A stretch of DNA of 64,000 bases from Solimonas flava DSM 18980 (GTDB taxonomy: Bacteria > Pseudomonadota > Gammaproteobacteria > Nevskiales > Nevskiaceae): contig NZ_KE384553.1 of NCBI RefSeq assembly GCF_000426685.1, positions 266,906-330,905 of the forward strand. Reading direction: 5' to 3'. How positions within the stretch are numbered: the first letter of the stretch is position 1; the number at the start of each line of letters is the position of its first letter. The translations under genes were made by a program, and so were the position numbers. The notes under the pieces were generated by a model, which made no database searches, was not told where the DNA came from, and worked only from the letters and a program-made list of their open reading frames with translations. Below are positions 1 through 64,000 of the stretch, piece after piece.

Positions 1-6
1 CGCAAA

Positions 7-309
7 GTCGCGCCCTTCACGGGCGCGTGGATCGAAACCTCACCGACATCAAGATGGCCGACTACCGCGGGATGTCGCGCCCTTCACGGGCGCGTGGATC
101 GAAACATCGACTGGCTCTACGCGTTCGGCGCCGAGCAGAACGTCGCGCCCTTCACGGGCGCGTGGATCGAAACTTGAACAGGCCGATGGCGGCCAGCGCG
201 AACGTCACAGTCGCGCCCTTCACGGGCGCGTGGATCGAAACGTCGCCGGCTACTGGGTCGGCAGCGGCAACGCGCCGGTCGCGCCCATCACGGGCGTGTG
301 AATCGAAAC
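7..309 (+). CRISPR. CRISPR array end, type I-C-like repeats
   Basis: Five 32-nt repeats lie at 7-38, 74-105, 142-173, 210-241 and 278-309, separated by spacers of 35, 36, 36 and 36 nt. The repeat begins GTCGCGCCC and ends GTGGATCGAAAC, and contains the 7-bp stem CGCGCCC/GGGCGCG. Length, stem and the GAAAC end fit the type I-C repeat family. The first four copies are identical. The last has three substitutions, as expected of the leader-distal terminal repeat, so the leader and older part of the locus lie left of the window. The last copy can still form the stem through a G-U pair. No cas gene is in the window, so the subtype rests on the repeat alone. Confidence 0.95.
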
Positions 310-458
310 AAGGATATCTCGCCCGGCAAGCGCGGCGTCAATGAAGGTGCGCCCCTACGGTTCGAACGAACGGGCTGTTGATCGATATTGAACCTGCGGC
401 GGCGAATTGCATCCCGCGTAGTCCCGTGTCGGGGGGCAGAAATTAGTAATGCGTCAAT

Positions 459-495
459 AAAAAACCGCGCGAGGCCACAGGCGCTCGCGCGGTTT
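459..495 (-). terminator. Rho-independent terminator of fadD
   Basis: A perfect 12-bp stem (AAACCGCGCGAG at 462-473 with its complement at 484-495) is followed on the minus strand by a run of T residues. It lies just beyond the stop codon of the acyl-CoA ligase gene. Confidence 0.85.
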
Positions 496-511
496 GCATG
501 AAGCGGCCGTC

Positions 512-2194
512 TTACTTGCCGCGCAGTTCCTTGCGCAGCACCTTGCCGACGTTCGATTTCGGCAGTTCAGTCAGGAAGGTGATGTACTTCGGCATCTTGT
601 AGCCGGTCAGGTTCTCGTGGCAGTAGGCGCGCAGTTCGGCTTCCGTGAGGGCGGGGTCCTTCTTCACGACGAAGACCTTCGGCACTTCGCCGGATTTCTC
701 GTCGGGCACGCCGATGCATGCGACTTCGAGTACGCCCGGGTGCTGGGCAACCACGCCTTCGATCTCGTTCGGGTATACGTTGAAACCGGACACCAGGATC
801 ATGTCCTTCTTGCGGTCGACGATGCGCAGGTAGCCGTTCGGTTCGAACACGGCGACGTCGCCGGTCTTCAGCCAGCCGTCCTTGGTGAAGACCTTGGCCG
901 ACTCTTCCGGCTTCTGCCAGTAGCCCTGCATGACCTGCGGACCCTTCACGCAGAGCTCGCCGGGCTGGCCGGGCAGGACTTCGTTTTCTTCCTCGTCGCG
1001 CAGCGAGACCAGCGTCGACGGCAGCGGCACGCCGATCGTGCCGTTCCACTGCGGGACGCTGAGCGGCGAGAAGCTGACCACCGGCGAGCATTCGGTCAGG
1101 CCGTAGCCTTCGGTGAGGCCGACGCCAGTGACCTTCTGCCACTTCTCGGCGACCGCCTGCTGCACGGCGGTGCCTCCGCCGACGGCGAGCTTGAACCTGG
1201 AGAAGTCGAGTTCGGCGAATCCGGGCGCGTGCAGCAGGCCGTTGAACAGCGTGTTGACGCCGGTGATCGCGGTGAAGCCGCTGCGCTTGAGTTCCACGCA
1301 GAAGGCGGCCATGTCGCGCGGGTTGGTGATCAGCACGTTGCGACAGCCGTGGCGCAGGAACAGCAGGCAGTTCACGACCAGCGCGAAGATGTGGTACAGC
1401 GGCAGCGCGGTGATGATGACTTCCTTGCCTTCGTCGAGGAACGGCCCGATCCAGGCGCTGACCTGCTGCACGTTGGCGGTGACGTTGCCGTGCGTCAGCA
1501 CTGCGCCTTTCGAAAGGCCGGTGGTGCCGCCGGTGTACTGCAGGAAGGCGATGTCATCGGGGCCGAGCTGGATGCGCGCGTACGGCTGCGCCCGGCCCTT
1601 GGCCAGCGCTTCGCGGAAGCTCGTAGTGCCGGGAATGCTCCAGGCCGGGACCATCTTCTTGACGCGCTTGACGACGAAATTGACGATCGCGCGCTTCGGG
1701 AACGGCGCCAGGTCGCCGATCTGCGTGGTGATGACGTGCTGGACCGGTGTGTTGGCGATGACCTGCTGCAGCGTCGTGCAGAAGTTCTCGACGATGACGA
1801 TCGCCTTGGCGCCGCTGTCGCGCAGCTGGTGCTCGAGCTCGCGCGGGGTGTAGAGCGGGTTGACGTTGACGACGACCAGCCCGGCGCGCAACACGCCGAA
1901 CAGCGAGACCGGGTACTGCAGCAGATTCGGCATCATCAGCGCGACGCGGTCGCCACGCTGCAGGCCGAGCACGTTCTGCAGGTATGACGCGAAGTCCTGC
2001 GTCAGGCGGTCGAGTTCGGCGAAGCTGAGCGTCTGGCCCATGCATTCGTAGGCGATCTGGTCGCCGAAACGCGCGCAGCTCTGCTCGAACATGGCGACCA
2101 GCGACGGTACCGCGCCGGTGTCGATCGTGCGCGGCACGGTCGGCGGGTATTCCTGAAACCAGACAAATTCGCCCGCCGCTGTCGACGTCGCCAT
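512..2194 (-). CDS. fadD: Long-chain fatty acid-CoA ligase
   Basis: A 560-residue member of the AMP-forming ANL superfamily. It should activate fatty acids to acyl-AMP and then acyl-CoA, feeding beta-oxidation or lipid synthesis at the inner face of the membrane. The phosphate-binding loop [11 protein letters not shown] is at about residues 220-230, the GYGLTEC core motif follows at about 365, and the C-terminal part has the hinge region [19 protein letters not shown]. Length and motif order fit proteobacterial FadD. The gene is followed by a strong terminator and appears monocistronic; the next gene on this strand lies 109 bp upstream. Substrate chain length cannot be read from the sequence. 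Confidence 0.93.
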
Positions 2195-2303
2195 GGGTCG
2201 TCCTCTGAAGTTGTGTGCGTGCGGCTGGGGCCGCCTTGTGTATGTATCTGTCAGGCCGCCGCGAACGGTCGCGGCGAAGCCGCGCGGATTATAGGCAGGA
2301 CGT

Positions 2304-3626
2304 TCAATCCCGGCTTTGGCTCTTCAGCCAGCCCTTGACCGAGGTTCCGGCGTGGCGTTCGGCGAAGTCGGCCTCGGCCTCGTCGAGCAGCTTGCGCGCC
2401 GCGGTGGCCAGCGGATCGCTGGACGGCGGCAGGCCGTCGCCGGTGCGGGCCAGGGCCCAGAGACGGGCGAGCGGCACCGCATCGAGGTCGATCGCGGGCG
2501 TCAGCAGCGTGCGCGTGCGGCCGCTTTCGGTCAGCAGGCCCTTGTAGATCAGCTGTTCGACGACGCGGGCCACGTGCTCGGGCTCGGCGCCGAGTTCCAG
2601 CGCCAGTTCTTCCTGGGTGTAGCCGGACTCGCCGGCGACGAAGCGGCGGCCGCTGACGCCCATGATCATCAGCGCCAGGTATTCCATCTGCCGGCCGCTC
2701 AGCAGCGGCGGCATGCGCCGTGGCTTGAGGTGCTCCGGATGCTGGACGTAGAACGCCAGCTGGCAACCGAGCAGCAGGATCATCCAGCCGACATAGATCC
2801 AGATCAGCAGGAAGATCAGGATCGCGAAGCTCGAATAGATGGCGTTGTAGTTGGTCGCGCCGGCGACGAACGAGGCGAACACCACGCTGCCGGTCTGCCA
2901 CAGCACGCCGGCGAAGGTGCCGCCGACCAGCGCCGCCAGCGGCTTGACGCGCGTGTTCGGCACGAAGCTGTAGACGAAGGTGAACAGGCCGATGATCAGC
3001 AGGTACGGCACCAGTTTGCCGAGCAGGTAGATCAGATAGCCGAAGGGCTCGTACTCGCCGAGCAGGGCGATCACCGAGGAATTGAAGATCGACGCGGTGA
3101 TGCCGAGCGCCAGAAACACGAACAGCGGGCCGACCATCAGCACCGCGAAGTAGTCGCCGAGCCGCTGTGCCAGCGGCCGCGGCCGCTCGATGCGCCAGAC
3201 GTAGTTGAAGCTGCTTTCCACTTTCTGGATCAGCGACAGCGCCGACCACAGCAGCGCGAGCACGCCGACGAAGCCGAGCACGCCGACCTTGATGTGCTCG
3301 ATGAATTCGAGAAGCTGCTGGGTCAGCTCCGCGGCCTGCGGGCCGAGCGGCTCGAAGAACTGGGTGAGCAGGGGCTCGATCGCGTCGCGCGCGCCGAAGG
3401 CCTTGAGCACCGAGAACGCCAGCGCCAGCAGCGGCACGATCGACAGCAGCGTGGTGTAGACCAGGCTCATCGCGCGCATCGTCAGCTGGCCTTCGGCGAT
3501 GTCGCGGGCGAGCACGAAGGCGTAGCGGCCGATGCGGATCGAGCGCCGGGGCTGCTCGCCGTGCCCCGCGTGCCAGAGACGGTCGCGCAGGCGCTGGAGG
3601 TGGCGTTTCATGCGCGGAGGATACAC
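2304..3626 (-). CDS. YihY/BrkB family inner-membrane protein with winged-helix tail
   Basis: A 440-residue protein. The first 290 or so residues match the YihY/UPF0761 (BrkB) fold, with about six hydrophobic helices and the typical motif [19 protein letters not shown] near the first helix. Family members were once wrongly called ribonuclease BN; the molecular function is unsettled. This copy is about 150 residues longer than E. coli YihY. The extra C-terminal part (residues 300-390) reads like a winged-helix domain: it has [18 protein letters not shown] followed by a recognition-like helix and a wing. That extension is common in related non-enteric proteobacteria. No obvious operon partner. 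Confidence 0.85.
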
Positions 3627-3740
3627 AAAGGCCGGTGCCGCTCCGGGCCGCGCCCGCCGTCGGCGCGGGCCTGCCGGGCGCCGTCGGAAGCGGCGGTCCG
3701 GGCCGGCCCCCGCCGTTGGTCGGATCGCCCTGTCAGGCCA

Positions 3741-3768
3741 TTGACATCAAAAGCGGCGCGGATATGCT
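3741..3768 (+). promoter_or_regulatory. Sigma-70-type promoter for the phasin-like gene
   Basis: A perfect TTGACA -35 box (3741-3746) is followed by a 16-nt spacer and TATGCT as -10 box (3763-3768). This is the best-matching promoter I see in the window. Transcription would start near 3775, about 80 nt before the phasin start codon and just ahead of the palindrome at 3781-3797. Confidence 0.7.
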
Positions 3769-3780
3769 GTGCTGCAGCAT

Positions 3781-3797
3781 TTGTTGCATTGCAACAA
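3781..3797. promoter_or_regulatory. Palindromic operator, candidate PhaR site
   Basis: The sequence TTGTTGCA-T-TGCAACAA is a perfect inverted repeat with 8-bp arms. It sits immediately downstream of the predicted transcription start, a position suited to repression. PhaR, the polyhydroxyalkanoate-responsive repressor of phasin genes, is known to bind TGC-containing inverted repeats, so PhaR is the natural candidate. The regulator assignment is inference. Confidence 0.5.
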
Positions 3798-3856
3798 GGG
3801 CGGGGCGGAGCTCCTCGGGGCCGTTATCTTTGAGAACAGATTGGAGTGCAGCAGCA

Positions 3857-4324
3857 ATGAGCGTTGAAGCGATCGTGAACGATGTGAAGACCCGTGCCGA
3901 CGTCGTCGTCACCCGTGGCCAGGAAGCGCTTGAGGCCGGTGTGAAGACGCTGAAGACCGCGAACGGCATCGTCGTCGAGGGCGTGCAGGAGCTGGTGCAG
4001 ACCAACGTCAGCGCCGGCAAGGAACTGTCGACGCTCGTGCAGGCCAGCGTGAGCAAGGCCAAGACCGACGGACTCAAGGCCGTTGCCAGCAATCCAGTCG
4101 CCTACCTGCCGGAAGGCAAGTCCACGGTGCTCGGCGCCTACAACGATTCGCTGAAGATCGTCAGCAAGACCGGCGACGAGCTGGCCAAGACGCTGAAGAG
4201 CGGCGTCGAGACGATCAGCGCCAAGATCCAGGGCCAGGCGCCGGTTGTCGCCAAGGCCAAGAAGACGGCGACCAAGACGGTCGCCAAGGCCAAGAAGGCG
4301 ACCAAGAAGGTCGCTGCGGCCTGA
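3857..4324 (+). CDS. Phasin-like granule-associated protein
   Basis: A 155-residue, largely helical, cysteine-free protein. The start ATG at 3857 follows a GGAG ribosome-binding site; the frame is open further upstream, but the promoter lies inside that extension. Residues 1-125 form long amphipathic helices (VKTRADVVVTRGQEALEAG and similar), as in phasins, which coat polyhydroxyalkanoate granules. The last 25 residues are a Lys/Ala repeat (AKKTATKTVAKAKKATKK) resembling a histone-H1-like tail, which in some phasin-like proteins binds DNA. A PhaR-like palindrome in the promoter supports the phasin call. No PHA synthase gene is in the window. A purely nucleoid-associated role is the main alternative. 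Confidence 0.6.
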   Translation: MSVEAIVNDVKTRADVVVTRGQEALEAGVKTLKTANGIVVEGVQELVQTNVSAGKELSTLVQASVSKAKTDGLKAVASNPVAYLPEGKSTVLGAYNDSLKIVSKTGDELAKTLKSGVETISAKIQGQAPVVAKAKKTATKTVAKAKKATKKVAAA

Positions 4325-4389
4325 TGCACGGGCGGCGCCTGCGGGCGCCGCCGCCACGACTGCCGCGATCAGCGGCGGCGGGCTACGGA

Positions 4390-4415
4390 GGGGTCGGGGC
4401 AACCCGGCCCCTTTT
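4390..4415 (+). terminator. Terminator of the phasin-like gene
   Basis: A 9-bp stem (GGGGTCGGG at 4390-4398 with CCCGGCCCC at 4403-4411, one G-T pair) and a CAA-containing loop are followed by TTTT. It lies 66 bp after the stop codon. Confidence 0.75.
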
Positions 4416-4470
4416 GCGTTTCCGGCCGGCGCCGATGCCGGCCGCCCATCCAGCCTCACGGAGATCGAGC

Positions 4471-4734
4471 ATGCATGCCTTCCTTGATCTCGACCGCGTG
4501 CTCGGCGGCGTCGCGCTGCTGGCGCTGCACGAGACCGACGCGCTGCACGGACACGCCAGCGCGCTGTGCGAGCGCGTGATCATCGCCCGGCAGGCGCGCA
4601 GCTGGCGGCAGCTGCTGCGCGAGCAGCGCGCGCTGCAGGCCCGCACGCGCCGCCGCTTCCGCGACGATCACGCGATCCGCATCGAGCTGTGGCAGGGCCT
4701 GCTGCGCGATCTGCAGCCGCGCCGTCGCCGCTGA
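4471..4734 (+). CDS. Small hypothetical protein
   Basis: An 87-residue, Arg/Leu-rich, probably helical protein I do not recognise. The frame is open from 4324, but that stretch includes the phasin terminator. The ATG at 4471, preceded by ACGGAGATCGAGC with a GGAG ribosome-binding site, is therefore the better start. There is no signal peptide or membrane segment. The protein ends in a run of Arg residues and its stop lies 5 bp from the end of the convergent flavoprotein gene. It could be expressed by read-through from the phasin gene. Confidence 0.45.
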   Translation: MHAFLDLDRVLGGVALLALHETDALHGHASALCERVIIARQARSWRQLLREQRALQARTRRRFRDDHAIRIELWQGLLRDLQPRRRR

Positions 4735-4738
4735 GCCC

Positions 4739-6034
4739 TCAGGATGCCGCGCGGCGATCGAGCTGCGCCGGCGCGATGTGCTCCAGCAGGTATTCGGCGT
4801 CGCGGCCGACGTCGGCGAAGCGGCCCGAGCCCCAGGTGTTCTGCCACGGCAAGCCGAGGAAATAGAGGCCGTCGACGCCGGTCACGCCGCGCCGTTGCAC
4901 CGGCCGGCCGCGGCCGTCGAACAGCGGCGCCTCGATCCAGCGATAGTCGGCGGCGAAGCCGATCGCCCAGATCACCGTCGTGATGCCGGCGGCCTGCAGG
5001 TCCAGCGATGTCGGCTCCGTGTCCGGCTCCCAGACCGGCACGTACGGCGCTTCGGCCGGCGCCTCGATGCCGCGCGCGGCGATGTACTGGTCGATGCTGG
5101 CGCGGATCGCCAGGTAGCTGGCGTCGGCCTGGTCGAGGTTGTGCTTGAGGTCGGCGATGAAGCGGACCTCGATCCGCTCGCCGTCGCGGTGGATCTCGTC
5201 GAAGCGGCCGTACAGCTGCATGCCCTCGCGCGCGAAGCGGCGCAGGTCGATCTCGCGGCCGCCGTCGCGGCCGGTGAGATAGTGATTGGTCTTCTCGCGC
5301 ACCGTTTCCTTCTGCGGGTGCTGCTCGTAGGCGATGTCGTAGTAGCCGGACTCGGTCAGCCAGTCGGTGACTTCCTTGCCGCGGTAGACGCGCGGCGAGC
5401 GCGGTGCGGTGCCGACCGCCAGATGCACCTGGCGGCCGGCGAGGTGCAGGTCCTCGGCGATCTGGCAGCCCGACTGCCCGGTGCCGACGACCAGCACCGC
5501 GCCCGCGGGCAGCGAATGCGGATTGCGGTAGTTCGACGAATGCAGCTGCAGCACCGGGGCCGGCAGGCGCTCGGCGCTGCGCGGCACGATCGGCGTGTGA
5601 TAGCCGCCGGTCGCGATCACGACCTGGCCGGCGATCCAGTCGCCGCTCGTGGTCTTCAGCTCGAAGCCGCCGTCGTCGAGCGGCCGCAGCCGCGTGACGC
5701 TGGTGCCCTCGCACAGCGGCGGCGCGAACGAGGCGGCGTAGCCTTCGAGGTAGGCGACGATCTCGTCCTTGAGCATGAAGCCGTGCGGATCGCGGCCGGC
5801 GTACGGCCAGCCGGGCAGGCGGCACTGCCAGTTCGGCGTCACCAGGCAGAACGAATCCCAGCGTGCCTCGCGCCATTCGTGCGCGACGCGATGGCGCTCG
5901 AAGACGATGTGCTCGATGCCGCGCCGCTGGAGCAGCCAGCTCATGGCGAGTCCGGCCTGGCCGCCGCCGACGATGGCGACCGGCACGCGGCGGGCGGTGA
6001 CGGGATGCAGCGGGGTGGTCTTGCTCGGGATCAT
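4739..6034 (-). CDS. Flavin-dependent oxidoreductase of the Nit1C cluster (MSMEG_0569 family)
   Basis: A 431-residue flavoprotein monooxygenase-like enzyme. The N-terminal FAD Rossmann motif VAIVGGGQAGLAMSW is at about residues 18-32, and a second dinucleotide fold with VLVVGTGQSGCQIAEDL (about residues 160-180) should bind NADPH. The order fits the class B monooxygenase/TrkA-like family seen as the last gene of Nit1C clusters. Its start overlaps the stop of the preceding gene by 4 nt (ATGA), so translation is probably coupled. Substrate is unknown; in this cluster it presumably oxidises a nitrile-pathway intermediate. Confidence 0.85.
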   Translation of the reverse strand: MIPSKTTPLHPVTARRVPVAIVGGGQAGLAMSWLLQRRGIEHIVFERHRVAHEWREARWDSFCLVTPNWQCRLPGWPYAGRDPHGFMLKDEIVAYLEGYAASFAPPLCEGTSVTRLRPLDDGGFELKTTSGDWIAGQVVIATGGYHTPIVPRSAERLPAPVLQLHSSNYRNPHSLPAGAVLVVGTGQSGCQIAEDLHLAGRQVHLAVGTAPRSPRVYRGKEVTDWLTESGYYDIAYEQHPQKETVREKTNHYLTGRDGGREIDLRRFAREGMQLYGRFDEIHRDGERIEVRFIADLKHNLDQADASYLAIRASIDQYIAARGIEAPAEAPYVPVWEPDTEPTSLDLQAAGITTVIWAIGFAADYRWIEAPLFDGRGRPVQRRGVTGVDGLYFLGLPWQNTWGSGRFADVGRDAEYLLEHIAPAQLDRRAAS

Positions 6035-6315
6035 TCGTAGGACTCGACGGTGACGGTGGCGTGCGGGTCGCCGGCGTAGCGCGCGGCGGCCTGTTCGATT
6101 TCGCGGATCTGCAGCGCGGCGTGCGCGCAGCCGAAGCCGTACTTCTGCGCGACGCGCAGGCTGGCGTGTTCGAGTGCGGCGCGACTGCGCGCGACGAACT
6201 CCTGCAGCGGATAGGCGTGGCCGAGCACGAAGGCCTCGCGGATCGTGCTCGACGGCGAGTAGCAGAGCGTCGACGAGGCGTCGGGCCAGCGCACGCGGAA
6301 CTGCACTTCAGGCAT
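6031..6315 (-). CDS. Nitrogen-starvation response protein, MSMEG_0570 family
   Basis: A 94-residue protein starting MPEVQFRVRWPD, with CYSPSSTIREAF and a later helix around YGFGCAHAALQIREIE. These features match the small MSMEG_0570 family that occurs only with the Nit1C nitrilase cluster. It overlaps the AIR-synthase-like gene by 8 nt upstream and the flavoprotein gene by 4 nt downstream. No catalytic motif is evident; function in the family is not established. Confidence 0.8.
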   Translation of the reverse strand: MPEVQFRVRWPDASSTLCYSPSSTIREAFVLGHAYPLQEFVARSRAALEHASLRVAQKYGFGCAHAALQIREIEQAAARYAGDPHATVTVESYE

Positions 6316-7330
6316 GAACGGTCTCCGGAACGGGGGATACGGCGGCGGCCGGGCCGCAGCCGGTCAGCGGCTGCGCGGCGAAGTCCCAGGCCAGGCGCGT
6401 CTCGCCGTACGCGCGCAGCTGCAGGCGGCGCGTGCCGTCGCAGGCGCCGACGGCGGCGCAGGCCAGATCGCGCGCGTGAAAGCGGGCGCTCACCGCGGCG
6501 ACGTGTTCGGGCGCGACCGCGAGCACGTAGCCGTAGCTGGGAAAGGTCTGCAGCAGCCAGCGCGCGAGCGGCGCCTGCGGCGGTCGCGGTACGCGGCGCA
6601 CGTCGAGCGTCGCGCCGACGCCGGAGCATTCGAGCAGCATCAGCAGCGTGCCGATCACGCCGGCCTGGCTGATGTCCTTGGCGGCGTGGCACAGGCCGTC
6701 CTCGGCGAGCGCGGGCAGCAGTTCGAGATCGGCGCGCAGCCGCGCCGGCGGCGCGGTGGTGGCCGCGTTCCAGTGCGGGAACGGCTCGCGGTACGCGCCG
6801 CGCAGGTCGACGGCGACCAGCAGGGCGTCGCCGGGCCGCGCGTCGAAGCTGGTCAGCAGCCGGTTCGCGCGACCGATGATGGCGACCGACAGCTGCTCCT
6901 GTGCGGCGCTCGCGCTGCTGTGGCCGCCGACTACCGGCACGCCGAACGCGCGCGCGGCCGCGGCCATGCCGTCGAGGATCTCGCGCAGATGGCCGCTGTC
7001 GCGGCCCCAGACGGCGTCGACGACGGCGAGCGGGCGGCCGCCCATCGCGGCGATGTCGGCGACGTTGACCATCACGCCGCACCAGCCGGCGAACCACGGA
7101 TCGCGGGCGACGAAATCGTTGAGGAAGCCTTCGATCGCGAACAGCAGATGGCCGTCGCCGTCGGGCAGGGCCGCGCAGTCGTCGCCGACCGGCACCGCGG
7201 CGCGCGGATCGGCGATGCCGAGCGCGGCGACCGCGCCGGCGATGTCGCGCTTGGCGGCGACGCCGCGGCTCGCGTGCAGGCCGGCGACCAGCGCGTCGAG
7301 TGCGCTTTGCGGACGGGTGTCGTCGATCAT
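6308..7330 (-). CDS. AIR synthase-like protein of the Nit1C cluster (Sll0787 family)
   Basis: A 340-residue PurM/ThiL-type ATP-binding protein. The N-terminal half carries GDDCAALPDGDGHLLFAIEG (about residues 48-67) and VNVADIAAMGGRP (about residues 88-100), the Asp-rich nucleotide- and metal-binding loops of this fold. The C-terminal half keeps the AIRS_C layout with DISQAGVIGTLLMLLE. Family members sit next to the GNAT gene in Nit1C clusters, and here the two overlap by 4 nt. It probably phosphorylates or condenses a pathway intermediate with ATP, but the substrate is not known. It is not the purine-pathway PurM. Confidence 0.85.
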   Translation of the reverse strand: MIDDTRPQSALDALVAGLHASRGVAAKRDIAGAVAALGIADPRAAVPVGDDCAALPDGDGHLLFAIEGFLNDFVARDPWFAGWCGVMVNVADIAAMGGRPLAVVDAVWGRDSGHLREILDGMAAAARAFGVPVVGGHSSASAAQEQLSVAIIGRANRLLTSFDARPGDALLVAVDLRGAYREPFPHWNAATTAPPARLRADLELLPALAEDGLCHAAKDISQAGVIGTLLMLLECSGVGATLDVRRVPRPPQAPLARWLLQTFPSYGYVLAVAPEHVAAVSARFHARDLACAAVGACDGTRRLQLRAYGETRLAWDFAAQPLTGCGPAAAVSPVPETVHA

Positions 7331-7905
7331 GCCGCCGCCCTCGTCGCCGTGTAGAACGCCAGCTCGTCGCTATGGCGCGGCGGGTAGTGCGCGAGCTGGG
7401 CCTGCATCAGCACGTGCGGCCGGCCCTGTACTTCGATCGCTGCCAGCGCCGTCCAGTGCAGACGCTCGAACAGCCTGACGTTCTGAACCTGCACCTGGGC
7501 GAGAAAGCGCGTGCAGCCGCGCGCGTGCGCGGTGCCGACCGCGTGCGCGATCAGCTCGCTGCCGAGCCAGGCGCTGCGCCGGTACTCGGGCAGCACGGCG
7601 AGCCGCGAGCCCTGCCAGAGGCCGGGTTCGGCCTGCGCCGCCGGCTGGTGGATGCGCACCGTGCCGACCACGCATTCGCCGATGCCGGCGATGCAGGTGA
7701 TCGCCGCGATCGGCAGCGCGCGCGCGTCGATCGCATCGCGGTCGTCGCCGTCGAAAAGACCCTGCTCGACGCAGAACACCTGGCGGCGCAGCGCCGCGCA
7801 GGCCTGCTGTTCCCACGACGCCTGCGCGTGCTTGAGGCGGAATTCGCCGGGCACGAAGGCACTGGCGACGGCGCCGGCCTCGCCGCTCTCCAGGGCGGTG
7901 CGCAT
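7327..7905 (-). CDS. GNAT N-acetyltransferase of the Nit1C cluster (MSMEG_0567/Sll0786 family)
   Basis: A 192-residue GNAT-fold protein. The frame is open far upstream but overlaps the radical SAM gene there; the ATG at 7905, 8 bp after the radical SAM stop, gives the family-size protein. The acetyl-CoA-binding region is GSRLAVLPEYRRSAWLGSEL (about residues 99-118), where the usual RxxGxG/A loop is degenerate. The N-terminal part with LRRQVFCVEQGLFDGDDRD is typical of this subfamily. It lies between the radical SAM and AIR-synthase-like genes, as in other Nit1C clusters. Confidence 0.82.
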   Translation of the reverse strand: MRTALESGEAGAVASAFVPGEFRLKHAQASWEQQACAALRRQVFCVEQGLFDGDDRDAIDARALPIAAITCIAGIGECVVGTVRIHQPAAQAEPGLWQGSRLAVLPEYRRSAWLGSELIAHAVGTAHARGCTRFLAQVQVQNVRLFERLHWTALAAIEVQGRPHVLMQAQLAHYPPRHSDELAFYTATRAAA

Positions 7906-7913
7906 GACGCGGC

Positions 7914-9053
7914 TCACGCGGCGCGCGCGGCCGGCGCCGCGTCCGTTTCGTAGGCGGCGAGCGAGGAGCAGGCGCCGCATTTGCCGCAGCCCGCCTTGAT
8001 GTCGCGCGAGCGCAGGCCGGCGTCGACCAGCAGGCGGCCGAGCGGCGCCAGCAGCTCGCGCATGAACGCCGGATCGGGTGCCGGGTGACGTTCGAGCGGC
8101 GTGCCGGAGATCGGCACGAACGGCACCACGAACGGATAGACGCCGAGGCCGACCAGCGTCTCGCACATCGCCAGGATCGCCTCGCGCGTGTCGCCGAGGC
8201 CGGCGAGGATGTAGGTGCTGACCTGGCCGCGGCCGAACACGCGCACGGCTGCGGCGAAGGCTTCGAGGTACTGCGCGATGCCGACCTCGGTCTTGCCCGG
8301 CATGATGCGCGCGCGCACCGCCGGCGTGACCGCTTCGAGATGCATGCCGAGGCTGTCGACGCCGGCGTCGCGGAGCCGCGCGAACCAGGCCGGATCGTCC
8401 GGCGGCTCGCATTGCGCCTGGATCGGCAGCGTCGGCAGCGCCGCCCTGACGGCGCGCGCGCTGTCGACCAGCAGCGCGGCGCCGCGGTCGGTGAAGTTCG
8501 GCGTGCCGGTCGTCATCACCATGTGGCGGACGCCGTCGAGCGCCACCGCGGCGCGCGCGACTTCGGCGAGCTGTTCCGGCGTCTTGCGATTGATCGTGCG
8601 GCCGTGCGCGAGCGATTCGCCGATCGCGCAGAACTGGCACGAGGTCTCGCGCCGGCCGTAGCGGATGCAGGTCTGCAGCACGGTCGTCGCCAGCACGTCG
8701 CTGCCGTGCAGCTGCGCGATCTTCCAGTACGGCGTGCCGTCGGCGGTCTGCTGCTGATAGAAGCGCGGCTGTTTCGGAAAGCTGATCGTCGCCACGGCCA
8801 GGCCGTCGCGGCGCAGCGCGGCGGCGCCGTCGCCGGACGGGGCCTCGGCGACGTAGGGCGAGGCCGCGGCGCCGCCGGTATGCACCGGCACCATGAAGGT
8901 CCGGCCGTCGATCGTCACCGCTTTGTGGTCCGAGGGGCCGGCGCCGCCGCGGCGGCTCGGCGCGCCGGCCGATTCGTCAACCAGCCGCAAGCCGCGCGAC
9001 TGCAGGTCGGTGATCAGCTGCTGGTTCGTCTGGGCGGGCGTCATCGCAGGCAC
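7914..9053 (-). CDS. Radical SAM protein of the Nit1C cluster (MSMEG_0568 family)
   Basis: A 379-residue radical SAM enzyme. The cluster cysteines appear as C129, C139 and C142 (in [12 protein letters not shown]), the unusual spacing of the MSMEG_0568/Sll0785 family. [21 protein letters not shown] belongs to the TIM-barrel core. A C-terminal CGKCGAC motif (about 356-362) could hold an auxiliary cluster. The reaction is unknown in this family. The start overlaps the end of the nitrilase gene by 77 nt, or by 68 nt if the second ATG (residue 4) is used. That is a long overlap for a cluster whose other junctions are 4-8 nt. Confidence 0.88.
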
Positions 9054-10017
9054 TCCGGGACAGGTGCGGGAAGAGGGGCAGTGCGTCGCCGCGCGCGTGC
9101 AGCGGCTGCGCGGCGCGGTCGTCGAGTTGCAGCGACAGCAGTTCCGGTCGCGCGTAGTGGCCGACCGAATCCATCATGCGTTTGCGCTTGGTGATCAGCG
9201 CGAAATCGAGATCGGCGTAGACCAGGCCTTCGCCGTCGCGCAGCGGCTCGCACAGGTGCTTGCCTTCCGGCGAGACGATGGCGGTGTAGCAGCCGCCGCG
9301 CAGCGCCTTCTGCAGTGCCGGATCGGATGTGATCGACGCCACCTGCTCCTCGCTGAGCCAGGCCGTGGCGTTGATGCCGAAGCAGCCGGATTCGAGGGCG
9401 TGGTGACGCACCGTCAGCTCCATCTGCTCGGCGAAGATCGGGCCGACCAGCGAGCCCGGAAACTGGCTGCAGTGGATCTGTTCGTGCTGCGCCATCAGGC
9501 TGTAGCGCGCCAGCGGGTTGTAGTGCTCCCAGCAGGCCAGCGCGCCGATGCGGCCGACGGCGGAGTCGACCGCTTTCAGGCCGCTGCCGTCGCCCTGGCC
9601 CCAGACCATGCGCTCGTGATACGTCGGCGTGATCTTGCGGCGCTTGAGCAGCAGCGTGCCGTCGGCGTCGAAGATCAGCTGCGCGTTGTAGAGCGTGCCG
9701 TGGTCGCGCTCGTTGACGCCGAGCACGACCACGATCGCGTGCCGGCGCGCGGCGGCGGCGACCGCGTCGGTCGCCGCGCCCGGCACCGTCACCGCCTGCT
9801 CGTACAGCGCCAGGTGCGCGGGGCCCATCGCCACCGCCGGGGTGATGAACGAGAAGTAGGGGTAGTACGGCACCACCGTCTCGGGAAAGACGATCAGCCG
9901 CGCGCCCGCGCGCGCGGCGGCGGCGATCGCGTCGATCACCTTGGCGATCGTGCCGTCGCGGCTGCCCAGCACCGGCGAGAGCTGGGCGGCCGCGACTTTC
10001 ACAAGGGTGTGGTTCAT
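8977..10017 (-). CDS. Nitrilase, Nit6803/Nit1 family
   Basis: A 346-residue carbon-nitrogen hydrolase, the same length as Synechocystis Nit6803. The catalytic triad is visible: E46 in [14 protein letters not shown]128 in [12 protein letters not shown] and C162 in [11 protein letters not shown]. It should hydrolyse an organic nitrile to acid and ammonia in the cytoplasm. The family defines the Nit1C cluster, which has been linked to nitrogen-starvation responses and, in a Pseudomonas, to growth on cyanide as nitrogen source. The last 35 or so residues overlap the radical SAM gene and look unlike the rest of the domain. The start is an ATG at 10017, 61 bp after the upstream gene. Confidence 0.92.
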
Positions 10018-10078
10018 GGGGACTCTGTCGTCCGGATCGTCGATCCCGCGCGGGCGCGCGGGGCCCTCGGCGAATCGC

Positions 10079-10561
10079 TCAGACCGTCCAGGTGTGGATC
10101 ATGAAGGCGTTCTCGTTGCGGTGGATCAGGATCAGGTCGAGCACGTCGAGCGGATTGATCGGCCGGATGCCCGGCTGCAGCGACGGCTCGCCGTGGCCGT
10201 ACAGCGCCTGCAGCGCGAAGCGGCAGGCGTAGACCTTGCCGCCTTCGTCCATGAAGGCCTTGAGCTGGCCGTTGAAGTTCTGATGGCCCGGAAAGGCCTC
10301 GTCGCCGAGCGTCGGGAAGCCGCGCTGGATGCCGAGCGTGACGCCCGGCCCGTAGAGCAGGATCGAAGTCTCGAAGCCCTTGCGCAGCAGGCGCTTGGCC
10401 TGCAGCAGGTTGACCAGGCCGATCGAGCCCTCGAAGGCGACGGTGTGGAAGGTGACCAGCGCTTTCTCGCCGGGCTTGGCTTTGACGTCCTCGAATACCT
10501 TTTCTTCGTAGTCGACGAAGAAGTCGCCTTTCTTGTGCGCGGGCGTCGTGACTGCGGGCAT
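10079..10561 (-). CDS. Nitrogen-starvation response protein, MSMEG_0572/Sll0783 family
   Basis: A 160-residue protein starting [22 protein letters not shown]... with a DsrE/YchN-like alpha/beta core: [20 protein letters not shown], then [14 protein letters not shown] and FAL at about 115-117. It matches the first gene of Nit1C clusters; in Synechocystis the homologue Sll0783 is strongly induced when nitrogen is limiting. Its biochemical role is unknown. It is the promoter-proximal gene of the minus-strand operon and is separated from the divergent MocR regulator by 284 bp holding the candidate operator. Confidence 0.85.
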
Positions 10562-10657
10562 AGCGGATCTCCTGAAGCGGCGGTTGGAACGATTCGTGGC
10601 GCCGCGCCGGTGCGGCGGGGCGTGCCGGGTTCAGCGCAACCGACGTGCCAGAAAGCG

Positions 10658-10689
10658 ACATTGATCGACAATCACGATGCAATCAATGT
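10658..10689. promoter_or_regulatory. Inverted-repeat operator between Nit1C and its MocR regulator
   Basis: ACATTGAT at 10658-10665 and ATCAATGT at 10682-10689 form an 8-bp inverted repeat with a 16-bp gap. They lie in an AT-richer patch of the divergent intergenic region (10562-10845). The 12-mer ATGCAATCAATG (10677-10688), which includes one arm, recurs exactly at 10880-10891. MocR proteins bind repeated half-sites near divergent target genes, so this is the likely regulator site for the nitrilase operon. Confidence 0.5.
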
Positions 10690-10845
10690 GAGACATTTTT
10701 GTGCCGCCGCGAAATTTTTCCGGCGCCCGTGCGTCGCTGCGGGCCGGCCGCGGACAGCAGGACTTTCCGCGAGATGCCCGCGTGACTTATGATGGCGCTC
10801 GATGTGGCGCGACATGGTGCATCGCGCCTCCTTCTGGATCGGGTG

Positions 10846-12246
10846 ATGGGCTCTAAAAACCAATCAAGTCGCTGGGTTCATGCAATCAATGCGAGCAGCC
10901 GGCCGGCGTACATCGCCATTGCCGACGCCATCGCCGACGACATCCAGGCCGGACACCTGACCGCCCATCAGCGCCTGCCGACGCTGCGCCAGCTGGCGCA
11001 GGACCTGAAGCTGAATTTCACGACCGTGGCGCGCGGCTATGCCGAAGCGCAGCGGCGCGGCCTGATCGACGCGCGGCCCGGCCACGGCACGGTGGTGCGC
11101 GAGATGGTCGGCAGCGGTCCGGTGCGCCGCCCGGTGACGGCCGGCCACCTCATCGACATGACCATGAACATGCCGCCGGAGCCGCGCGATCCGGCGCTGC
11201 TGGCGCGCTTCGCCGAGGGCTACGCGAGCCTGCGCGAGCATGATCCGTATGCGCTGCTGCGCTATCAGGAATTCGGCGGCACGCCGGAGGACCGCGAGGC
11301 CGGCGCGCGCTGGCTGAAGCTGCACGGCGTCGGCGGCCAGCGCGTGCTGGTCTGTCCGGGCGTGCAGAGCGCGCTGCTGGCGCTGTTCACGGTGCTGGCG
11401 CGGCCCGGCGACACGATCGCCTGCGAGGCGGTCACCTATCCGGGCATCAAGGGGCTCGCCGCGCAGCTCGGCATCCGCCTCGTCGGCCTGCCGGCCGACG
11501 GCCAGGGGCTCGATCCCGACGCCTTCGGCGCGCTGTGCGCCGCCGACCTGCCGAAGGCCCTGTACGTGAATCCGACGCTGCTCAACCCGACCACGGCGAC
11601 GCTGCCGCTGGCGCGGCGCGAGGCGATCGCCGAGATCGCGCGCCGCTACGGCGTGCCGATCATCGAGGACGACGCCTACGCCTGTCTGCCGGAGCGGCCG
11701 CCGCCGGCGATCGCGACGCTGGCGCCGGAGCTGACGTTCTATCTGTCCGGCTTCTCGAAATGCCTCGGCGCCGGTTTGCGCGTCGCCTACATGACGACGC
11801 CGAACGTGCGCTACACCGCGCGCCTGTCGGCGGTGCTGCGCACGACAGCGGTGATGGCCTCGCCGATCCTCACGGCGCTGGCCACGCGCTGGATCGACGA
11901 CGGCACCGCCGCGCTCGCCGCGCAGGCGGTGCGCGCCGAGTCGCGCGCGCGCCAGAAGCTCGCCGCCAGCATCCTGCGCCGCGCCGAGTTCGTCACCGAT
12001 CCGGACGCGTTCCATCTCTGGCTGAAGACGCCGGAGCCGTGGACGCGCATCGAGTTCGCGACCCATCTGCGCGCGCACGGCGTCGGCGTGGTGGTCGCCG
12101 ATACCTTCACCGTCAGCGGACCGGCGCCGGAGGCGGTGCGCGTCTGTCTCGGCGGCGCCGCCAGCCGCGACGAATGCGGCCATACACTGGAAATGATCGA
12201 AGACGCGATCGAGCAGCTGCCGGCGCTCGCGTCGCGCGTGATGTAG
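10846..12246 (+). CDS. MocR-type GntR regulator with aminotransferase-like domain
   Basis: A 466-residue protein. Residues 10-80 form a GntR winged helix (IADDIQAGHLTAHQRLPTLR, then LNFTTVARGYAEAQRRG). Residues 100-460 form a fold-type I aminotransferase domain with VNPTLLNPTTATLP, the Asp in IIEDDAYACLPE and the PLP lysine in LSGFSKCLGAGLR. MocR proteins use PLP as a ligand sensor. It is divergent to the nitrilase operon, making it the likely local regulator. I chose the ATG at 10846; an upstream in-frame ATG at 10789 would add 19 residues that overlap the promoter region. DUF2970 and cytochrome genes follow on the same strand after 18 bp. Confidence 0.88.
   Translation: MGSKNQSSRWVHAINASSRPAYIAIADAIADDIQAGHLTAHQRLPTLRQLAQDLKLNFTTVARGYAEAQRRGLIDARPGHGTVVREMVGSGPVRRPVTAGHLIDMTMNMPPEPRDPALLARFAEGYASLREHDPYALLRYQEFGGTPEDREAGARWLKLHGVGGQRVLVCPGVQSALLALFTVLARPGDTIACEAVTYPGIKGLAAQLGIRLVGLPADGQGLDPDAFGALCAADLPKALYVNPTLLNPTTATLPLARREAIAEIARRYGVPIIEDDAYACLPERPPPAIATLAPELTFYLSGFSKCLGAGLRVAYMTTPNVRYTARLSAVLRTTAVMASPILTALATRWIDDGTAALAAQAVRAESRARQKLAASILRRAEFVTDPDAFHLWLKTPEPWTRIEFATHLRAHGVGVVVADTFTVSGPAPEAVRVCLGGAASRDECGHTLEMIEDAIEQLPALASRVM
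10880..10891 (+). repeat. Second copy of the 12-bp element ATGCAATCAATG, inside mocR
   Basis: An exact copy of the element at 10677-10688, same orientation, 203 bp away and within codons 12-16 of the regulator gene. A 12-nt identical AT-rich match this close in a G+C-rich genome is unlikely by chance. It may be a downstream operator for autoregulation. Confidence 0.5.
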
Positions 12247-12264
12247 TCACGAGGAGAACCGTCG

Positions 12265-12516
12265 ATGGAAAACCGTACGCTCAAGGTGCCGTCCGCCGCC
12301 AACGATGACGGGACGCCGCGCAAGCTCGGCCTGTTCGCCACCCTCGGCAGCGTGCTGATGGCGATGCTCGGTGTGCAGAGCTCGAAGGCGCGCGAGCGCG
12401 ATTTCGCGCGCGGCAGTCCGGCGGCGTTCATCGCCATCGGCGTGCTGCTGACGATCGGCTTCATCGTCACGCTGGTGCTGATCGTGCGCCTGCTGCTGCG
12501 CAACGCGGGGCTTTGA
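12265..12516 (+). CDS. DUF2970 small membrane protein
   Basis: An 83-residue protein preceded by GAGGAG. Residues 20-50 hold the family signature (FATLGSVLMAMLGVQSSKARERDF) and residues 53-77 a single transmembrane helix. DUF2970 proteins occur in beta- and gammaproteobacteria, often close to respiratory genes; their function is unknown. It lies 18 bp after the MocR gene and its stop overlaps the possible TTG start of the next cytochrome gene. Confidence 0.8.
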   Translation: MENRTLKVPSAANDDGTPRKLGLFATLGSVLMAMLGVQSSKARERDFARGSPAAFIAIGVLLTIGFIVTLVLIVRLLLRNAGL

Positions 12517-13241
12517 GCGTGCGCGCCGCGGTCTGGCTGCGCGGCCTGCTGCCGCTGCTGCTGGCGTGGCCGGCGTTCGCCGCGCCCGCGGCGCAAACCC
12601 CGCCGCTCGACTCGATCGACCAGCGCGTGCAGCCGTGCATGGCCTGTCACGGCCGCGAGGGGCGGGCGACCAGCGACGGCTACTACCCGCGCATCGCCGG
12701 CAAGCCGGCCGGCTATCTCTACAACCAGCTGCTGAACTTCCGCGAGGCCCGCCGCGACTACGCGATGATGACCTACATGGTCGAGCGGCAGGGCGACGCC
12801 TACCTCGCCGAAATGGCGCAGTACTTCGCCGATCAGCATCTGCCGTATCCGCCGCCGCAGGCGCCGGCGGTCGGCACCGCAGTGCTCGAACGCGGCCGCC
12901 GGCTCGTCAACGACGGCGACGCGCCGCAGCGCATCCCGGCCTGCGTCGCCTGCCACGGCGCGCGCCTGACCGGCGCCCTGCCGGCGACGCCGGGCCTGCT
13001 CGGCCTGTCGCACGATTACCTGATGGCGCAGCTCGGCGCCTGGCGCGAGGGCAACCGCCGCGCGCACGCGCCGGACTGCATGGCCGAAGTCGCGCGCCGC
13101 CTGACGCCGGCCGACCTGTATGCCGCGAGCGCCTGGCTGGCGACCCAGCCGGTGCCGGACGACGCGTCGCCGGCCGCGCCGATCGCCGAACTGCCGCTCG
13201 AATGCGGCAGCGCCATGGTGCCGACGGAGGCGAAGCGATGA
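12513..13241 (+). CDS. Periplasmic dihaem cytochrome c
   Basis: A protein of up to 242 residues with a signal peptide ending near AWPAFAAPA and two haem c sites, CMACH (about residues 42-46) and CVACH (about 144-148). This resembles the two-domain c4-type cytochromes that pass electrons to terminal oxidases. The start is either TTG at 12513, overlapping the previous stop, or GTG at 12519. The stop overlaps the start of the next cytochrome (ATGA). Electron donor and acceptor are not evident from the context. Confidence 0.87.
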   Translation: MSVRAAVWLRGLLPLLLAWPAFAAPAAQTPPLDSIDQRVQPCMACHGREGRATSDGYYPRIAGKPAGYLYNQLLNFREARRDYAMMTYMVERQGDAYLAEMAQYFADQHLPYPPPQAPAVGTAVLERGRRLVNDGDAPQRIPACVACHGARLTGALPATPGLLGLSHDYLMAQLGAWREGNRRAHAPDCMAEVARRLTPADLYAASAWLATQPVPDDASPAAPIAELPLECGSAMVPTEAKR

Positions 13242-14548
13242 GCGCCGCGATCATGAAGCGCCGCGCGCTCGGCGCGCTGCTCGGGCTCGGCACGCTGGCG
13301 CTGCTGGCGGCGGCGGGCCTGTGGCTGTTCGGTCCGGTTGATCGCCAGGACGGCGACGCGCCGCCGCTGCCGGCCGGAACGCTGACGACCGATGCGCGCG
13401 CGCGCGGCGAACAGCTCGTGCGGCTCGGCGACTGCCGGGCCTGCCACACCGCGCGCGGCGGCGCCGCCTACGCCGGCGGTCGCGCCGTGCCGACGCCGTT
13501 CGGCACCTTCTATGCGCCGAACATCACGCCCGACGCCGAGACCGGCATCGGCCAGTGGAGCGCCGACGACTTCTGGCGCGCGCTGCACGAGGGCAAGGGC
13601 CGCGACGGCCGGCCGCTGTATCCGACCTTCCCGTACACCAACTTCACGCGCGTCAGCCGCGCCGACGCCGACGCGATGTACGCCTATCTGCGCGCGCAGC
13701 CGGCGGTGCGCCAGGCGAACCGACCGCACGAGCTGAAGTTCCCGTACCGCTTCCGGCCGCTGCTGCGCGGCTGGCGCCTGCTGTTCTTCCGGCCCGGCGT
13801 CTACCAGCCGGATCCGGCGCAAAGCGCCGAGTGGAATCGCGGCGCCTATCTGGTGCAGGGCCTCGGCCATTGCAGCGCCTGCCACGAGGCGCGCAATGCG
13901 CTCGGCGCGATTCGCGCACAGGACAACCCGTCCGGCGGTCTGGTGCTGAACTGGTACGCGCCGGCGCTGGCGAGCCGTGCCGAGGCCGGCGTGCAGGACT
14001 GGTCCGAGGACGAGATCGTCGCGCTGCTGAAGACCGGCGTCAGCGCCCGCGCCACGACGATGGGGCCGATGGCCGAGGTCGTCTACGAAAGCCTGCAGCA
14101 TGTCGATCCGGCCGAGCTGCGCGCGATCGCCGTCTACCTGAAGTCGCTGCACGACATCGGCGCGCCGCCGGCATCCGGCCGGCAGGCCCCGCCGCCGAAG
14201 GTCGTCGCGGCGATGAAGCCGCGCGGCGAGCGCCTGTATCGCGAGCATTGCGCGCAGTGCCACGGCGACGACGGCGAAGGCCGCGCGCCGGCGGCGCCGG
14301 CGCTGGCCGGCAATCGCGCGGTGCTGATGAACTCGGCGGTCGATCCGATCCGCATCGTGCTGTTCGGCGGCTACGCGCCGGGCACCGCCGGCAATCCGCG
14401 CCCGTACGGCATGCCGCCGTTCGCGCCCACGCTCGGCGACGAGCAGATCGCCGAAGTGCTGAGCTATGTGCGCAGCGCCTGGGGCAACGACGCGCGGCCG
14501 ATCGGCGGCGCCGAGGTGCGCGACAACCGCGGCGGGCCGCTGTGGTGA
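13238..14548 (+). CDS. Triple-haem membrane-anchored cytochrome c, dehydrogenase-subunit type
   Basis: A 436-residue protein with an N-terminal membrane anchor (residues 10-32) and three CxxCH sites: CRACH (66-70), CSACH (about 212) and CAQCH (about 335). The arrangement resembles the cytochrome subunit of periplasmic alcohol, gluconate or aldehyde dehydrogenases, including motifs such as FYAPNITPD and WSADDFWRALHEG. No dehydrogenase subunit is next to it; only the dihaem cytochrome precedes it. It may act as a quinone-independent electron relay for an enzyme encoded elsewhere. Confidence 0.87.
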   Translation: MSAAIMKRRALGALLGLGTLALLAAAGLWLFGPVDRQDGDAPPLPAGTLTTDARARGEQLVRLGDCRACHTARGGAAYAGGRAVPTPFGTFYAPNITPDAETGIGQWSADDFWRALHEGKGRDGRPLYPTFPYTNFTRVSRADADAMYAYLRAQPAVRQANRPHELKFPYRFRPLLRGWRLLFFRPGVYQPDPAQSAEWNRGAYLVQGLGHCSACHEARNALGAIRAQDNPSGGLVLNWYAPALASRAEAGVQDWSEDEIVALLKTGVSARATTMGPMAEVVYESLQHVDPAELRAIAVYLKSLHDIGAPPASGRQAPPPKVVAAMKPRGERLYREHCAQCHGDDGEGRAPAAPALAGNRAVLMNSAVDPIRIVLFGGYAPGTAGNPRPYGMPPFAPTLGDEQIAEVLSYVRSAWGNDARPIGGAEVRDNRGGPLW

Positions 14549-14577
14549 GCCGCGCCTGAGCGGCGCGGCCGCGGCCG

Positions 14578-14934
14578 TCAGTCTTCGCCGCCGCGATCCG
14601 TCGCCGCCGCGGCCGCCGGCTTTGCCGCGGCGCGCTTGCGGGCGCGCGGCTTGCGCTTGCGCGGCGGACGCGGTGGCTCGGGCGCGACGTCGTCGACTTC
14701 CGGCTCGCCGTCCTCGTTGATGCGCAGGCGCGCCGCGAACTTCTGCCAGGCCGGCGTGCGCCGCAGCGTGTCGAAATTGCTGCGCACGAATTGCGAGGCG
14801 TCGAAGCCGCTGGCGGCGCCGATCTTGTCGCGCAGGAAGGCGACGATGTCCTCCTGCAGGCCGGACACGTCGGGCAGGCCGAGGAAGCGGCGCAGTTCCT
14901 CGGGGCGGACGTCGATCTCGATCTTGATCTGCAT
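14578..14934 (-). CDS. DUF6489-like protein with basic tail
   Basis: A 118-residue protein. The first half (KIEIDVRPEELRRFLGLPDV) matches a small conserved proteobacterial family of unknown function, DUF6489, often found with phasin or granule proteins. The second half, from about residue 80, is Pro/Arg/Lys/Ala-rich (PPRKRKPRARKRAAAKPAAA) and likely disordered and nucleic-acid binding. It shares direction with the MAPEG gene 13 bp upstream, so the two are likely cotranscribed. Confidence 0.7.
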   Translation of the reverse strand: MQIKIEIDVRPEELRRFLGLPDVSGLQEDIVAFLRDKIGAASGFDASQFVRSNFDTLRRTPAWQKFAARLRINEDGEPEVDDVAPEPPRPPRKRKPRARKRAAAKPAAAAATDRGGED

Positions 14935-14946
14935 CGGGCAGCTCCT

Positions 14947-15327
14947 TTACGACGCGCGCGCGGCGACGACGAAGAGGCCGATCACGCAGGCGATGGCGCC
15001 GAGCCAGACCAGCGAGCGCAGCGTCGCGCGGTTGGCGATGTAGCACAGGCCGTACGCGATGCGCAGCGCGACGAAGGCCAGCGCCAGCAGGTCGGCGGCG
15101 GCGCTCGGGCCGGCGACGACGTGGGCGATGAGCACCGCGGCGGCGAACGGCGGGAACGCTTCGAAGCTGTTGAGCTGCGCCCAGTGCGCGCGCTTGCGCC
15201 AGCCGGCTGCCTGTTCGAGATACTCGCGCGGCGCGGCATTGTCGAAGCGGCGGCTCCACTTGGCGGCCAGCGCGAACGGAAACGGCAACAGGGCCGCGGC
15301 CAGCACGCACCACAGGGCGATCGTCAT
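14947..15327 (-). CDS. MAPEG family membrane protein
   Basis: A 126-residue protein with four hydrophobic helices. The motif NSFEAFPPFAAAVLIA and the later AFVALRIAYGLCYIAN match the MAPEG (eicosanoid and glutathione metabolism) fold, bacterial YecN-like branch. The ATG at 15327 puts the first helix at the N terminus; the frame is open 13 codons further, without a signal for initiation. Enzymatic activity in bacterial members is usually uncertain. Confidence 0.82.
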   Translation of the reverse strand: MTIALWCVLAAALLPFPFALAAKWSRRFDNAAPREYLEQAAGWRKRAHWAQLNSFEAFPPFAAAVLIAHVVAGPSAAADLLALAFVALRIAYGLCYIANRATLRSLVWLGAIACVIGLFVVAARAS

Positions 15328-15572
15328 CTTCGGTGTCCCCCGACGTTGTTGTGATGGGCCGAGCATAACAGCCGGCTCGCCGCCGGCTGAGCGGCCGCAG
15401 CGCGGCGCGCCTCTGGCGCAACGGCGGCGGTCGCCTTGCCGCCGAGAAGGCGCCGGCCACGCCCGGGCGGGCAGGTTCCGGGGAACACGGCCGGCGCGGG
15501 GCAGCCATCATGCCGCGCGGCAAGCGCCAGCCTGGCCGCTCCGGAAAGCCGTTTTCTGCGCTTCAGTTTCAC
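15324..15572 (-). CDS. Doubtful small ORF between coq7 and the MAPEG gene
   Basis: An 82-codon frame starting with GTG (MKLKRRKRLSGAARLALAA...) fills most of the 327-bp gap between coq7 and the MAPEG gene and overlaps the MAPEG start by 4 nt. A GGAG lies 6-7 nt ahead of the GTG. A strong hairpin covers this ribosome-binding site (15579-15611). The amino-acid composition (Arg, Ala, Gly, Pro) looks like random high-GC sequence, so this may be leader DNA rather than a gene. Apart from this ORF and the hairpin, I see nothing in the gap. Confidence 0.2.
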   Translation of the reverse strand: MKLKRRKRLSGAARLALAARHDGCPAPAVFPGTCPPGRGRRLLGGKATAAVAPEARRAAAAQPAASRLLCSAHHNNVGGHRR

Positions 15573-15654
15573 GATGTCGCTCCGTGTTCGGCCCGCTTCG
15601 GGCCGGGAGCGAAATTCTGGCGGGGAGGGTGAAGGCTTTCCTCTGGCGGGGCGC

Positions 15655-16329
15655 TCAGACCCGATACGCGCCGAACTTCATCAGCCTGGCGACCTGGCGC
15701 ATCAGGCCGCGCACCGGCGCCGGCAGCGGCTGGCCGCCGGCCTGTTCGGCTTCGTGGCCGTGGCGCTCTTCGTCGCGGCGCATGGTTTCGAGGATGGCGC
15801 GGCCGCGCGCGTCGGTTTCCGGCAGCTGCCGCAGGTGCTCGCCGAGGTGCTCGGACACCTGGCGCTCGGTCTCGTGGACGAAGCCGAGGCTCCAGGCGTC
15901 GCCGCGCAGGCCGGCGAGCGCGCCGATCGCGAACGAGCCGGCGTACCACAGCGGCTGCAGCTTGCTCGGCGCGTCGCCGAGCTCGTCGAGGCGTTCCTCG
16001 CACCAGCGCAGATGATCGTGTTCCTCGCGCGCCGCTTCGAGCAGGTGGCGGCGGGTTTGCGGATTGCGCGCGGTCAGCGCCTGGCCGTGGTACAGCGCCT
16101 GCGCGGCGATCTCGCCGGCGTGATTGACGCGCATCAGGCCGGCGACGTGGCGGCGCTCGGCTTCCGGCAGTTCGGCGTCGCGCTGGCGCGCCGCCGGGTT
16201 GGCGCGGCCGGCGCCGCGCTCGCGCTCGGCGAGCAGCGCCAGGCCGCGGCCGAGCAGCGACAGCAGCGGATCGACGGGACGTAACTCGCGGTCGGCGTGA
16301 ACGGCAGGGGCTGCGGCGCTCGGTTTCAT
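15655..16329 (-). CDS. coq7: Demethoxyubiquinone hydroxylase
   Basis: A 224-residue di-iron monooxygenase for the penultimate step of ubiquinone synthesis. Iron ligands are visible in the helical bundle: [31 protein letters not shown], the later [14 protein letters not shown] and the final [11 protein letters not shown]. Length and motif order fit Coq7/UbiF-type enzymes of non-enteric gammaproteobacteria. It is divergent to holA with 125 bp between them. Confidence 0.93.
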
Positions 16330-16454
16330 GGCGGCGATTCTAGGGCCTGCGTGCGGCGCCTGCGCAAGCCGGCCGGACCGGCGCGCGGCAGGCGGCGGCG
16401 CCGGTCTCGTAGAATGGGCGCTTTCCGACGCAGGACGCCTCGTCCTTCCACGCC

Positions 16455-17477
16455 GTGCAGCTCAAAGCCAGCCAGCTCGCCTCGCATCTCGCCAAGGGCC
16501 TCGCGCCGATCTACTTCGTCGCCGGCGAGGAGCCGCTGCTGATGCAGGAGGCGCTCGACGCGATCCGCGCCGCGGCGCGCAAGGCCGGCTACAGCGAGCG
16601 CGAGGTGTTCGACGTCGAGCGCGGCTTCGCCTGGCAGCGCGTGATCGAGGCCGGCGCCAGCCTGTCGCTGTTCGCCTCAAGGCGCATCGTCGAGGTGCGC
16701 ATGGCCGCGGGGCCCGACGACGAGGGGCGCAAGACCCTGCAGGCGCTGGCCCAGCGGCCGCCGCAGGACGTGCTGCTGATCGTCGTCTGCGGCGCGCTCG
16801 ACAAGCGCCAGCGCGAGGCGCCGTGGGCGCGGGCGCTCGACACCGCCGGCGCCAGTCTCTACCTGTGGCCGGTCAAGCCCGAGGAATTCGTGCCCTGGCT
16901 CGACGCGCGCCTCAAGGCGGCGGGCGTGCAGGCCGACGCCGAAGCGGTGAAGCTGCTCGCCGAGCGCACCGAGGGCAATCTGCTGGCCGCCGCGCAGGAC
17001 GTCGAAAAGCTCAAGCTGCTGTTCCCGGGCGAGCGGATCGGCGTCGAGGCGCTGGCGCAGGCGGTCGCCGACAGCGCGCGCTTCGAAGCCTTCGATCTCA
17101 ACGACCGCATCCTCGACGGCGACGCCGTCGGCAGCGTGCGCAGCCTGCAGCGCCTGCGCGAGGAAGGCCTCGGGCCGCTGGAAATCCTCGGCGCGCTGTC
17201 CTGGTGCCTGCGCTCGCTGGCCAAGGCTTCGATCCAGTACGCGCGCCTGCGCGATGCCGGCGCCGCCTGCGAGGCGGCCGGCATCTTCCGCGCGCAGCAG
17301 GCCAAGTACCTGCGCGCACTGCCGCGCGTGCGGCCGGCCGAGGCGCTGACCTGGATGCGCCGCGCCGCCAACGTCGACCAGATGGTCAAGTCCGGTCAGG
17401 AGGCGGCGGCCTGGGAAGAATTGCTAACATTGATCCTCGCCGCCAGTGGGGCGGCCCCGCGTCCACAACGTTCATGA
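16455..17477 (+). CDS. holA: DNA polymerase III subunit delta
   Basis: A 340-residue clamp-loader subunit that opens the beta clamp. The N terminus has [20 protein letters not shown], the typical degenerate AAA+ start. The C-terminal collar domain includes [14 protein letters not shown]. The start codon is GTG at 16455; a TAGAAT -10-like hexamer lies at 16410-16415. In many gammaproteobacteria lptE precedes holA; here coq7 lies upstream on the other strand. The stop overlaps the proA start by 4 nt (ATGA). Confidence 0.93.
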
Positions 17478-18763
17478 CTTCCGCTGCAAAACCGGTTCGG
17501 GCGAAGGCCGACAACATCGCCGCCTACATGCACGAGCGCGGCGCCAAGGCGCGCGCCGCCGCGCGCCTGCTGGCGCGTGCCGACACCGGCACCAAGAACG
17601 CGGCGCTGTTCGCGCTCGCGCAGGCCCTGCTCGACGACGCCGAGCGCATCCTCGAAGCCAACGCGCAGGACATGCGCGAAGGCCGCAACGCCAAGCTCGA
17701 CGCGGCGCTGCTCGACCGTCTCGAACTGAACCCGAAGCGCATCGAGGCGATGGCCGACGGCGTGCGCCAGGTCGCCGCGCTGCCCGATCCGATCGGCGAG
17801 ATCAGCGACATGAAGCTGCGCCCGTCCGGCATCCAGGTCGGCCACATGCGCGTGCCGCTCGGTGTGGTCGGCATCATTTACGAATCGCGGCCGAACGTGA
17901 CGGCCGACGCCGCGGCGCTGTGCCTGAAGTCGGGCAACGCCGCGATCCTGCGCGGCGGCTCGGAAGCGCTGCGCTCGAATCTCGCGATCGGCCGCTGCAT
18001 CGAGCGCGCGATGATCGAGGCCGGCCTGCCGAAGGACGCCGTGCAGATCCTCGACATCACCGACCGCCGTGCGGTCGGCGAGATGGTGGCGATGCCGCAG
18101 TACGTCGACGTCATCATTCCGCGCGGCGGCAAGGGCCTGGTCGCGGCGGTGTCGGAGTCGGCGCGCGTGCCGGTCATCAAACACCTCGACGGCATCTGCC
18201 ACGTCTACATCGACGCCGACGCCGATCTCGAGAAAGCGGTCGCCGTCGCCGTCAACGCCAAGACGCAGCGCTACGGCACTTGCAACACGATGGAAACGCT
18301 GCTGGTCGACGTGCCGCTCGCCGCGCGCGTGCTGCCGACGCTCGCCGAGATCTACGTCGAGGCCGGCGTCGAGCTGCGCGGCTGTGAGCGCACGCGCGGC
18401 ATCCTGGCCGAAGCCAAGGCGGCGACCGAGGAGGACTGGCGCACCGAGTATCTGGCGCCGATCCTGGCGATCCGCGTCGTCGACGGCCTCGACGCCGCGA
18501 TCGAGCACATCAACACCTACGGCTCGCAGCACACCGACAGCATCGTCACCGAGAACCTGAGCAAGGCGCGCCGCTTCCTGCGCGAAGTCGATTCGAGCTC
18601 GGTGATGGTCAATGCCTCGACGCGCTTCGCCGACGGCTACGAGTACGGTCTCGGCGCCGAGATCGGCATCAGCACCGACAAGTTCCACGCCCGCGGTCCG
18701 GTCGGCCTCGAAGGCCTGACCTCGCTGAAGTGGATCGTGCTCGGCGACGGTTCGGTCCGCTAG
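17474..18763 (+). CDS. proA: Gamma-glutamyl phosphate reductase
   Basis: A 429-residue NADPH-dependent aldehyde dehydrogenase superfamily enzyme of proline synthesis. It has [34 protein letters not shown], and the catalytic cysteine in [17 protein letters not shown]. The start ATG at 17474 overlaps the holA stop. The stop TAG shares a base with the GTG start of the next gene, so the holA-proA-VOC-nadD-rsfS-rlmH set looks like one operon. Confidence 0.96.
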
Positions 18764-19158
18764 TGCTCGATCACGTCGGCCTGGTCGTCGCGGACTACGA
18801 ACGCAGCAAGGCGTTCTACCGCGCGGCGCTGGCGCCGCTCGGCTTCGAGCTGCTGATGGAGCTGGCGCCGCCGGTGGTCGATCACGCGCACGGCGGCTTC
18901 GGTGAAGCGCCGAAGCCGGAATTCTGGATCAGCGCCGGCGGCGGCGATGCGCGGCCGAACACGCCGCCGGTGCACGTCGCGTTTCGCGTGCGCACGCGCG
19001 CCGAGGTCGACGCTTTCCATCGCGCGGCGCTCGCCGCCGGCGGCCGCGACAACGGCGCGCCGGGCCTGCGCCCGCACTATCACCCGAACTACTACGGCGC
19101 CTTCGTGCTCGATCCCGACGGGCACAACATCGAGGCGGTCTGCCATGCGCCGGCCTGA
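18763..19158 (+). CDS. VOC (glyoxalase-like) family protein
   Basis: A 131-residue vicinal-oxygen-chelate fold protein starting with GTG (MLDHVGLVVADYERSKAFYRAAL). Metal or substrate residues include the N-terminal His of LDHVG and the Glu in DPDGHNIEAVCH; the beta-alpha-beta-beta-beta repeat is recognisable. Family members act as lyases, dioxygenases or resistance proteins, and nothing narrows this further. It sits between proA and nadD, an unusual insertion into a conserved gene string, and uses a stop/start overlap of one base with proA. Confidence 0.85.
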   Translation: MLDHVGLVVADYERSKAFYRAALAPLGFELLMELAPPVVDHAHGGFGEAPKPEFWISAGGGDARPNTPPVHVAFRVRTRAEVDAFHRAALAAGGRDNGAPGLRPHYHPNYYGAFVLDPDGHNIEAVCHAPA

Positions 19159-19830
19159 GTGCTCCGCGTGAAGGCGATCGGCGTTTTCGGCGGCGCGTTC
19201 GCGCCGTTCCACAACGGCCATCTGCGCGTCGCGATCGAGGCGCGCGAGCGGCTCGATCTCAGCCAGGTGCGGCTGATCCCGACCGCGCACGCGCCGCATC
19301 GCCCGGATTCGCGCGTCTCGCCGCAGCGCCGGCTCGAATGGGTCCGCGCCGCGGTGCGCCGCGAAAAAGGGCTGATACCGGACGAGCGCGAGATCATGCG
19401 GGCCGGGCCGTCGTACACGGTCGACACGCTCGAGGAACTGCGCCGCGATTTCCCGCGCGCCTCGCTGATCCTGCTGATGGGCGGCGATGCCTTCCAGCAC
19501 TTCCATCTGTGGCGGCACTGGCAGCGCATCGTCGAGCTCGCCCATGTCGCCGTCATCACGCGGCCCGGCAGCGAGCCGCAGCCGAGCATCGAATGCGCGG
19601 CGCTGCTCGGCGCGCGCCGCGCCGACGGCGCCGAGGCGCTGCACGCGCGCGAGGCGGGCCTGTGGCTGCCGCTCGAAATGCCGCCGCTCGATATTTCGTC
19701 GACCCGCATCCGGCGCCTGCTGGCGCAGCACCGCTCCGTGCGCGGCCTGGTCCCGGATGCGATACTGAACGCCATGACCGCCGCCGATCTCAAGGCGCTG
19801 ACGCAGGACAACGATGCGACCCAACATTAA
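19159..19830 (+). CDS. nadD: Nicotinate-nucleotide adenylyltransferase
   Basis: A 223-residue enzyme that makes nicotinate adenine dinucleotide in NAD synthesis. The nucleotidyltransferase signature FGGAFAPFHNGHLRVA is at residues 10-25 and the ISSTRIRRLL motif is near the C terminus. It starts with GTG directly after the VOC stop; an alternative GTG three codons later is equally possible. Its end overlaps rsfS by 17 nt. nadE, a later step of the same pathway, is also in this window at 47542. Confidence 0.93.
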   Translation: MLRVKAIGVFGGAFAPFHNGHLRVAIEARERLDLSQVRLIPTAHAPHRPDSRVSPQRRLEWVRAAVRREKGLIPDEREIMRAGPSYTVDTLEELRRDFPRASLILLMGGDAFQHFHLWRHWQRIVELAHVAVITRPGSEPQPSIECAALLGARRADGAEALHAREAGLWLPLEMPPLDISSTRIRRLLAQHRSVRGLVPDAILNAMTAADLKALTQDNDATQH

Positions 19831-20365
19831 AAAACTCGACCCGCTGGCCCGCCTCGCCTACGAGGCGCTCGACGACCTCAAGGGGCAGGACATCACCGTG
19901 CTCGACGTGACCAAGCTGACGACGGTCACCGACACCATGATCATCTGCACCGGCACCTCGAACCGGCACGTGAAGTCGCTGGCGCAGAACGTCGCCGAGG
20001 AGGCCAAGCACGCCGGCTACCAGCCGCTCGGGCTCGAAGGCACCGAGCAGGGCGAGTGGGTGCTCGTCGATCTCGGCGGCGTGGTCGTGCACGTGATGCA
20101 GGTGCAGGCGCGCGCGTTCTACCAGCTCGAAAAGCTCTGGGCGGTCGCCGACGAGGCCGAGGCGCCGGTCGAGGCCAAGCCGAAGAAGAAGCCGGCCGCG
20201 AAGAAGGCGGCGACCGGGAAGTCGAAGCCGGCGGCCAAGCCGGCGACGAAGAAGGCGCCGGCCAGGACGGCGGCGAAGAAGCCGGCCGTCAGGAAGGCGG
20301 CGGTCAAGAAGGCCGCCAAGCCGGCCGCGAAGAAGGCGCCGGCCCGCAAGGCGACGCGCAAGTAG
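19814..20365 (+). CDS. rsfS: Ribosomal silencing factor with Lys/Ala-rich tail
   Basis: A 183-residue protein. Residues 1-115 are a full RsfS domain (DVTKLTTVTDTMIICTGTSN, VHVMQVQARAFYQLEKLW), which binds ribosomal protein L14 and blocks subunit joining in starvation. The family is usually about 105-120 residues long. Here residues 119-183 form a low-complexity tail of KKPAAKKA-type repeats, resembling the C-terminal domain of histone H1. The tail could bind rRNA or DNA. It overlaps nadD by 17 nt and is followed by rlmH after 22 bp. Confidence 0.92.
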   Translation: MRPNIKKLDPLARLAYEALDDLKGQDITVLDVTKLTTVTDTMIICTGTSNRHVKSLAQNVAEEAKHAGYQPLGLEGTEQGEWVLVDLGGVVVHVMQVQARAFYQLEKLWAVADEAEAPVEAKPKKKPAAKKAATGKSKPAAKPATKKAPARTAAKKPAVRKAAVKKAAKPAAKKAPARKATRK

Positions 20366-20387
20366 GCCGGACGCCGCTGGCGCGCCG

Positions 20388-20858
20388 ATGCGCATCTGGC
20401 TGATCGCGGTCGGCACGCGCATGCCGGATTGGGTGCAGACCGCCTACGCCGACTACGCGGCGCGCCTGCCGCACGAGTGCCGGCTGGAGCTGGTCGAGAT
20501 CGCCCCGGCGCAGCGCGGCAAGAACGCCGACATCGCCCGCGCCAAGCAGCAGGAAGGCGAGAAGATCCTCAAGGCTCTGCCGCGCGACGCGCTGGTGGTC
20601 GCGCTCGACGAGCACGGCCAGCAGCTGAGCAGCACCGACTGGTCGCGCGAGCTCCAGCAGTGGATGCAGTCCGGCCGCGACACCGCGCTGCTGATCGGCG
20701 GGCCCGACGGCCACGCCCCGGAGGTGCTGGCGCGCGCCGACCGCAAGTGGGGGCTGTCAAAGCTGACGCTGCCGCATGCGCTGGTTCGCGTGTTCGTCGC
20801 CGAGCAGCTGTTTCGGGCCTGGAGCCTGCTCGCCAACCACCCGTATCACCGCGGCTGA
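20388..20858 (+). CDS. rlmH: 23S rRNA pseudouridine-1915 N3-methyltransferase
   Basis: A 156-residue SPOUT methyltransferase that modifies m3Psi1915 in the decoding-region helix 69 of 23S rRNA. The trefoil-knot motifs LLIGGPDGHAPEV (about residues 102-114) and LTLPHALVRVFVAEQLFRAW near the C terminus are intact. The length is normal. It ends the nadD-rsfS-rlmH string; the next gene is convergent. Confidence 0.95.
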   Translation: MRIWLIAVGTRMPDWVQTAYADYAARLPHECRLELVEIAPAQRGKNADIARAKQQEGEKILKALPRDALVVALDEHGQQLSSTDWSRELQQWMQSGRDTALLIGGPDGHAPEVLARADRKWGLSKLTLPHALVRVFVAEQLFRAWSLLANHPYHRG

Positions 20859-20898
20859 AGTCGGCGCGGCGAGCTCGCGCCCGGTCTCACGCCCGGTC

Positions 20899-22788
20899 TC
20901 AAGCCCAGTCGCCGCGCAAGGCACGCACGCGCTGTTCCAGATCGGCGGCGCTGACCTGCTCCGGCGCGACCGGCGCCTCGGCGACCAGCTCGACGCGCGA
21001 CCAGAAGCGGCTCGGCAGGCGCATGCGGGCGAGGAAGTTGTTGCGGCTGAAGAAGCTGCCCCAGAGCCCGCGCAAGGCCATCGGCACGACCGGCGCCGGC
21101 GTGCGCGCGACGATCTTTTCGATGCCGCTGCGGAATTCGCCGATCGCGCCGTCGCGCGTCAGCTGGCCCTCCGGGAAGATGCCGATCACTTCGCCGGCCT
21201 GTAGCGCTGCGGCGATTTCGTCGAAGGCCTGGTGCATCAGCGCTTCGTCTTCGCGGGCCGGCGCGATCGGGATCGCGCGCGCGGTGCGGAAGATGAAGCT
21301 GAGCACCGGGATGCGGAAGATCTTGTGGTACATCACGAAGCGGATCGGCCGGCGCACGTTGCCGCCGATGATCAGCGCGTCGACGTAGCTGACGTGATTG
21401 GCGACGACGATCGCCGGCCCTTCGTCTGGGATGTGCTCGAGGCCGGTCTTGCGGATGCGGTAGAGCGTGTTGATCAGCAGCCACACCAGCAGCCGCATCA
21501 GGAACTCGGGCGCCAGCGTGTAGATGAAGACGGCGACGGCGGCGTTCATCAGCGCCGTGGTCAGCAGCAGCTGCGGAATCGTCAGGCCGAGCTTGAGGTA
21601 GACGATCGCCAGCAGCGCGGCGATGACCATGAACAGCGCATTGAGGATGTTGTTGCCGGCGATCACGCGCGAGCGGTGCGAGGCCTCGGTGCGCAACTGG
21701 ATCAGCGCATACAGCGGCACGATGTAGAAACCGCCGAACACGCCGGTCAGCAGCAGATCCCAGGCGACGCGGTGGTTGGCGGCGGACGACAGGAACTGCA
21801 GCGCACTCTGGCCCGCGACCGCCGCCGGGCCCGGCGCCGCGAAGAACAGGTCGATGCCGAAGATCGTCAGGCCGATCGAGCCGAGCGGCACCAGGCCGAT
21901 CTCGACCTTGCGACCGGACAGGCGCTCGCAGAGCAGCGAGCCGATGCCGACGCCGAGCGAGAAGATCGTCAGCAGCAGGGTGACGACCGATTCGTCGCCG
22001 CCGAGATACTGCTTGCTGTAGTTCGGCAGCTGCGACAGGAACATCGCGCCGTAGAACCAGAACCACGAGATGCCGAGCACCGACAGCAGCACGACGCGGT
22101 TGCCGCGCAGGAAGCGCAGGTTGTCGCGCGTCTCGGTGTACGGGTTCCAGTTGATGCGCAGCCCCGGGGCGGCCGGCGGCGCCGGCGGGATCGCGCGCGC
22201 GGCGAGGTAGCCGGCGACCGCGATCGCGACGATCGTCGCGCTGACCCAGGTGCTGCCGTGTCGCGCGATCAGCCAGCCGCCGGCCATGGTGCCGAGCAGG
22301 ATCGCGAGAAAGGTCGCCGCCTCGATCATGGCGTTGCCGCCGACCAGCTCTTCGTCGCGCAGGTGCTGCGGCAGGATCGAGTACTTGACCGGCCCGAACA
22401 GCGCCGACTGCGTGCCCATCAGGAACAGCACCGCCAGCAGGAACGGCAGGGACTGCAGCGCGAAGCCGGCCGCGGCGAACAGCATGACGGCGATCTCGAA
22501 CAGCTTGGTGAAGCGGATCAGGCGCGCCTTGTCATACTTCTCGGCGATCTGGCCGGCGCTCGCCGAGAACAGGAAGAACGGCAGGATGAACAGCCCGGCG
22601 GCGAGATTGACGTAGAAGTCGATCTGCGCGGGCGACAGGCCGACGATGCCGAAGCCGACCAGGATCACCAGCGCGTTCTTGTAGACGTTGTCGTTGAACG
22701 CGCCGAGCGCCTGCGTGACGAACAGCGGCGCGTAGCGCCGCCTGCCGAGCAGCGCGAACTGCGAACCGTTGTGGTCCGATGCCGGCAT
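20899..22788 (-). CDS. MFS lysophospholipid transporter fused to a PlsC-type acyltransferase
   Basis: A 629-residue two-domain protein. Residues 1-420 form a 12-helix MFS permease similar to LplT. Residues 440-620 form a 1-acylglycerol-phosphate acyltransferase with the HX4D motif at H465-D470 (NHVSYVD) and the second motif PEGQLTRDG at about 538-546. LplT flips lyso-phosphatidylethanolamine inward and Aas re-acylates it. Here the flippase and acyltransferase are fused while the acyl-ACP synthetase part of Aas is absent; the FadD at 512-2194 or an acyl-ACP pool would have to supply acyl groups. It is divergent to the DUF2157 gene. Confidence 0.9.
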   Translation of the reverse strand: MPASDHNGSQFALLGRRRYAPLFVTQALGAFNDNVYKNALVILVGFGIVGLSPAQIDFYVNLAAGLFILPFFLFSASAGQIAEKYDKARLIRFTKLFEIAVMLFAAAGFALQSLPFLLAVLFLMGTQSALFGPVKYSILPQHLRDEELVGGNAMIEAATFLAILLGTMAGGWLIARHGSTWVSATIVAIAVAGYLAARAIPPAPPAAPGLRINWNPYTETRDNLRFLRGNRVVLLSVLGISWFWFYGAMFLSQLPNYSKQYLGGDESVVTLLLTIFSLGVGIGSLLCERLSGRKVEIGLVPLGSIGLTIFGIDLFFAAPGPAAVAGQSALQFLSSAANHRVAWDLLLTGVFGGFYIVPLYALIQLRTEASHRSRVIAGNNILNALFMVIAALLAIVYLKLGLTIPQLLLTTALMNAAVAVFIYTLAPEFLMRLLVWLLINTLYRIRKTGLEHIPDEGPAIVVANHVSYVDALIIGGNVRRPIRFVMYHKIFRIPVLSFIFRTARAIPIAPAREDEALMHQAFDEIAAALQAGEVIGIFPEGQLTRDGAIGEFRSGIEKIVARTPAPVVPMALRGLWGSFFSRNNFLARMRLPSRFWSRVELVAEAPVAPEQVSAADLEQRVRALRGDWA

Positions 22789-22874
22789 CGATACTCCCCG
22801 TTATCCTTGTCTGCGATGCGACAGCATATCGGTTCGTCCGCGCGCGTTTGTTAGGCTGTTCAACCATCACGAGC

Positions 22875-24164
22875 ATGAAAGAGGAGCGTGAAAGCGGCAT
22901 GGCGAAGAACGCGGCCTGGCTGCTCGGCGAACTGCCGGAACTCGAGCGCGCCGGCGTCATCGACGCGCCGACCGCGGCCCGGCTGCGCGCGCGCTATGCC
23001 GACGCGGCGCAGGGCGGCGGCGCGCTGGGCCTGTCGGCGATCCTCGGTGCGCTGCTGGTCGGGCTCGGCCTGATCCTGCTGGTCGCGCACAACTGGGATC
23101 AGTGGAGTCGCGGCCTGCGCCTGTTCATCACCGCGCTGCCGCTCGCCGGCGGACAGGCGGCCTGCGTCTACGCGCTGTGGCGGCGGCCGCTGTCGCAGGC
23201 CTGGCGCGAGGGCGCGGCCGCGTTCACGGCGCTGGCCTTCGCCGCGGCGCTGGCGCTGGTGGCGCAGATCTTCCAGTTCGGCGGCGATCTCGATCGTTAC
23301 CTGCTGAGCTGCGCGCTGGTCGCGCTGCCGCTGGTCTACGCGCTCGACGCCAGCCTGCTCGCGGTGCTGGTCGGCGCCGCGCTGCTCGGCTGGGTCGGCG
23401 CGCAGGACGGCGCCGCGCGCGCGCCGCTGCTGGTACTGCTCGCCTACGCGACGCTGCTGCCGCACGCGATATCGGTGTGGCGTCGCGACCGCGGCTCGCT
23501 GCGCAGTGTGCTGCTGATCGGCTGGCTGGTGCCGCTATTGTTCGCGGCGCTGACGGTGGCGATGCCCTGGGTCCGCCACTACGGCTGGCTGTGGATCGGC
23601 GCGTGCGCGCTGCTGCTGATCCTGCTCGACGACGGCCTCGGCGGCGAACGGTCGCTGGTGCGCCGGCCGCTGCGCGCCTATGGCGAACTCGGCTGGGCAT
23701 TGGTGGCGCTGGCCACGACGTTCCCGGAGTTCTGGCGCGAGCACTGGCTCGCGCGCTACGCCGATGGCGCGCTGCTGCAGGCCGGCGTCGTGCTCGGGCT
23801 GGTGCTCGCGGCGGCGGGCCTGCTCGCGCTGCATGCGCTGTGGCGGCGGCAGTGGCTGCTGGCGGCGCTGGCGGTGCCGGTCGCGGCACTGGCGCTGACG
23901 CAGGGGCACGCGCCGCCGGCGGTGCCGCTCGCGGTGTTCTTCAACGCGTATGTGCTGGCGATCGGCGTCGCCGTGATCCAGGCCGGTCTGCACACGCGCC
24001 TGCTGCGCCTGGTCAGCAGCGGTCTGACGCTGATCGCGGTGCTGGTCCTGCTGCGCTTCTTCGGCGGCGAGTGGTCGTTCGTGGCACGCGGCGTCGCCTT
24101 CGTCGCCACCGGCCTCGGCTTTCTGGCGGCGCATGCCTGGCTGCGCCGCAAGGTGCGTCCGTGA
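22875..24164 (+). CDS. DUF2157 membrane protein
   Basis: A protein of about 429 residues with a short soluble N terminus (LLGELPELERAGVIDAPTAARLRARY) followed by at least ten hydrophobic helices. The start of the membrane region, LGLILLVAHNWDQWSRGLRL, is the DUF2157 signature. The next gene encodes a GDYXXLXY-type protein, a common partner. I give the ATG at 22875; the ATG at 22899, with AGAGGAG 13 nt upstream, is an alternative. Function is unknown. The stop overlaps the next start (GTGA). Confidence 0.82.
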   Translation: MKEERESGMAKNAAWLLGELPELERAGVIDAPTAARLRARYADAAQGGGALGLSAILGALLVGLGLILLVAHNWDQWSRGLRLFITALPLAGGQAACVYALWRRPLSQAWREGAAAFTALAFAAALALVAQIFQFGGDLDRYLLSCALVALPLVYALDASLLAVLVGAALLGWVGAQDGAARAPLLVLLAYATLLPHAISVWRRDRGSLRSVLLIGWLVPLLFAALTVAMPWVRHYGWLWIGACALLLILLDDGLGGERSLVRRPLRAYGELGWALVALATTFPEFWREHWLARYADGALLQAGVVLGLVLAAAGLLALHALWRRQWLLAALAVPVAALALTQGHAPPAVPLAVFFNAYVLAIGVAVIQAGLHTRLLRLVSSGLTLIAVLVLLRFFGGEWSFVARGVAFVATGLGFLAAHAWLRRKVRP

Positions 24165-24730
24165 AGCGCCCGGCGTTCGCGTTCGCGCTGCTGGCGGCGG
24201 CTGCCGTGCTGCAGTGGGCGGGGCCGGTCTCGCTCGCCGTGCAGAGCGAGCGCACGCTGCGCGAGGGCACGCGCTATTACCTGCGGACCGCGCCGGTCGA
24301 TCCGGTCGACGCCTTCCGTGGCCGCTACGTGGCGCTGTCGTTCGAGGGTCTGCGCGTCGCCGTGCCGGCCGGCGCCGGTCTGCAGGCCGGCGATCGCGTC
24401 TGCGTGCCGCTGACGACCGGTCCCGACCGTTTCGTCCGCTTCGGCCCGCCGCGGCGCGAGCCGCCGGCGCAGGGCGATTATCTGGTCGCCCGCATCGCCT
24501 GGATCGATGCCGCGCAGGTCGCGACGCTGCGCCTGCCGTTCGACCGTTACTACCTCGAGGAGCGCGCCGCGCCGGCGGCCGAGCGCGCCTATCGCGACGC
24601 CCATCGCGCCGGCGCGGAACGCGGCGACGCTTACGTGTCCGTGCGCGTGCGCGACGGTCACGCGGTGCTCGAAGAGCTGTTCATCGGCAACGTGCCGGTG
24701 CGCCGCCTGCTGGCGGCCGGCGGCGGCTGA
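24161..24730 (+). CDS. GDYXXLXY domain membrane-anchored protein
   Basis: A 189-residue protein with an N-terminal signal anchor (FAFALLAAAAVLQWAG). The family motif appears as FRGRYVALSF near residue 55, matching GDYxxLxY with Arg in place of Asp. Such proteins are encoded next to DUF2157/DUF4401 membrane proteins and probably act with them in the envelope; the role is unknown. It starts with GTG overlapping the previous stop. Confidence 0.8.
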   Translation: MKRPAFAFALLAAAAVLQWAGPVSLAVQSERTLREGTRYYLRTAPVDPVDAFRGRYVALSFEGLRVAVPAGAGLQAGDRVCVPLTTGPDRFVRFGPPRREPPAQGDYLVARIAWIDAAQVATLRLPFDRYYLEERAAPAAERAYRDAHRAGAERGDAYVSVRVRDGHAVLEELFIGNVPVRRLLAAGGG

Positions 24731-24743
24731 AGGCCGACGCCGC

Positions 24744-24778
24744 AAAAAGCCGCGGGCCGGATCGCGGCGCCGCGGCTT
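24744..24778 (-). terminator. Rho-independent terminator of the minus-strand genes
   Basis: AAGCCGCGG at 24747-24755 pairs with CCGCGGCTT at 24770-24778. On the minus strand the stem is followed by five T residues. It ends transcription of the gene at 24802-25239. Confidence 0.75.
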
Positions 24779-24801
24779 GATCCGGGGGCGGACCCCGGAG
24801 C

Positions 24802-25239
24802 CTAGTACGCGAGTGCCGGCCAGGCGCCGACGTCGACGATGGTGACGTTGATCTCGCCCGGCGGCGAATGCACCTGGATCCAGCGCGTGCCGCTGCCGGC
24901 CGGCAGGCGCGCGACGGTATAACGCCAGTCGAGATAGACCATCTCGGCGCCGAGCGCCTGCAGGCCGCGGCGGTAGAACCAGTGGATTTCAGTGACCGGA
25001 CGCGAAGCGTCCGCGCGCGCCGGCGTCCAGGTCTGGCGGCAGACCGCGCCGTGGACGCGTACGTCCTGCCAGCCGTCGTCCTCGGCGACGCGGATCTCGG
25101 CGATGCCGCTTGCGGACGGCGGCTGTGGCCGCGGCACGGCGACGTAGTGGGACGGTGCCGCCAGGCCGCAGTCCTGCGGGGTCGTCGCCGCCGGGCGGCC
25201 GACGGCGGCGAGCAGGGCGAACGCGATCAAACTCTTCAT
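24802..25239 (-). CDS. Exported hypothetical protein
   Basis: A 145-residue protein with a signal peptide (MKSLIAFALLAAVGRPAA). The mature part has two cysteines (DCGLAA and AVCRQTW) that could form a disulfide and several aromatic beta-strand-like segments (IHWFYRRGLQALGAEMVYLDW). I do not recognise the family. It follows the Calx-beta/barrel gene by 20 bp on the same strand, so the two are probably cotranscribed, and it is closed by a strong terminator. The longer open frame upstream is only overlap with the previous gene. Confidence 0.65.
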   Translation of the reverse strand: MKSLIAFALLAAVGRPAATTPQDCGLAAPSHYVAVPRPQPPSASGIAEIRVAEDDGWQDVRVHGAVCRQTWTPARADASRPVTEIHWFYRRGLQALGAEMVYLDWRYTVARLPAGSGTRWIQVHSPPGEINVTIVDVGAWPALAY

Positions 25240-25259
25240 GTCCGGCTCGGGTCGGGACT

Positions 25260-27518
25260 TCAGAAGTCGTATTCGAACTGCAGCGTGTAGAGCTTCAGCG
25301 CGCCGGCGCTGCTCGAACGCAGCAGCTCGCCGTTGAGGCCGACGTGGAAGCGTTCGGCGAAGCGCAGGTCGAAGCCGAGCCCGGCGTCGAGGCCGAGACC
25401 GCTGTCGCGCGAGCGATAGCTGCGCTGCGCGGTGTGCAGCTCGGTCTCGCTCGTCCACCAGTAGCCGCCGAGGCGCGGCGTGAACGACAGCGGTCCGGCG
25501 ATCGGAAAGCGCAGGCGCAGCGCGGCGAGCACGGCGTCGCCGCCGGCCGGCAGCTCGTCGGCGAGATCGTCGACCAGCGTGTGGCCGTTGCCGAGATCGC
25601 CGCTGACGTGCGCTTCGGTCTGGCCGAGGCGCAGGTAGCCGAGTTCGAGGTCGACGCTCGGCGTCCAGTGGTAGCCGCCATAGAGCACGCCGCCGAGATC
25701 GCGGCGGTCGTCGACATGGGCGGTGACGGCGTGGCCGTCGTTGCGCAGCGCGCGCGTCAGGCTGGCGCTGTCGATCCCGGCGTCGCTGAGACCGACGCGG
25801 GTGCCGAGGTACCAGTCGCCGGCCGCGGCGGCGCCCGGCAGCATCGCGGCGGCAAGGCCGAGCGCGGCCAGCCACGCGGTGCAACGCTGCGCCTTGCGGC
25901 GCAGCGTTGCGAACAGCCCGAGCACGGCGAGTAGCGGCAGGCCCAGCGCGCCACCGCCGCGCTCGACCTTGCCTTCCTCGCCCGGCAGCGACTGGCCGTC
26001 GTTGTCGACGATCGTCACCGTGGCGGTCGTGCGCTCGCCGAGCGTGGCGCCGCCGGTCGCGGCGCTGAGCTGCACCGAGAAGGTCTCGTTGTTCTCGTCG
26101 AGGCTGTCGTCGGTGATCGCGACCGTGAAGGTCTTGACCGCGGCGTCGCCGTCGGCCCAGGTGAGCGTGCCGTCGGTGGCGCCGTAGTCGCTGCCGGCCT
26201 GCGCCGTGCCGTTCGCCGTCGCGTAGCGGACGCTGACCGCGCCGCTGCTGCCGCCGTTGCGGGCGACACTGATCGTCACGGTGCCGGCGCCTTCGTTGAC
26301 CGTGTAGGTCGCGGCGTTGAGCTGCAGGCTGCCGCTCGGCGGGGTTTCCGAGGCGAGCACGGTGAAGCCGTTCTGCAGCGTCGCGAACGGACCTTCGGCG
26401 GTCTGGCCGCCGCTGACGTCGCGCGCGCCCGGCGTCGCTGTCGCGTCGATCGTCACGCGCGCGGTGGCGCTGGTGGCGCTGGTGACCTGGATGTTCGACA
26501 GCGTCACGCCGTTGCCGATCTCGAAGCGGGAATCGAAGCTCATGAAGCCGATACCGGTCAGGGTGACGTCGAAGCTCTCGCCCTGGCGGCCGCTGTTCGG
26601 CTGGATGTCGGTGATGTTGAACTGCGCGATGTCGGGTACCTCGCCGAACGAGGTGCCGGTCTGCAGCACGGTGCTGGCGCCCGGCGCCAGCGTGCGGTTC
26701 CACTGCAGCGCCGCGCCGTTGTCGATGCACTCGTCGAGCACGACGTTGTCGAGCTGCCCCTGGCCGATCAGCTGCCAGATCTCGCTGTAGCCCTTCGCCG
26801 AGTAGGCGTCGGCCGGCGTCTGCGGGATCAGCAGGATGTAATAGTCCGAACCGCCGGCCGCCGCGGCGCCGAGCGTCTGCGCGGGCGGGCAGTTCTTGCC
26901 GCCGGGGCTCGACGAGTTGGTGTCGAAGTACGGGATGCCGCTGTCGTCGTTGGCGAGATAGATGTCGCCGCCGAGGAAGACCTTGAGGTCGCGGCTGACG
27001 GTGCCGGTGTTGCGGACCGTCCAGTTCATCGAATAGTAGTTGCGGCCGTTGACGTAGCTGAGCTGTACGGTCGCGCGCAGGCCGGTGGCGCCGACGTCGT
27101 TGACGACGGTGACGCGGTAGGGATCGTTGGCGCTGCCGGTGCCGGTGACGCCGCTCAGCGAGACCGGCGTCAGCACCTGGTACGGCTTGCCGAGCCCGCC
27201 GGCGAGGCTGCCGGTCGCCGTGCCGTTCGGATGCTCGCCGAAGTTCGGCGCATACAGCTCGCCGCCGGTGGCCAGGAACCAGCCGAAGTCGGCGGTATCT
27301 TCGCTCGTCTCCTCGCTGTCGCTCGGATAGAACTGCCCGACGCCGGGAACTTCGGCATTGAGGATCTGGAACGAGGCGTCGTCGCCGACGCGGATCGTCA
27401 GCGGGTTGCCGTTGATCGTCGTGACCTGCGGGGCGGCGGCGCGCGCGCCGAGCGCGAGCGAGGCCAGCAGGCCGAAAACACAGAATCGCCAGAACTGGCG
27501 CAAGACTACCGTGAACAT
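25260..27518 (-). CDS. Calx-beta surface protein with internal GlyGly-CTERM-like signal fused to an outer-membrane barrel
   Basis: About 752 residues (numbering here from the ATG at 27527). AGGAGG lies 9 nt before the ATG at 27518, which is therefore preferred over ATGs at 27527 and 27524. Order: signal peptide to about residue 31; a beta-rich region to 300 with a CPP motif at 213; an IPT/TIG-like domain at 303-392 (ITDIQPNSGRQGESFDVTLT); a Calx-beta domain at 398-511 (VNEGAGTVTISVARN ... ITDDSLDENNETFSVQL ... TIVDNDG); and GGGALGLPLLAVLGLFATLRRK at 524-545, which looks like a rhombosortase-type GlyGly-CTERM. A second signal-peptide-like stretch (TAWLAALGLAAAMLPGAAAA) then leads into an eight-strand-like outer-membrane barrel (570-755) ending in aromatic FEYDF. 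The divergent kinase/regulator gene is next door. Confidence 0.8.
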   Translation of the reverse strand: MFTVVLRQFWRFCVFGLLASLALGARAAAPQVTTINGNPLTIRVGDDASFQILNAEVPGVGQFYPSDSEETSEDTADFGWFLATGGELYAPNFGEHPNGTATGSLAGGLGKPYQVLTPVSLSGVTGTGSANDPYRVTVVNDVGATGLRATVQLSYVNGRNYYSMNWTVRNTGTVSRDLKVFLGGDIYLANDDSGIPYFDTNSSSPGGKNCPPAQTLGAAAAGGSDYYILLIPQTPADAYSAKGYSEIWQLIGQGQLDNVVLDECIDNGAALQWNRTLAPGASTVLQTGTSFGEVPDIAQFNITDIQPNSGRQGESFDVTLTGIGFMSFDSRFEIGNGVTLSNIQVTSATSATARVTIDATATPGARDVSGGQTAEGPFATLQNGFTVLASETPPSGSLQLNAATYTVNEGAGTVTISVARNGGSSGAVSVRYATANGTAQAGSDYGATDGTLTWADGDAAVKTFTVAITDDSLDENNETFSVQLSAATGGATLGERTTATVTIVDNDGQSLPGEEGKVERGGGALGLPLLAVLGLFATLRRKAQRCTAWLAALGLAAAMLPGAAAAGDWYLGTRVGLSDAGIDSASLTRALRNDGHAVTAHVDDRRDLGGVLYGGYHWTPSVDLELGYLRLGQTEAHVSGDLGNGHTLVDDLADELPAGGDAVLAALRLRFPIAGPLSFTPRLGGYWWTSETELHTAQRSYRSRDSGLGLDAGLGFDLRFAERFHVGLNGELLRSSSAGALKLYTLQFEYDF

Positions 27519-27559
27519 TTGCATCATCCTCCTAACAAGGCCGTGAAGCCTTCGCGAAG

Positions 27560-27584
27560 CGCCGCGTCCGCGGAGAACGCGGCG
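27560..27584. promoter_or_regulatory. Hairpin and palindrome in the divergent control region
   Basis: CGCCGCGT (27560-27567) and ACGCGGCG (27577-27584) form a perfect 8-bp hairpin. It follows the 10-bp palindrome CTTCGCGAAG (27550-27559). Both lie in the 270-bp region between the Calx-beta/barrel gene and the kinase/regulator gene, 32-66 bp upstream of the former's start codon. They may be operator or leader elements. CTGACC-N17-CATACT ending at 27768 is a weak promoter candidate for the regulator gene. Confidence 0.35.
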
Positions 27585-27788
27585 GGTCCGGAAAGCCTCC
27601 CCAAACAGGGCCGCGAGGTTGACGGGCGGGGTCGCGGAAGTCCTGACAAAATCCTCACGCGGCGCTCACAGTGCGAAACAAGTCGCGGTTTTCAGAGCGA
27701 TCGGGCGGCTTTCGCGTGATCGGGATCGCAGTGCAGCAGGCTGACCGGCGCCGGGGTCGCTGCCATACTCGCGACCCGCGCAAGGGGG

Positions 27789-30700
27789 ATGGAGACGGTG
27801 ACGGAGCTGGACAAGCCGATGGTCGAGCGCGTCGCGCTGCGCCGCTGGCGTTTCGGCGACTGGCTGCTCGACGAGCGCAGCCTGGAACTGCGTCACGGCG
27901 GTGAACCGGTGCGCCTGCACCGCAAGCCGATGCAGGTCCTGATGCATCTGCTGCAGCACGCGGGCGAAGTCGTCACCAAGGACGAACTGGCGGCCGCCTG
28001 CTGGCCCGGCCGCATCCTGTCCGACACGGTCCTGACGACGACCATCAACCGCCTGCGCGCCGTGCTCGGCGACGGCGGCGAGCTGGTCAGGACCGTCCAC
28101 GGCTTCGGCTACCGGCTGACGGCGAACGTGACGGTCGAATGGGTCGGTGACGAGCTGCCGTCCGCCTTTGCGTTCGAACCGGGCGGCCGTCCGCCGCTGC
28201 GGCCGAACTGGACGCTGGTCGAGCGCCTCGGCGCCGGCGGCAGCGGCGAGGTCTGGCGGACGCGGCACGACAAGACCGGCGAGGAGCGCGTCTGCAAGTT
28301 CGCGCTCGACGGCGCCGCGCTGCGCGCGATCAAGCGCGAGATCACCCTGTTCCGGGTCCTGAAGGAAGGCCTCGGCGAGCGGCCGGATCTGGCCCGCCTG
28401 CTCGACTGGAATCTGCAGCAGGCGCCGTTCTTCCTCGAACTCGAATACGTGCCGGCCGGCAGCCTGCTGCAGTGGACCGAGGCGCGTGGCGGCGTGGCGG
28501 CGGTGCCGATCGCGCAGCGCCTGGCACTGATCGCGCAATGCGCCGACGCGCTCGCTGCCGCGCACGGCGTCGGCGTGCTGCACAAGGACCTCAAGCCATC
28601 GAACGTGCTGATCGCCGAAAGCGAGGGCGGGCCGCAGATCAAGCTGGTCGATTTCGGCAGCGGCGGGGTCGTCGATGCCGCGCGGCTGGCGGCGATCGGC
28701 ATCACTCGTCTCGGCTTCACGGCGACGGTGGCGGCGGCCGACAGCACCAGCGGCACGCCGCTGTACCTCGCGCCGGAGGTGCAGGCCGGCCAGCCGGCGA
28801 CCGTGCAGGGCGATCTCTACGCGCTCGGCGTGATGCTCTATCAGGCCGCGGTCGGCGACTGGCGCCGGCCGCTGGCGCCGGGCTGGGAGCGCGAGATCGA
28901 CGATGAGGTGCTGCGCGACGACATCGCCGCGGCGGTCGACGGCGATCCGGCGCGGCGCCTGGCCGACGCCGCCGAACTGGCGCGGCGCCTGCGCCAGCTG
29001 CCCGGCCGGCGCGCGCAGCGCCAGGCCGAGCGGGCCGCCGCGGCGCGCGGGGCGGCACTGCAGCAGCGTCTGGCGCGCGTCGAGATCCACCGCCGCTGGA
29101 TGGTCGCGCTGGCCGCCGTGCTGGTGCTCGGTCTGGCCTCGACGCTGCTGCTCTACTTCAAGCTGCTCGGCGCCAACGCCGGGCGCGAGCTGGCGCGCGA
29201 CCGTGCCGAGCGCGAAGCCCTGGTCGCGCAGCAGGTCACCGGCTACATCGCCTCGCTGTTCGACGCCGCCGCGCCGGGCGAGAACGGCGGCAAGCCGATC
29301 GCGCCGCGTGCGCTGGTCGACCGCGGCCGCGACCGGCTCGGCGCGCGCTTCGCCGAGCAGCCGCTGGTGCGTGCCCGCGTGCAGGCGGCGCTCGGCGACC
29401 TGTACTGCAAGCTCGGCCTGCCGCTCGACTGCCGGCAGCAGGCCGAGCAGGCGCTGGCGCTGCAGCGTCAGACGCCGGGCGCCGATCCGCTGGTGACGGC
29501 GCAGCTGCTGCGCCAGCTCGCGCAAGCGCAGATCGACCAGGGGCTCTATGCCGAGGCCGAGCGCAGCCTGCGCGAGGCGGTCGCGCTGCTGGCGTCCGCT
29601 CTGCCGGCACGCGACGCGCAGCTCGCCGACGCACGGCGCGCGCTCGGCCAGGCGCTGTACTGGCAGCAGAAGCCGGCCGAGAGCGTCGCCGTGCTGAGCG
29701 CCGCGCGCGACGCGCTGCGCGACGCGCAGGGCCGCGACGGCGTCGAATCGGCCGCCGTGCTCGGCGCGTTGGCGACGAGCCTGTTCGACGCCGGCCGTCA
29801 GGACGAGGCGCTGGCGCTCGCCGCCCGGCAGCGGCACTTGCTGCAGCAGGCCTACGGCGCCGGCGATCTGCGCAGCGTCGAGGCGCTCGACGGCTACGCG
29901 AGCCTGCTCTGGCAGGCCGGGCGCAACGCCGAGGCCGAGGCCGCGCAGCGCGAGGTGCTCGGCGCCTACCAGCGCTACTACGGCGACGACAGCCAGCCGG
30001 TCATCACCGCCAAGAACAATCTCGGCGCGACGCTGAATTCGATGGGCCGCGTGCGCGAAGCGGCGCGCTGGATGGGCGAGGCGGTCGCCGCCGTGCGTGC
30101 GCGCGGCGACGACGACAGTCCGGACTTCGCCGTCGCGCTCGGCAATCTCGCGCAGATCCAGGAGCAGTCCGGCGACTACACCGCCGCGCTCGCCAACAGC
30201 CGCGAAGCCTATCGCCTGGTGCTGGCGCATTACGGCGAGGACCACCTGCAGACCCATCTGCAGCGCATCAATCTCGCCCGCACGCTGAGCTATGCCGGCC
30301 AGAGCGCGGCAGCGATCGCCCTGCTGCGGCGCGAGATCCCGGCCGGCCTGCAGGGCGAACAGGTGCAGTTCACGCGCGGCCGGCGCCTCAAGCAGCTCGC
30401 CGACGCCTACGTCGCGGCCGGCGACTTCGCGCGCGCCGAGGCCGCGCTGGCGCAGGCCGAGACGCAGTTCCGCAGCTACCTGCCGGCCGAGCACTGGATC
30501 TTCGACGTGCTCGCCGCCAGCCGCGCGCGCCTGCGGCTCGCGCAGCATCGCTATGCCGAGGCGCTGACGCTGCTGCAGAAGGTGGTGCCGGCCTACGAGC
30601 GGGACGAAAACCCGGAATCACCGGCGGTGCTGGTCGCCAAGATCGATCTGGCATCGGCGCTCGCCGGCGACGGACGCGGCGCCGAGGCGCGTGCGCTGCT

Positions 30701-30791
30701 CGAGATGATCCGCGTGCCGGTCGAGCGCGAACTGCTGCCCGTGCACCCCGCGCGCGTCGAGTTCGCGCGCCTGGCCGGCGCCGTTTCCTAG
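27789..30791 (+). CDS. DNA-binding Ser/Thr kinase with transmembrane segment and TPR sensor
   Basis: A 1000-residue single-chain regulator. Residues 20-115 form an OmpR/CadC-type winged helix (RTVHGFGYRL). Residues 142-405 form a Hanks-type kinase with glycine loop LGAGGSGEVW, K170, HKDLKPSN at 265-272, DFG at 288-290 and APE at 328-330; all catalytic residues are present. A transmembrane helix spans 438-458 and is followed by about 500 residues of TPR repeats, presumably periplasmic. The ATG at 27789 abuts the Shine-Dalgarno GGGGG; the GTG at 27798 has better spacing. It probably senses an envelope state and controls the divergent surface-protein gene; that link is inference. Confidence 0.9.
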   Translation: METVTELDKPMVERVALRRWRFGDWLLDERSLELRHGGEPVRLHRKPMQVLMHLLQHAGEVVTKDELAAACWPGRILSDTVLTTTINRLRAVLGDGGELVRTVHGFGYRLTANVTVEWVGDELPSAFAFEPGGRPPLRPNWTLVERLGAGGSGEVWRTRHDKTGEERVCKFALDGAALRAIKREITLFRVLKEGLGERPDLARLLDWNLQQAPFFLELEYVPAGSLLQWTEARGGVAAVPIAQRLALIAQCADALAAAHGVGVLHKDLKPSNVLIAESEGGPQIKLVDFGSGGVVDAARLAAIGITRLGFTATVAAADSTSGTPLYLAPEVQAGQPATVQGDLYALGVMLYQAAVGDWRRPLAPGWEREIDDEVLRDDIAAAVDGDPARRLADAAELARRLRQLPGRRAQRQAERAAAARGAALQQRLARVEIHRRWMVALAAVLVLGLASTLLLYFKLLGANAGRELARDRAEREALVAQQVTGYIASLFDAAAPGENGGKPIAPRALVDRGRDRLGARFAEQPLVRARVQAALGDLYCKLGLPLDCRQQAEQALALQRQTPGADPLVTAQLLRQLAQAQIDQGLYAEAERSLREAVALLASALPARDAQLADARRALGQALYWQQKPAESVAVLSAARDALRDAQGRDGVESAAVLGALATSLFDAGRQDEALALAARQRHLLQQAYGAGDLRSVEALDGYASLLWQAGRNAEAEAAQREVLGAYQRYYGDDSQPVITAKNNLGATLNSMGRVREAARWMGEAVAAVRARGDDDSPDFAVALGNLAQIQEQSGDYTAALANSREAYRLVLAHYGEDHLQTHLQRINLARTLSYAGQSAAAIALLRREIPAGLQGEQVQFTRGRRLKQLADAYVAAGDFARAEAALAQAETQFRSYLPAEHWIFDVLAASRARLRLAQHRYAEALTLLQKVVPAYERDENPESPAVLVAKIDLASALAGDGRGAEARALLEMIRVPVERELLPVHPARVEFARLAGAVS

Positions 30792-30810
30792 TTCATGTGG
30801 CGGTGTTTGC

Positions 30811-30867
30811 CGCGTGCGCCGCGGCGCACGCGAGGCTGGCGCGCCGCGACGGGCCGTCGGCGCGCCA
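30811..30867. terminator. Two GC hairpins between convergent genes
   Basis: CGCGTGCGCCG followed directly by its complement makes a perfect 22-bp palindrome (30811-30832). A second hairpin (30837-30867) has arms TGGCGCGCCG and CGGCGCGCCA plus an inner ACGG/CCGT, with a 2-nt bulge. No T-run follows on either strand. They fill the 81-bp gap between the kinase gene and rsmI and probably act as transcription barriers or mRNA 3'-end stabilisers. Confidence 0.5.
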
Positions 30868-30872
30868 TGAGA

Positions 30873-31751
30873 TCAGGCGTCGTCGTCGCCCGTCTGACCG
30901 CCGCCGAGCTGCAGCGCCAGCGCGTAAAGGTCCTTGCGCCGTGCGCCGCTGATTTCGGCGGCCAGGCGCGCGGCGCGCGAGGCCGGCAACTCGCCGAGCA
31001 GCAGTTTCAGCACGCGTTCGCCTTCACTCTGGCGACGGTCCGAGGCTTCGGCGGCGCCGCCGATGACGAGCACGAATTCGCCGCGCGTACGGTTGGCGTC
31101 GGCCGCGAGCCAGGCGGCGATGCCGGCCGCGCTGTCGCGGCGGCTTTCCTCGTAGAGCTTGGTCAGTTCGCGCGCCAGGCACAGCGGGCGTTCGGCGCCG
31201 AGCACGGCGACGATGTCGGCGAGCGCTTCGGCGATGCGGTGGCTCGATTCGTAGACGATCAGCGTGCGCGTCTCGGTGGCCAGCTCGGCGAGGCGTTCGC
31301 GGCGCGCGCCGGCCTTGGCCGGCAGAAAGCCCTCGAACACGAAACGGTCGCTGGCGATGCCCGACACCGACAGCGCCGCGATCGCGGCGCAGGGGCCGGG
31401 CACCGCCAGCACCGGCAGGTTCGCGTTGCGCGCCGCGCGCACGACGGCGAAGCCAGGATCGGAAATCAGCGGGGTGCCGGCGTCGGACACCAGCGCCAGC
31501 GCGTCGCCGGCCTGCAGGCGGGCGACGAGCCGGGCGCAGACCTCGTCCTCGTTGTGCTCGTGCACGGCGATCAGCGGCTTCTTGATGCCGAAGTGCGTGA
31601 GCAGATGGGCAGTGTTGCGCGTGTCCTCGGCGCAGATCGCGGCGACGCCGCCGAGCACTTCCTGGGCGCGCGGCGAGAAGTCGTCGAGATTGCCGATCGG
31701 CGTGGCGACCACGTAGAGATGGCCGGCGGCGATTCTCGCGGGAGCGCTCAT
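30873..31751 (-). CDS. rsmI: 16S rRNA 2'-O-ribose C1402 methyltransferase
   Basis: A 292-residue tetrapyrrole-methylase-fold enzyme that methylates the ribose of C1402 in the ribosomal P site. Motifs include LYVVATPIGNLDDFSPRA, ICAEDTRNTAHLLTHF, and ALVSDAGTPLISDPG. It is divergent to lpoA with only 36 bp between the two start codons, the usual rsmI-lpoA arrangement. Confidence 0.96.
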   Translation of the reverse strand: MSAPARIAAGHLYVVATPIGNLDDFSPRAQEVLGGVAAICAEDTRNTAHLLTHFGIKKPLIAVHEHNEDEVCARLVARLQAGDALALVSDAGTPLISDPGFAVVRAARNANLPVLAVPGPCAAIAALSVSGIASDRFVFEGFLPAKAGARRERLAELATETRTLIVYESSHRIAEALADIVAVLGAERPLCLARELTKLYEESRRDSAAGIAAWLAADANRTRGEFVLVIGGAAEASDRRQSEGERVLKLLLGELPASRAARLAAEISGARRKDLYALALQLGGGQTGDDDA

Positions 31752-31774
31752 GCGGTAGCAGCGTAGGGGCGTGT

Positions 31775-31780
31775 CATACT
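31775..31780 (+). promoter_or_regulatory. Possible -10 box of lpoA
   Basis: CATACT lies 7 nt before the lpoA ATG, and no good -35 box is seen. If used, transcription would begin at or next to the start codon and give a leaderless mRNA. The whole rsmI-lpoA gap is 36 bp, so there is little room for anything else. Confidence 0.3.
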
Positions 31781-31787
31781 TCGCATT

Positions 31788-33011
31788 ATGGTGCTGAAAG
31801 CTCTATTGCCCAAAACCCTCGCGGCGCTGTTGCCGGCGCTGATGTTCGCCTGCTCGGAGATCCCGGAGCGGCCGCCGAGCCCCGCGCCGCGCGCGCAGGT
31901 CTCTGTGCCACCGCCGTCCGCGCCGCGCCTGCCCGCGGCCAGTGCCGCGCCGGCGCCGCTGGCATCGCGTGGCGAGCCGGGTCTGGCCCTGCTGCTGCCG
32001 CTCAGCGGCAATTTTTCGGTGACCGCCGAGGCGGTACGAGACGGTTTCCTGAGCGCCTCGTTCGATGACGCCGCGCATCCGCGCGTGCGGATCTACGACA
32101 TCGGCGCGACGTCCGACAGCCTGCGCGCCGCCTACCAGAAAGCGCTCGCCGACGGTGCGACCTTCCTGGTCGGGCCGCTGCGCAAGGAAGACGTCGCCGC
32201 CGTCGCCGGCTTCGTGCCGCCGGTGCCGGTGCTCGGCCTCAACTATCTCGACGCCGGCGTCAGCGCGCCGTTCAATTTCTTCCAGCTTGGTCTTGCGCCG
32301 GAAGACGAGGCACGTGCCGTCGCCCGGCAGGCCCAGGCGCTCGGCCAGCGCCGGGCGCTGGCGCTGGTGCCGGACGCGGACTGGGGGGCGCGCGCGCTCG
32401 ACGCGCTCGACGAGACGCTGCGCGCCGGCGGCGGGCAGGTCGTGCGCGCGCAGCGCTATGCGCAGGGCACCATCGACCAGTCGAAGGCAATCGCCGAGCT
32501 GATGGGCATCAGCGCCAGCGAGGAACGCCATCGCGCGCTGACCGCAGTACTCGGCAGGAAGAGCGAGTTCGAGCCGCAGCGCCGCGGTGACGTCGATCTG
32601 ATTTTCCTCGGCGCGCGAAGCCAGGACGCGCGGCTGCTGATTCCGCAGCTGCGCTTCAACCGCGCCGGCGACCTGCCGGTCTACGCGACCGCGCTGGTCT
32701 ACGACGGCAAGCCGGCCGCCGATCTGAACGGTCTGCGTTTCTGCGACACGCCGTGGTGGATCGGCGAAGGTGAGGCGCTGGCCGCGCAGAAAGCCGCGGC
32801 GGCGTCGCTGCCATCCGGCGGCACGCGGCTGTTCGCGCTGGGCCGTGACGCCTACGCGCTGTCATCCGGTCTGGCGCGCGGCAGCCTGCACGTCGGCGAC
32901 GTCGTCGACGGCGTCAGCGGCCGTCTCGAATGGCGCGGCGCGAGCGTGATCGGTCGCGAGCTCGCCTGCGTGCAGATCAGCGGCGACGGCCTGCGTCCGC
33001 TGACGCCGTGA
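31788..33011 (+). CDS. lpoA: Penicillin-binding protein activator LpoA
   Basis: A 407-residue outer-membrane lipoprotein. The signal sequence ends in ALMFAC with lipobox cysteine 22. A Pro/Ala-rich linker follows, then a periplasmic-binding-protein-like domain (PGLALLLPLSGNFSVTAEAVRDGF; later VDLIFLGARSQDARLLIPQLRF). LpoA activates PBP1a in peptidoglycan synthesis. E. coli LpoA has an extra N-terminal TPR domain of about 230 residues, which is absent here, as in many non-enteric bacteria. yraN follows with a GTGA overlap. Confidence 0.88.
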   Translation: MVLKALLPKTLAALLPALMFACSEIPERPPSPAPRAQVSVPPPSAPRLPAASAAPAPLASRGEPGLALLLPLSGNFSVTAEAVRDGFLSASFDDAAHPRVRIYDIGATSDSLRAAYQKALADGATFLVGPLRKEDVAAVAGFVPPVPVLGLNYLDAGVSAPFNFFQLGLAPEDEARAVARQAQALGQRRALALVPDADWGARALDALDETLRAGGGQVVRAQRYAQGTIDQSKAIAELMGISASEERHRALTAVLGRKSEFEPQRRGDVDLIFLGARSQDARLLIPQLRFNRAGDLPVYATALVYDGKPAADLNGLRFCDTPWWIGEGEALAAQKAAAASLPSGGTRLFALGRDAYALSSGLARGSLHVGDVVDGVSGRLEWRGASVIGRELACVQISGDGLRPLTP

Positions 33012-33343
33012 ACGGCGCCGCCGCCGAGGATGCCGCGCTGCGGCTGCTTGAGCGGCGGGGCCTGAAGCTGATCGCGCGCAACGCGCGCTTTCGCGGCGGC
33101 GAACTCGATCTGGTGATGCGCGAGGACGAGACGCTGGTCATCGTCGAAGTGCGCGCGCGTTCGGCGAGCCGCTACGCGAGCGCCGCCGAGTCGGTCGACG
33201 CACGCAAGCGTGCGAAGATCGTGCTCGCCGCACAACTGTTCCTTGCCGCCCATCCCGAACATGCCGAGCGCGCGGTGCGCTTCGACGTGGTCACGTTCGA
33301 CGACGGCCGGCCGCAGTGGATCGCCGGCGCTTTCGAAGCCTGA
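33008..33343 (+). CDS. yraN: UPF0102 protein YraN
   Basis: A 111-residue restriction-endonuclease-fold protein starting with GTG that overlaps the lpoA stop. The core [22 protein letters not shown] holds the nuclease-like residues E, D and ExR, and [18 protein letters not shown] follows. YraN proteins are probable nucleases of unknown physiological role, conserved between lpoA and the SIS gene. Confidence 0.92.
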
Positions 33344-33434
33344 TGTTCCCGGCCACGCAGCCCTGGGGGCTTGCCTCGGATTGGAGCCGGCGCGCCGGCG
33401 CGCCACAATACGCGCCTTCACCATCGGAACGACC

Positions 33435-34034
33435 ATGACCGAATCGGCTATCGAGCAGCGCCTGCGCGGACATTTCGAGGCCAGCATCGCGGCCCAGCAG
33501 GCGACGCTGGCGCGCGAGATGCCGGCGCTGCTGCGTGCCGCCGCAGCGCTGGCCGACGCGCTGCGTGCGGACCGCAAGATCCTGGCCTGCGGCAACGGCG
33601 GCTCGGCGGCGGACGCACAGCATTTCGCCGCCGAGCTGACCGGCCGTTTCGAGCGCGAGCGCCGCGGCCTGCCCGGCATCTCGCTGACGGTCGATACCTC
33701 GGCGCTGACTGCGATCGGCAACGACTACGGTTTCGAGCGCGTGTTTGCCAAGCAGGTCGAGGCGCTGGGCCGCGAAGGCGACTGGCTGCTCGCGATTTCG
33801 ACCTCCGGCCATTCGCCGAACGTGGTGCGCGCGATCGAGGCCGCGCACGCGCAGGGGCTGCATGTGCTGGCGATGACCGGCAAGGACGGCGGGGCGATGG
33901 CGCAGATGCTCAAAGCCGGCGACGTCGAGCTGCGCGCGGCGGCGAACGTCACGGCGCGCATTCAGGAGGTGCACATCGTGCTGCTGCACTGCCTCTGCGA
34001 TGCGATCGACGAACTGCTGTTTCCGACGCGCTGA
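33435..34034 (+). CDS. SIS domain phosphosugar isomerase or DiaA-like protein
   Basis: A 199-residue SIS protein with [20 protein letters not shown] near residue 50 and [17 protein letters not shown] near 117, the phosphosugar-binding loops. In the conserved yraN neighbourhood the gene is diaA, a DnaA-binding initiation factor; the closely related GmhA makes heptose precursors of lipopolysaccharide. Residues such as HHxxE needed for GmhA catalysis are only partly clear by eye, so I leave the symbol open. It is followed after 6 bp by an FAD oxidase gene rather than the usual BON-domain gene. Confidence 0.85.
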
Positions 34035-34040
34035 GGAGCC

Positions 34041-35459
34041 ATGAGCACGGCCGCCGCAGTTCCCGTTGCGCCGCCTGCGCTGCCGGCCGCGGCGATCGAG
34101 CGCCTGCGCGCGGCGCTGTCGCCCGAGCGGCTGCTGACCGATCCGGGCGAGTGCCTGGCGTACGGCTACGACAACTCCAAGCGCGTCGCGCTGCCGCAGG
34201 CGGTGGCGTTCGCGCTGACGCATGACGAAGTTCTTGCTGTCGTGCAGGCCTGCAATGCGTTCGGCGTCCCGCTCGTGGTGCGCGGCCGCGGCACCAACAC
34301 GACCGGCGCGACGGTGCCGATCGCCGGCGGGGTGGTGCTGTCGCTGGAGCGCATGAACCGCATCCTGCGCGTGTCGCCGGGCGATCGCCTGCTCGAATGC
34401 GAGGCCGGTGCGCTCAACGGCGAGGTGCAGAAGGCGGCGGGCGAGCACGGCCTGTTCTGGGCGCCCGATCCGACCAGCCTCGCGTACTCGACGGTCGGCG
34501 GCAATCTCGGTTGCTGCGCCGGCGGCCCGCGCGCGGTGAAGTACGGGACCGCCCGCGACAACGTGCTCGGCCTGCGCGCGGTGACCGGCGCCGGCATCTC
34601 GATCAAGACCGGCTGCACGACGACCAAGGGCGTCGTCGGCTATGACCTCACGCGCCTGCTGGTCGGCAGCGAGGGCACGCTGGCGATCATCACCGAAGCG
34701 ACGCTCAAGCTGCTGCCGAAGCCGCGGGCCGCCAAGACCTTGCGTGCCTGCTATGCCGACGTGAAGGCCGCCGCCGAGGCGGTGGCGCGCGTGATGAATC
34801 AGCCGGAAACGCCGAGCGCGCTGGAGTTCATGGATGGCGACGCGGTGCAGCTCGCCGAGGCGTATCAGCGTACCGGCGTGCCGGCCGGCACCGGCGCGCT
34901 GCTGCTGATGGAAGTCGACGGCAATCCGGAGTCGATCGACGTGGCGCTGCGCGCCGTCGTCGCCGCGGCCCAAGGGCCCGGCCTCGTCGAGCTGAAGACG
35001 GCCGCGAACGAGGCCGAGACCGAGGCTTTGTGGGCCTGTCGCAAGGCGCTGTCGCCGAGCTTGCGCAAGATCGCCCCGAAGAAGGTCAACGAGGATGTCG
35101 TCGTGCCGGTGACGCGTATCCCCGAGCTGGTCACGGGGCTCGCGGCGCTGTCATCGAGGCACGGCATCCGCATCGTCAACTTCGGCCATGCCGGCAACGG
35201 CAATATGCACACCAACCTGCTCGCCGATCCGGAGGATCCGCAGCAGATGCAGGCGGTGCAGGCCTGTCTGCACGAGGTCTTCCGCCTGGTGCTCGATCTC
35301 GAAGGCACGCTGTCCGGCGAGCATGGCGTCGGCATCGAGAAGCGCGACTTCGTGGGCTGGGAGATCGCCAGCGACACGCTCGACGTCATGCGCGCGCTGA
35401 AGAAAACGCTCGACCCGAACGGCATCCTCAATCCGGGCAAGGCGCTGCCGGGGATCTGA
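34041..35459 (+). CDS. FAD-linked oxidase, GlcD/D-lactate dehydrogenase type
   Basis: A 472-residue flavoenzyme of the VAO fold. The PCMH FAD domain is shown by LVVRGRGTNTTGATVPIAGG and later TTKGVVGYDLTRLLVGSEGT. The C-terminal substrate domain contains NFGHAGNGNMHTNLL with its metal-binding His and SGEHGVGIEKRDF. It should oxidise a 2-hydroxy acid such as glycolate or D-lactate and pass electrons to the respiratory chain. No iron-sulfur GlcF/GlcE partner is next to it, which favours a single-subunit D-lactate-type enzyme. Confidence 0.9.
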   Translation: MSTAAAVPVAPPALPAAAIERLRAALSPERLLTDPGECLAYGYDNSKRVALPQAVAFALTHDEVLAVVQACNAFGVPLVVRGRGTNTTGATVPIAGGVVLSLERMNRILRVSPGDRLLECEAGALNGEVQKAAGEHGLFWAPDPTSLAYSTVGGNLGCCAGGPRAVKYGTARDNVLGLRAVTGAGISIKTGCTTTKGVVGYDLTRLLVGSEGTLAIITEATLKLLPKPRAAKTLRACYADVKAAAEAVARVMNQPETPSALEFMDGDAVQLAEAYQRTGVPAGTGALLLMEVDGNPESIDVALRAVVAAAQGPGLVELKTAANEAETEALWACRKALSPSLRKIAPKKVNEDVVVPVTRIPELVTGLAALSSRHGIRIVNFGHAGNGNMHTNLLADPEDPQQMQAVQACLHEVFRLVLDLEGTLSGEHGVGIEKRDFVGWEIASDTLDVMRALKKTLDPNGILNPGKALPGI

Positions 35460-35542
35460 GTGCGGGTCGTTTGCCGCTGGGGCGTCGCGGTGTGCGCCGC
35501 GCGCGGCGTGCGTCGGCCGCCGCCGCTTCCGCGGTACAGGGC

Positions 35543-35959
35543 TTACTTCACCACGCGCAGATTCGGCCGGCCGGGCTTGGTCGGTTTCGGCGGCTCGGGT
35601 TCGGTATCCGGGGCGGCGCCGGAGGCTGCGCTCTTCGCATCGCCCGGCTCCGTCTCGCCGAAGATCACGCCTTCGCCGTTTTCCCGCGCGAAGATGGCGA
35701 GCACGGCGCCGCTCGGCACCTGCACGTCGAACGGACGTCCGCCGAAGCGGGCCGAGAACCACAGCGGTTCGCTGCTGAGGTCGAGGCTCTGCACGGCGAT
35801 CGGGCTGATGTTGAGCGTGATGCGGCCGTCCTGCACGAACTCGCGCGGTACGACGACGCCAGGATAATCGGCAGCGACGAGCAGGTGCGGCGTGTAGCCG
35901 TTGTCGCTGGCCCATTCGTGAATGGCGCGGATCAGGTAAGGGCGGCGGGACTTGGACAT
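35543..35959 (-). CDS. sspB: ClpXP adaptor SspB
   Basis: A 138-residue protein. Residues 1-100 form the SspB fold that binds ssrA-tagged and other substrates (YLIRAIHEWASDNGYTPHLL, GVVVPREFVQDGRITLNIS). A flexible Pro/Glu-rich linker ends in GRPNLRVVK, the C-terminal ClpX-binding tail that is nearly identical to that of E. coli SspB. It follows sspA with a 23-bp gap, downstream of petABC. Confidence 0.95.
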   Translation of the reverse strand: MSKSRRPYLIRAIHEWASDNGYTPHLLVAADYPGVVVPREFVQDGRITLNISPIAVQSLDLSSEPLWFSARFGGRPFDVQVPSGAVLAIFARENGEGVIFGETEPGDAKSAASGAAPDTEPEPPKPTKPGRPNLRVVK

Positions 35960-35982
35960 CGTGGCGAACCGTGCACCGTGGT

Positions 35983-36615
35983 TTAGCGAAACGCCGATTG
36001 TACGGCGGGACGCGACAACAGTCGTTCCGCGTAGCGCTGGAATCCGGCGTCGGGCAGCTTGAGGCCGAGCGCCGGTAGCGTGCCGATCAGTGCGGCCCAG
36101 GCGCAGTCGGCGAGGTTGTAATCCATGCCGAGACACCAGCCTCGCGTCGAGAACAGCCGCGAAGCGCCGGCCAGCGCTTCCTGCAACTGCTTGCGCGCCG
36201 CCTTCGACTCGACGGCCTTCGGCGCAATGCGAATCGCTTCGGCGAGCGGCAACAGCTCATGGTCGAGGCGCAGCAGCAGCATGCGCACGAGTGCACGCGC
36301 CGACGGGTCGGGCGGCAGCAGGCGCGGGTGCGGATAGCGCTCGTCGAGGTACTCGACGACGATGCTGGCCGGATACAGCACGGCGTCGCGGTCGACCAGC
36401 GTCGGCAACTGTCCGGAAGGATTGAGCACGAGCAGATCATGGTGTGGTTTGCCGGCTTCGATCCACTCGATACGCGCGCCGTCGACATCCTTTTCGGCCA
36501 GCACGATGCGCGTCCAGCGGCTGTGCAGTTGCTCGCGCGAGCAGAACAGCGTCAGCCCCGCCCGCGGCGCCGGACGCGCATCCATGACGTAGCGGCTCTT
36601 GCCGGGAATGGCCAT
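35983..36615 (-). CDS. sspA: Stringent starvation protein A
   Basis: A 210-residue glutathione-transferase-fold protein that binds RNA polymerase and affects stationary-phase and acid-stress gene expression. Visible features: LTLFCSREQLHSRWTRIVLAE in the thioredoxin-like half, LNPSGQLPTLVDRDAVLY, then the helical domain with YNLADCAWAALIGTLPALG. The N terminus is slightly longer than in E. coli; a second ATG at residue 11 is an alternative start. It lies 139 bp downstream of the bc1 genes, beyond a terminator. Confidence 0.92.
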   Translation of the reverse strand: MAIPGKSRYVMDARPAPRAGLTLFCSREQLHSRWTRIVLAEKDVDGARIEWIEAGKPHHDLLVLNPSGQLPTLVDRDAVLYPASIVVEYLDERYPHPRLLPPDPSARALVRMLLLRLDHELLPLAEAIRIAPKAVESKAARKQLQEALAGASRLFSTRGWCLGMDYNLADCAWAALIGTLPALGLKLPDAGFQRYAERLLSRPAVQSAFR

Positions 36616-36693
36616 CAGCGCTGTGGCATCGGGTTCATGGGCAAAGATTAACCGCTAAAGCCCGCGCTCCCCAAATGCCGGCCGAGGCCGAAA

Positions 36694-36733
36694 CGAAAAC
36701 GGCGCCGCGCGGAAGAGCTTCCGGGCGGCGCCG
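36694..36733 (-). terminator. Terminator after the bc1 operon
   Basis: CGGCGCCGC (36700-36708) pairs with GCGGCGCCG (36725-36733), with an inner GGAA/TTCC stem. TTTTCGTTT follows on the minus strand. It separates petABC from sspAB. Confidence 0.75.
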
Positions 36734-36754
36734 CAAGGCCGGCGATGCGGACGG

Positions 36755-37534
36755 CTAGTGCACGTCCTTCCACCACTCGCGCTTCATGAAGTACGCGAGC
36801 ACCGAGAACAGGATCAGGAACAGCACCACCTTGATGCCGACGCTGATGCGGTGCTCGCGCCCGGGTTCGGCGGCGTAGGTCATGAAGTTCACCGTATCGG
36901 CAACGAACTTCTCGTACTCCTTCGGCGCGAGCTTGCCCTTGGCGACGAGCTCGAACTGCGGGCCATGCGCCTCGCCGTGTGCCGCGGCGGCCTCGCCCTC
37001 GGCGGCGTGCGCCTCGGACTTGACCTGCAGGCCCTGCAACTCCCAGAGCACATGCGGCATCGAGGCGCCGGGCAGCACGAGGTTGTTGGTGCCGAGCGGA
37101 CGGGTCGGATCGACGTAGAACGTCATCAGGTAGCTGTAAACCCAGTCCGGGCCGCGGTAACGCGATTCGAGCGTCAGATCCGGCGGCTGCTGGCCGAACC
37201 AGGTCTTCGCCGCTTCCGCCGGCATCGCCGACAGGATGTGGTCGCCGACCTTGTCCGACGTGAACATCAGGTTCGCCTTGAGCAGGTTCTCGGGAATGCC
37301 GAGATCCTGGCCGAGGCGGCTGTAGCGCAGGTGCCGCATCGAGTGGCAACCGGAGCAGTAGTTCATGAAGTTGGCGGCGCCGCGCCGCACCGAAGCCGTG
37401 TTGCCGGTGTCGGGCTCGAAGGCGTACGGCAGGGCGTGGCCGCCGGCGGCAAAAGCCTGGCCCGCGACCGCGAGCGTGGCGGCGGCCAGCAGCGAGTGCA
37501 GGCTGATCTTCAGCATGGCCTTAGTGAGCTTCAT
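36755..37534 (-). CDS. petC: Ubiquinol-cytochrome c reductase, cytochrome c1
   Basis: A 259-residue haem protein of complex III. The signal peptide ends near AGQAFAAGG; the haem site is C60-SGC63-H64 in NYCSGCHSMRH; the C-terminal anchor is KVVLFLILFSVLAYFMKREW. Residues 173-193 form an unusual Ala/His/Glu-rich insertion (SEAHAAEGEAAAAHGEAH) before the last periplasmic segment. The gene overlaps petB by 14 nt. Confidence 0.94.
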   Translation of the reverse strand: MKLTKAMLKISLHSLLAAATLAVAGQAFAAGGHALPYAFEPDTGNTASVRRGAANFMNYCSGCHSMRHLRYSRLGQDLGIPENLLKANLMFTSDKVGDHILSAMPAEAAKTWFGQQPPDLTLESRYRGPDWVYSYLMTFYVDPTRPLGTNNLVLPGASMPHVLWELQGLQVKSEAHAAEGEAAAAHGEAHGPQFELVAKGKLAPKEYEKFVADTVNFMTYAAEPGREHRISVGIKVVLFLILFSVLAYFMKREWWKDVH

Positions 37535-38783
37535 AGGTCACGCGCTCCGGGACGGGCTTGGTCTTGTCGATCTTCGTGTAGAACGGCATCAGCAGGAAGA
37601 ACAGGAAGTACACGACGGTGCCGATCTGCGAAATCGTCGTGCCGAGGGCGCTCGGCGGCTGCATGCCGAAGTAGTTCAGCAGCACGAAGCTGACCGTGAA
37701 CAGCGCCAGGGCGATCTTGAAGATCGGCCCCTTGTAGCGGATCGACTTCACCGGCGAGCGATCGAGCCAGGGCAGGAAGAAGATCAGCGCGACCGCGCCG
37801 AACATCACCAGCACGCCCCAGATCTGCGTGCCCGCGAACGACGGCGTTGCACGCAACATCGCGTAGAACGCGCCGAAGTACCAGGCCGGCGTGATGTGTT
37901 CCGGCGTCGACATCGGATTGGCGGGCGTGAAGTTGGGCTTCTCCAGCAGATAGCCGCCGCCGTCCGGCGCGAAGAACACGACGCCGAGGAAGATGATCAG
38001 GAACACGCCGACGCCGGCGATGTCCTTCACGGTGTAGTACGGGTGGAACGGAATGCCGTCGAGCGGAATGCCGGTGTTCGGATCCTTGTGCTTCTTGATC
38101 TCGACGCCGTCCGGATTGTTCGAGCCGACTTCGTGCAGCGCGATCAGATGCGCGACAACCAGGCCGACGAGCACGAACGGCAGCGCGACGACGTGTAGCG
38201 AGAACAGGCGGTTGAGCGTCGCGTCCGAGGGGATGTAGTCGCCCTGGATCCAGATCACGAGGTCAGGGCCGACGAACGGCACCGTGCCGAACAGGTTGAT
38301 GATGACCTGCGCGCCCCAGTAGCTCATGTTGCCCCACGGCAGCACGTAGCCGCAGAACGCTTCGGCCATCAGCACCAGGAAGATCAGGCTGCCGAAGATC
38401 CAGATCAGCTCGCGCGGCTTGCGGTGCGAGCCGTAGAGGATGCCGCGGTACATGTGCAGGTAGACGACGATGAAGAACGCCGAGGCGCCCGTCGAATGCA
38501 GGTAACGCAGCACGTTGCCCCAAGGCACGTCGCGCATGATGTACTCGACCGAGTCCCAGGCCTGCGCCGCGTCCGGCTTGTAGTGCATCGCCAGCCAGAT
38601 GCCGGTCAGCAGCTGGTTAACCAGCACCAGCAGCGCCAGCGAGCCGAAGAAGTACCAGAAGTTGAAGTTCTTCGGCGCGTAGTACTCGGAGAGGTGATCC
38701 TTCCACAGCTTGGTCAGCGGGAAGCGATCGTCGATCCAGCCGAGCAGGCCGGTCGTCTTGTACGGGTTCGGTGTGATCGCCAT
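37521..38783 (-). CDS. petB: Ubiquinol-cytochrome c reductase, cytochrome b
   Basis: A 420-residue eight-helix membrane protein. The b-haem His ligands lie in the HSTGASAFFIVVYLHMYRG and LFSLHVVALPFVLVGLVVAHL helices. The Qo-site PEWY motif appears as PAWYFGAFYAMLR, with Glu replaced by Ala, a variant seen in several proteobacteria. It abuts petA without a gap and overlaps petC. Confidence 0.95.
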   Translation of the reverse strand: MAITPNPYKTTGLLGWIDDRFPLTKLWKDHLSEYYAPKNFNFWYFFGSLALLVLVNQLLTGIWLAMHYKPDAAQAWDSVEYIMRDVPWGNVLRYLHSTGASAFFIVVYLHMYRGILYGSHRKPRELIWIFGSLIFLVLMAEAFCGYVLPWGNMSYWGAQVIINLFGTVPFVGPDLVIWIQGDYIPSDATLNRLFSLHVVALPFVLVGLVVAHLIALHEVGSNNPDGVEIKKHKDPNTGIPLDGIPFHPYYTVKDIAGVGVFLIIFLGVVFFAPDGGGYLLEKPNFTPANPMSTPEHITPAWYFGAFYAMLRATPSFAGTQIWGVLVMFGAVALIFFLPWLDRSPVKSIRYKGPIFKIALALFTVSFVLLNYFGMQPPSALGTTISQIGTVVYFLFFLLMPFYTKIDKTKPVPERVTYEAH

Positions 38784-39380
38784 TTACGCCACTCCCTTCG
38801 GGTCTTCGCCAATGACGATCCGGGTGTCGCTCGCGAAGCGGTAGGGCGGCACGACCAGATTCAGCGGCGCGGGCACGCCCTTGTAGACGCGGCCCGAGAG
38901 ATCGAACTTGGAGCCGTGGCACGGGCAGTAGAAGCCGCCCTGCCAGTTCGAGTCGATTTCCGGCGCCGGGTGGTCCGGGCGGAAGGTCGGCGAGCAGCCG
39001 AGGTGCGTGCACGAGCCGATCAGCACGAGCAGTTCGGGCTTGATCGCGCGGGCTTCGCCCTTGATGTAGTCGGGCTGCTGCTTCTGCTTGGATTCGGGAT
39101 CGAGCAGGCTGCTGTCGACCTTCTTGAGCCCGTCGAGCATTTCGGACGTGCGGCGTACCACCCAGACCGGCTTGCCGCGCCACGCGACGGTGACGCGCTG
39201 GCCGGATTCAAGCGTGCTGATGTCGATTTCGACCGGCGCGCCGAGCGCCTTGGCTCGCTCGCTGGGCTTCCACGATGCGAGAAACGGCACGGTGGCTGCC
39301 ACGACGCCTGCGCCACCGACGACGGCGGTGGAGAGCGTCAGGAACCGGCGCCGGCCGGGATCCACGCCTTGATTGCTCAT
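38784..39380 (-). CDS. petA: Ubiquinol-cytochrome c reductase, Rieske iron-sulfur subunit
   Basis: A 198-residue protein. The N terminus has a Tat-type anchor (DPGRRRFLTLSTAVVGGAG). The 2Fe-2S ligands are C124 and H126 (CTHLGC) and C152 and H155 (CPCHGS), with C129 and C154 forming the disulfide. It is the first gene of petABC. Confidence 0.95.
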   Translation of the reverse strand: MSNQGVDPGRRRFLTLSTAVVGGAGVVAATVPFLASWKPSERAKALGAPVEIDISTLESGQRVTVAWRGKPVWVVRRTSEMLDGLKKVDSSLLDPESKQKQQPDYIKGEARAIKPELLVLIGSCTHLGCSPTFRPDHPAPEIDSNWQGGFYCPCHGSKFDLSGRVYKGVPAPLNLVVPPYRFASDTRIVIGEDPKGVA

Positions 39381-39466
39381 TCCTTAGGGCCTCTCTACGT
39401 GTTCTAGTCAATAGCCGCAGGCTTGGGTCGGGCCCGCGCGAGACGCAGCGCCCGCCAAACCATCGC

Positions 39467-39472
39467 AGTATA
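39467..39472 (-). promoter_or_regulatory. Possible -10 box for petABC
   Basis: TATACT on the minus strand, 87 bp before the petA start. No convincing -35 box is seen. The remaining part of the 265-bp gap (39381-39645) shows nothing else I can name. Confidence 0.3.
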
Positions 39473-39645
39473 GCGGCCGTTTGTCATCGAACGTAAGCAT
39501 GGCCGCGCCCCAATCCGGGGCGTCTGTCGCAGGGCCTGAGAATCCGCTGAAGGCAAGCTCCGAACGCATGAGGAGCAACGCCGGACGCGCCGGCGATGGG
39601 CCTTCACGGGGCGTGCGTTTGCGCGCTTGCGGTGCGCGCGCGGCT

Positions 39646-40290
39646 TCAGGTCAACAGGCCTCGCAGCGCGGCGAAACGGACGACCTCGGCGGTGTTGCGC
39701 AGGCCCAGTTTCTCCATCATGCGGGCGCGATGGTTCTCGGCCGTCTTCACGCCGATATCGAGAATCTGCGCGATTTCCTTGGTCGTCTTGCCCTGGATGA
39801 CGAGATGGAAGGCCTCGCGCTCGCGAGCGGTGAGGCTCGCATAGGGATCATCGCCATGATCGCGCGAGCGGTGCTGGCGCTCGGCCAGTGCCTTGGTCGC
39901 GCGCGGGCCGAAATAGGGCTTGCCGGCGTGAATCGACTTGATCGCCGTCATCAGTTCGGACACCGAGGTGTCCTTGTTGAGGAAGCCGTTGGCGCCGGCG
40001 CGCAGGATCGGCAGGATGTATTCGTCTTCCTCGTGCACGGTCAGCACCAGCGTACGGGTGCCGGGCAGCTCGGCGCGCACGCGCTTGACGACTTCAAGGC
40101 CGGACATGCGCGGCATCGAAATGTCGGTGACGACGATGTCGGGCTTGGTCTTGCCGGCCAGCGACACCGCTTCATAGCCATCGGCGGCTTGCGCGACGAC
40201 CTGGCACTCCCCGGTTTCCTCGAGCATCGAGACCAGGCCCTCACGAACGATGGTGTGGTCGTCGGCGACCAGCAGGCGGATCGGATTCAT
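39646..40290 (-). CDS. LuxR-type (NarL family) response regulator
   Basis: A 214-residue regulator. The receiver domain has acidic pocket D10-D11, phospho-acceptor D56 (VVTDISMP), T84 and K106. The output domain has the LuxR helix-turn-helix LTAREREAFHLVIQGKTTKE...ENHRARMMEKLGL (about 150-205). The gene overlaps its histidine kinase by 4 nt, forming a two-component system with the GAF protein upstream. The target is unknown; it lies upstream of petABC on the same strand. Confidence 0.93.
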   Translation of the reverse strand: MNPIRLLVADDHTIVREGLVSMLEETGECQVVAQAADGYEAVSLAGKTKPDIVVTDISMPRMSGLEVVKRVRAELPGTRTLVLTVHEEDEYILPILRAGANGFLNKDTSVSELMTAIKSIHAGKPYFGPRATKALAERQHRSRDHGDDPYASLTAREREAFHLVIQGKTTKEIAQILDIGVKTAENHRARMMEKLGLRNTAEVVRFAALRGLLT

Positions 40291-41135
40291 AGCGTCGTCG
40301 TGGCGTCCGTATCGGGACCGTCGAGGGTGAGCGTCAGTTGCACCACTGTACCTTGGCCGGGTGCCGAGCGGATTTCGACGCGGCCGCCGAACAGCTCGGC
40401 GCGGTCGCGCATGCCGCGCAGCCCGGAGCTGGACGCGTTGCGCTCGGCATGCGCGACCTGGGCGGTATCGAAGCCGTGACCGTCGTCCTCGACGCGCAGG
40501 ATCAGCAGCATCGGCGTGTGCTTGATCAGCACGCGCGCCGAGCGCCCGTCGCTGTGGCGGATGACGTTGGTCAGGGCTTCCTGCGTGATGCGGAACAGCA
40601 GGGTCTCGACGTCCGGGTGCAGACGCTGTTCGTCGAGTTCCGAATGAAAGCTGATGTGCAGCCCGGCGCGTTCCGAGAGCGTGCGTGCGAGCCAGGCGAG
40701 CGCCGCATCGAGGCCGAGGTCGTCGAGCAGCGTCGGTCGCAGCAGGCGCGACAGCTCGCGCGTGTCGTGCAGTGCGCCGCGGGTGATGTCGAGCGCGTCG
40801 GCGAGGCGGTGCTCGAGGCCCAGATTGCCGGCGCCACGCGCATCGTCGTAAATGCGCTGCAGCTGGTTGGCGAGCGCGGTCAGGGTCTGGCCGATGCCGT
40901 CGTGCAGATCGCGGGCGAGGCGGCGGCGCTCTTCCTCCTGCACATGCCAGACCGACTTGGCGAGCGTGCGAAAGCGCTTCTCGCTGCGAACCACCGATTG
41001 CAGCAGACGCTGGTTGTCGGCGGTCAGCTCCTGGACCTGGCGCAGGACCGCGAGGCGGAAGGTTTCCGGGTCGTCGGCGCGTGCATCTGCGGCGCGATCG
41101 TCCGCGCCTGTCGCCGATTGCCGCAGCACATCCAT
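40287..41135 (-). CDS. Sensor histidine kinase, HisKA_3 type
   Basis: A 282-residue cytoplasmic kinase without membrane segments. It has an N-terminal coiled coil, then a HisKA_3 domain with H78 in RRLARDLHDGIGQTLTAL and a HATPase_c domain with ALTNVIRHSD and SSGLRGMRDRAELFGG. The ATG at 41135 lies 2 bp after the GAF gene stop; the open frame further upstream overlaps that gene. It probably receives its signal from the GAF protein. Confidence 0.88.
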   Translation of the reverse strand: MDVLRQSATGADDRAADARADDPETFRLAVLRQVQELTADNQRLLQSVVRSEKRFRTLAKSVWHVQEEERRRLARDLHDGIGQTLTALANQLQRIYDDARGAGNLGLEHRLADALDITRGALHDTRELSRLLRPTLLDDLGLDAALAWLARTLSERAGLHISFHSELDEQRLHPDVETLLFRITQEALTNVIRHSDGRSARVLIKHTPMLLILRVEDDGHGFDTAQVAHAERNASSSGLRGMRDRAELFGGRVEIRSAPGQGTVVQLTLTLDGPDTDATTTL

Positions 41136-41137
41136 TT

Positions 41138-41746
41138 TCAGTGCGTCTGCGGCCCGATCGCGTTCAGGCTCGCCTCGAGGCGATTGAGCGCGCTGCGCTG
41201 ACAGGCGGCGGCGAGCGCCAGCGCCGCCTGACCGGCGAGCGCGTCGAGGATTTCGAAGTCGAGTTCGTTGAGCGCGCGGCCGCTGTCCTCGCGCAACAGG
41301 CAGAACGCGCCCTGACGCTGTGCGCCGAACTCGAGCGGCAGGCTGATCACCGCCGGCGCGGCCTGCTGTGGAGCGGCGAGGAGTTCGCCGCCGGGGCAGG
41401 CCAGTCCGCGGCGCCCTTCGAGCAGCGCGCAATGCAGCGCGCGGGACGCCGTGCCGAGCACGGCGTCGAGCACGTCCTGCCCCGGCAGGGCATGCGCGCA
41501 GGCGATTTCGAGGACCGTGTCGTCGCGCAACTGCACGACGAAGCCGCCGCGCGCGCCGATCACGCCGCAGGCGGAGCGCAGCGTGTTGTCGAGAATCTGC
41601 TGAACCGTGTCATCCGCCGATGCCGGCGCCCATGCAATTCCGGCGGGCGCTTGCTCGACCGGCGCGGCGCGCCGCCGGCGCAGGGCGGATCGCGGGAACG
41701 CTCGTACGCCGCGCAGGCGCGCGACCATCGGGTGTCGGTTAAACAA
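41138..41746 (-). CDS. GAF-domain sensory protein
   Basis: A 202-residue soluble protein. The first 45 residues are basic and probably disordered; residues 50-185 resemble a GAF domain (VQQILDNTLRSACGVIGARGGFVVQL, FCLLREDSGRALNELDFEIL). The start is probably TTG at 41746: AGGAG stands 8 nt ahead of it. It is the first gene of a GAF-kinase-regulator operon, so the sensing and kinase functions are on separate chains. The ligand cannot be told. Confidence 0.7.
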   Translation of the reverse strand: MFNRHPMVARLRGVRAFPRSALRRRRAAPVEQAPAGIAWAPASADDTVQQILDNTLRSACGVIGARGGFVVQLRDDTVLEIACAHALPGQDVLDAVLGTASRALHCALLEGRRGLACPGGELLAAPQQAAPAVISLPLEFGAQRQGAFCLLREDSGRALNELDFEILDALAGQAALALAAACQRSALNRLEASLNAIGPQTH

Positions 41747-41773
41747 TGATTGTTCTCCTGGAGGCCTGCGTTA

Positions 41774-41800
41774 TCGCAAGCTCCATGCCACAGCTTGCGA
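41774..41800. promoter_or_regulatory. Perfect hairpin in the leader of the GAF gene
   Basis: TCGCAAGCT (41774-41782) and AGCTTGCGA (41792-41800) form a 9-bp perfect stem with a 9-nt loop. It lies 28 bp upstream of the TTG start and has no T-run, so it is more likely an mRNA or operator element than a terminator. Confidence 0.4.
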
Positions 41801-41873
41801 CTCCTCTTCCGCAGCTTCTTCATCCTCGGGGTCATGAACGCCCCGTTATGGAGCGAGTGTAACAGAAGCTTCG

Positions 41874-41900
41874 CAAAGCCCCCCGCCGTTCGTCGGGGCT
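41874..41900 (-). terminator. Probable terminator of pilSR
   Basis: On the minus strand AGCCCC pairs with GGGGCT across a 12-nt loop, followed by TTTGC. It lies 66 bp beyond the pilR stop. Confidence 0.5.
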
Positions 41901-41965
41901 GCGGCGTCGGCCGGGCCAGTGTCGCGAAGCGCCACGACGCCGTCCAAGAAGTGCTCGTGATGTGC

Positions 41966-43315
41966 TTATTCGACGTCGAGGCCGAGCTTCTTGATGCGAT
42001 AGCGCAGCGCCCGGAACGACATGCCGAGCAGCTCCGCGGCGCGTGTCTTGTTGTAGCGCGTCTTCTGCAGCGCCTCGCGGATCGCGCGCTTCTCGATCTC
42101 CTCGATCTGGTCGCCGAGGGCGGCGATCGCGGGGGCGGCGACCGTTGCCGCCACCGGCGTGGCGTCGCGCAGTTGCAGGTCCGCCGATGAGATCCGCTCG
42201 CCGTCGGACAGCGTGGCGGCGCGCTCGAGAATGTTCTCGAGCTCACGGACGTTGCCGGGAAACGGGTAAGCCTGCAAAGCGGCGAGCGCCGAATCGTCGA
42301 GCGCCGGCTGACGCTGCAGGCCGAGGTCGCGCGCAAGCTTGGCGAGCACGTGGCGCGCCAGCATCGGAATGTCGCTGGCGCGGGCGCGCAGCGGCGGCGT
42401 GCGGACCTCGATGACATTGAGCCGGTAATACAGGTCCTGGCGGAACTGTCCGGCGGCCACCAGATCGGCGAGGTTCTTGTGCGTCGCCGAGATCACGCGC
42501 ACGTTGACCGGCACTTCCGCCTCGCTGCCGACCGGCCGCACCGCGCGCTCCTGCAGGGCGCGCAGCAGCTTGACCTGCATGTGCGCCGGCAGGTCGGCGA
42601 CTTCGTCGAGAAACAGGGTGCCGTTCTCGGCGGCCTGGAACAGGCCGGCCTTGTCGCGGTGCGCGCCGGTGAAGCTGCCCTTCAGGTGGCCGAAGAACTC
42701 GCTCTCCATCAGCTCCGACGGGATCGCGCCGCAGTTGACCGGCACGAACGGGCCCGCCGCGCGCGGACCCTTGTGGTGGATCAGCTTGGCGACCAGTTCC
42801 TTGCCGGTGCCGGATTCGCCGGCGATGTGCACCGGCGCCTGACTGCGCGCCAGGCGCTCGATCAGCGCGCGCAGCTGGCGGATGCTTTCGTGCTCGCCGA
42901 GCAGGACCGGCTCGTCGCCGGCGCCGGCCGGCCCGGTCTCGGCGCGCAGCCGCAGCGCCGTGTCGACGAGCTTGCGCAGCACGGCAATGTCGACCGGCTT
43001 GGACACGAAGTCGAAGGCGCCGGCCTTCAGGCTCTCGACTGCGGCCTCGGCATTGCCATATGCGGTGATGACGGCGACCGGCGTCTGCGGGTACAGGCGG
43101 CCGATCTGCGCGACCAGTTCGATGCCGCTGCCGTCCGGCAGCCGCATGTCGGTGATGCACAGGTCGAAGTGCCGTTCGGCCAGTCGGGTCCGCGCCTCGG
43201 CGAGCGTCGCCGCCGCCGCCGTCTGCAGGTTCATGCGGCCCAGCGCGATCTCGACGAGTTCGCGGATATCCGGCTCGTCGTCGACGATCAGGACGGTGGC
43301 TTTGCTGGCGGTCAT
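41966..43315 (-). CDS. pilR: Sigma-54-dependent response regulator PilR
   Basis: A 449-residue NtrC-family activator. Receiver domain 1-120 with D56 (CITDMRLP). AAA+ domain 140-370 with Walker A GESGTGKE at 166-173 and the sigma-54 loop GSFTGAHR at 213-220 (usual GAFTGA, with Ser replacing Ala). C-terminal Fis-type helix-turn-helix (TRYNKTRAAELLGM). It pairs with the PilS gene, overlapping by 4 nt. Known PilSR systems control type IV pilin transcription; no pilA is in the window. Confidence 0.93.
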   Translation of the reverse strand: MTASKATVLIVDDEPDIRELVEIALGRMNLQTAAAATLAEARTRLAERHFDLCITDMRLPDGSGIELVAQIGRLYPQTPVAVITAYGNAEAAVESLKAGAFDFVSKPVDIAVLRKLVDTALRLRAETGPAGAGDEPVLLGEHESIRQLRALIERLARSQAPVHIAGESGTGKELVAKLIHHKGPRAAGPFVPVNCGAIPSELMESEFFGHLKGSFTGAHRDKAGLFQAAENGTLFLDEVADLPAHMQVKLLRALQERAVRPVGSEAEVPVNVRVISATHKNLADLVAAGQFRQDLYYRLNVIEVRTPPLRARASDIPMLARHVLAKLARDLGLQRQPALDDSALAALQAYPFPGNVRELENILERAATLSDGERISSADLQLRDATPVAATVAAPAIAALGDQIEEIEKRAIREALQKTRYNKTRAAELLGMSFRALRYRIKKLGLDVE

Positions 43316-44922
43316 CGCGAGTCGGGACGCGGTTCGGGGGCGGAGAAGACGATGCGGAAACAGGCCCCGCGTGCGCGGCGCACATAGGCGAGGCGGGCCT
43401 GATTGTATTCGCAGAGCTCGCGCGACAGATAAAGGCCCAGGCCGGTGCCGGCGTGATGCGTCGTGAAGAACGGCTCGAAGATGCGATCGGCGAGCGCCGC
43501 CGGAACGCCCGGTCCGTCGTCGCTGATATCGAGGTAGGGCAGGCCGCTGGACGCCTCGACGCCGGCATCGAGGCGGACCCGCAGGGTCGCGCCGTCGCGC
43601 CGACCGTGCTCGAAGCTGTTGTCCCAGAGATTGCAGAGCACCTGCTGCAGCTGTTCGGGCGCGAAGGCGACGCTCAGCGCCGGCGGGATCTCGCCGAATT
43701 CGATCGGCCGCGGCTCCTGCGGATGGCTCTCGTGATACTGCGCGGCATAGCGGCGCAGCGCGTCGCGCAGAAGGAAGCTCTGCCGGCTGGCGCCGTCGCG
43801 ACGGCTGATCTCCAGCACGTTGCGCACGATCTGCTCGATGCGGCCGGCATGCCGCTGGATCATTTCGAGCAGGCGGCGGTTGCCGGGATCGAGGTCCGGC
43901 TGTTCGGCGAGCAGCTGGCCGGCCTGGGTGATCGCCGACAGCGGATTGCGGATTTCGTGCGCGATGTTGGCCGACAGGCGGCCGAGCGCGGCGAGTTTCA
44001 TCTGCTGCGCCTGAGCGTGCAGGGCGGCCGCGTCGTCGAGCATGATCAGCACCGGCGACTGCTCCGACCAGCCGAGCCGCGTGAAGCGCGGCAGCAGCGA
44101 CAGCCCGCCCGGCGCCTCGACTGTGGCCGGCGGCTCCAGATCGAAGCCGTAGCGCCAGTCGTCGAGTGCGACCTGCAGCGCCGGCAGCGCGTCGGCGAGG
44201 CGCGCGTTGGCGTGGGTTGCGCCGGCGGTCAGGCGCAGCGCCGCGGCGTTGGCGGTACGCACGCGGCCGTCGGCATCGACCACCAGCACGCCGGACTGCA
44301 TCGACGCGATGATGTTGTCGTTGAGACGCGTCAGATTGACGAATTCGCTGCCGACACGGGCGGCGACCGCTTCGCTGCGCCGTGCGCGCTGGCCGACCAT
44401 CGCCGCCGTCAGGCTCGATGCGAAGAACATCAGTCCCAGCAACCCGGCCTGCGAGAAATCGCTGCTGTCGAAATAGAGCTGATGAAGCTGACGGAAGGTT
44501 TCCTCGCCGAAGATCGTCAGCGTCGCCGCGGCCGCGAGCACGGCCGCAAGCCGCGGCGCCAGCACCAGGCTGCAGCCGACCAGCGGCGGGACCAGCAGCA
44601 CGCCGAGACCGCCGCCGACGCCGCCGGTGGTGTAGACGAGCAGGCCGATCGCCGCCAGATCGACGCCGAAGTGCAGCAGCGTCTGCGCGACCAGCGCGAA
44701 GCGTTCGTTCAGCGCCAGGAACTGCAGGGCCAGCGCCAGTCCGGCGTAGGCCAGGCAGCTGAAGCTGAACAGCTTCGGCGGTACCGACTCGAAGTAATCC
44801 GGCGCGTAGCCGAGCCGGAACAGGAACAGCAGCACCGCGACCAGCAGCAGCCGGTACGGGCCGAGAATGGCCAGGATGCGCCAGTCCTCGCTGCGACCGG
44901 CGGCGGCCTCGGGGCGGACCAC
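43312..44922 (-). CDS. pilS: Sensor histidine kinase PilS
   Basis: A 536-residue kinase with six N-terminal transmembrane helices (residues 17-180), a PAS domain (about 205-300), HisKA with H322 in [15 protein letters not shown], and a HATPase_c domain ending in [20 protein letters not shown]. The GTG start at 44922 follows the PP0621-like gene stop by 4 bp; the frame continues upstream only as overlap. In known systems PilS senses pilin in the membrane and phosphorylates PilR. Confidence 0.92.
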
Positions 44923-44926
44923 CGCC

Positions 44927-45145
44927 TTATTCGCTGCAGCGACCGCAGAGGCCGGCGCGCGACAGCGAGCTGGCCGGCAGATAGGTGCTGCAGCGGGCGC
45001 AGCGCGCCATCGGTTCATAGTGCGCGGACGACGGCGCGCGCGGCGCCGGCGGCCGCTGTTGCGTGGTGGCGCGGCGCGCCACCGTCAGCAGACGCCAGAC
45101 GATGTACAGGGCTGCGCCGAGCAGCAGGAGTCGGAAGAGATTCAT
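44927..45145 (-). CDS. PP0621-like small membrane-anchored protein with zinc ribbon
   Basis: A 72-residue protein with an N-terminal transmembrane helix ([18 protein letters not shown]) and a C-terminal CxxC...CxxC motif (CARCSTYLP... CGRC) likely to bind zinc. This small family regularly precedes pilS in gammaproteobacteria. Function is unknown. Confidence 0.82.
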
Positions 45146-45313
45146 CTACGCAAGAGCCGGAAGGCGGACACGGCATTCTATCGCCGCCGCGTCGCGGCCG
45201 GCGGCCGCCCGGCCGGGGGCCACCGGCCGGCCCGGCCAATGATTTTTGCGTCCCGCCCGCCCTCTGGGCGAGAATGCCGCGCGCTACGCACGCCCCAATC
45301 GGTTAACAACGCA

Positions 45314-46480
<1,167 letters not shown>

Positions 46481-46483
46481 GCC

Positions 46484-47359
46484 ATGTCCATCCTCATCGA
46501 CAAGAACACCAAGGTCATCTGCCAGGGCTTCACCGGCAAGCAGGGCACCTTCCACTCCGAACAGGCGATCGCCTACGGCACCAAGATGGTCGGCGGCGTC
46601 TCGCCGGGCAAGGGCGGCGGCACGCACCTGAACCTGCCGGTCTTCAACACCGCGCACGACGCGGTCAATGCCACCGGCGCCGACGCGACGATGATCTACG
46701 TGCCGGCGCCGGGCGCCGCGGACGCGATCCTCGAAGCCGCCGACGCCGGCATCAAGGTGATCATCTGCATCACCGAAGGCATCCCGGTCAACGACATGAT
46801 CAAGGTCAAGGCTACGCTGCGTGCCGAGTATCCGGACGCCGTGCTGGTCGGCCCGAACTGCCCGGGCGTGATCACGCCGGGCCAGTGCAAGATCGGCATC
46901 ATGCCGGGCCACATCCACAAGCCGGGCAAGATCGGCGTGGTCTCGCGCTCGGGCACGCTGACCTATGAAACCGTCTACCAGACCACGCAGAACGGTCTCG
47001 GCCAGTCGACCTGCGTCGGCATCGGCGGCGATCCGGTTCGCGGCATGGGCTTCATCGACGTGATCTCGCTGTTCGAGAAGGATCCGGAGACCGAAGGCAT
47101 CATCATGGTCGGCGAAATCGGCGGCTCGTCCGAGGAAGAAGCGGCGGCCTACATCAAGACCAACGTCAAGAAGCCGGTCGTCGCCTACATCGCCGGCGTC
47201 ACCGCGCCGCCGGGCAAGCGCATGGGCCACGCCGGCGCGATCATCGCCGGCGGCAAGGGCACGGCGGACGAGAAGTTCGCGGCGCTCGAAGCGGCCGGCG
47301 TCAAGACGGTGCGTTCGCCGGCCGACCTCGGCGCGGCGATGCTCTCGCTGCTCAAGTAG
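46484..47359 (+). CDS. sucD: Succinyl-CoA synthetase subunit alpha
   Basis: A 291-residue subunit that carries the phosphohistidine. CoA-binding Rossmann region [18 protein letters not shown] and the active-site His in [18 protein letters not shown] near residue 248. It forms the enzyme with SucC. A strong terminator lies 132 bp downstream. Confidence 0.97.
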
Positions 47360-47490
47360 CCCGGCGAGCAGCGTGGAGGGCGACGGCTTCGGCGAGAACT
47401 GACGCGAGTCGGTCCGGGTCAGGCCACCGCCCATGCGACTGCATGGGGTTCCAGCGTCGCGAATCTGCGCGCGGCTCGCGGTGTACCAGC

Positions 47491-47520
47491 AAACGGCGGC
47501 CTTCGGGCCGCCGTTTCGTT
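47491..47520 (+). terminator. Terminator of sucCD
   Basis: AAACGGCGGCC (47491-47501), a TTCG tetraloop and the perfect complement (47506-47516), followed by CGTTT. The 11-bp stem with a stable loop makes this a clear terminator. Confidence 0.85.
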
Positions 47521-47541
47521 TCCGCGCTAAAGTCCTGCCCC

Positions 47542-49185
47542 ATGTCGAACACACTCAAACTCGCGCTCGCGCAACTGAACCTCTGGGTCGGCGACGTCGA
47601 AGGCAACGTCCAGAAGATCATCGACGCCGCGACGCATGCGCGCGACGTGCTCAAGGCCGATCTGGTCGCGACGCCCGAGCTGTCGCTGATCGGCTATCCG
47701 CCCGACGATCTCCTGCTGCGCTCGGCGATGCCGCGCGTGATCGCCGAGGGCGTGCAGCGCCTGCTCGACGAGGTGCACGGCATCACCGTCATCGTCGGGC
47801 TGCCGGAGTACGCCGACGAGGCCGGCGAGCGCGTCATCTACAACGCTGCCTACGTGATCCGCGACGGCCGCGTCCTGGCCCGCACGCGCAAGCAGCTGCT
47901 GCCGAACTACGGTGTGTTCGACGAACGTCGCCACTTCCGCGCCGGCCGCGGCGGCACGCTGGTGTTCGAGCAGAACGGCCTGCGCGTCGGGCTCTGCATC
48001 TGCGAGGATCTGTGGGGGCCGAATCCGGCGGCGCTGGCCGCCAAGGCCGGCGCACAGCTGCTGATCAACATCAACGCTTCGCCGTTCGACATCGGCAAGA
48101 CCGCGGCGCGCCGCCGCGTGTTCGATTCGCGCGCCGCCGAATCGGGCCTGCCGATCGCCTACGTGAACAGCGTCGGTGGCCAGGACGAGGTGCTGTTCGA
48201 TGGCGACTCGACGGCCGTCGACGGCGACGGCCGGCTGGCGTTTTCGGCGCCGCTGTTCGAGGAGGGCGTGTTCCCGCTGTGTTTCGCCGACGGCCGCTGG
48301 CAGGACGCGGCGCGGCGTGAGGAACAGCCGCTCGAGGCCGTCGTCTATCGCGCGCTGGTGCAGTCGGTACGCGACTACGTCAACCGCAACGGCTTTCCGG
48401 GCGCGCTGATCGGCCTGTCCGGCGGCATCGACTCGGCGCTGGTCGCAACGATCGCCGCCGACGCGCTCGGCGCCGGGCGCGTCTGGGGCGTGTCGCTGCC
48501 TTCGCGCTACACGGCGGGCATGTCGAACGACGACGCGCGCCTCGAGGCCGAGGCGCTCGGCATCCGCTACTCGCTGCTGCCGATCGAGCCGGCGTTCGAG
48601 GCCTTCACCGGTACGCTGGCCGAGGCCTTCGCCGGCAAGCCGGTCGACCTGACCGAGGAGAACATCCAGTCGCGCTCGCGCGGCGTGCTGCTGATGGCGC
48701 TGTCGAACAAGTTCGGCCACGTGGTGCTGACCACCGGCAACAAGTCGGAAATGGCCGTCGGCTATTCGACGCTGTACGGCGACATGTGCGGCGGCTTTGC
48801 GCCGATCAAGGACGTCTACAAGACGCTGGTCTACCGGCTCGCGGTCTATCGCAACACGCTGGCGCCGGCCGGCCGGCCGGTGATCCCGGAGCGCGTCATC
48901 ACGCGTCCGCCGAGCGCCGAATTGCGGCCGGACCAGAAAGATTCGGACTCGCTGCCGCCGTACGAGGTGCTCGACCCGATCCTCGAACTGTATGTCGAGA
49001 ACCAGCTGTCGATCCCGGAAATCGTCGCGCGCGGTTTCGACGAGGCGACCGTCAAGCGCGTCGCTGGCCTCGTGCGCCGCTCCGAGTACAAGCGCCGTCA
49101 GGCCCCGCCGGGCCCGAAGGTCACGCGCTGCGCGTTCGGTCGCGAGCGGCGCTATCCGATCACGGCCGTCTACGGCGACATCTGA
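47542..49185 (+). CDS. nadE: Glutamine-dependent NAD+ synthetase
   Basis: A 547-residue two-domain enzyme. Residues 1-265 form a nitrilase-fold glutaminase (ATPELSLIGYPPDDLLLR with catalytic Glu; RKQLLPNYGVFDE with Lys; LCICEDLWG with Cys). Residues 275-547 form the synthetase with P-loop GLSGGIDSALVATIA and TTGNKSEMAVGYSTLYGDM. The ATG at 47542 gives the family N terminus. It completes NAD synthesis after NadD, encoded 28 kb away. Confidence 0.95.
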   Translation: MSNTLKLALAQLNLWVGDVEGNVQKIIDAATHARDVLKADLVATPELSLIGYPPDDLLLRSAMPRVIAEGVQRLLDEVHGITVIVGLPEYADEAGERVIYNAAYVIRDGRVLARTRKQLLPNYGVFDERRHFRAGRGGTLVFEQNGLRVGLCICEDLWGPNPAALAAKAGAQLLININASPFDIGKTAARRRVFDSRAAESGLPIAYVNSVGGQDEVLFDGDSTAVDGDGRLAFSAPLFEEGVFPLCFADGRWQDAARREEQPLEAVVYRALVQSVRDYVNRNGFPGALIGLSGGIDSALVATIAADALGAGRVWGVSLPSRYTAGMSNDDARLEAEALGIRYSLLPIEPAFEAFTGTLAEAFAGKPVDLTEENIQSRSRGVLLMALSNKFGHVVLTTGNKSEMAVGYSTLYGDMCGGFAPIKDVYKTLVYRLAVYRNTLAPAGRPVIPERVITRPPSAELRPDQKDSDSLPPYEVLDPILELYVENQLSIPEIVARGFDEATVKRVAGLVRRSEYKRRQAPPGPKVTRCAFGRERRYPITAVYGDI

Positions 49186-49240
49186 ACGGCCGGCGGGCAG
49201 GCACCTGCGACCGGCGCTGTCCCCACGTGCGGCCGCAAAC

Positions 49241-49270
49241 GAAAATGCCCGCCGGAAGGCGGGCATTTTC
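49241..49270. terminator. Bidirectional terminator between nadE and bamD
   Basis: GAAAATGCCCGCC (49241-49253), a GGAA loop (49254-49257), and the perfect complement (49258-49270). The A-rich and T-rich ends of the 13-bp stem let it work on both strands, suiting the convergent genes. Confidence 0.9.
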
Positions 49271-49298
49271 TTGCTGTCCCTGCAGCCGGCCGGCGGCT

Positions 49299-50183
49299 TC
49301 AGGAGGACGACGGCAGGTTCTGCGAAGCCGGCGCCTGCGGGGCTTCCGGTTCCGGCGCGGGCGTCGGAGTGGCCGGGCGGGCCGGCGGCGCTTCGGCCGG
49401 CGGCGGCACCCAGTTCGGGTTCATGTAGGCCTGATACAGCTTGTGGGCGTCGTCGGCCTGATCGTTGAGACCGATGCTGCGATACGCCTTCTCGAGCGCG
49501 GTGAGCGCTTCGACGGTGATCGGCGAGCCCGGGTACTGCGCGACGATCTGCTCGGCGCGCTTGGCGGCGGCGATGTACGCGCCGCGGCGCATGTAGTAGC
49601 GCACCACGGTCATCTCGTGGTCGGCGATGCGGTTGCGCAGGTCGATCATGCGCAGGCGCGCATCGCCGACGTACTTGCTGCTCGGGTACTTCTGGGCGAG
49701 CAGCTGGAAGTCGTCGAACGCGCGGCGCAGATTGGTGACGTCGCGCTTGGAGATGTCGGCGCCGAGCATGGCCTCGAAGCCGCGGTCGCGGTCGAAGTTG
49801 ACCAGCCCCTTCAGATACTGGACGTAGTCGGCGTTCTGGTGGCGCGGGTAGTCGCGCAGGAAGTGGTCGGCGTCGGTCAGCGCCTCGTCCGACTTGTACG
49901 AGCGGTACTCGGCGTAGACTTTCTCGAGCTGACCCTGCACCGCGTAGTCGGTGAACGGAAAGCGGGTCGCCAGCGTCGTGTAGCGCTGGATCGCGGTGTT
50001 GTAGTCGGCGGAATCCAGCGCTTCGCGCGCCGCCGCGTACAATTGGCCGGCCTGCAGACGCTGTTCGCGCTGCGACACCTCGTCAGGCTTAAAAGGATTC
50101 CGGGCCGGCGCCTTGTCCGGATTGGAACTGCACGCGACAAGGCCGACGGCGGCCAGCGCCACGGCAAAATATCTGAATTTCAT
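49299..50183 (-). CDS. bamD: Outer membrane assembly lipoprotein BamD
   Basis: A 294-residue lipoprotein of the Bam complex. The signal sequence ends in GLVAC with lipobox cysteine 18; residues 40-245 form TPR-like repeats (NTAIQRYTTLATRFPFTDYA, KSDEALTDADHFLRDYPRHQ). The last 40 residues are a Pro/Ala/Glu-rich tail not found in E. coli BamD. It is divergent to rluD; start codons are only 38 bp apart. bamD-rluD-pgeF is a conserved neighbourhood. Confidence 0.94.
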   Translation of the reverse strand: MKFRYFAVALAAVGLVACSSNPDKAPARNPFKPDEVSQREQRLQAGQLYAAAREALDSADYNTAIQRYTTLATRFPFTDYAVQGQLEKVYAEYRSYKSDEALTDADHFLRDYPRHQNADYVQYLKGLVNFDRDRGFEAMLGADISKRDVTNLRRAFDDFQLLAQKYPSSKYVGDARLRMIDLRNRIADHEMTVVRYYMRRGAYIAAAKRAEQIVAQYPGSPITVEALTALEKAYRSIGLNDQADDAHKLYQAYMNPNWVPPPAEAPPARPATPTPAPEPEAPQAPASQNLPSSS

Positions 50184-50221
50184 TGATGGCCAAACATCGA
50201 GCGATGTCCCAGGAGTATAGC

Positions 50222-51202
50222 TTGAGCCCCGCATCCGCGGACGAAGAAGACCTGCATCTGAGCGCCGAGGTTCCCGAGGCGCTCGACGGCAGCCGGCTCG
50301 ACGTCGCCTGCGCCAAGCTGTTCGATGCCTATTCGCGGGCCCGTCTGCAGGGCTGGATCGAGGCCGGGCGCGTGCGCGTCAACGGCGTCGCCCAGCAGAA
50401 GACGCGCCATCCGGTCGCCGGCGGCGACCACCTCGAAGTCGACGCCGAGCCCGAGCAGGAGACCGGCGTCGCGCCGCAGGACATCCCGATCGAGGTGGTG
50501 CACGCCGACAAGGCGATCGCCATCATCAACAAGCCGGCCGGCCTGACCGTGCACCCGGGCGCCGGCCAGCGCGCCGGGACCCTGCAGAACGCGCTGCTGC
50601 ACCATTTTCCGCAGACCGCGGCGGTGCCGCGTGCCGGCATCGTCCATCGCCTCGACAAGGACACCTCGGGCCTGCTGGTCGTGGCGCTGACGCTGAAGGC
50701 GCATCACAAACTCGTCGACGAGCTGGCGCGGCGCGAATTCACGCGCGAGTACGACGCCATCGTGCAGGGCGAGATGATCGCCGGCGGCACGATCGACGCG
50801 CCGATCGGCCGCCATCCGCGCGACCGCTTGAAAATGGCGGTCGTCGACGACGGCCGGCCGGCGGTCACGCACTACCGGGTGCACGAGCGCTTCGCGCAGC
50901 ACACGCACGTGCGTGTGCGCCTCGAAACCGGCCGTACGCACCAGATCCGCGTGCACATGGCCCATATCCGCAAGCCGATCGTCGGCGATTTCCTCTACGG
51001 CGGACCGATGCGCGGCGCCGGCCTGCCGCCGCTGCTGCGCGACACGCTCAAGGCTTTCCCGCGCCAGGCGCTGCACGCGCGCGAGCTCGAGGTCACGCAT
51101 CCGAGCAGCGGCAAGCGCATCGGTGCGGTCGCCGAGCCGCCGGCCGACATGCAGGATCTGCTGGCGCTGCTGCGCGCGCATGCGCGCGGCGAGCTGAAGT
51201 AG
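50222..51202 (+). CDS. rluD: 23S rRNA pseudouridine synthase RluD
   Basis: A 326-residue enzyme that makes pseudouridines 1911, 1915 and 1917, the last substrate position being the one methylated by RlmH (also encoded in this window). It has an S4 domain (SRARLQGWIEAGRVRVNG) and the catalytic Asp in GIVHRLDKDTSGLLVVA. I prefer the TTG at 50222, which has AGGAG 6 nt upstream; ATGs at 50186 and 50204 are in frame but lie in or next to the bamD start region. Confidence 0.93.
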   Translation: MSPASADEEDLHLSAEVPEALDGSRLDVACAKLFDAYSRARLQGWIEAGRVRVNGVAQQKTRHPVAGGDHLEVDAEPEQETGVAPQDIPIEVVHADKAIAIINKPAGLTVHPGAGQRAGTLQNALLHHFPQTAAVPRAGIVHRLDKDTSGLLVVALTLKAHHKLVDELARREFTREYDAIVQGEMIAGGTIDAPIGRHPRDRLKMAVVDDGRPAVTHYRVHERFAQHTHVRVRLETGRTHQIRVHMAHIRKPIVGDFLYGGPMRGAGLPPLLRDTLKAFPRQALHARELEVTHPSSGKRIGAVAEPPADMQDLLALLRAHARGELK

Positions 51203-51210
51203 CCGCCGCC

Positions 51211-51954
51211 GTGCCGGGCCCGCTCGACGTCGTCCGCGCCGACTGGCCGGCGCCGCCCGGCGTGCACGCGCTGCAGACGACGCGCGCCGGCGGCGATTCG
51301 GGCGGTCCCTGCGCGGCGCTCAATCTCGGCAGCAACACCGGCGACGATCCCGACCGCGTCGCCGCCAATCGCGCGCGGCTGCGTGCGGCGCTGGACCTGC
51401 CGGCCGAGCCGGCCTGGCTGCGCCAGGTGCACGGCACGGCCGTGGTCGATGCGGCGACGGTCGGCGGCGCGGCGCCGGAGGCCGACGCCAGCGCCACGAC
51501 GCAGGCCGGCGTGGTCTGCGCGATTCTCACCGCCGACTGCCTTCCGGTGCTGTTCTGCGCCGACGACGGCTCTTGGATCGGCGCCGCACACGCCGGCTGG
51601 CGCGGTCTGGCCGGCGGCGTGCTGGAGGCCACCGTCGCCGTCGCGCCGCGCCCGCCGTCGCGGCTGCTGGCCTGGCTCGGCGCCGCGATCGGCCCGGAGC
51701 ATTTCGAAGTCGGCCCGGAAGTGCGGGCCGTCTTCGTCGCTCGCCAGCCGCAGGCCGCCGCGGCGTTCCGGCCCGGACAGGGCGACCGCTGGATGGCCGA
51801 TCTCTACCAGCTGGCGCGCCTGCGCCTGGCGGCGCTCGGCCTGACGCGCGTTTACGGCGGCGGGCTGTGCACTTACGCCGACGTCGCCCGCTTCTACTCG
51901 TTCCGCCGCGAGCCGCAGACCGGCCGCATGGCGACGCTGGTCTGGCGCGACTGA
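51211..51954 (+). CDS. pgeF: Purine nucleoside phosphorylase/laccase-fold protein (YfiH)
   Basis: A 247-residue member of the DUF152/YfiH family. Metal-binding residues are visible in LRQVHGTAVV, LTADCLPVLFC and AAHAGWRGLAGGVLE, with YSFRREPQTGRMATLVW at the end. Family members were described as polyphenol oxidases, adenosine-acting enzymes and peptidoglycan-editing factor. It follows rluD by 8 bp, a conserved order. Confidence 0.93.
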   Translation: MPGPLDVVRADWPAPPGVHALQTTRAGGDSGGPCAALNLGSNTGDDPDRVAANRARLRAALDLPAEPAWLRQVHGTAVVDAATVGGAAPEADASATTQAGVVCAILTADCLPVLFCADDGSWIGAAHAGWRGLAGGVLEATVAVAPRPPSRLLAWLGAAIGPEHFEVGPEVRAVFVARQPQAAAAFRPGQGDRWMADLYQLARLRLAALGLTRVYGGGLCTYADVARFYSFRREPQTGRMATLVWRD

Positions 51955-52115
51955 AGGCGGGCAGTGTTCGGCCGACCGCGCCGCTTGGCGTTTACGCGTG
52001 CGACGCCGATGCTTTGCCGGTCTGACGGCCGTTCGCTGCGCTCGGGCGATGGCCGTGGCGCCGGGTGCCGTCCTACACTCGGCAGATGGTCCGAATTCGA
52101 GGAGTGGACCGGGGC

Positions 52116-53510
52116 GTGACAAGAACAACAAGAAGGGCTCCGCCAACAGGGAGGTTCTGCGTCGCTGCCGTGCTCGGCGGCGTGCTGTCGGCTGCCTCGG
52201 CCTATGTCACGCCGGAGGACGCCGCCGTGCTCGGCGCGCGCCTGAGTCCGCTCGGCGCCGAGGTCGCCGGCAATGCCAGCGGCACGATCCCGGCGTGGAC
52301 CGGTGGCCTGACGGCCCCGCCGCCCTGCTTCGAGGCCTCGCGCGGGCGCTACTGCGATCCGTATCCTGACGACCGTCCGCTGTACGTGGTCACCGCGGAG
52401 AACCTGACGCAATACGAGGATCTGCTGACGCCCGGACAGCGGGCGCTGTTCGCGGCGTTCCCGGACAGTTACCGCATGCGCGTGTTTCCGACCCGGCGCA
52501 GCTTCGCCAATCCGCCACCGGTCTACGCCGCCGCGCTCGCCAATGCGACGCACGCGGTGCTGGTCGACGGCACGCTCGACAAGGCGGCGACGGCGGTGCC
52601 GTTCCCGCTCCCGGCAAACGGTGTCGAGGCGATGTGGAATCACCGGCTGCGCTGGCGGCCGCTGGTCACCGAGCGCGTGTCGGCGCAGTTCGCGGTCGCC
52701 GCCAGCGGCGATTTCTCGCAGGCGCAGCTGCGCGAGCAGCTCCGATTCGATTACGGCGAGGAGGGTTACGACCTGCACGCCGCGCGCGGCGTGCTGTCGC
52801 AGCGTCTGCAATGGATCGAGGCGCCGGAACGACTGGCCGGCGCCGGCCTGCTGATCGAGGACGTCGCGCGCGCCGCCGATTTCGGCCGGCATCTGTGGCA
52901 GTTCGGGACCGGCGCCGAGCACACGCAGCGCGTGCCGAACCTCGGCTACGACACCTCCGGCATCGGCACCGACGACCTGCGCACCAACGACCAGATCGAC
53001 ACCTATTCCGGGCCGCTCGACCGCTACGACTTCAAGCTGGTCGGCAAGCAGGAGCTGCTGGTGCCGGCCAACAGCTACGCGCTGCACAGCGATGCCGTGC
53101 CGTACCGCGAGCTGGTCGGCCGCCATCACCTGAACCCGGATCTGGCGCGCTACGAGCGCCGCCGCGTGTGGGTGGTGGACGCCACGGTCAAGCGCGGCAG
53201 CAGCCATCTCTACCGGCATCGCCGCTTCTACCTCGATGAGGACGGCTGGCAGATTCGCGTGGTCGACAATTACGACAACCGCGATGTGCTGTGGCGTGTG
53301 CAGGAGACGCATAGCGTGATGGCCTACGACCGGCTGTACGAGCTGCCGGTCGCGGAGACGGTGTACGATCTTCCGGGCAGCCGCTATCTTGTCCAGTCAC
53401 TGAACAACGAAGGTCCGGAGGTCGCGTATCCCGCGATCGAAGCCGGCGACTTCGGGCCGTCCGCTCTCGCGCGGCGCGGCAGAAAACTGAGCCGCGATGC
53501 GCAGCGCTGA
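52116..53510 (+). CDS. DUF1329 exported protein (LolA-like)
   Basis: A 464-residue protein with a signal peptide ending near LSAASA. The family pattern is clear: ARLSPLGAEVAGNASGTIPAW, later RVPNLGYDTSGIGTDDLRTNDQ and RYERRRVWVVDATVKRG, and a C-terminal NNEGPE. DUF1329 proteins have a lipoprotein-carrier-like fold and sit with YCF48 and RND genes in envelope lipid or steroid-export cassettes. The GTG at 52116 is preceded by GGAG; an ATG at 52086 is alternative and would give an unusual leader. TACACT at 52074-52079 may be the -10 box. Confidence 0.88.
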   Translation: MTRTTRRAPPTGRFCVAAVLGGVLSAASAYVTPEDAAVLGARLSPLGAEVAGNASGTIPAWTGGLTAPPPCFEASRGRYCDPYPDDRPLYVVTAENLTQYEDLLTPGQRALFAAFPDSYRMRVFPTRRSFANPPPVYAAALANATHAVLVDGTLDKAATAVPFPLPANGVEAMWNHRLRWRPLVTERVSAQFAVAASGDFSQAQLREQLRFDYGEEGYDLHAARGVLSQRLQWIEAPERLAGAGLLIEDVARAADFGRHLWQFGTGAEHTQRVPNLGYDTSGIGTDDLRTNDQIDTYSGPLDRYDFKLVGKQELLVPANSYALHSDAVPYRELVGRHHLNPDLARYERRRVWVVDATVKRGSSHLYRHRRFYLDEDGWQIRVVDNYDNRDVLWRVQETHSVMAYDRLYELPVAETVYDLPGSRYLVQSLNNEGPEVAYPAIEAGDFGPSALARRGRKLSRDAQR

Positions 53511-53583
53511 GCGCCGCAACGGACGAGCGGTCAAGAATCGTAAGAATCGGGCGGCGCCAGCCGCGTGCGTTTTTGGGGGTTTC

Positions 53584-54588
53584 ATGGACGTGAAGAGAGC
53601 TTGGAGATTCGCCGCAGCGGCCGCGCTCGGCGTGCTGGCCGGCAGCGCCGCCTGGGCGCAGGACGAAGCGGCCGGTGAATCGCCGGGAAAGCAGGGGGCG
53701 GTCAAGCCGATGCCGGCCGAGATCATGCCGCGCACGCCCGAGTCGCTGCTGCTCGACATCAAGAACACCGGCGAGCATCTGATCGCCGTCGGTGACCGCG
53801 GCGCGATCATCGTCTCCAACAACGGCAAGGACTGGGCGCAGGTCGAGGTGCCGGTGCGTGCGGCGCTGACCGCGGTCGCGTTCGCCGATCCGAAGCATGG
53901 CTGGGCCGCCGGCCACGACGCGGCGATCGTGCACACCGACGACGGCGGACGCACCTGGAAGCTGCAGAACTTCCAGCCCGAGCTTGAAAAGCCGGTGCTG
54001 AGCCTGCTCGCGCTCGACGCGCAGCACGCGCTGGCGGTCGGCGCCTACGGGCTGATGCTGGAGACCACGGATGCCGGCTCGACCTGGAACGAGGTCGACA
54101 CGCACGGCTTCGACGAGGACGAGCTGCATCTGAATGCGATCGCCAAGCTCAACAACGGCGACCTGTTCATCGCCGGCGAGCAGGGCCTGCTGGCGATCTC
54201 GACCGACGCCGGCGCCAACTGGCAGAAGCAGGAATCGCCGTATGACGGCTCGTATTTCGGCGTGCTGCCGCACGGCGAGAAGGGCGCCATCATCTTCGGC
54301 CTGCGCGGCAACGTCTACCTCAGCGACGATGCGCGCTCGGGCAAGTGGACGCAGCTGCAGACCGGCACCGTCGCGTCGATGTTCGGCGGCGCCGCGGTGC
54401 CCGGCGACGGCGAGGTGCTGGTGGGGCTCAATGGCGTGATCGTGACGGTCTCGGCGGAGGGCAAGGTCGAGACGCTGCAGTCGCCGGCCGGCACACCGCT
54501 GTCCGGCGTGCTGCCGTACGGCGACGTGCTGCTCGCCGTCGGCGAATCCGGCGTGCAGCCGATCCCGCTGTCCCGTCCGCTGAAGTAA
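53584..54588 (+). CDS. YCF48-related beta-propeller protein
   Basis: A 334-residue protein with a signal peptide (FAAAAALGVLAGSAAWA). The mature part has repeating blades of the YCF48/BNR type, such as AVGDRGAIIVSNNGKDW, AAGHDAAIVHTDDGGRTW, AVGAYGLMLETTDAGSTW and AGEQGLLAISTDAGANW. It lies between DUF1329 and an RND permease, the usual order, so it is probably a periplasmic part of that transporter. Function beyond this is unknown. Confidence 0.88.
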   Translation: MDVKRAWRFAAAAALGVLAGSAAWAQDEAAGESPGKQGAVKPMPAEIMPRTPESLLLDIKNTGEHLIAVGDRGAIIVSNNGKDWAQVEVPVRAALTAVAFADPKHGWAAGHDAAIVHTDDGGRTWKLQNFQPELEKPVLSLLALDAQHALAVGAYGLMLETTDAGSTWNEVDTHGFDEDELHLNAIAKLNNGDLFIAGEQGLLAISTDAGANWQKQESPYDGSYFGVLPHGEKGAIIFGLRGNVYLSDDARSGKWTQLQTGTVASMFGGAAVPGDGEVLVGLNGVIVTVSAEGKVETLQSPAGTPLSGVLPYGDVLLAVGESGVQPIPLSRPLK

Positions 54589-54603
54589 CCGGGCCTGATA
54601 TCC

Positions 54604-57429
54604 ATGAGTGACAAGCACGAACTGACCCGCACGCAACGCATCCTGCGCGCGATCGAACCGCTGATCTACGCCAGGCGCGGCCTGACGATGGCGATCCTCG
54701 TCATCGCCACCGTGTTCCTGTTCTGGCAGATGATGCAGATCAAGCGCGACGCCGGCTTCGACAAGTCGATTCCGCTCGAGCATCCGTACATGCAGGTGCT
54801 CAAGCAGTACATGGCCGAGTTCGGCGGCGCCAACACGGTGCTGATCGCGCTGGTGCAGAAGCCGGGCAAGGGCGACATCTACAACGAGAAGTTCCTGACC
54901 TCGCTGAAGACGGCGACCGACGAGATCTTCTTCCTGCCGGGCGTCGACCGCTCGCGCGTGTCGTCGATCTTCACGCCGGACGTGCGCTACATCGAGGTCG
55001 TCGAAGGCGGCTTCGCCGGCGGCAACGTGATCCCGGCCGACTACCAGCCGACGCAGAAGTACTTCGACATGGTCCGCGCCAACGTCGGCAAGGGCGGCCA
55101 CGTCGGCCGCTATGTCGCCAAGGACCAGAACGGCGCGATGATCTACTCGGAGCTGCTCGAGGTCGACCCGGTCAGCGGCGAGAAGCTCGACTACGAGAAG
55201 GTGGCGCAGGGGCTGGAGGAGAAGCTGCGTGGCCGCTTCGTCAATCCGAAGAAGATCCTCTACAAGCTCAAGAGCGACAAGGGACCGCTGAAGGCGGGAA
55301 CCCAGGTCGGCGAGGGCTTCGTCGACTACGGCTGGAAGCTGGCGCTGCAGAACTTCGAGGTTGCGGACCCGCGCGATCCGAACGCCAAGCCGATCACCGT
55401 GCACGGCTACGAGGTGACGACGGAGACCGTCGACAATCCGCAGTACAACCCCGACATCGACGTCCATATCGTCGGCTTCGCCAAGGTTGTCGGCGACGTC
55501 ATCGACGCCACCATGCAGGTCGTGCTGTTCTTCCTGCTGACGCTGGTGATGACGCTGATCCTGCTGTGGCTGTACGTCGGCAGCTTCAAGCTCGCGATCC
55601 TGCCGCTGATCTGCTCGGTCACCGCCGTGATCTGGGAGTTCGGCCTGCTGCGCCTGATGGGCAAGGGCCTCGATCCGTTCGCGATCCTGGTGCCGTTCCT
55701 GATCCTGGCGGTGTCGGTCAGCCATGGCGTGCAGTACGTCAACGCCTGGGTCGGCGAGATCACCATGAACCGCCGCAACAGCTTCGACGCCTCGCTCGAA
55801 ACCTGGCGGCGTCTGGCGATCTACGGAACGATGGCGATCATGACCGACGTCGTCGGCTTCGCGCTGATCGGCCTGATCCCGATCGACATCATCCGCGAGA
55901 TGGCGCTCAACGCGACGCTCGGCATGGCCGCGATCATCATCACCAACAAGGTGATGATGCCGATCATGCTGACCTGGGTCGATATCGGCGATCCGGTCGC
56001 GTTCCAGCAGAAGCAGGATTCGCGCGACAGCGTGTTCGATCCGCTGTGGCACCTGATTTCGAACATGGTGCGCCCGGCGCCGGCGGTCATCGCCATCGTC
56101 ATCGGCGCGGGCCTGTTCGGCTGGAGCCTGTGGAAGGGAGAGGAACTGCAGGTCGGCGACAGTCAGGCCGGCGTGCCGGAACTGCTGCCCGATTCCCGCT
56201 TCAACCAGGACATGGCGGCGATCAACGCCAACTTCACGGTCGGTACCGATATCTTCAAGATCGTCGCCGAGATGGATCCTGAAGCCTGCGTGCGTTACGA
56301 CATGATGGAGCAGGTCGACCGCTTCGATCAGCACATGGAGAACACGGTCGGCGTGCAGAGCATCCTGTCGCTGCCGTGGGCGGCCAAGCAGGTCAATTCG
56401 GCGTTCTCGGAAGCGGCGCCGAAGTTCCGCGTGCTGCCGCGCAACCAGTACGCGATCGTGCAGGCGATCACACCGATCCCGACCTCGTCCGGCCTGCTCA
56501 GCCCGGACTGCTCGGCGCTGGCCGTGTTCGTGTTCACCAAGGACCATACCGCAGCCACGCTGGAGCGCATCGTCGACGACACCAAGGCGTTCAACAAGAG
56601 CAACGCCGCCGAGTTCTTCGAGACGCACAAGGACGTCGATGCCAAGTACTGCGACGCCAAGCTCGACGCGCGCCGCGACGTGGGCGTTACGCGCGTGAAG
56701 ATGGAGAAGTACGTCGAGAAGCTGAAGAAGAGCGGCAAGAAGCTCAGCGACAGCGAAATCGCCGAGAACGCCAAGGTCAAGGACCTGACCGCCAAGTACG
56801 AGGCGGCCAAGGACAAGCTCAAGGGCATGGACAAGGCCTGTCCGGTGAACTTCGCGCTGGCGACCGGCAACGTCGGCGTGATGGCGGCGACCAACGAGGA
56901 AGTGCACCGCCTCGAGCGGCCGATCCTCTACATCGTCTACGCCGGCATCATCATCTGCGTGTTTCTGTCGTTCTTCGAGTGGCAGTCGATCGTTTCGATC
57001 ATGCTGCCGCTGGCGCTGGTTTCGTTCATGGCCTACGCGGTGATGGCGATCCTGGGCATCGGCATGAAGGTGGCGACGCTGCCGGTCGTCGCGCTCGCCG
57101 CCGGCATCGGCGTCGACTACGGCATTTACGTCTACGCGACGCTCGCCGATGCCACGGCCGGCGGCTACAAGCTGCGCGACGCCTACTTCAAGACGCTGAA
57201 GATGACCGGCAAGGCCGTGGTGTTCACCGGCATCACGCTCGGCATCGGCGTCGCGACCTGGCTGTGGTCGGGCCTGCAGTTCCAGCGCGACATGGGCAAG
57301 CTGCTGGTCTTCATGTTCACCGCGAACATGTTCGGCGCGATTCTGCTGCTGCCGGCGATCGCCTCGTTCCTGCTCAAGCCGCGCGAACTCGCGCCGGGCG
57401 AGGCGCCGGTCTTCAAGCCGCGCCACTGA
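54604..57429 (+). CDS. RND/MMPL superfamily permease
   Basis: A 941-residue membrane protein. The first membrane helix (LTMAILVIATVFLFWQMM) is followed by a large periplasmic loop, then a sterol-sensing-like five-helix bundle (residues 295-480), a second periplasmic loop and a second bundle (775-930). The second loop includes a Lys-rich coiled coil (about 695-760; LKKSGKKLSDSEIAENAKVK) that most relatives I know lack. It belongs to the DUF1329-YCF48-RND cassette, proposed to move lipids or steroids across the envelope, and ends at a strong terminator. Confidence 0.9.
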   Translation: MSDKHELTRTQRILRAIEPLIYARRGLTMAILVIATVFLFWQMMQIKRDAGFDKSIPLEHPYMQVLKQYMAEFGGANTVLIALVQKPGKGDIYNEKFLTSLKTATDEIFFLPGVDRSRVSSIFTPDVRYIEVVEGGFAGGNVIPADYQPTQKYFDMVRANVGKGGHVGRYVAKDQNGAMIYSELLEVDPVSGEKLDYEKVAQGLEEKLRGRFVNPKKILYKLKSDKGPLKAGTQVGEGFVDYGWKLALQNFEVADPRDPNAKPITVHGYEVTTETVDNPQYNPDIDVHIVGFAKVVGDVIDATMQVVLFFLLTLVMTLILLWLYVGSFKLAILPLICSVTAVIWEFGLLRLMGKGLDPFAILVPFLILAVSVSHGVQYVNAWVGEITMNRRNSFDASLETWRRLAIYGTMAIMTDVVGFALIGLIPIDIIREMALNATLGMAAIIITNKVMMPIMLTWVDIGDPVAFQQKQDSRDSVFDPLWHLISNMVRPAPAVIAIVIGAGLFGWSLWKGEELQVGDSQAGVPELLPDSRFNQDMAAINANFTVGTDIFKIVAEMDPEACVRYDMMEQVDRFDQHMENTVGVQSILSLPWAAKQVNSAFSEAAPKFRVLPRNQYAIVQAITPIPTSSGLLSPDCSALAVFVFTKDHTAATLERIVDDTKAFNKSNAAEFFETHKDVDAKYCDAKLDARRDVGVTRVKMEKYVEKLKKSGKKLSDSEIAENAKVKDLTAKYEAAKDKLKGMDKACPVNFALATGNVGVMAATNEEVHRLERPILYIVYAGIIICVFLSFFEWQSIVSIMLPLALVSFMAYAVMAILGIGMKVATLPVVALAAGIGVDYGIYVYATLADATAGGYKLRDAYFKTLKMTGKAVVFTGITLGIGVATWLWSGLQFQRDMGKLLVFMFTANMFGAILLLPAIASFLLKPRELAPGEAPVFKPRH

Positions 57430-57455
57430 GGCCGCTTTCGTTGCGTCTGCGTTCG

Positions 57456-57484
57456 ATGGCCCACCTCGCGTGGGCCATTTTTTT
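57456..57484 (+). terminator. Terminator of the DUF1329-YCF48-RND operon
   Basis: ATGGCCCAC (57456-57464) pairs with GTGGGCCAT (57470-57478) and is followed by a run of seven T residues. It separates this operon from the tolC-like gene. Confidence 0.92.
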
Positions 57485-57616
57485 GGCGCGGCGATTTCTT
57501 ACCGACAAAGTTCATCGTCTGCGGCCATAATGCCAACGGCACGCCCGCGGGCACGGCGCGCCCACGTAGAAGCGACGGGCTGCCGGGTCGGGCGGCTGCT
57601 AACGAGGAATCTGGGG

Positions 57617-59029
57617 ATGCTGTTTCGCACGAGACTGTACCGGTCATGCGGCCGGGCATGGGCACTGTTGTGCGTCGTGGCGGCTGCGCAGGCGGCGGCC
57701 CAGGACGTCGCATCGCCACCGCCGTCCGGGCCCGCCGATCTGCTGTCGATCTGCGGCGACGCCTTGCAGCTCAATCCCGCCTACGAGGCGGCGCGCGCGC
57801 AGTTCTTCGCGGCCCGGCAGCTGCTGCCGCTGGCGCGCGGCAAGCTGCTGCCGCAGCTCGAAGCCGGCGCGCAGTTCGCGTGGACGCACGACGACACCGA
57901 CGTCACCTATTACGACATCTACCACGTGTCGGTGAACGACACCTACACCCGCACCGTCTACGGTGCGCAGCTGACGCAGGCGCTGTACCGGCCCGACCTG
58001 TTTCTCGGTCTGTCGAAGGCCGAGATGCAGCAGAAGCAGGCGAGCTTCGGGCTCGACGCCGCGCAGGACGGCCTGCTGATCGAGGTCGCGTCGGCCTATT
58101 TCGCGGTGCTGGCGGCGCGCGACGCGCTGGTCTTCGCCAAGGCCGAGACCAAGACCCTGGCCGAGCAGCTCGACTACATCAGCTCGCGCGCCGAGGCCGG
58201 CCTGGCGACGCAGGCCAACGTCAAGGAGGCGCAGGCCGCGCACGAACTGGCGATCGCCGACCAGACGGCCGCCGAGAACACGCTGGCCGCGTCGCGCATG
58301 TCGCTCGAGGCGCTGACCGGCAAGAGCTACGGCGAGCTCAAGGTGCTGCCGCCGAACACGCCGCTGGCGCCGCCGCAGCCGCTCGACGAGTCGGTCTGGG
58401 TGCAGCGCGCGCAGAGCGAGAACCCGCAGGTGCTCGCCAGCCGCGCGGCGCTGGAGATCGCCAAGATCGAGCGCCGCGTCGCCCAGGTCGGCCGCTATCC
58501 GAAGGTCGACATCGTCGGCACCGCCTATTCGCTCGACAACGGCGGCGGCATCACCGGTGACCGCAATCAGGACGACGCCCAGATCGGCATCAAGTTCGGC
58601 ATGCCGCTGTTCACCGGCGGCCAGCTGACGGCGGCGATTCGCGGCGCCGAGGAGCTGCAGAAGAAGGCCGAGGCCGAGGAGCGCAACGCCGTCGCCAAGG
58701 CCGTGCGCGACACCCGCATCGCCTATCTCAACAGCTCGGCCGGCCTGCAGCGCGTGCTGGCGCTGCGTCGTGCGGTGGAAGCGGCGATCGAGGCCGAGGC
58801 CTCGGCGCGCGCCGGCTACGACGCCGGCACGCTGACCAATGCCGACGTGCTCGACGCGATCGACCGCCGCTACCAGGCCGAGGCCAATTACGCCAACGCC
58901 CGCTACATGTTCCTCGTCAATTCGCTGAAGCTGAAGCAGTCGGCCGGCAATCTGCTGACGGCGGATCTGGCGCAGATCAACCGCCTGCTGCAGTCGCCCG
59001 CGACGGCGCCGGCGCCGACGCAGCACTGA
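57617..59029 (+). CDS. TolC family outer-membrane efflux protein
   Basis: A 470-residue protein with signal peptide ending in AAAQA/AAQ. Two repeats of the OEP fold are seen: ALQLNPAYEAARAQFFAARQ, QQKQASFGLDAAQDGLLIEVASAYFAVLAARDAL and, in the second half, RVLALRRAVEAAIEAEASARAGYDAGTLTNADVLDA. It probably forms the outer-membrane channel for the HlyD-like protein encoded 16 bp downstream. It starts a new operon after a strong terminator. Confidence 0.94.
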   Translation: MLFRTRLYRSCGRAWALLCVVAAAQAAAQDVASPPPSGPADLLSICGDALQLNPAYEAARAQFFAARQLLPLARGKLLPQLEAGAQFAWTHDDTDVTYYDIYHVSVNDTYTRTVYGAQLTQALYRPDLFLGLSKAEMQQKQASFGLDAAQDGLLIEVASAYFAVLAARDALVFAKAETKTLAEQLDYISSRAEAGLATQANVKEAQAAHELAIADQTAAENTLAASRMSLEALTGKSYGELKVLPPNTPLAPPQPLDESVWVQRAQSENPQVLASRAALEIAKIERRVAQVGRYPKVDIVGTAYSLDNGGGITGDRNQDDAQIGIKFGMPLFTGGQLTAAIRGAEELQKKAEAEERNAVAKAVRDTRIAYLNSSAGLQRVLALRRAVEAAIEAEASARAGYDAGTLTNADVLDAIDRRYQAEANYANARYMFLVNSLKLKQSAGNLLTADLAQINRLLQSPATAPAPTQH

Positions 59030-59045
59030 AGGCCGGACCCGCACG

Positions 59046-61382
59046 ATGCATCGCTACCGCCGGTTCGTCGCTGCGTCGGTCGCAGATCTCGGCGTCCAGG
59101 TCGAGCTGTCGGGCGGCGAGGGCCTGCCGCGCCTGCGCCTGAGCGCCGACGAATACCGGCTCGCGCAGCTGTTCGACGGCGCGCGCGGACCGGACGAGCG
59201 CCTGGCCGCGGCGCGTGCGCTCGACATCGACACCAGCGCGGCGCGGCTCGAAGGCCTGGCCGACCGCCTCGCGCGCGCCCAGGTCCTGCAGCGCGGCACG
59301 CACGAGACGCTGCCGGTGCCGGCGCAGTCGGTCGACGAAGCGCGCGAGCTGGGCTGGCTCGATGGCCACGTCGGTCGGGCCGGGCGCACGCACGAGCCGC
59401 TGGCGCTGCCGCCGTCGTCGATGCCGGGCTCGCGCCTCAGTCCGGGCCTGCTCGGCGGCCTCGCCGGCCTGGTCGGCCGGCGCGGTCGCGCCAATCACAT
59501 CGATCTGCCGCTGTCGCCCGGCGGCCTGGTCGCGCTGGGCCGCCCGTTCGCTGCGCCGCTGGCTTCGCGCGCCGGGCTCTACACGCTGCTGTTCCTGGTC
59601 GTGACGCTGGCGGTCGCGTTCTACCAGCGCCGCTTCGACGCGGCGCGCCACGTCGCCATGCTCGCGCATCTGTGGCCGTTCCTCGGCGCCGCGGTGCTGT
59701 CGGCCTATCTCGTCAATCTGGTGTCGATGGCGGCGCGCGCGGCGGCGGTCGCGCGCTACACGCCGAGCCGGCCGCGCGTCGGCCTGCGCATCACCTCGCT
59801 GTATCTGCCGGCCCTGTTCGTCGACACCGCCGGCCCGGCCGAACACGCCGGCCGCGCGACGCGCCTGCGCATCGTCGGCAGCCCGCTGGTCGCCACGCTC
59901 GGCCTGTTCGTGCTGGCGACGCTGCTGTGGTTCCTGACGCATCTGACGCAGCCGCGGCTGGCGGCGTTCTGTGTCGCGACGATGGCCGCCTGCGTGATGT
60001 CGACGGTGATCCGCATCAATCCCATCGCGCGCCGCGACGGTTACTTCCTGCTGCTCAATACTTTCGGCGTTTCCGACCTGCGCGAAACGGCGGCGCTGGT
60101 GTTCTTCGGCTTCGGCCGGCGGCCCTGGCAGGTCGCGCGGCGCGAGGTGCCGTCGTCGGTACTGCGTCTCTACGCCTGGCTGGTCGGCGCGTTCTGGCTG
60201 CTGGTCGCGGTGATGATCTTCAATTACTCCGGGCGCTGGCTGGTCGAGCATCTGCGCGGGGTGGGTTTCCTGTTGGTGGCAGCGGTTTTGGGGGTGTACA
60301 TGGTCAAGCAGATGGGCAAGACGGACTCGGCACGCAGCAGCCTCGGCTGGACGTTCTCGTGGTGGCCGTTCTCGGAGAAGACGACCTGGATCGCGGTGAC
60401 CGTGCTGCTGATCGGTCTGATTCCGTATCCGTACGAGCCGAGCGGCGACATGATCGTGCTGCCGCGCGCGCAGGCCGACGTCCGCGCGCTGGTCGCCGGC
60501 GACATCCGCGAGGTCCTCGTCAAGGAAGGCGACACGGTCGCGGCCGGGCAGGTCATCGTGCGGCTTTCCGACGACGTCTACGCCGCCAAGCTCGCCGCCA
60601 GCGAAGCGCAGCTTGCGTCGCTGAAGTCGGATCTGGCGCTGGCGCAGAAGGGCGGCAAGCCGGAGGAGGTCGAGGTCGCCCGGCAGGCGGTCGCGACGGC
60701 GCGCACCAAGGCCGAGTTCTCGCGCATCAACGCGCAGCGCCTCGCCCAGGCCTACCAGCGCAAGGCGGTGACCTCGCAGGAATACGACCGCGCCCGCGGC
60801 CAGGCCGAAGTCGACGCGCAGCTGCTGCGCGAGGCCGAGCAGCAGCTGGCGCTGGTCTCCAGCCCGGCTGCCGCCGATCGCCTCGACTCGATCCGTGCCG
60901 ACCTGCAGCGCGTCGAGGCCGAGCTCAAGTTCAACCGCCAGCAGCTCGGCTACACCGAGGTGAAGGCGCCGATCGTCGGTCGCATCGTGTCCGGTACGTT
61001 GCAGTTCGCGCACGGCAACTACCTGAACGTCGGCGAGCGCGTCGCCATCATCGAGGATGCCGGCGCCAAGCGCGCCGAGATCAAGATGCCGGAGTCGTCG
61101 ATCGGCGCCGCCAAGGTCGGCAATACCGCCTGGGCCAAGTCCTGGGCGTATCCGTGGCACAGCTTCGCCGGCACCGTCTCGGCGATCGCGCCGGCCGCCG
61201 AGGACAGCCCGTACGGCAAGGTCGTGCGCGTCGAGATGGAAGTCGATGATCCGCAGGATCTGCTGAAGTCCGGCATGACCGGCAGCGCCAAGGTCGACGG
61301 CGGCTGGAGCCTGGCCGGCGTGGTCTTCACGCGTGCGCTGGTCCGCTTCGTGTTCGTCGAGGTCTGGTCCTGGCTGCCCTGA
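59046..61382 (+). CDS. M50-like pseudoprotease fused to an HlyD adaptor
   Basis: A 778-residue fusion. Residues 1-90 form a PqqD/winged-helix-like domain (RLRLSADEYRLAQLFDG). Residues 175-420 form a multi-helix site-2-protease-like membrane domain. Where HExxH is expected, residues 224-228 read NLVSM. The second motif is kept (INPIARRDGYFLLLNTFGVSDLR, 324-346, D331-G332), as is YLPALFVDTAG (253-263). Residues 450-750 form an HlyD/lipoyl adaptor with a long coiled coil and KAPIVGRIVSG. Such M50-HlyD fusions accompany peptide or protein exporters. With TolC just upstream this looks like an envelope export machine. Confidence 0.82.
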   Translation: MHRYRRFVAASVADLGVQVELSGGEGLPRLRLSADEYRLAQLFDGARGPDERLAAARALDIDTSAARLEGLADRLARAQVLQRGTHETLPVPAQSVDEARELGWLDGHVGRAGRTHEPLALPPSSMPGSRLSPGLLGGLAGLVGRRGRANHIDLPLSPGGLVALGRPFAAPLASRAGLYTLLFLVVTLAVAFYQRRFDAARHVAMLAHLWPFLGAAVLSAYLVNLVSMAARAAAVARYTPSRPRVGLRITSLYLPALFVDTAGPAEHAGRATRLRIVGSPLVATLGLFVLATLLWFLTHLTQPRLAAFCVATMAACVMSTVIRINPIARRDGYFLLLNTFGVSDLRETAALVFFGFGRRPWQVARREVPSSVLRLYAWLVGAFWLLVAVMIFNYSGRWLVEHLRGVGFLLVAAVLGVYMVKQMGKTDSARSSLGWTFSWWPFSEKTTWIAVTVLLIGLIPYPYEPSGDMIVLPRAQADVRALVAGDIREVLVKEGDTVAAGQVIVRLSDDVYAAKLAASEAQLASLKSDLALAQKGGKPEEVEVARQAVATARTKAEFSRINAQRLAQAYQRKAVTSQEYDRARGQAEVDAQLLREAEQQLALVSSPAAADRLDSIRADLQRVEAELKFNRQQLGYTEVKAPIVGRIVSGTLQFAHGNYLNVGERVAIIEDAGAKRAEIKMPESSIGAAKVGNTAWAKSWAYPWHSFAGTVSAIAPAAEDSPYGKVVRVEMEVDDPQDLLKSGMTGSAKVDGGWSLAGVVFTRALVRFVFVEVWSWLP

Positions 61383-61445
61383 GCATGACGCTCGCGCCGT
61401 GCCGCCTGTGCCTGATGCCCGCGTGCGGGCGGGAGAGTCTGCGCC

Positions 61446-62924
61446 ATGACTGACGCGGCGTGGCCCTTGCGCGAAGCCGATTTCCGCCTGACCTGCGAGA
61501 ACGGCTTCGGCGACGGCTGGAACCACTACGCGCACAGCATGGCGTGGTTCCGCGGTCGCCTGTACGTCGGTACGACGCGGGCGACGATGGCGATGAACAA
61601 GTGGGTGATCCCGCGGCCGGAGATGCGGCCGTGGCCGGTCGAGTGCCCGGAGGACGTCTACGATGTGCCGCGCCAGGCCGAGATCTGGGAATACACCCCG
61701 GAGACCGATACCTGGCTGCGCGTCTATCAGGCGCCGCTGGTGCCGGGCCGCGAGCTCAAGCGTCTGGTGCCGCGCTACATCGGCTTTCGCGGCATCACCG
61801 TGTTCCAGGGGCCGCAGGACAGCGCGCCGTGCCTCTACGTCTCGACCTGGGCGCCGCTGCAGGCCGAGCCGCCGGACATCCTGCGCAGCGAGGACGGCCG
61901 CGAGTTCGGCTCGGTGCCGCGCCCGCCGTGGGACACCGTGGTGCGCTCGTTCCGCACGCTGCAGGTCTTCAACGGCCGCGTGCACACCTCGCCGACCAGC
62001 TCGACCGCGGTCGCGCGCCGCACGCAGGACTCGGTCGGCTCGGACTCGACGATCTACGCCTGCGACGATCTGATCGGCGGCCGCTGGCAGGCGGCGAGCG
62101 CCGAGGGCTTCGGCTTTCGCGCCAACGTCACCGTGTTCGAGATGGCGCTGTTCGACGGCCACCTCTACGCCGGCACCGTCAATCCGGTCACCGGCCTCGA
62201 AGTGTGGAAGACCCGCGGCGGCGATCTGCCGTACCGCTGGACGCGCGTGCTGACGCGCGGCGCCTGGCGCGGCAAGCTCAACGAAGTCGGCGGCAGCTTC
62301 TGCGAGTTCAACGGCGCGCTGTACCTGGGCACCGGCATCGCCAACGGCGGCTACCACCGCGCCGCCAACGTCGGCCCGGGCGCGGCCGAGGTCATCCGCA
62401 TCTGGCCGGACGACAGCTGGGAGCTGATCGTCGGCGAATCGCGGCTGACGCCGGACGGCGCCCGCTATCCGCTGTCGGGTTACGCGCCGGGCTTCGATTC
62501 GCTGTTCAACGGCTACATGTGGCGCATGGCCGCGCACGCCGGCCATCTGTACGTCGGCACCTTCAACTGGGCCAACATGCTGCCGTACCTGCCGACCTAC
62601 GTCTGGCCCGAGGACGTGGTGGCGATGATGTACCGCTGGGGCGAGGAGAACCTGATCCGCCGCTTCGGCGGCTGCGAGCTGTGGCGCACCCGCGACGGCA
62701 TCCTCTGGGAGCCGGTCACGCGCAACGGCTTCGGCAACAAGTACAACTGGGGCATCCGCAATCTCGTGTCGACGCCGCACGGCCTGTTCGTCGGCACCGC
62801 CAATCCGTTCGGGCCGACGGTCGCGCAGCGCATCGACGGCCACCGCTGGCAGTACGTGCACAACCCGCGCGGCGGCTGCGAGGTCTGGCTCGGCCAGCCC
62901 GCGGCGGCGGAGACGCCGGCATGA
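61446..62924 (+). CDS. Beta-propeller protein with Asp-box-like repeats
   Basis: A 492-residue protein without a signal peptide that I do not recognise by name. The pattern LYVGT or close variants recurs (residues 39, 130, 240, 292, 368 and 446), which suggests about seven propeller blades. Asp-box-like segments follow some of these (ILRSEDGREF, EVWKTRGGD, ELWRTRDGILW). Conserved aromatic and Gly residues suggest a ligand-binding face. It sits between the HlyD fusion and the sulfotransferase-like gene, whose start overlaps its stop by 4 nt (ATGA). Confidence 0.7.
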   Translation: MTDAAWPLREADFRLTCENGFGDGWNHYAHSMAWFRGRLYVGTTRATMAMNKWVIPRPEMRPWPVECPEDVYDVPRQAEIWEYTPETDTWLRVYQAPLVPGRELKRLVPRYIGFRGITVFQGPQDSAPCLYVSTWAPLQAEPPDILRSEDGREFGSVPRPPWDTVVRSFRTLQVFNGRVHTSPTSSTAVARRTQDSVGSDSTIYACDDLIGGRWQAASAEGFGFRANVTVFEMALFDGHLYAGTVNPVTGLEVWKTRGGDLPYRWTRVLTRGAWRGKLNEVGGSFCEFNGALYLGTGIANGGYHRAANVGPGAAEVIRIWPDDSWELIVGESRLTPDGARYPLSGYAPGFDSLFNGYMWRMAAHAGHLYVGTFNWANMLPYLPTYVWPEDVVAMMYRWGEENLIRRFGGCELWRTRDGILWEPVTRNGFGNKYNWGIRNLVSTPHGLFVGTANPFGPTVAQRIDGHRWQYVHNPRGGCEVWLGQPAAAETPA

Positions 62925-63844
62925 GCGCGGCGCCGCTGTTCGTCGTCGCCGCGCCGTTCTGCGGCGCCTCGCGGCTGGCGGCCGCGCTCGGTGCGCATCC
63001 GCAGCTGTACGCCGTGCCGGAAACCAATCTGTTCGTCGCCGGCACGGTCGCCGAGCTGCTGGAGATCTTCGAGCTGAGCCAGGGCAGCGACGCCGACGGC
63101 CTGCTGCGCGCGCTCGCCGAACTGGAATTCGGCGGCGAGGGCGACGAGTCCGTCGAACGCGCGCGCCAGTGGCTGGCGGCGCGCGCCGACTGGCCGACGC
63201 CGTGCGTGCTGGAGCATCTGGCGGCGCGCGTCGCGCCGCGCCGTCTGGTCGTCACCGAGACCCTGTCGGCGCTGCGGCCGCTCGACCTCGATCGCCTGTG
63301 CCGTGCCTTCCCGCAGGCCGCCGCGATCCAGCTCGTGCGTCATCCGTGGAGCCACGGCGCGCTGTTCGCCGCCTGGCTCGCCGACCGACTGTTCGTCGCC
63401 GCCGATTACCGCGACCACAGCCGCGATCTGGCGCCGATCGACCCGCAGCTCGCCTGGCTGCGTGTCAACGGCAATGTCGAGCGCGTGCTGGCGCCCGTCT
63501 ACGGCGAGCGCCTGCTGCGCGTACGCGACGAGGATTTTCGCGGCGAGCGTCTGGCGACGCTGGCAGCGATCGCCCGCCACGCCGGCGTCGCCGCCGATGC
63601 GCTGACGGTTTCCGCCCTGCAGCCGCAGGCCTGGACCTTCCACGGCTACGGCCCGCCGGCCGCGCCCTACGGTCTCGACGCCGAGCTGCTCGAGGATCTG
63701 GTGCCGGACGATGCCTCGGCCCGCCTCGACGGGCCGCTGCCGTGGCGCGGCGACGGCGTCGCGTTCGCCGCCGAGGTCGTCGCGAGTGCGCGCGCCTGCG
63801 GCTACGGGCCAGAAGAAAATCCGTCTTCGCAGAATCCGGCCTAG
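62921..63844 (+). CDS. Sulfotransferase-family protein
   Basis: A 307-residue protein. The N-terminal PAPS-binding loop looks like APFCGASRLAAAL (about residues 11-22), corresponding to the PxSGTTxL pattern, but with Cys-Gly-Ala-Ser. The second site is IQLVRHPWSHGALFAAW (about 138-154). The C-terminal part has a PYGLDAELL segment. It is a sulfotransferase fold, although the altered loop leaves activity uncertain. Its last residues are encoded by the first copy of the tandem repeat at 63831-63898. Substrate unknown; the target may be the exported product of this cluster. Confidence 0.7.
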   Translation: MSAAPLFVVAAPFCGASRLAAALGAHPQLYAVPETNLFVAGTVAELLEIFELSQGSDADGLLRALAELEFGGEGDESVERARQWLAARADWPTPCVLEHLAARVAPRRLVVTETLSALRPLDLDRLCRAFPQAAAIQLVRHPWSHGALFAAWLADRLFVAADYRDHSRDLAPIDPQLAWLRVNGNVERVLAPVYGERLLRVRDEDFRGERLATLAAIARHAGVAADALTVSALQPQAWTFHGYGPPAAPYGLDAELLEDLVPDDASARLDGPLPWRGDGVAFAAEVVASARACGYGPEENPSSQNPA

Positions 63845-63898
63845 AAGAATCCGGCTCGAAAAATCCGGCTCGAAGAATCCGGCGTAGAAGAATCCGGC
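63831..63898 (+). repeat. Tandem repeat, 14-15 bp unit
   Basis: Copies of AGAATCCGGC start at 63831, 63846, 63860 (as AAAATCCGGC), 63874 and 63889, spaced 15, 14, 14 and 15 bp by short linkers such as TCGA and CTAGA. The first copy codes for the sulfotransferase-like C terminus; the rest are noncoding. It marks the end of that gene. Nothing else is recognised in the last 100 bp except a TACACT hexamer at 63984-63989. Confidence 0.85.
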
Positions 63899-64000
63899 CG
63901 TGAGAAGCCGCCGCCGGTCCGGGCTCCGGTAGTAAAAATCGCTGGGTCCGGCGCGCCGTCACGAGCCTGTCGGCTGGCGCCCGTACACTGCGGCGCAGGC

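Follow-up and report, generated by a model that had tools for sequence, protein, structure and literature searches.

Four adjacent genes on the forward strand lie near the right end of the window, the whole stretch of 64,000 nucleotides of Solimonas flava DNA that was analysed, and encode a TolC-family channel, a fusion of an M50-like membrane domain with an HlyD-type adaptor (hereafter the fusion), a beta-propeller and a sulfotransferase (ST) homologue (Table 1). All four open reading frames were found at these coordinates, with intergenic gaps of 16 bp (TolC/fusion) and 63 bp (fusion/propeller) and a 4-bp overlap shared by the propeller and ST genes. The hairpin ahead of TolC has a 10-bp stem with six G-C pairs followed by a T-run, in line with the terminator originally predicted there, although the scan is weak on its own, as 3 terminator-like sites were observed against 2.3 expected from shuffles; the stem at 57455 was the longest of the three. 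Moreover, the sigma70-like match was the sole one within positions 57000-64000.

Table 1. Coordinates of the four genes and of the sequence features within and upstream of them
Feature	Position	Strand	Remark
Intrinsic terminator-like hairpin, boundary between the upstream RND gene and the four-gene unit	57455..57479	+	stem and T-run
Sigma70-like promoter match	57502..57531	+	9/12 positions, consensus match only
TolC-family outer-membrane channel	57617..59029	+	PF02321 E 6e-51; TIGR01844
Fusion: dead M50-like membrane domain (N-terminal) and HlyD-type periplasmic adaptor (C-terminal)	59046..61382	+
Site of lost zinc motif, S227-M-A-A-R231	59724..59738	+	active M50 relatives: HExxH
Second M50 motif NPxxxxDG, retained, N325-G332	60018..60041	+
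HlyD/CusB-type adaptor region, about residues 460-778	60423..61382	+	profiles and fold matches
Seven-bladed-type beta-propeller, no signal peptide seen	61446..62924	+
ST homologue	62921..63844	+	closest solved relatives CurM ST, OLS ST
Degenerate 5'-phosphosulfate loop, P12-F13-C-G-A-S17	62954..62971	+	relatives: PRSxxS
Degenerate 3'-phosphate motif, R140-H-P...L148	63338..63364	+	relatives: R, then S eight on

The order TolC-fusion-propeller-ST was held in 28 of the 31 contexts fetched around full-length fusion loci (G023, G038, G048 and G049 being left out). For the propeller, 80 of 112 relatives were kept, of which we counted 34 loci as Nevskiales-type by record title and likeness and the remaining 46 as others. 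The same order was found in 31 of the 34, and S. variicoloris DSM 15731 (L101) shares it. Gene calls in the other genomes came from our own scripts rather than a standard gene finder, and some starts are wrong. The coordinates, gaps and overlap confirmed that the four genes form a unit, with an order conserved beyond chance. None of the four proteins matched the PADLOC models at E 0.001, and an anti-phage defence system was rejected on that ground, as was plasmid carriage, since neither the propeller (E 1e-5) nor the fusion (E 1e-20) matched the plasmid collection. A full-text literature search, with most subscription journals outside its coverage, returned no paper describing this gene set, as judged by title and start of the abstract.

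Co-occurrence with a PfaA-type synthase

When the contig was extended rightwards, a PfaA-type synthase cluster was found, starting 9 kb right of the window. One synthase protein carries KS, AT, five ACPs, KR and DH, with a FabK-like N-terminal match below cut-off, and the other carries KS, AT, DH and PPTase. In particular, PKS2 scored 1424.1 bits against TIGR02813 PfaA (cut-off 1010.1), while KS, AT, tandem ACPs (PP-binding, five stretches), KR, DH and PPTase each exceeded their Pfam cut-offs in PKS1 or PKS2, and the PPTase motif VSISH was read in PKS1. Beside the synthase, a free ACP and hydrolase, acyltransferase-like and phosphodiesterase-like proteins are encoded; the ACP gene was missed by the gene-calling script and found by listing frames.

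Across the genomes, the four genes and the PfaA-type synthase are found together, often as neighbours. The fusion was found full-length in 34 of 61 genomes (best E ≤1.8e-99), which are related so that the counts are not independent, and the weaker matches in the remaining genomes corresponded to generic adaptors. The propeller was present in the same 34 genomes and both proteins were missing from the same 27, while the ST was found in 33 of the 34 fusion carriers and in none of the non-carriers. Furthermore, the best PfaA match reached at least 716 bits in these same 34 genomes, 23 of which were over the curated cut-off; the match in the non-carrier G021 (659.5 bits) was of a weaker type. Several carriers have extra PfaA-type genes of 640-670 bits, and the synthase family is therefore not exclusive to the cluster. 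A phosphodiesterase-like protein appeared in 28 of the 34 carriers. In four genomes (G002, G026, G033 and G046), the fusion, propeller and synthase were all absent even though their genus-mates have them. The synthase of G009, a single contig, is located 1.6 Mb from the four genes, and in G024 and G034 the whole set runs on one strand in the order PKS2, PKS1, phosphodiesterase, acyltransferase, ACP, hydrolase, esterase, TolC, fusion, propeller and ST.

Beyond this group, propeller, fusion and synthase adjoin in Nitrospira, Desulfobulbaceae, Brocadia, Neptuniibacter and Pseudomonas. Of the 46 loci that are not of Nevskiales type, 39 contained the M50-like part or the synthase (33 the synthase), and the seven lacking both fusion and synthase, six of them with short flanks, all retain an ST, esterase or hydrolase neighbour. 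TolC-like genes were in view in just 7 of the 46. This co-occurrence, together with the neighbourhood in distant taxa, makes it most likely, with a probability of roughly 0.72, that the four genes are the dedicated export or off-loading envelope arm of a specialised-lipid cluster. The original prediction had taken them for a self-contained envelope system. Its expectation that fusion, propeller and ST co-occur in other genomes was borne out by the neighbourhood search, but the extension of the contig left the stand-alone system unsupported, the genes resembling instead one arm of a polyketide/fatty-acid synthase cluster; among the cargoes it proposed, a small molecule is retained, likely a lipid-like one.

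Channel, fusion and propeller

The channel scored 263.5 bits against TIGR01844 (NCBIfam cut-off 225.15), which places it in the TolC family. The C-terminal part of the fusion matched HlyD profiles, and its fold matches were EmrA (4tko; Z 17.3, rmsd 14.4 over 282) and a MacA-MexA chimera (4dk1; Z 16.9, rmsd 4.7 over 234); the comparison covered the HlyD part only, so the lack of M50 proteins in the list of fold matches is uninformative. The predicted model of the fusion had a pTM of 0.48. Within the fusion family Pfam gave a single weak M50 match (E 0.064, in L134), and the fusion was therefore compared with a set of M50 proteins assembled for this question, namely five with HExxH plus RseP. 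The N-terminal part matched three of them, all HELGH proteins (1e-12 to 5e-36) that pass the Pfam M50 cut-off, two being M50-HlyD fusions by Pfam, and gave no match to RseP, L214 or L215. The HExxH motif was absent from its place in 48 of 49 aligned family members (27 of 31 proteins in alignment A1, from which two close copies and two unreadable proteins from one locus were omitted, and 22 of 32 listed candidates in alignment A5), the exception being the Tectomicrobia member L134, which retains HELAH. Homology to the M50 membrane domain was thus found, but not the HExxH zinc ligands of an M50 metalloprotease, in agreement with the dead protease domain originally described.

Of the three proteins that were aligned, the propeller was the most conserved. 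It scored above cut-off for no Pfam or NCBIfam family, and the best structural alignments of its model (pLDDT 85.5) were with propellers, headed by virginiamycin B lyase with a Z of 27.7 and an rmsd of 2.4 across 288 residues; Foldseek TM-scores relative to the query were ≤0.46. The count of seven blades is based on these fold matches, while a text pattern gave six LYxGT-type repeats. Alignment A2 comprised 29 of 30 sequences, and among 69 sequences from several phyla passing the length and score limits, 84 positions were at least 93% identical to the window residue, including invariant Arg, Glu, Asp and Asn. Such conservation, the lyase as top fold match and the position of the propeller in many distant loci, behind the gene for a hydrolase or phosphodiesterase and in one row with the synthase genes, speak for a lipid-pathway enzyme, such as a lyase or cyclase with the acyl chain as its substrate, which would leave TolC and the fusion as the only transport parts. 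This is a serious possibility, held at somewhat below even odds, since WD40 scaffolds (Z 27.1) come within 1 Z of the lyase, so that the fold does not demonstrate catalysis, and no relative was found by sequence in the PDB.

For the preferred reading of an envelope arm, the following route is conceivable. The synthase would build a long acyl chain on its ACPs in the cytosol, and the propeller, made together with the ST homologue from overlapping genes, would dock on the acyl-ACP or the released lipid and pass it to the inner-membrane M50-like domain, which may have lost peptide cutting and now act as inner-membrane entry or anchor. The fused HlyD part would then send the lipid through TolC, either into the outer membrane or out of the cell. 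A variant is that the lipid is not secreted but becomes a structural component of the envelope, deposited in the outer membrane, as in heterocyst glycolipid layers. Glycolipids of the hgl island are laid just outside the outer membrane, according to the part of PMC11804610 covered here. The cluster of the window species also contains a glycosyltransferase gene, and the deposition of a structural lipid is accordingly conceivable as a minority outcome, against which stands the lack of an ABC transporter gene beside the arm, unlike in hgl export. A scan for Walker A plus signature motifs in the 31 contexts (within 10 kb) and the 80 loci returned one protein, the same in both sets, whose 308 residues are too small for an ABC exporter. 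No ABC transporter gene adjoining the four genes was thus detected by motif, as noted from the window before, and the combination of such a gene with adaptor and channel that defines ABC-type I secretion was not found near the arm.

Sulfotransferase homologue and its PAPS motifs

The ST passed Pfam Sulfotransfer_3 (43.4 bits, cut-off 27), and its profile matched CurM ST (2e-19) and OLS ST (1.5e-19) among solved structures, followed by the next at 0.057. Of the residues expected in a PAPS-dependent ST, the basic one of the 5' loop is missing, with F13 at the Arg position, and the 3' pair is incomplete, the Arg being kept and the Ser replaced by Leu. Of the 45 distinct Nevskiales-type STs, 41 had lost both motifs jointly, two more had lost the 3' motif and had a loop that did not align, and two were canonical. 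Among 30 other STs, 23 were canonical, six had the loop cut off and the 3' motif intact, and one was an unalignable fragment; alignment A3 held all 28 STs, and the gaps in the loop column are due to some wrong starts in the script-made gene calls. In a tree of 71 distinct STs (copies, rows <230 residues and the diverged c106 type being dropped), 40 degenerate STs fell on one side of one branch with support 100/100. Moreover, the position of the lost loop Arg was taken by F, G, H, A, D, N or Y, a diversity that does not look like one substitute.

The ST gene had dN/dS values of 0.10-0.55 in 10 pairs, indicating purifying selection. APS kinase was present in 59 of the 61 genomes, including that of the window, so PAPS is probably available and the lost motifs are not accounted for by a missing donor; loss of PAPS supply was set aside as its cause, the near-universal kinase making the test non-discriminating. 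The maintained gene and the kinase would also suit a working ST that sulfates a small molecule recognised by the propeller, exported through HlyD and TolC, with other residues replacing the lost Arg and Ser. The fold family and the Pfam score agree with it, and the CurM and OLS relatives are active enzymes, as given in the part of PMC3903477 covered here. We nevertheless regard it as unlikely in view of the joint loss in the Nevskiales-type STs, the varied replacements of the Arg and the intact motifs of most of the other STs. As to the sulfation originally proposed, the ST fold family therefore stands, while a working sulfation step is doubtful here. Furthermore, seven Pseudomonas loci (L142, L143, L151-L154 and L158) have synthase, propeller and fusion with no ST in view, hence the system can do without the ST. 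Three Neptuniibacter loci encode a protein of 431-434 residues matching both ACP and ST.

Judging from these motifs, both enzyme-like parts, the protease domain and the ST, seem to have lost their catalytic motifs in this lineage. The ancestral ST may have sulfonated the acyl chain from PAPS, like CurM and OLS STs, and the ST of this lineage could have lost PAPS binding and been retained as a binding partner or scaffold. No energising subunit was found for the arm. It can be suggested, quite tentatively and as a rather doubtful proposal, that the exporter arose from two retired enzymes, in which a dead M50 gate carries its own HlyD part and a dead CurM-type ST with the propeller delivers the acyl-ACP of a PUFA-type megasynthase directly to the exporter, which would have no dedicated ATPase, MFS or RND pump. 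Membership of the upstream RND transporter (54604-57429) in the unit, as its missing pump, is very improbable and was rejected: this RND or a close homologue lies directly upstream of TolC in 9 of the 31 contexts, all of the window's genus group, and a different, weaker RND (162 bits) occurs near the arm in G003 and one about 11 kb away in G043, but the terminator separates RND and TolC, orthologues (72-89% identity) in G003, G015, G017 and G019 are on contigs other than the arm's, and 21 of the 31 contexts have no match to this RND within 12 kb of the fusion.

PUFA-type synthase clusters with no assigned product are widespread in bacteria, and the exit route of their lipids is little known. 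The propeller and the fusion provide a portable marker for this cluster family, from Gammaproteobacteria to Nitrospira, Brocadia and Cyanobacteria, and make testable both the lipid made by the clusters and the M50-like domain as a possible transport gate. Moreover, the ST gene is maintained although its PAPS motifs are lost, the degenerate proteins being grouped on one side of a single branch, and this offers a clean case of the passage from enzyme to pseudo-enzyme.

Comparison with known systems

In the hgl island, the known export runs via the ABC transporter DevBCA, whereas the arm described here has an M50-like domain fused to HlyD and no neighbouring ABC gene. Common to both are a PUFA-related synthase and lipid export across the envelope, as described in the part of PMC11804610 covered. 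With the Pfa and 'secondary lipid' clusters, as presented in the covered part of Shulse and Allen 2011 (PMC3098273), the cluster shares a PfaA-type protein with KS, AT, tandem ACPs and KR, a second KS protein and a PPTase, and the VSISH of PKS1 fits the hShxH class of PPTase motifs given there. The terms sulfotransferase, HlyD, phosphodiesterase and secretion are absent from the main text of that paper, and its section on uncharacterised types describes no envelope arm.

The CurM and OLS STs, the closest solved relatives of the ST profile, are linked to PKS, which can be compared with the ACP-matching STs of Neptuniibacter; they carry the Arg and Ser of the PAPS motifs, whereas the window ST has neither of the aligned residues. 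The M50-HlyD fusions L212 and L213 have the same two-domain plan by Pfam and an alignable N-terminal domain, but keep the HExxH that 48 of the 49 members of the present family lack. Finally, the RaxST-RaxA-RaxB system of Xanthomonas likewise combines an ST, an HlyD adaptor and TolC-type export. Its transporter is of the peptidase ABC type and its precursor is a peptide, whereas the arm has a lipid-type synthase and no nearby ABC gene.

Co-occurrence with a PfaA-type synthase

The four genes, originally read as a candidate new envelope system, most likely belong instead to a specialised-lipid cluster, as its arm for export and off-loading; the synthase of this cluster co-occurs with the M50-like/HlyD fusion and the propeller in the same 34 of 61 genomes. 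All four open frames were found again on re-reading of the sequence, separated by 16 bp, 63 bp and a 4-bp overlap, and the synthase genes lie to the right of the window, where PKS2 exceeded the PfaA cut-off. Among the loci fetched, the closest named relative was Solimonas variicoloris (propeller identity 99%).

Features of the window and the region to its right (coordinates past the right end continue the window numbering)
Feature	Position	Strand	Remark
Window	G000:C4:266906-330905		Genome 4.46 Mb
YCF48-like propeller gene and HAE3-type RND transporter gene	53497-57429		Directly upstream of four-gene unit
Terminator-like hairpin	57455-57479		Precedes four-gene unit
Sigma70-like match, single	57502-57531		After hairpin, ahead of four-gene unit
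TolC	57617-59029	+
M50-like/HlyD fusion	59046-61382	+
Propeller	61446-62924	+
Sulfotransferase homologue (ST)	62921-63844	+
PhoD-type phosphatase	64072-66018	+
Double CoA-transferase		-	Right of PhoD-type phosphatase
Glycosyltransferase		-	Between double CoA-transferase and alpha/beta hydrolase
Alpha/beta hydrolase	69561-70433	-
Free ACP	70444-70725	-
Hexapeptide-repeat acyltransferase-like protein		-	Between free ACP and phosphodiesterase-like protein
Type I phosphodiesterase-like protein (PDE)	71655-73274	-
PKS1	73318-78171	-	KS, AT, DH, PPTase
PKS2	78245-87613	-	KS, AT, five ACP stretches, KR, DH; FabK-like match below cut-off
Sulfatase-like protein	87671-88486	-

Whether the genes belong together was judged by presence and absence across one set of 61 genomes. 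Some adaptor match to the fusion was found in 60 of them, and the full-length fusion in 34, the only ones reaching E 1.8e-99 or lower. The propeller was present in exactly these 34 genomes and the ST in 33 (G023 being the carrier without it), so the unit proposed from the sequence does recur elsewhere. Moreover, these 34 were also the genomes whose best PfaA match reached 716 bits or more, and 23 of them passed the curated cut-off; a match of 659.5 bits was found in G021, which is without the arm, and second PfaA-type matches of 640-670 bits appeared in several carriers. PDE was found in 28 carriers, the six without it being outside the window's family. Fusion, propeller, ST and synthase were all missing from G002, G026, G033 and G046, whose genus-mates have them. 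The link is independent of proximity, since arm and synthase are both present yet far apart in G009 (1.48 and 3.06 Mb, respectively, on one contig), G006 and G014 (about 55 kb and 68 kb between PKS2 and the fusion gene, respectively); G024 and G034 carry every gene of the set as one row on a single strand. The match across genomes is strong, without being 61 independent trials, as the genomes share ancestry.

A propeller-profile scan of named genomes gave 112 relatives, of which 80 were kept and split by record title and likeness into 34 Nevskiales-type and 46 other loci. The order TolC, fusion, propeller, ST was intact in 31 of the former, the remaining three being cut by a contig end. The latter included Nitrospira, Tectomicrobia, Desulfobulbaceae, Brocadia, Nitrosomonas, Neptuniibacter, Pseudomonas, Burkholderiales, Roseobacteraceae, Cyanobacteria, Myxococcota and Pirellulales, among others, with the synthase in view at 33, the M50-like part at 29 (either or both at 39), the ST at 19 and a TolC-type channel at seven. 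Neither fusion nor synthase was in view at seven of the 46, six of which had short flanks. A frequent row was PKS2, PKS1, ACP, PDE, hydrolase, propeller and fusion, with the ST following the fusion in Nitrospira and likewise ending the row in Neptuniibacter, where ACP and PDE were not in view. The ST is accessory, since seven Pseudomonas loci had none in view. Some Roseobacteraceae and other gammaproteobacterial clusters (L160, L167, L175 and L180) carried the propeller gene twice and the ST gene two or three times.

Channel, fusion and propeller

The window's TolC passed the TIGR01844 cut-off. The C-terminal part of the 778-residue fusion matched HlyD/CusB adaptors, and its fold matches were adaptor structures (EmrA 4tko, Z 17.3, rmsd 14.4 over 282; 4dk1, Z 16.9, rmsd 4.7 over 234). 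A Pfam search of the N-terminal part gave no match, and its profiles matched three HELGH M50 proteins from the window's order and family, with E values of 1e-18, 1e-17 and 1e-12 for the near profile and 5e-36, 2e-29 and 4e-11 for the distant one. RseP (0.41 and 4.1) and two further HExxH proteins were unmatched, and the best of 120 shuffles reached 0.039, none being counted as a match. All three matched proteins (L211, L212 and L213) exceeded the Pfam M50 cut-off. The window's fusion retains NPxxxxDG, and its zinc-motif site reads S227-M-A-A-R231, which bears out the dead protease domain joined to an HlyD adaptor. Among 49 aligned family members, HELAH was kept only in Candidatus Tectomicrobia (L134:18765-21080), but without the NPxxxxDG that many others retain. 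L212 (1870-4095) and L213 (1892-4045), from same-order genomes, are also HlyD fusions, with HELGH intact, and may possibly represent an active counterpart; L211 had no HlyD match in Pfam. In the cyanobacterial loci L138, L144 and L145, the two parts are separate genes.

The propeller model (pLDDT 85.5) best matched virginiamycin B lyase (Z 27.7, rmsd 2.4 over 288), with WD40 proteins, which are seven-bladed, less than 1 Z behind; a sequence search of the PDB found no relative. Mean column identity was 63% for the propeller vs 50% for the fusion and ST. Across 69 sequences, identity to the residue in the window's protein was 93% or higher at 84 positions, including invariant Arg 45, 115, 170, 275, 318 and 438, which would line the central funnel. 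One TGA lay within three propeller matches in the whole-genome search of G043 and G049, and may be a frame end or a sequencing fault.

Regarding a transport driver, a motif scan for ABC ATPases, reaching 10 kb in 31 contexts, turned up a single candidate, which was also the sole one among the 80 loci; at 308 residues it was rejected as too small for an exporter, in line with the absence of an ABC transporter gene noted beforehand. The upstream RND was also rejected as the pump, as it adjoins the arm only in the window's genus group and its orthologues are located elsewhere in other genomes; each of nine genomes searched had at least four matches to it at E 1e-60.

Motif loss in the sulfotransferase homologue

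The window's ST is a Sulfotransfer_3 member whose profile also matches the CurM and OLS STs. Its 5′-loop Arg is replaced by F13 and its 3′-motif Ser by L148, both motifs being those that bind PAPS. Among 45 distinct Nevskiales-type STs, both motifs were lost in 41, the loop was unaligned and the 3′ motif lost in two, and the two from Abyssibacter and an uncultured Salinisphaerales were canonical. A further 30 STs comprised 23 that were canonical in both motifs, six that were truncated at the loop with an intact 3′ motif, and one unalignable fragment. In a tree of 71 STs, rooted for drawing only, 40 degenerate STs fell on a single side of one branch (support 100/100), the 41st being the L164 fragment; this group adjoins the two canonical Nevskiales-type STs and L131 (97/84). 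The dN/dS of the ST was 0.10-0.55 in ten genome pairs, in one of which (G018, G029) the compared gene is the diverged c106 type, and in most pairs it exceeded the values of the other three genes. With both motifs lost and such dN/dS values, the ST of this lineage is retained, but probably not for PAPS chemistry, and the sulfation step initially proposed is doubtful here. APS kinase was found almost everywhere in the genome set, so PAPS supply does not discriminate. In the Hydrocarboniphaga-type G018 and G029 (L085:2722-3471, L087:2680-3450), the place of the ST is taken by a shorter, diverged homologue, in which the loop Arg and the RHP motif are likewise missing. The stop codon of the window's ST gene is spanned by a AATCCGGC-rich tandem repeat (63814-63899; L009:2720-2805) with a unit of about 15 or 29 bases.

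Proposed role and known systems

The cargo of the arm is most likely the lipid made by the synthase, given their co-occurrence and the lipid products known for PfaA-type synthases (PMC3098273). The propeller and ST would pass this acyl cargo to the dead M50 domain, which would serve as its gate. The words sulfotransferase, HlyD and secretion are absent from the main text of Shulse and Allen (PMC3098273), as are sulfotransferase, HlyD, TolC and propeller from that of the 2026 PUFA-hybrid survey (PMC13291983). The kinds of parts are known; of their combination, no description was found in the literature searched by title or abstract start. For the CurM and OLS STs, PAPS is the donor of the sulfonate that they add to a synthase-bound beta-hydroxyacyl chain (PMC3903477). 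Finally, Neptuniibacter clusters carry a second ST gene (L146:17874-19169, L148:17856-19160 and L150:17856-19160), whose product matches both ACP and sulfotransferase and recalls the ACP-ST order of CurM.
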